DNA of 8,460 bases from Tannerella sp. (lineage in GTDB: Bacteria; Bacteroidota; Bacteroidia; Bacteroidales; Tannerellaceae): the NCBI GenBank assembly GCA_031268395.1, contig JAIRXI010000386.1:1-8460 (forward strand). Reading direction: 5' to 3'. The position numbers and the translations under genes were made by a program. Positions 1-8,460 of this stretch are shown here, in pieces. Below the pieces are notes generated by a model. That model was not told where the DNA came from. It made no database searches and was given only the letters and a program-made list of their open reading frames with translations. The number at the start of each line of letters is the position of its first letter. Position 1 is the stretch's first letter.

Positions 1-1
1 C

Positions 2-599
2 ACCCCTTTGCACCATTCGCGTTTGATGGTTACTCCAGTTTTTAAGCACAGAAACATGTGTTTCCCGTTCCAGTTTTTGCGGATAACCGGACGTTCCATC
101 GCCTGCGTGACGGAGAACAGTGAGATTATGGATACATTAGGCATACATCGCGCACGGAAAGACGACAGGCTGTCAGTATTCGATCTCTTTGACGCCACAG
201 GAATAGTTGAAGACCTGAAAGATGTTGAGCAAAACATCCTGCATAACGGAAAACGGATACAACGAACAAGCAAGTTAAAACGGAATATGACAACCGGTTG
301 GACATGGAACCGGGACGCAACGTATAGGATAGAATCCGACAGAGAGAAAGAAGCGTTTACCGATTTAACGACACTCCGGGCTTTTGCTAAAGACGAAATC
401 CTGTTGTTCCTGAAATGACCGGATTTGAAGTCCTGGATATAATTGACGAAACGAAAGCAATGCTCCCAATATGCACGATGAAGAATGGGTCATTGATATT
501 TTGGAAAAAGTTTATGACAAAAATAATCGCACAAAACACAGAAATAGCAGTGTCACAGGATATGGGTCAATAAAAATATTTCAATACTTTGTCGCCTGA
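2..599 (+). pseudogene. Frameshifted C-terminal remnant of a probable SAM-dependent methyltransferase (5' end outside window)
   Basis: No single frame covers this stretch, but three consecutive frames join into one protein-like tail. The first frame ends at a TGA (416-418) after TLRAFAKDEILLFLK. The next frame continues from 415 with MTGFEVLDIIDETKAML. From about 466 a third frame gives PNMHDEEWVIDILEKVYDKN and runs to the TGA at 597-599. The join 'RAFAKDEILLFLK-MTGFEVLDI' resembles the C-terminus of class I SAM methyltransferases, where 'R.F..dEi..lL...GFevl.v' is common. Each break is repaired by adding one base, an A in the AAA near 413-415 and a C in the CCC near 465-467. Two homopolymer losses suggest decay, though assembly error is possible. 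No SAM-binding glycine motif is seen. The first 100 bases read poorly in every frame, so another break may lie there. Family assignment is moderate; the frame shifts are the firmer part. Confidence 0.45.
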
Positions 600-618
600 A
601 AAAAATCACTTATTTTTG
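588..618 (+). promoter_or_regulatory. Bacteroidota-type promoter for the DoxX-fusion gene
   Basis: TTTG at 588-591 and TATTTTTG at 611-618 are separated by 19 bases. This fits the Bacteroides sigma-ABfr consensus (TTTG, 19-21 bases, TAnnTTTG). Transcription would begin near 625, leaving an A/T-rich leader of about 75 nt before the ATG at 700. The -33 element overlaps the last codons of the upstream pseudogene. Confidence 0.6.
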
Positions 619-699
619 TGAGGTGAATATCAAACAATAAATTTTTCAGAAGATGAAAATACTAAAAAACTCCGGACACATCACTTTATTTGAAGAAAA

Positions 700-2208
700 A
701 TGAAAACAATTATTACTATTCTTCGGATGGCCATCGGATGGCATTTCCTGTATGAAGGAGCCGTCAAAATATTTGCCGACTGGAGCTCCGCCGACTACCT
801 GAACAATACGCATGGCTTTCTGGCGGATTTTTTCCAGTGGCTGACCGTTTCTCCCGTCAGGCTGGAGGCAGTGGATTTCCTGAACATTGTCGGGCTGATT
901 CTTGTCGGACTGTCTCTGTTTTTCGGGTTGTGGAGCCGCCAGTCTTCCGTTTGCGGTGCCCTGATGCTTGCACTGTATTACTTTGCCTGTCCGCCGTTTG
1001 GTATCTCTCTGGTACTAGACGCTCATGAAGGCAGCGTGTTTGTGGTCGACAAACTGCTCGTGGAAACGGTTGCACTTGTGTTGCTTGCGTTCAGCAGGGA
1101 ACAGGGATACGGATTGGATGCCCTTGTCCGGAAGCGAAAAAAACGGCGCACGGACGACTGTCTCCCGGAAGAAGTCGAACTGCACAGACCGAACACGCGC
1201 CGTGAAGCGCTGAAAAACCTGGTATCCTTTCCGCTGTTGGGCGGACTGGGGTGGGGTGCCTGGCGGACGGCCAAAGCGTATGGCATGGATGTAATGTCGG
1301 GTGCAACCGTTCAAGTCAACCGGATCGCCTTGCGCGAACTGAAAGGCGAACTTCCGAAGGGCAGACTCGGTGAAGATCAGCTTAGCCGCCTGATTTTGGG
1401 CGGCAACCTGATCGGCGGCTGGGCACATGCGCGCGATCTGATTTATGCCGGTTCGCTTTTCAAGGCGTACAATACCGAGAAAAAAATCTATGAAACGCTG
1501 ATGCTGTGCGAACAGGCGGGAATCAACTGCATCAACATCGGTTTTCCGACTATACAAGTGATCGCCAAATACAAAAAACTGACCGGCAGCAAGATCAAGG
1601 TGATTACGCAGGTGGGTATCAGGGAAAAAAGCGAAGACATCTATGAGGATGTTACGGTTGCCACGGACAACGGAATGGATATTATCCAGTTGCAGGGAAA
1701 TTGGTGCGACTGGTTGGCGCGCGACGGCCGGCTGGAAGTTATCCGCGGATTAATGGAACGTATCCGTGGTCACGGCTTGGTGGCCGGCATGGGGGCGCAT
1801 ACGGTTGATTCGCTTATTATCTGCGAAGAAAACGGGATTGTGCCCGATTACTACATGAAGACAATGCACCATGACAATTACTGGTCAGCTCATCCGCGCG
1901 AAAACCGCCGCCCCTTTGAGGTGGACAGCGAGCGAAGCAAAGATCATAACATGTTTCACGACAATTGTTTTTGCCCGTTTCCAGACCGTACGGTCGAATT
2001 TGTCAACCGTGTCAAAGTGCCTGTCATGGGCTTCAAGGTGCTTGCCGCCGGTGCGATCCATCCCGCCGACGGCTTCAAATGGGCGTTCGAGAACGGCGCG
2101 GATTTCATCTGTGTCGGCATGTTTGATTTCCAGGTCGTGGACGACGTGAATATCTGCATCGAAACGCTTCAAAAACTGGAAAACAGAAAACGGGGCTGGT
2201 ATTCCTGA
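700..2208 (+). CDS. DoxX-like membrane module fused to an aldo/keto-reductase-like TIM-barrel protein
   Basis: This 502-residue protein has two parts. Residues 1-135 are DoxX-like, with four hydrophobic segments near 1-20, 57-78, 81-99 and 117-132. A strongly basic stretch follows (RKRKKRR, about 144-150). Residues 167-187 then carry a twin arginine (TRREALKNL) and a hydrophobic run, like a Tat signal but internal. Residues 205-502 form a soluble domain opening with GRLGEDQLSRLILGGNLIGG, typical of aldo/keto-reductase-like TIM barrels, and including MHHDNYW (389-395) and a glycine-rich end (AAGAIHPADGF). Substrate and cofactor are unknown. DoxX proteins are small membrane proteins sometimes linked to quinone redox chemistry. 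By inference, the barrel is an oxidoreductase tethered to the membrane and possibly placed outside the cytoplasm. The ATG start follows an A-rich leader and its own promoter. The gene appears monocistronic and faces the next gene convergently. Confidence 0.8.
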   Translation: MKTIITILRMAIGWHFLYEGAVKIFADWSSADYLNNTHGFLADFFQWLTVSPVRLEAVDFLNIVGLILVGLSLFFGLWSRQSSVCGALMLALYYFACPPFGISLVLDAHEGSVFVVDKLLVETVALVLLAFSREQGYGLDALVRKRKKRRTDDCLPEEVELHRPNTRREALKNLVSFPLLGGLGWGAWRTAKAYGMDVMSGATVQVNRIALRELKGELPKGRLGEDQLSRLILGGNLIGGWAHARDLIYAGSLFKAYNTEKKIYETLMLCEQAGINCINIGFPTIQVIAKYKKLTGSKIKVITQVGIREKSEDIYEDVTVATDNGMDIIQLQGNWCDWLARDGRLEVIRGLMERIRGHGLVAGMGAHTVDSLIICEENGIVPDYYMKTMHHDNYWSAHPRENRRPFEVDSERSKDHNMFHDNCFCPFPDRTVEFVNRVKVPVMGFKVLAAGAIHPADGFKWAFENGADFICVGMFDFQVVDDVNICIETLQKLENRKRGWYS

Positions 2209-2453
2209 CCGCGTCATCATGCGGACGGGAATGAATTTGCTTCGCACAAGGCAAAAAGCGAGAGGGAGGGGCATGTCAAAACACGCAGGAGACGCGTATT
2301 TTGAAAATTTGCACAGATATGGAAGAATAAAACATCATGCATGGACGTGCCGGAATGAATAAAATTTGCGAGCTTCCATTCTGCCTGCGTTATCTGTGTG
2401 CATTTGACATACCTGCCTGCATCTCGCCATTGTACGCTGGCGCGTTGCGGGCG
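2209..2453. other. Convergent intergenic region, no clear terminator
   Basis: This 245-base gap lies between the 3' ends of the DoxX-fusion gene and the minus-strand secreted-protein gene. Only weak four-base stems are visible, such as CCGC/GCGG at about 2209-2224 and GCGC/GCGC near 2440-2455 followed by a pyrimidine-rich run. None is convincing as an intrinsic terminator. No gene is supported here. Confidence 0.4.
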
Positions 2454-2843
2454 CTATTTTCCCTTTTTCTCCGTCAGCTTCTTGAAATTACACGGCAATT
2501 CACCCATTGATGTACCGGCCGAACCCTTGACCACTCCTTTTTCTTCCCGGATGGTCACTTTCACGTATTCGCCGCCCACGTAAAGGCTGGCAGACAATTT
2601 GCCGTCCTTTTCGGTAAATTTCTGTTCCCTGATATTGACATCTTCTCCCTTGACGTCGATAACGACCGTCCCATCCTTAAGCTTTATATCAAGGGTATAA
2701 TTCCGATATCCCTGAGGTGCGTCGGGAACAGTGACTTCCCATTGGCCTTTCACTTTGCTGCCGATATCGTTTGCGGCTCCGGCGTCAACCGCCGACATAC
2801 ACAGCAGGCATAACCCCGCCAACATTGCATAAACTGTTTTCAT
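2454..2843 (-). CDS. Small secreted protein of unknown function (129 aa)
   Basis: The protein starts with a clear type I signal peptide: MKT, the hydrophobic core MLAGLCLLCMSAV, and probable cleavage after DAGA near residue 24. The mature part of about 105 residues is rich in alternating charged and hydrophobic residues and reads as beta strands: GQWEVTVPDAPQGY, LDIKLKDGTVVIDV, KLSASLYVGGEYVKVTI and KGVVKGSAGTSMGELPCNF. It ends in a lysine-rich tail (KKLTEKKGK). The pattern of short strands with 'G.W.v..pdap.Gy' and 'kdGklsa.lyvG..vkvti' suggests a small periplasmic or exported beta-sandwich or barrel protein. I do not recognise a named family. It is transcribed away from the repeat region. 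No good -33/-7 pair is seen directly upstream, so its promoter is either weak or lies further away. Confidence 0.75.
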   Translation of the reverse strand: MKTVYAMLAGLCLLCMSAVDAGAANDIGSKVKGQWEVTVPDAPQGYRNYTLDIKLKDGTVVIDVKGEDVNIREQKFTEKDGKLSASLYVGGEYVKVTIREEKGVVKGSAGTSMGELPCNFKKLTEKKGK

Positions 2844-2950
2844 ACGATAAAACTGTTACATTAATAAATTTTTATTTCAACCAATCACACCGCCTGTCCG
2901 ACGGCACAATCCTTTTTATAAACGTTCGGGAAATGGTTTTATTTTATCCC

Positions 2951-3009
2951 AACATGTCCATTAGACACTTCCTCCGTCGTGTCCGGGAGGCCCTGCCGGT
3001 AAAAAATGG
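2951..3009 (+). repeat. Dispersed repeat, copy A (plus orientation)
   Basis: This copy carries ACATGTCCATTAGAC, then CTTCC and GTCGTGTCCGG, followed by a CTGCCGG block and AAATGG. It shares its first 35 or so bases with the copy at about 7925-7963. Its later part matches the 57-bp inverted repeats at 3059-3115 and 3403-3459, with gaps. It is inverted relative to the 3059-3115 copy. Confidence 0.65.
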
Positions 3010-3058
3010 CCCGCAACACACGATGGCCCGGGACGGCCTACGGGTTGACGGGCAGATG

Positions 3059-3115
3059 TTCCATTTGCTGCCGGCAGGCAGTCTTTTCTTCCGGACACGA
3101 CAAGAGAAGCGTCTA
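3059..3115 (-). repeat. Left inverted repeat, copy D of the dispersed repeat
   Basis: Read on the minus strand it contains TAGACGCTTCTC, GTCGTGTCCGGAAG and the palindromic block CTGCCGGCAGGCAG. It differs from the reverse complement of 3403-3459 at three positions. The inner GCCGGC block is self-complementary. Confidence 0.8.
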
Positions 3116-3120
3116 TTTTT

Positions 3121-3140
3121 CTTAAAACGCTCATTTTAAG
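3121..3140. repeat. Perfect 7-bp inverted repeat (small hairpin)
   Basis: CTTAAAA (3121-3127) and TTTTAAG (3134-3140) are exact complements around a six-base loop. The stem lies between the left inverted repeat and the tandem array. There is no following T-run on either strand, so it is not a typical terminator. Confidence 0.6.
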
Positions 3141-3164
3141 GACAAAATCAGATTTTACGGGGCA

Positions 3165-3375
3165 AATTTCCCTATGGAAATCGGTAATTTCCCCATAGTA
3201 ATTGAGCATTTCCCTATAGTAATTGGGAATTTCCATGCAGGAATTCCCGATTTCCATAGGGGAATTGGCAATTTCCATTAGGGAATTGGTAATTTCCATG
3301 CAGGAATTGATAATTTCCCATTAGGGAATTGGCAATTTCCATTAGGGAATTGGGAATTTCCCTATGGAAATCGGG
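3165..3375. repeat. Tandem array of ten 21-bp near-palindromic units
   Basis: Units start at 3165, 3186, 3207, 3228, 3249, 3270, 3291, 3312, 3334 and 3355. All are 21 bp except the 3312 unit, which is 22. A degenerate eleventh unit follows to about 3395. Each begins with (A/G)ATTTCC or a close variant, has a variable centre (ATTAGGG, CTATGG, ATGCAGG or ATAGGGG) and ends in AATTGG or a variant. Units are imperfectly self-complementary (CCAATT near one end, AATTGG near the other). The first and tenth units are almost identical. There are no unique spacers, so it is not a CRISPR array. Confidence 0.85.
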
Positions 3376-3402
3376 GATTTTCCGGCTGTATGCGGACTTG
3401 AT

Positions 3403-3459
3403 TAGACGCTTCTCGTGTCGTGTCCGGAAGAGAAGACTGCCGGCAGGCAGCAAACGGAA
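3403..3459 (+). repeat. Right inverted repeat, copy C of the dispersed repeat
   Basis: This is the plus-strand partner of 3059-3115, with the TAGACGCTTC side facing the tandem array and the GCAAACGGAA side facing out. It carries GTCGTGTCCGGAAGAG and the CTGCCGGCAGGCAG block. Confidence 0.8.
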
Positions 3460-3650
3460 TACGGTAAATCGTTTTTGGGGTCAAGACAGCGTGCCATAGC
3501 TGTCAACTGTATGTGCCGCAAAGATATGTCTTTGCCGCATTTCCGCCAAAACCGTCTGCATATTCCGGCAATCAGGAAAACGTATTGCCGATCTTTGCGG
3601 ATGCGGTGAAGCAATCCGGCAAACCTGTTCCTGTCCATGCATAAAGTATA
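3460..3650. other. Gene-free stretch between the repeat element and the operon promoter
   Basis: Apart from the minus-strand promoter at 3519-3550, I see no supported gene here. Open frames exist on both strands, but they lack family resemblance and run into the repeats. Confidence 0.4.
3519..3550 (-). promoter_or_regulatory. Consensus Bacteroidota promoter firing leftward into the repeat element
   Basis: On the minus strand, TTTG (3547-3550) and TATCTTTG (3519-3526) are separated by 20 bases, an exact fit to TTTG-N(19-21)-TAnnTTTG. Transcription would start near 3512 and run through 3459-3059. The -7 element lies in an imperfect inverted repeat (GCCGCAAAGA at 3515-3524 and TCTTTGCCGC at 3530-3539). 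No gene begins close downstream. The nearest minus-strand gene starts at 2843, so the product may be non-coding or a very long leader. Confidence 0.4.
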
Positions 3651-3651
3651 A

Positions 3652-3682
3652 TTTTCCATTCTCCATTTTTTTAGTACTTTTG
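3652..3682 (+). promoter_or_regulatory. Promoter of the uronate operon
   Basis: TACTTTTG at 3675-3682 matches TAnnTTTG exactly and is followed by C, as is usual. A one-mismatch -33 element (TTTT, 3652-3655) lies 19 bases upstream. Transcription would start near 3689, giving a leader of about 25 nt before the ATG at 3715. That leader is too short for a riboswitch. Any sugar-acid control would therefore act at the promoter or through an unseen regulator. Confidence 0.55.
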
Positions 3683-3714
3683 CTGCCAACATTTAATTAC
3701 AATAACTGAGGTAT

Positions 3715-4947
3715 ATGAAGAAAACAATTGCAGCTATTTTGGGGATATGCCTGTGCTTGTCCTGCCGGTCAGAGAAAGATGGTGGGATAACATTGGCGGT
3801 GCAGGCCGGCGCGTTTGACCGGCAGGACTGTGTGGTCTCGGTCGGGATTCCGGAAGGAAAAGGAGTTTCGGACTGGGAATTGATCGAACGGAAAGGATGG
3901 AAAAACGTAAAAGTCCCTTCCCAGACCGTGAAAGCAGAGGGCAAAACCATCCTCTACTGGATACTGGCCGGCCACACGAAAGCCGGCGACATCCGGACAT
4001 TCGTGGCCAGGCCGGCAGAGAGACAGCCGGCGCAGAATGCCATGGAAGTGGAAGATACACGGAAATCCCTGATCCTGAAAAAAGACGGGAAACCCGTCCT
4101 GCAATACAATTATACGTGCGTGGAGCCGCCGGCAGGGGTGGACACCATTTTCAGACGCAGCGGATTCATTCATCCGGCCTACTCCCCTGCGGGAAATGTA
4201 CTGACGAACATCCATCCGAAAGACCACTATCATCATTTCGGGATATGGAATCCCTGGACACATGTCGTGTACGACGGCAAGCTCCATGATTTGTGGAATC
4301 TGGGCGAACGGCAGGGGACGGTACGCGCCGGAGCCATCAGGGGCACAGCACAGGGAAGCGTTTTCTGCGGTTACGATGCGGCGCTGGATCACGTGATTTT
4401 TACGCCGGAAGGCGAAAAAACAATCATGGAAGAATGCTGGAAAGTGAAAACATGGAACCTCCCCGACGTTTTCCTCTGGGATTTCGAATCGCACCTGTCC
4501 CCCTCCACCCCTCTTCCCCTCCTGCTGGAAGCTTACCGCTATGCCGGTTTCAGTTGTCGGGCGACGCCGGAATGGACAGGGGAGAACTGCGTAATGCTTA
4601 CTTCCGAAGGAAAAACCCGGCAGGAGATCGACGGCACCACTGCCCGCTGGATATGTATGACCGGAGACACGCAAACCGGACGTTCGGGACTGCTCTTCAT
4701 GAGTCACCCGCAAAACTACAATACCCCCGAACCCCTGCGTATCTGGGACGAACAGGCCAATGCCGGACGGGGAGACGCCTTTATCAACTTCGCCCCCACC
4801 AAAAACAAAAACTGGGAACTGGAACCCGGCAGGCACTATCTGTTGCGTTACAGGGTGCTGTCATACGAAGGCGAAATGACCTCCGCAACTGCCGACCGCT
4901 TCTGGAATGATTTTGCACATCCCCCGGCAGTCGAAACCGAACAGTAA
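3715..4947 (+). CDS. DUF6807 (PmoA-like) family lipoprotein
   Basis: This 410-residue protein begins with a lipoprotein-like signal (MKKTIAAILGICLCLSC, candidate lipid-bearing Cys17), so it is probably membrane-anchored outside the cytoplasm. Residues 25-105 form a beta-rich N-terminal module. Residues 110-400 carry the DUF6807 domain: RSGFIHPAYSPAG (148-160), the histidine cluster HPKDHYHHFGIW (167-178), LHDLWNLGE (190-198), SHPQNYNTPEPLRIW (330-344) and YLLRYRVLSYEG (375-386). The family is often labelled 'methane oxygenase PmoA', but it has no resemblance to membrane methane monooxygenase and that name is misleading. Its activity is uncharacterised as far as I know. The clustered histidines and aspartate could bind a metal or act in catalysis. 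It leads a four-gene operon that ends in mannonate-pathway enzymes, so a role in processing a uronate-containing sugar is inferred. The first ATG lies about 25 nt after the predicted transcript start. Confidence 0.82.
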   Translation: MKKTIAAILGICLCLSCRSEKDGGITLAVQAGAFDRQDCVVSVGIPEGKGVSDWELIERKGWKNVKVPSQTVKAEGKTILYWILAGHTKAGDIRTFVARPAERQPAQNAMEVEDTRKSLILKKDGKPVLQYNYTCVEPPAGVDTIFRRSGFIHPAYSPAGNVLTNIHPKDHYHHFGIWNPWTHVVYDGKLHDLWNLGERQGTVRAGAIRGTAQGSVFCGYDAALDHVIFTPEGEKTIMEECWKVKTWNLPDVFLWDFESHLSPSTPLPLLLEAYRYAGFSCRATPEWTGENCVMLTSEGKTRQEIDGTTARWICMTGDTQTGRSGLLFMSHPQNYNTPEPLRIWDEQANAGRGDAFINFAPTKNKNWELEPGRHYLLRYRVLSYEGEMTSATADRFWNDFAHPPAVETEQ

Positions 4948-4971
4948 TAACGTTTTTAATAAAAGGAATCT

Positions 4972-5868
4972 ATGAAAAAAAGTATCTTTATCGCACTGCT
5001 TGCATGCAGTTGCGGCATGTTGAAAGCCGGCAATCCGGAGATCTCGGCCGTCAGGACAGGCAGCCGGATCGATGTAACCGTCAGCGGCAATTTTTTTACG
5101 AGTTACCATTTCCCGGAAGACGAAAAGTATCCGTTCTTCTTCCCGGTCAACGGGCCGGTATCGGGCGGCAGCATGACGTCGATGCGCAACGGGATCTGGC
5201 CGCATCACACGTCGCTCTTCTTCGGATGCGACCTCGTGAATGGCGGCAACTACTGGCAGGAAGGGCTGGAACGGGGACGCATCATTTCCATCGGCGCCCG
5301 CATTACGGAAACCGGGGGCGAACGCGCAGTCATCGAAGACGAATGTATCTGGAAGCGTCCCGATGCGGAAGCGCCCATCCTCGACCGGAGGAAAATCACC
5401 GTCACGGCGCCCTCCGCCACGCTGTACCAGCTGGATTTCGACATCGAAATGGAAATGCTGACGGATGTAACCATTCTGAAAACGAATCACTCGCTGTTCA
5501 GCGCGCGAGTCGCTCCGGACATCTCCGTCGCACAGGGCGGAACGATGGTGAACGCCGAAGGCCTGGAAGGCGAAAAAGCTACATTCGGCGCCGCTTCTCC
5601 ATGGATCGACTGCCACGGGGCGCGGAAGACCGGCATCGAAGGCATTGCCATCCTGCAACACCCGTCCAACCCCTGGTTTCCGTCACCCTGGTTCACCCGC
5701 GACTACGGTTTCATTTCCCCCACCCCCATGTACTGGCCTGCGGACGACCAGGCTACCCGCCTGAAAAAGGGAGAAAAAATAGCGCTTCGCTACCGTGTGC
5801 TCGTCCATGCAGGCGACACCCGGCAGGCAGACATTGCCGGAGAATACGAAAAATACAGGGCGAAATGA
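4972..5868 (+). CDS. Second DUF6807 (PmoA-like) family protein, exported
   Basis: This 298-residue protein is a shorter relative of its neighbour. It has an N-terminal export signal (MKKSIFIALLACSCGMLKAG), either cleaved after Ala19 or lipidated at Cys12 (LLAC). Shared hallmarks are WPHHTSLFFG (76-85, parallel to the upstream YHHFGIW), ILQHPSNPWFPSPWF (227-241, parallel to SHPQNYNTPEP) and ALRYRVLVHAGD (271-282). It lacks the extra N-terminal module of the 410-residue protein. It begins 24 bases after that gene; AAAAGGA upstream gives it a ribosome-binding site unusual for this phylum. Its stop overlaps the start of the oxidoreductase gene (ATGA), indicating translational coupling. Two divergent copies side by side suggest two related steps or substrates rather than recent duplication. 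Enzymatic activity is unknown. Confidence 0.8.
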   Translation: MKKSIFIALLACSCGMLKAGNPEISAVRTGSRIDVTVSGNFFTSYHFPEDEKYPFFFPVNGPVSGGSMTSMRNGIWPHHTSLFFGCDLVNGGNYWQEGLERGRIISIGARITETGGERAVIEDECIWKRPDAEAPILDRRKITVTAPSATLYQLDFDIEMEMLTDVTILKTNHSLFSARVAPDISVAQGGTMVNAEGLEGEKATFGAASPWIDCHGARKTGIEGIAILQHPSNPWFPSPWFTRDYGFISPTPMYWPADDQATRLKKGEKIALRYRVLVHAGDTRQADIAGEYEKYRAK

Positions 5869-6674
5869 TGAATCTGGACTTGAGAGGGAAAGTGGCCGTC
5901 GTGACTGGCGGTGGCGGCGTACTGGGAGGAAGCATTTCGAAAAGCCTGGTGGAAAACGGGGTAAAGGTTGCCGTCCTTGACATAGCAAAGGATGCGCTGG
6001 AGAAGAGGGTTAGCGAACTGGAACCGTTTGGCCCGGTGACCGGCATCTCCTGCAACGTGCTGGAGATGGACAGTCTGGAAGCCGCCCGCGAACAGGTGCT
6101 GGCGAAGTGGGGCAGCATCGACATCCTGATTAACGCGGCGGGCGGCAACCTGCCGGGAGCAACACTGGCGGAAGACCAGGACGTTTTTGACATGAAAATC
6201 GAAGACTTCAACCGTGTGACGGACCTGAATCTGAACGGCACAGTCTATCCCTGTCTCGTATTCGGCAGGGCGATGGCACGAAAAGGCGAAGGCAGTATCC
6301 TCAACATCGCCTCCATGGCCTGCTATTCGGCCATCACGCGGGTGCCCGGCTATTCGGTGGCGAAAAACGGCGTGAGCATTTTCACCAAGTGGCTGGCCAT
6401 GGAAATGGCATTGAAGTTCAGCGAACGGATCCGCGTGAACGCGCTGGCTCCCGGCTTTTTCATCGGCAACCAGAACCGCGCCGTCCTCATCAGCCCCGAC
6501 GGCTCCTATACGGAACGAAGTCGAAAAATACTGGCGCGTACGCCTATGAAACGCTTCGGCGACATCACGGAACTGAACGGACTGGTACACTTTCTGTGTT
6601 CCGGACAGGCAAGCTTTATCACCGGCGCCATCATTCCTGTGGACGGCGGATTCAGTTCATTCAGCGGCGTTTGA
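5865..6674 (+). CDS. uxuB: SDR-family D-mannonate oxidoreductase (fructuronate reductase, UxuB/YjmF type)
   Basis: This 269-residue short-chain dehydrogenase interconverts D-fructuronate and D-mannonate in the cytoplasm. The nucleotide-binding motif is TGGGGVLGG (14-22), with valine where the middle glycine of TGxxxGxG usually sits. D39 after the second strand (VAVLD) suggests NAD(H) preference. NAAGG is at 90-94, and the catalytic set is probably N122, S150, Y163 and K167 (PGYSVAKNG), with PG at 196-197. The start is ATG 5865, or 5868 in the same frame; both overlap or abut the upstream stop. The frame is open far upstream, but that part is antisense-like shadow inside the DUF6807 gene, whereas MNLDLRGKVAVVTG is the normal SDR beginning. 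Function rests on the uxuA neighbour three bases downstream and on likeness to the Bacillus SDR-type UxuB. E. coli UxuB is from a different dehydrogenase family. Confidence 0.85.
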   Translation: MMNLDLRGKVAVVTGGGGVLGGSISKSLVENGVKVAVLDIAKDALEKRVSELEPFGPVTGISCNVLEMDSLEAAREQVLAKWGSIDILINAAGGNLPGATLAEDQDVFDMKIEDFNRVTDLNLNGTVYPCLVFGRAMARKGEGSILNIASMACYSAITRVPGYSVAKNGVSIFTKWLAMEMALKFSERIRVNALAPGFFIGNQNRAVLISPDGSYTERSRKILARTPMKRFGDITELNGLVHFLCSGQASFITGAIIPVDGGFSSFSGV

Positions 6675-6677
6675 GCG

Positions 6678-7886
6678 ATGGCGCTGGAGAAAACCTGGCG
6701 GTGGTTCGGGAAGGGCGATTCCGTCCCGCTGGCCTATTTGCGGCAGATGGGAATTGAAGGCGTCGTCACGGCGCTGCATCATATCCCGGCCGGAGAAGTC
6801 TGGCCGGTCGAAGAAATCCGTGCCGTCCGGGACGGAATTGCATCCTGCGGGATGCACTGGAGCGTCGTCGAAAGCTTGCCCGTTGCCGAAGGCATCAAGA
6901 CCCATTCGGCGGACTATCCGCGCCTGGTGGAGAACTATCGCCGCTCACTGCACAATCTGGGCGCGTGCGGGATCGACACGGTGTGCTATAATTTCATGCC
7001 CGTACTCGACTGGGCCCGTACCGACCTGCACCACCCGAACGGTCGGGGCGGCGAATCGATGCTGTTTGATTATCCGACGTTTGCCGCTTTCGACATCCAC
7101 ATCCTGCGACGCAGGGATGCGGCGGATGACTACGACCCTGCCGTCCGCCGGAAGGCGCAGGAGATAGCCCGTCGCATGACCGTCGCGCAGCAGGAGGAAC
7201 TGGCGCATAATATCATTGTCGTTACGCAGGCCTTTATTCACGGATCCGTCGGCGAAGGCGGCGATTACAGGCGGCAGTTCCTGAACTGCCTGGATACTTA
7301 CAGGCATATCGGGCCGGAGGTTTTGCGGGAACATCTGGCCCGTTTTCTGCAAGACGTCGTTCCGGCGGCTGAAGAAGCGGGCGTCAATCTCTGCATCCAT
7401 GCCGACGATCCGCCGTTTCCCCTGCTGGGATTGCCGCGTATTGCAAGTACGCTGGACGATTTCCTGCACATCACGGCGCAGTATGATTCGCCGGCCAACG
7501 GCATCACCTTCTGTACCGGTTCGCTGTCGACGCGCCCGGATAACGACCTGGCAGCAATGGCACTCGCCTTGGCCTCGCGGATACACTTCGTGCACCTGCG
7601 CAACACGATAGCCCTGCCCTGCCGCAGTTTCTGCGAATCCGACCACCTGACGGGAAGCGTTGACATGGTTGCCATCATCGGGATTTTGCTGGAAGAGCAG
7701 GCCGCACGAATCCACGCCGGACGCAGGGATGCGCGCATGCCATTCCGCCCTGACCACGGCGTCCGCATACTGGACGATTTCTCGCGGACGGCCAACCCAG
7801 GCTATCCTCTTTACGGACGCTTGAAGGGGCTGGCCGAAATCGACGGAATGCAGCAGGCCATCGCGCGGATGACGGGGATGGTTTAG
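6678..7886 (+). CDS. uxuA: Mannonate dehydratase
   Basis: UxuA removes water from D-mannonate to give 2-keto-3-deoxy-D-gluconate, the entry to KDG kinase and aldolase. The 402 residues match the full family length (about 394 in E. coli). Family motifs run throughout: TWRWFG (6-11), TALHHIPAGEVWPVEEI (31-47), CYNFMPVLDWARTDL (103-117), IHADDPP (240-246), FCTGSLS (278-284), HFVHLRN (303-309), RPDHG (357-361) and NPGYPLYGRLKGLAEIDG (373-390). By motif, the Mn2+ ligands known from family structures would be H241, C279, H306 and D359, with H360 and a tyrosine of PGYPLYG near the active site. All are present, so the enzyme should be active. The start is three bases after the uxuB stop. No KDG kinase, aldolase, isomerase or uronate transporter is in the window, so the rest of the pathway is encoded elsewhere. 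Confidence 0.95.
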   Translation: MALEKTWRWFGKGDSVPLAYLRQMGIEGVVTALHHIPAGEVWPVEEIRAVRDGIASCGMHWSVVESLPVAEGIKTHSADYPRLVENYRRSLHNLGACGIDTVCYNFMPVLDWARTDLHHPNGRGGESMLFDYPTFAAFDIHILRRRDAADDYDPAVRRKAQEIARRMTVAQQEELAHNIIVVTQAFIHGSVGEGGDYRRQFLNCLDTYRHIGPEVLREHLARFLQDVVPAAEEAGVNLCIHADDPPFPLLGLPRIASTLDDFLHITAQYDSPANGITFCTGSLSTRPDNDLAAMALALASRIHFVHLRNTIALPCRSFCESDHLTGSVDMVAIIGILLEEQAARIHAGRRDARMPFRPDHGVRILDDFSRTANPGYPLYGRLKGLAEIDGMQQAIARMTGMV

Positions 7887-7924
7887 ACTCAGGAAGTTCG
7901 TTTATCCGAAACCCGGTTTTTTTA

Positions 7925-7963
7925 TCCTGACATGTTCATTAGACGCTTCCCTTGTCGTGTCCG
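7925..7963 (+). repeat. Dispersed repeat, copy B (plus orientation)
   Basis: This copy reads TCCTGACATGTTCATTAGAC, then GCTTCCCTT and GTCGTGTCCGA. It closely matches copy A at 2951, including the T-rich lead-in and ACATGT, and it matches the core of copies C and D. It lies about 40 bases after the uxuA stop. Confidence 0.7.
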
Positions 7964-8081
7964 ACGGTGAAACTTCCTCCATGGAGATTTTTTGCTCAAG
8001 CGGATACGCCCCTTTTTTCTCAACAGGGTTACGGTTTCGTTAAAGGCCTGTCCCGGAAAGGACAGAGGCAGTTTTCATTTT

Positions 8082-8117
8082 CCAAACACGACAGGGAAAA
8101 CGTTTAATGGACATTTT
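8082..8117 (-). repeat. Dispersed repeat, copy E (minus orientation, divergent)
   Basis: On the minus strand it reads AAAATGTCCATTAAAC, then GTTTTCCCT and GTCGTGTTTGG, aligning to the core of copies A-D with a handful of substitutions. It is inverted relative to copy B. The pair resembles copies A and D in orientation, with the ATTAGAC side outward. Confidence 0.6.
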
Positions 8118-8300
8118 GGGTTTATTCTTTCCGCATCCGTGAAAAAGGCGATACGCTTTCCACCTTTCACTTCTTCTAATCGCGGCTCCAAGTCTTCTTC
8201 CAAAAACCTGCCTTGCTCGCTTTTTTTTCTTCCGTCAATGCTTTTGCCGGCGGCCAACTTTTAAAACCAAAATAATCAATTCGCTGACATCCGCCGTCCA

Positions 8301-8460
8301 TTACAGTTGATTCCGGTATTTGTCATGGAGCATTTTGCATACCTCCACCGTACGGCCGACCGGCTCAACGGGATAGTTACCGGAAGAAGTTATCCATGCG
8401 TAATCAAAACCGTACCAATCAATGACGGGTTCGACGTTCGGGTCTGTCATTTTGCGCAAT
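8301..8460 (-). CDS. Unrecognised protein, C-terminal 52 residues (gene continues past window end)
   Basis: On the minus strand a frame enters from the window edge and stops at TAA (8303-8301). It ends with MTDPNVEPVIDWYGFDYAW, then ITSSGNYPVEPVGRTVEVC and KMLHDKYRNQL. Composition is protein-like, with aromatic and charged residues evenly placed, common codons and no low-complexity bias, whereas the other frames are closed early. I do not recognise the family. The start and most of the gene lie beyond 8460. It points toward the operon, so the two units converge across the repeat-bearing gap. Confidence 0.55.
   Translation of the reverse strand, partial: LRKMTDPNVEPVIDWYGFDYAWITSSGNYPVEPVGRTVEVCKMLHDKYRNQL

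Follow-up and report, generated by a model that had tools for sequence, protein, structure and literature searches.

The 8,460-nucleotide stretch of Tannerella sp. DNA analyzed here (the window) very probably contains a composite mini-transposon copy that is truncated and carries no gene. An IS1380-family transposase likely moved the element in trans, and the element's array of 21-bp repeats, predicted to form hairpins, likely originated by capture from a resident repeat family. In the mechanism that we propose, a MITE would have captured a resident element made of a leader and an array, the copy number of the composite would have risen after this capture, an IS1380-family transposase would have mobilized the composite in trans, and the copy in the window would then have lost its right end. 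The part of the BrickBuilt study available to us (PMC4596501) leaves open the origin of the tandem array inside the MITE. Here, the leader and array are also present outside the MITE in sister species, which makes capture directly testable, and a sister species whose MITEs have the same ends and other arrays represents a natural replicate.

Structure and limits of the element in the window

Two inverted arms, at 3059-3115 and 3403-3459, are separated by 287 nucleotides, as the first-pass annotation had described; they are identical at 52 of 57 positions rather than at the 54 that it had counted. The array between them has a period of 21 bp with a single 22-bp step and comprises about 10 units (overlapping TRF rows score 77-224), and no gene lies within 3059-3459, in agreement with the ten units and the absence of genes reported earlier. 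The limits first proposed for the element, 3059 and 3459, had to be revised. On the left, it extends 111 bp beyond that interval to a terminus at 2948 (CCCAACATGTCC...); its right terminus is missing, the sequence breaking off after approximately 3461. Comparison with other copies indicates that the 57-bp arms are subterminal parts of a palindromic base element and not its termini. As the window copy has no right end, its target duplication cannot be compared, and the copy is probably immobile now. The features of the locus are as follows.

2943..2947, no strand: TTTAT, abutting the left terminus and putatively one half (the left) of a 5-bp target duplication; similar AT-rich 5-mers flank paired copies
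2948..2971, + strand: left terminal inverted repeat, CCCAACATGTCCATTAGACACTTC, an exact 24-mer match whose first 17 bp are common to IS1380-family remnants, with mismatches
2948..3115, + strand: left palindromic base element without its inner terminal repeat, containing the arm 3059-3115 (from comparison with other copies)
3116..3163, + strand: array leader, which sister species conserve without the MITE ends (window match at 3117-3192, E value 4.8e-19)
3164..3375, + strand: tandem array of about 10 units of 21 bp with alternating dyads (from TRF and unit comparison)
3376..3402, + strand: array tail (GATTTTCCGGCTGTATGCGGACTTGAT), then the junction with the right base element (from the sequence)
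3403..3461, - strand: right base element, inverted, ending after GGAATA, with its outer terminal repeat missing; complete counterparts reach the terminal repeat, e.g., at C291:12574 (contig coordinates)

Folded as single-stranded DNA, 2948-3461 reached -134.6 kcal/mol, whereas 100 dinucleotide-shuffled sequences averaged -66.7 (SD, 5.4), giving z = -12.7. The surrounding frames code for a DoxX-domain protein (700-2208), two DUF6807 proteins (3715-4947 and 4972-5868) and the mannonate dehydratase UxuA (6678-7886); a domain search found no family for the frame at 2454-2843.

An array encoding a heptad-repeat peptide would be in keeping with a period that is a multiple of 3 and with the open frames that cross the arrays, and yet it is extremely improbable. 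In unit strings from which indels had been removed, no frame was open in all 30 arrays, stops occurring in 5 to 24 of the 30 depending on the frame, and in the window the 22-bp step shifts the frame. A coding array was rejected on these two grounds.

Terminal repeats, target sites and candidate transposase

The search of the host genome recommended at first pass showed that the sequence is not single copy, the outcome named there as refuting the reading, as 3059-3459 gave 126 matches, with both strands and partial ones counted. Beyond the left arm, copies elsewhere in the genome have a terminal repeat, CCCAACATGTCCATTAGACRCTTC, that corresponds to 2948 in the window, the termini of the family being 17- to 24-bp repeats beginning with CCC. 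At up to three mismatches, the 24-mer end has 135 copies in the source genome and none in the reversed control, and it was found in two others of the 41 genus genomes, in one and two copies. The 17-bp end at up to one mismatch is present in 18 of the 41, with 163 copies in the source genome, 44 in G062, 10-16 in five genomes and 1-5 in eleven; its reversed control gave 2 in the source genome and 0 elsewhere. Window positions 2946-3058 used as a query matched 46 times in the genome, its own match included and many of them partial, and 82 genome segments contained 124 MITE ends at up to five mismatches.

Ends located by profile and lying head to head 30-1,100 bp apart were paired, yielding 36 pairs in the source genome that include some alternative pairings of identical ends. 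The paired elements are 50-963 bp long and have the generic attributes of MITEs, being short and multicopy, with inverted ends and without a transposase gene. Exact 5-bp direct repeats were found just outside 17 of the 36 pairs, and repeats with at most one mismatch outside 26, the corresponding 5-bp rates between unrelated copies being 6.0% and 35.9%. No pair had an exact duplication of 3, 4, 6, 7 or 8 bp. The 19 pairs lacking an exact 5-bp repeat include mispairings of nested or neighboring ends, although this is not demonstrable for all of them. The simple palindromic form is represented by C241:7305-7489, 185 bp long with TTAAT on each side. Array-bearing copies are composed of half a base element on the left, the leader, the array and the tail, mostly with an inverted second half on the right, and their inner terminal repeats are trimmed back. 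The right junction (...GATTAGACGC) is identical in 9 of the 12 array copies compared at the right end and differs in C99, C205 and C286. At their outer ends, six of eight array-bearing pairs (C20, C93, C99:163-578, C118, C205, C209, C253 and C291, with the alternative C99:163-632 omitted) have an exact 5-bp duplication, and the other two have one with a single mismatch. The initial reading of the locus as a MITE thus holds for a non-autonomous, multicopy element of Bacteroidales with an array inside; it fails for the 57-bp arms as its ends and, as described below, for an array specific to the MITE.

The empty sites and target duplications that the first reading called for were both found at other copies; no empty site was found for the window locus. 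C9:3095-3310 is flanked by ATTAT and ATGAT, a duplication with one mismatch, and its flanks are continuous without the element in C253 and C291. The array-bearing copy C99:163-578 has its uninterrupted site in C209, where 109 bp match at 91.7% and two gaps of one base each lie next to the junction. Both insertions sit in other repeats of the MITE family. A further short repeat (with GAACGGGGGCATTGTGTATTTATAATTTTCAACTTTCAACGG), found within and beside the MITEs of C9, C253, C291 and C99, was their target. For the window itself, the upstream genes were seen at none of 19 relatives' loci, in a comparison covering up to 1.5 kb upstream of the shared gene, six of the loci being inspected closely. 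Of the 41 genus genomes, 31 (the source genome counted) match the downstream DUF6807 gene.

The composite might have arisen and spread by homologous recombination between dispersed repeats rather than by transposition. Consistent with that, copies are mosaic and nested, several lie at contig ends, and flanks are common to C253 and C291 on the left and to C253 and C205 on the right. Nevertheless, the exact outer duplications of the array-bearing pairs and the uninterrupted site argue against recombination, which we regard as improbable.

With respect to transposition, we infer that the MITE ends were cut by an IS1380-family transposase. A remnant on C76 is the genome's single strong IS1380-type match (NF033539; E value, 4.2e-45; bit score, 153.8, short of the curated cut-off, 180). 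Approximately 200 bp beyond the stop of its open frame lies CCCAAAATATCCATTAG, identical to the MITE end at 15 of 17 positions and directly following an apparent C terminus in another frame, as read by eye. Relatives of the C76 protein were found in nine of the 41 genus genomes; among the matches listed, all are broken or partial, one being cut by a contig end. The remnants in G027, G001, G033 and G063 are accompanied by the 17-bp end with 1-3 mismatches, and those in G025, G030, G024 and G004 have no such end within five mismatches. In C76, G027:C358 and G027:C346, query residue 251 lies 206-208 bp from the end. A 184-bp element of G015 has these ends and an exact ATTAT duplication; inside it lies a motif that the G027 remnant also contains. 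No exact 5-bp duplication was detected at the transposase remnants whose flanks were inspected. The transposase with matching ends that the first-pass annotation had suggested seeking is therefore represented by IS1380-family remnants, not by an intact copy: none was seen in the source genome (82% complete, 425 contigs) or among the genus matches listed. Since G027:C358 runs off the contig end, an intact copy may exist.

Within the family, 5-bp duplications are described for IS1247 in the accessible portion of PMC3281130, and capture of adjacent DNA via surrogate ends for ISPme1 and ISEcp1 in that of PMC9330008. The ends, the 5-bp duplications, the uninterrupted site and the 17-bp match beside transposase remnants indicate that the window element is a member of a MITE family, likely mobilized in trans by an IS1380 transposase.

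The IS4-family transposase of C341 was rejected as the parent, because the MITE end lying 22 bp beyond its frame is oriented away from it. At this locus (L145:2-1102, G000:C341), where the IS4-family frame lies beside the MITE end, the right end of the insertion sequence was not seen.

The leader and array outside the MITE

Used as a query against 61 genomes, 3059-3459 matched in five, all of the same genus and including the source genome; the four relatives matched the leader and array alone, at query positions 56-333. Plasmid and phage collections gave no match to this query. A leader profile built from 12 sequences had 22 matches in the source genome, one of them a 29-base fragment, together with six in G023, five each in G063 and G031, three in G029, two in G004 and a weak one in G027, that is, in 7 of the 41 genomes with the source. 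Among 198 genomes of the order, a search with stricter filters, in which scoring was limited to the 24 best first-look candidates in the genomes listed, retrieved the source genome, two weak partial leader matches and nothing else. A leader pattern gave 24 stretches, with an array downstream, judged by eye, at only four loci, in G029 and G023.

No MITE end was detected at up to three mismatches at 20 of the 21 sister-species leader loci, in the DNA examined, some of which is cut by contig ends. TRF reported arrays at 17 of the 21, all of period 21 when periods of 19-24 were considered; in three of these arrays the unit is present in just 2-3 copies. Sister species thus have the array without the MITE, to which it is not restricted. 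Because five sister species have a leader and array that are not accompanied by these ends, the MITE likely captured them, and the array likely predates the composite. In the source genome, 18 of 21 leaders examined are joined to the arm, at the same arm end, which leads us to infer that a single capture event founded the array-bearing form. Of the remaining leaders, that of C63 starts at a contig end inside the arm, and those of C173 and C260 have no such join on their left side. As C260 has the right MITE junction without a left arm, it may be a truncated composite instead of an ancestral array.

The presence of the leader in six species and the period of 21 wherever TRF found a sister array would also suit a structured RNA or DNA that serves the host, such as a transcribed hairpin series or an insulator, and that the MITE spread secondarily. 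This is a tentative and rather unlikely explanation. Rfam 15 yielded no family at gathering score, with 0 matches in the window, L056, L057 and L051, and the orientation of the arrays to neighboring open frames is mixed, according to crude ORF calls.

Several sister loci have features of their own. L215 (G063:C68) has a leader without a TRF-reported 21-bp array and one MITE-type end about 0.5 kb away, possibly a second capture. When native arrays were searched for inverted repeats of their own around them, 1 of 12 exceeded shuffles; this locus, L226 (G029:C9), has its leader and array within a separate inverted repeat of about 28 bp and is possibly another type of element. Two native arrays of G004, L216 (C110) and L222 (C107), have a common right flank of about 160 bp at 94%, suggesting that native arrays also disperse or duplicate by some means. 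At L228:685-1377 (G031:C281), a 231-residue frame matches no Pfam family; relatives of it lie close to the G031:C49 and G004:C107 arrays, and the frame next to it, with a release-factor PCRF domain, has a relative beside the G004:C110 array.

Pairing of array units, related arrays and known systems

We compared 286 units from 32 arrays. Arm positions were paired within the unit at a frequency of 0.849, compared with a mean of 0.636 and a maximum of 0.667 (200 draws) when arms were set against those of other arrays; the captured copies in the source genome are related by descent, and the arrays are not independent. At arm positions 5 to 8, A-T and G-C are each the majority pair of whole arrays, both sides having changed. 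Units are alike within an array and unlike between arrays, and the source genome alone has several arm types, an argument against a single sequence-specific binding protein. Averages inside arrays differ weakly, at 0.847 for the unit's own arm, a figure favored by choosing the array phase for best pairing, 0.850 for the next and 0.825 for other units; own exceeded other in 13 of 30 arrays and next exceeded other in 17. Variant right arms were matched by the nearest left arms in 20 of 95 cases (expected, 5.1) and 17 of 63 (expected, 3.7), and by more distant left arms in 8 of 90 (expected, 4.6) and 4 of 38 (expected, 2.8). Folding relative to shuffled-unit arrays was mixed: of 18 units, 12 were equaled by no more than 10 of 200 shuffles and 6 by a larger number.

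The arrays could be neutral satellites in which template switching within hairpins, not selection, keeps the arms paired. The likeness of units inside an array and their difference between arrays fit this scenario, as does nearest-arm compensation that exceeds expectation and weakens with distance, and we give it somewhat less than an even chance; alone, it leaves the constant 21-bp period and the conserved leader unexplained. The pairing within units, and the fold of the window array as RNA, which is better than that of shuffles (z = -6.8), are also what a host-serving structure would show. Selection and hairpin-guided correction could each maintain pairing. With regard to the composite MITE, the array is likely a passenger whose fold is kept rather than its sequence. 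A fold that truly persisted under a changing sequence would mean that the array serves some role, either in the element or in the host.

Other arrays between the same ends were found in sister species. At 50 loci examined in G062, G015, G027, G021 and G029, paired ends were present at 24, and 15 of these pairs had an exact 5-bp duplication, a count favored by retaining the best alternative pairing and allowing up to four end mismatches. A separate locus of the source genome, L263, is 180 bp long without an array or an exact duplication. Tandem repeats occur in 16 of the 24 pairs, with a best period of 41 or 42 in 14, of 82 in one and of 23 in one, and 10 pairs have both an array and an exact duplication. 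Their distribution is uneven, with arrays in 14 of 15 pairs in G062 and 2 of 9 in the other species, and G062 alone has several array unit types. At L255-L261, L264 and L265 (G062, G027 and G021), the same 17-bp ends enclose unrelated arrays of period 41/42 or 23.

It is conceivable, if rather doubtful, that IS1380-type MITEs of the genus repeatedly took up hairpin arrays (of 21, 41/42 and 82 bp, and one of 23) with periods near whole multiples of two helical turns, and that fold and spacing were kept rather than sequence. The array would then be a working module, for instance one folding the mini-transposon or shielding neighboring genes, that Porphyromonas would have reached independently on IS5-type ends.

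The literature examined, which covered few subscription journals, contained no account of tandem arrays in IS1380-derived MITEs, and their absence is unproven. According to the portions available of PMC9330008 and PMC3281130, the ISPme1 and ISEcp1 modules are likewise of the IS1380 family and captured adjacent DNA, but they have a transposase, whereas the Tannerella MITEs consist of ends and captured DNA only. The Tn3-derived TIMEs, as presented in the accessible text of PMC4133298, are similarly non-autonomous, mosaic transposon-like structures; their ends are of the Tn3 family, while here the ends are matched by IS1380-type remnants.

The closest parallels are in P. gingivalis, described here from the accessible part of PMC4596501. 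BrickBuilt has the ends GAGACCTTTGCA (GAGACC..., IS5-type), a 23-nt unit, 19 copies and irregular target duplications. As the first-pass annotation had proposed, its architecture resembles that of the Tannerella element: both are gene-free intergenic MITEs, in the same order of bacteria, with a leader, an imperfect array of short units, a tail and a predicted fold. The Tannerella ends are CCCRAMATGTCCATTAG, the unit is 21 bp long, 17 of 36 pairs have exact 5-bp duplications and the array is also found outside the MITE. Membership in BrickBuilt was rejected, since both the ends, here beginning CCCAACATGTCC, and the repeat length differ, and the family is distinct, a point that had been left conditional. 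MITE464/PgRS, known here by description only, has a 41-nt tandem array, like the G062 and G027 MITEs with their arrays of 41/42 bp, and differs in its IS5-type ends, GAGACTGTTGCA. In form, the P. gingivalis MITEs with 23-nt and 41-nt arrays are strikingly like those of Tannerella.
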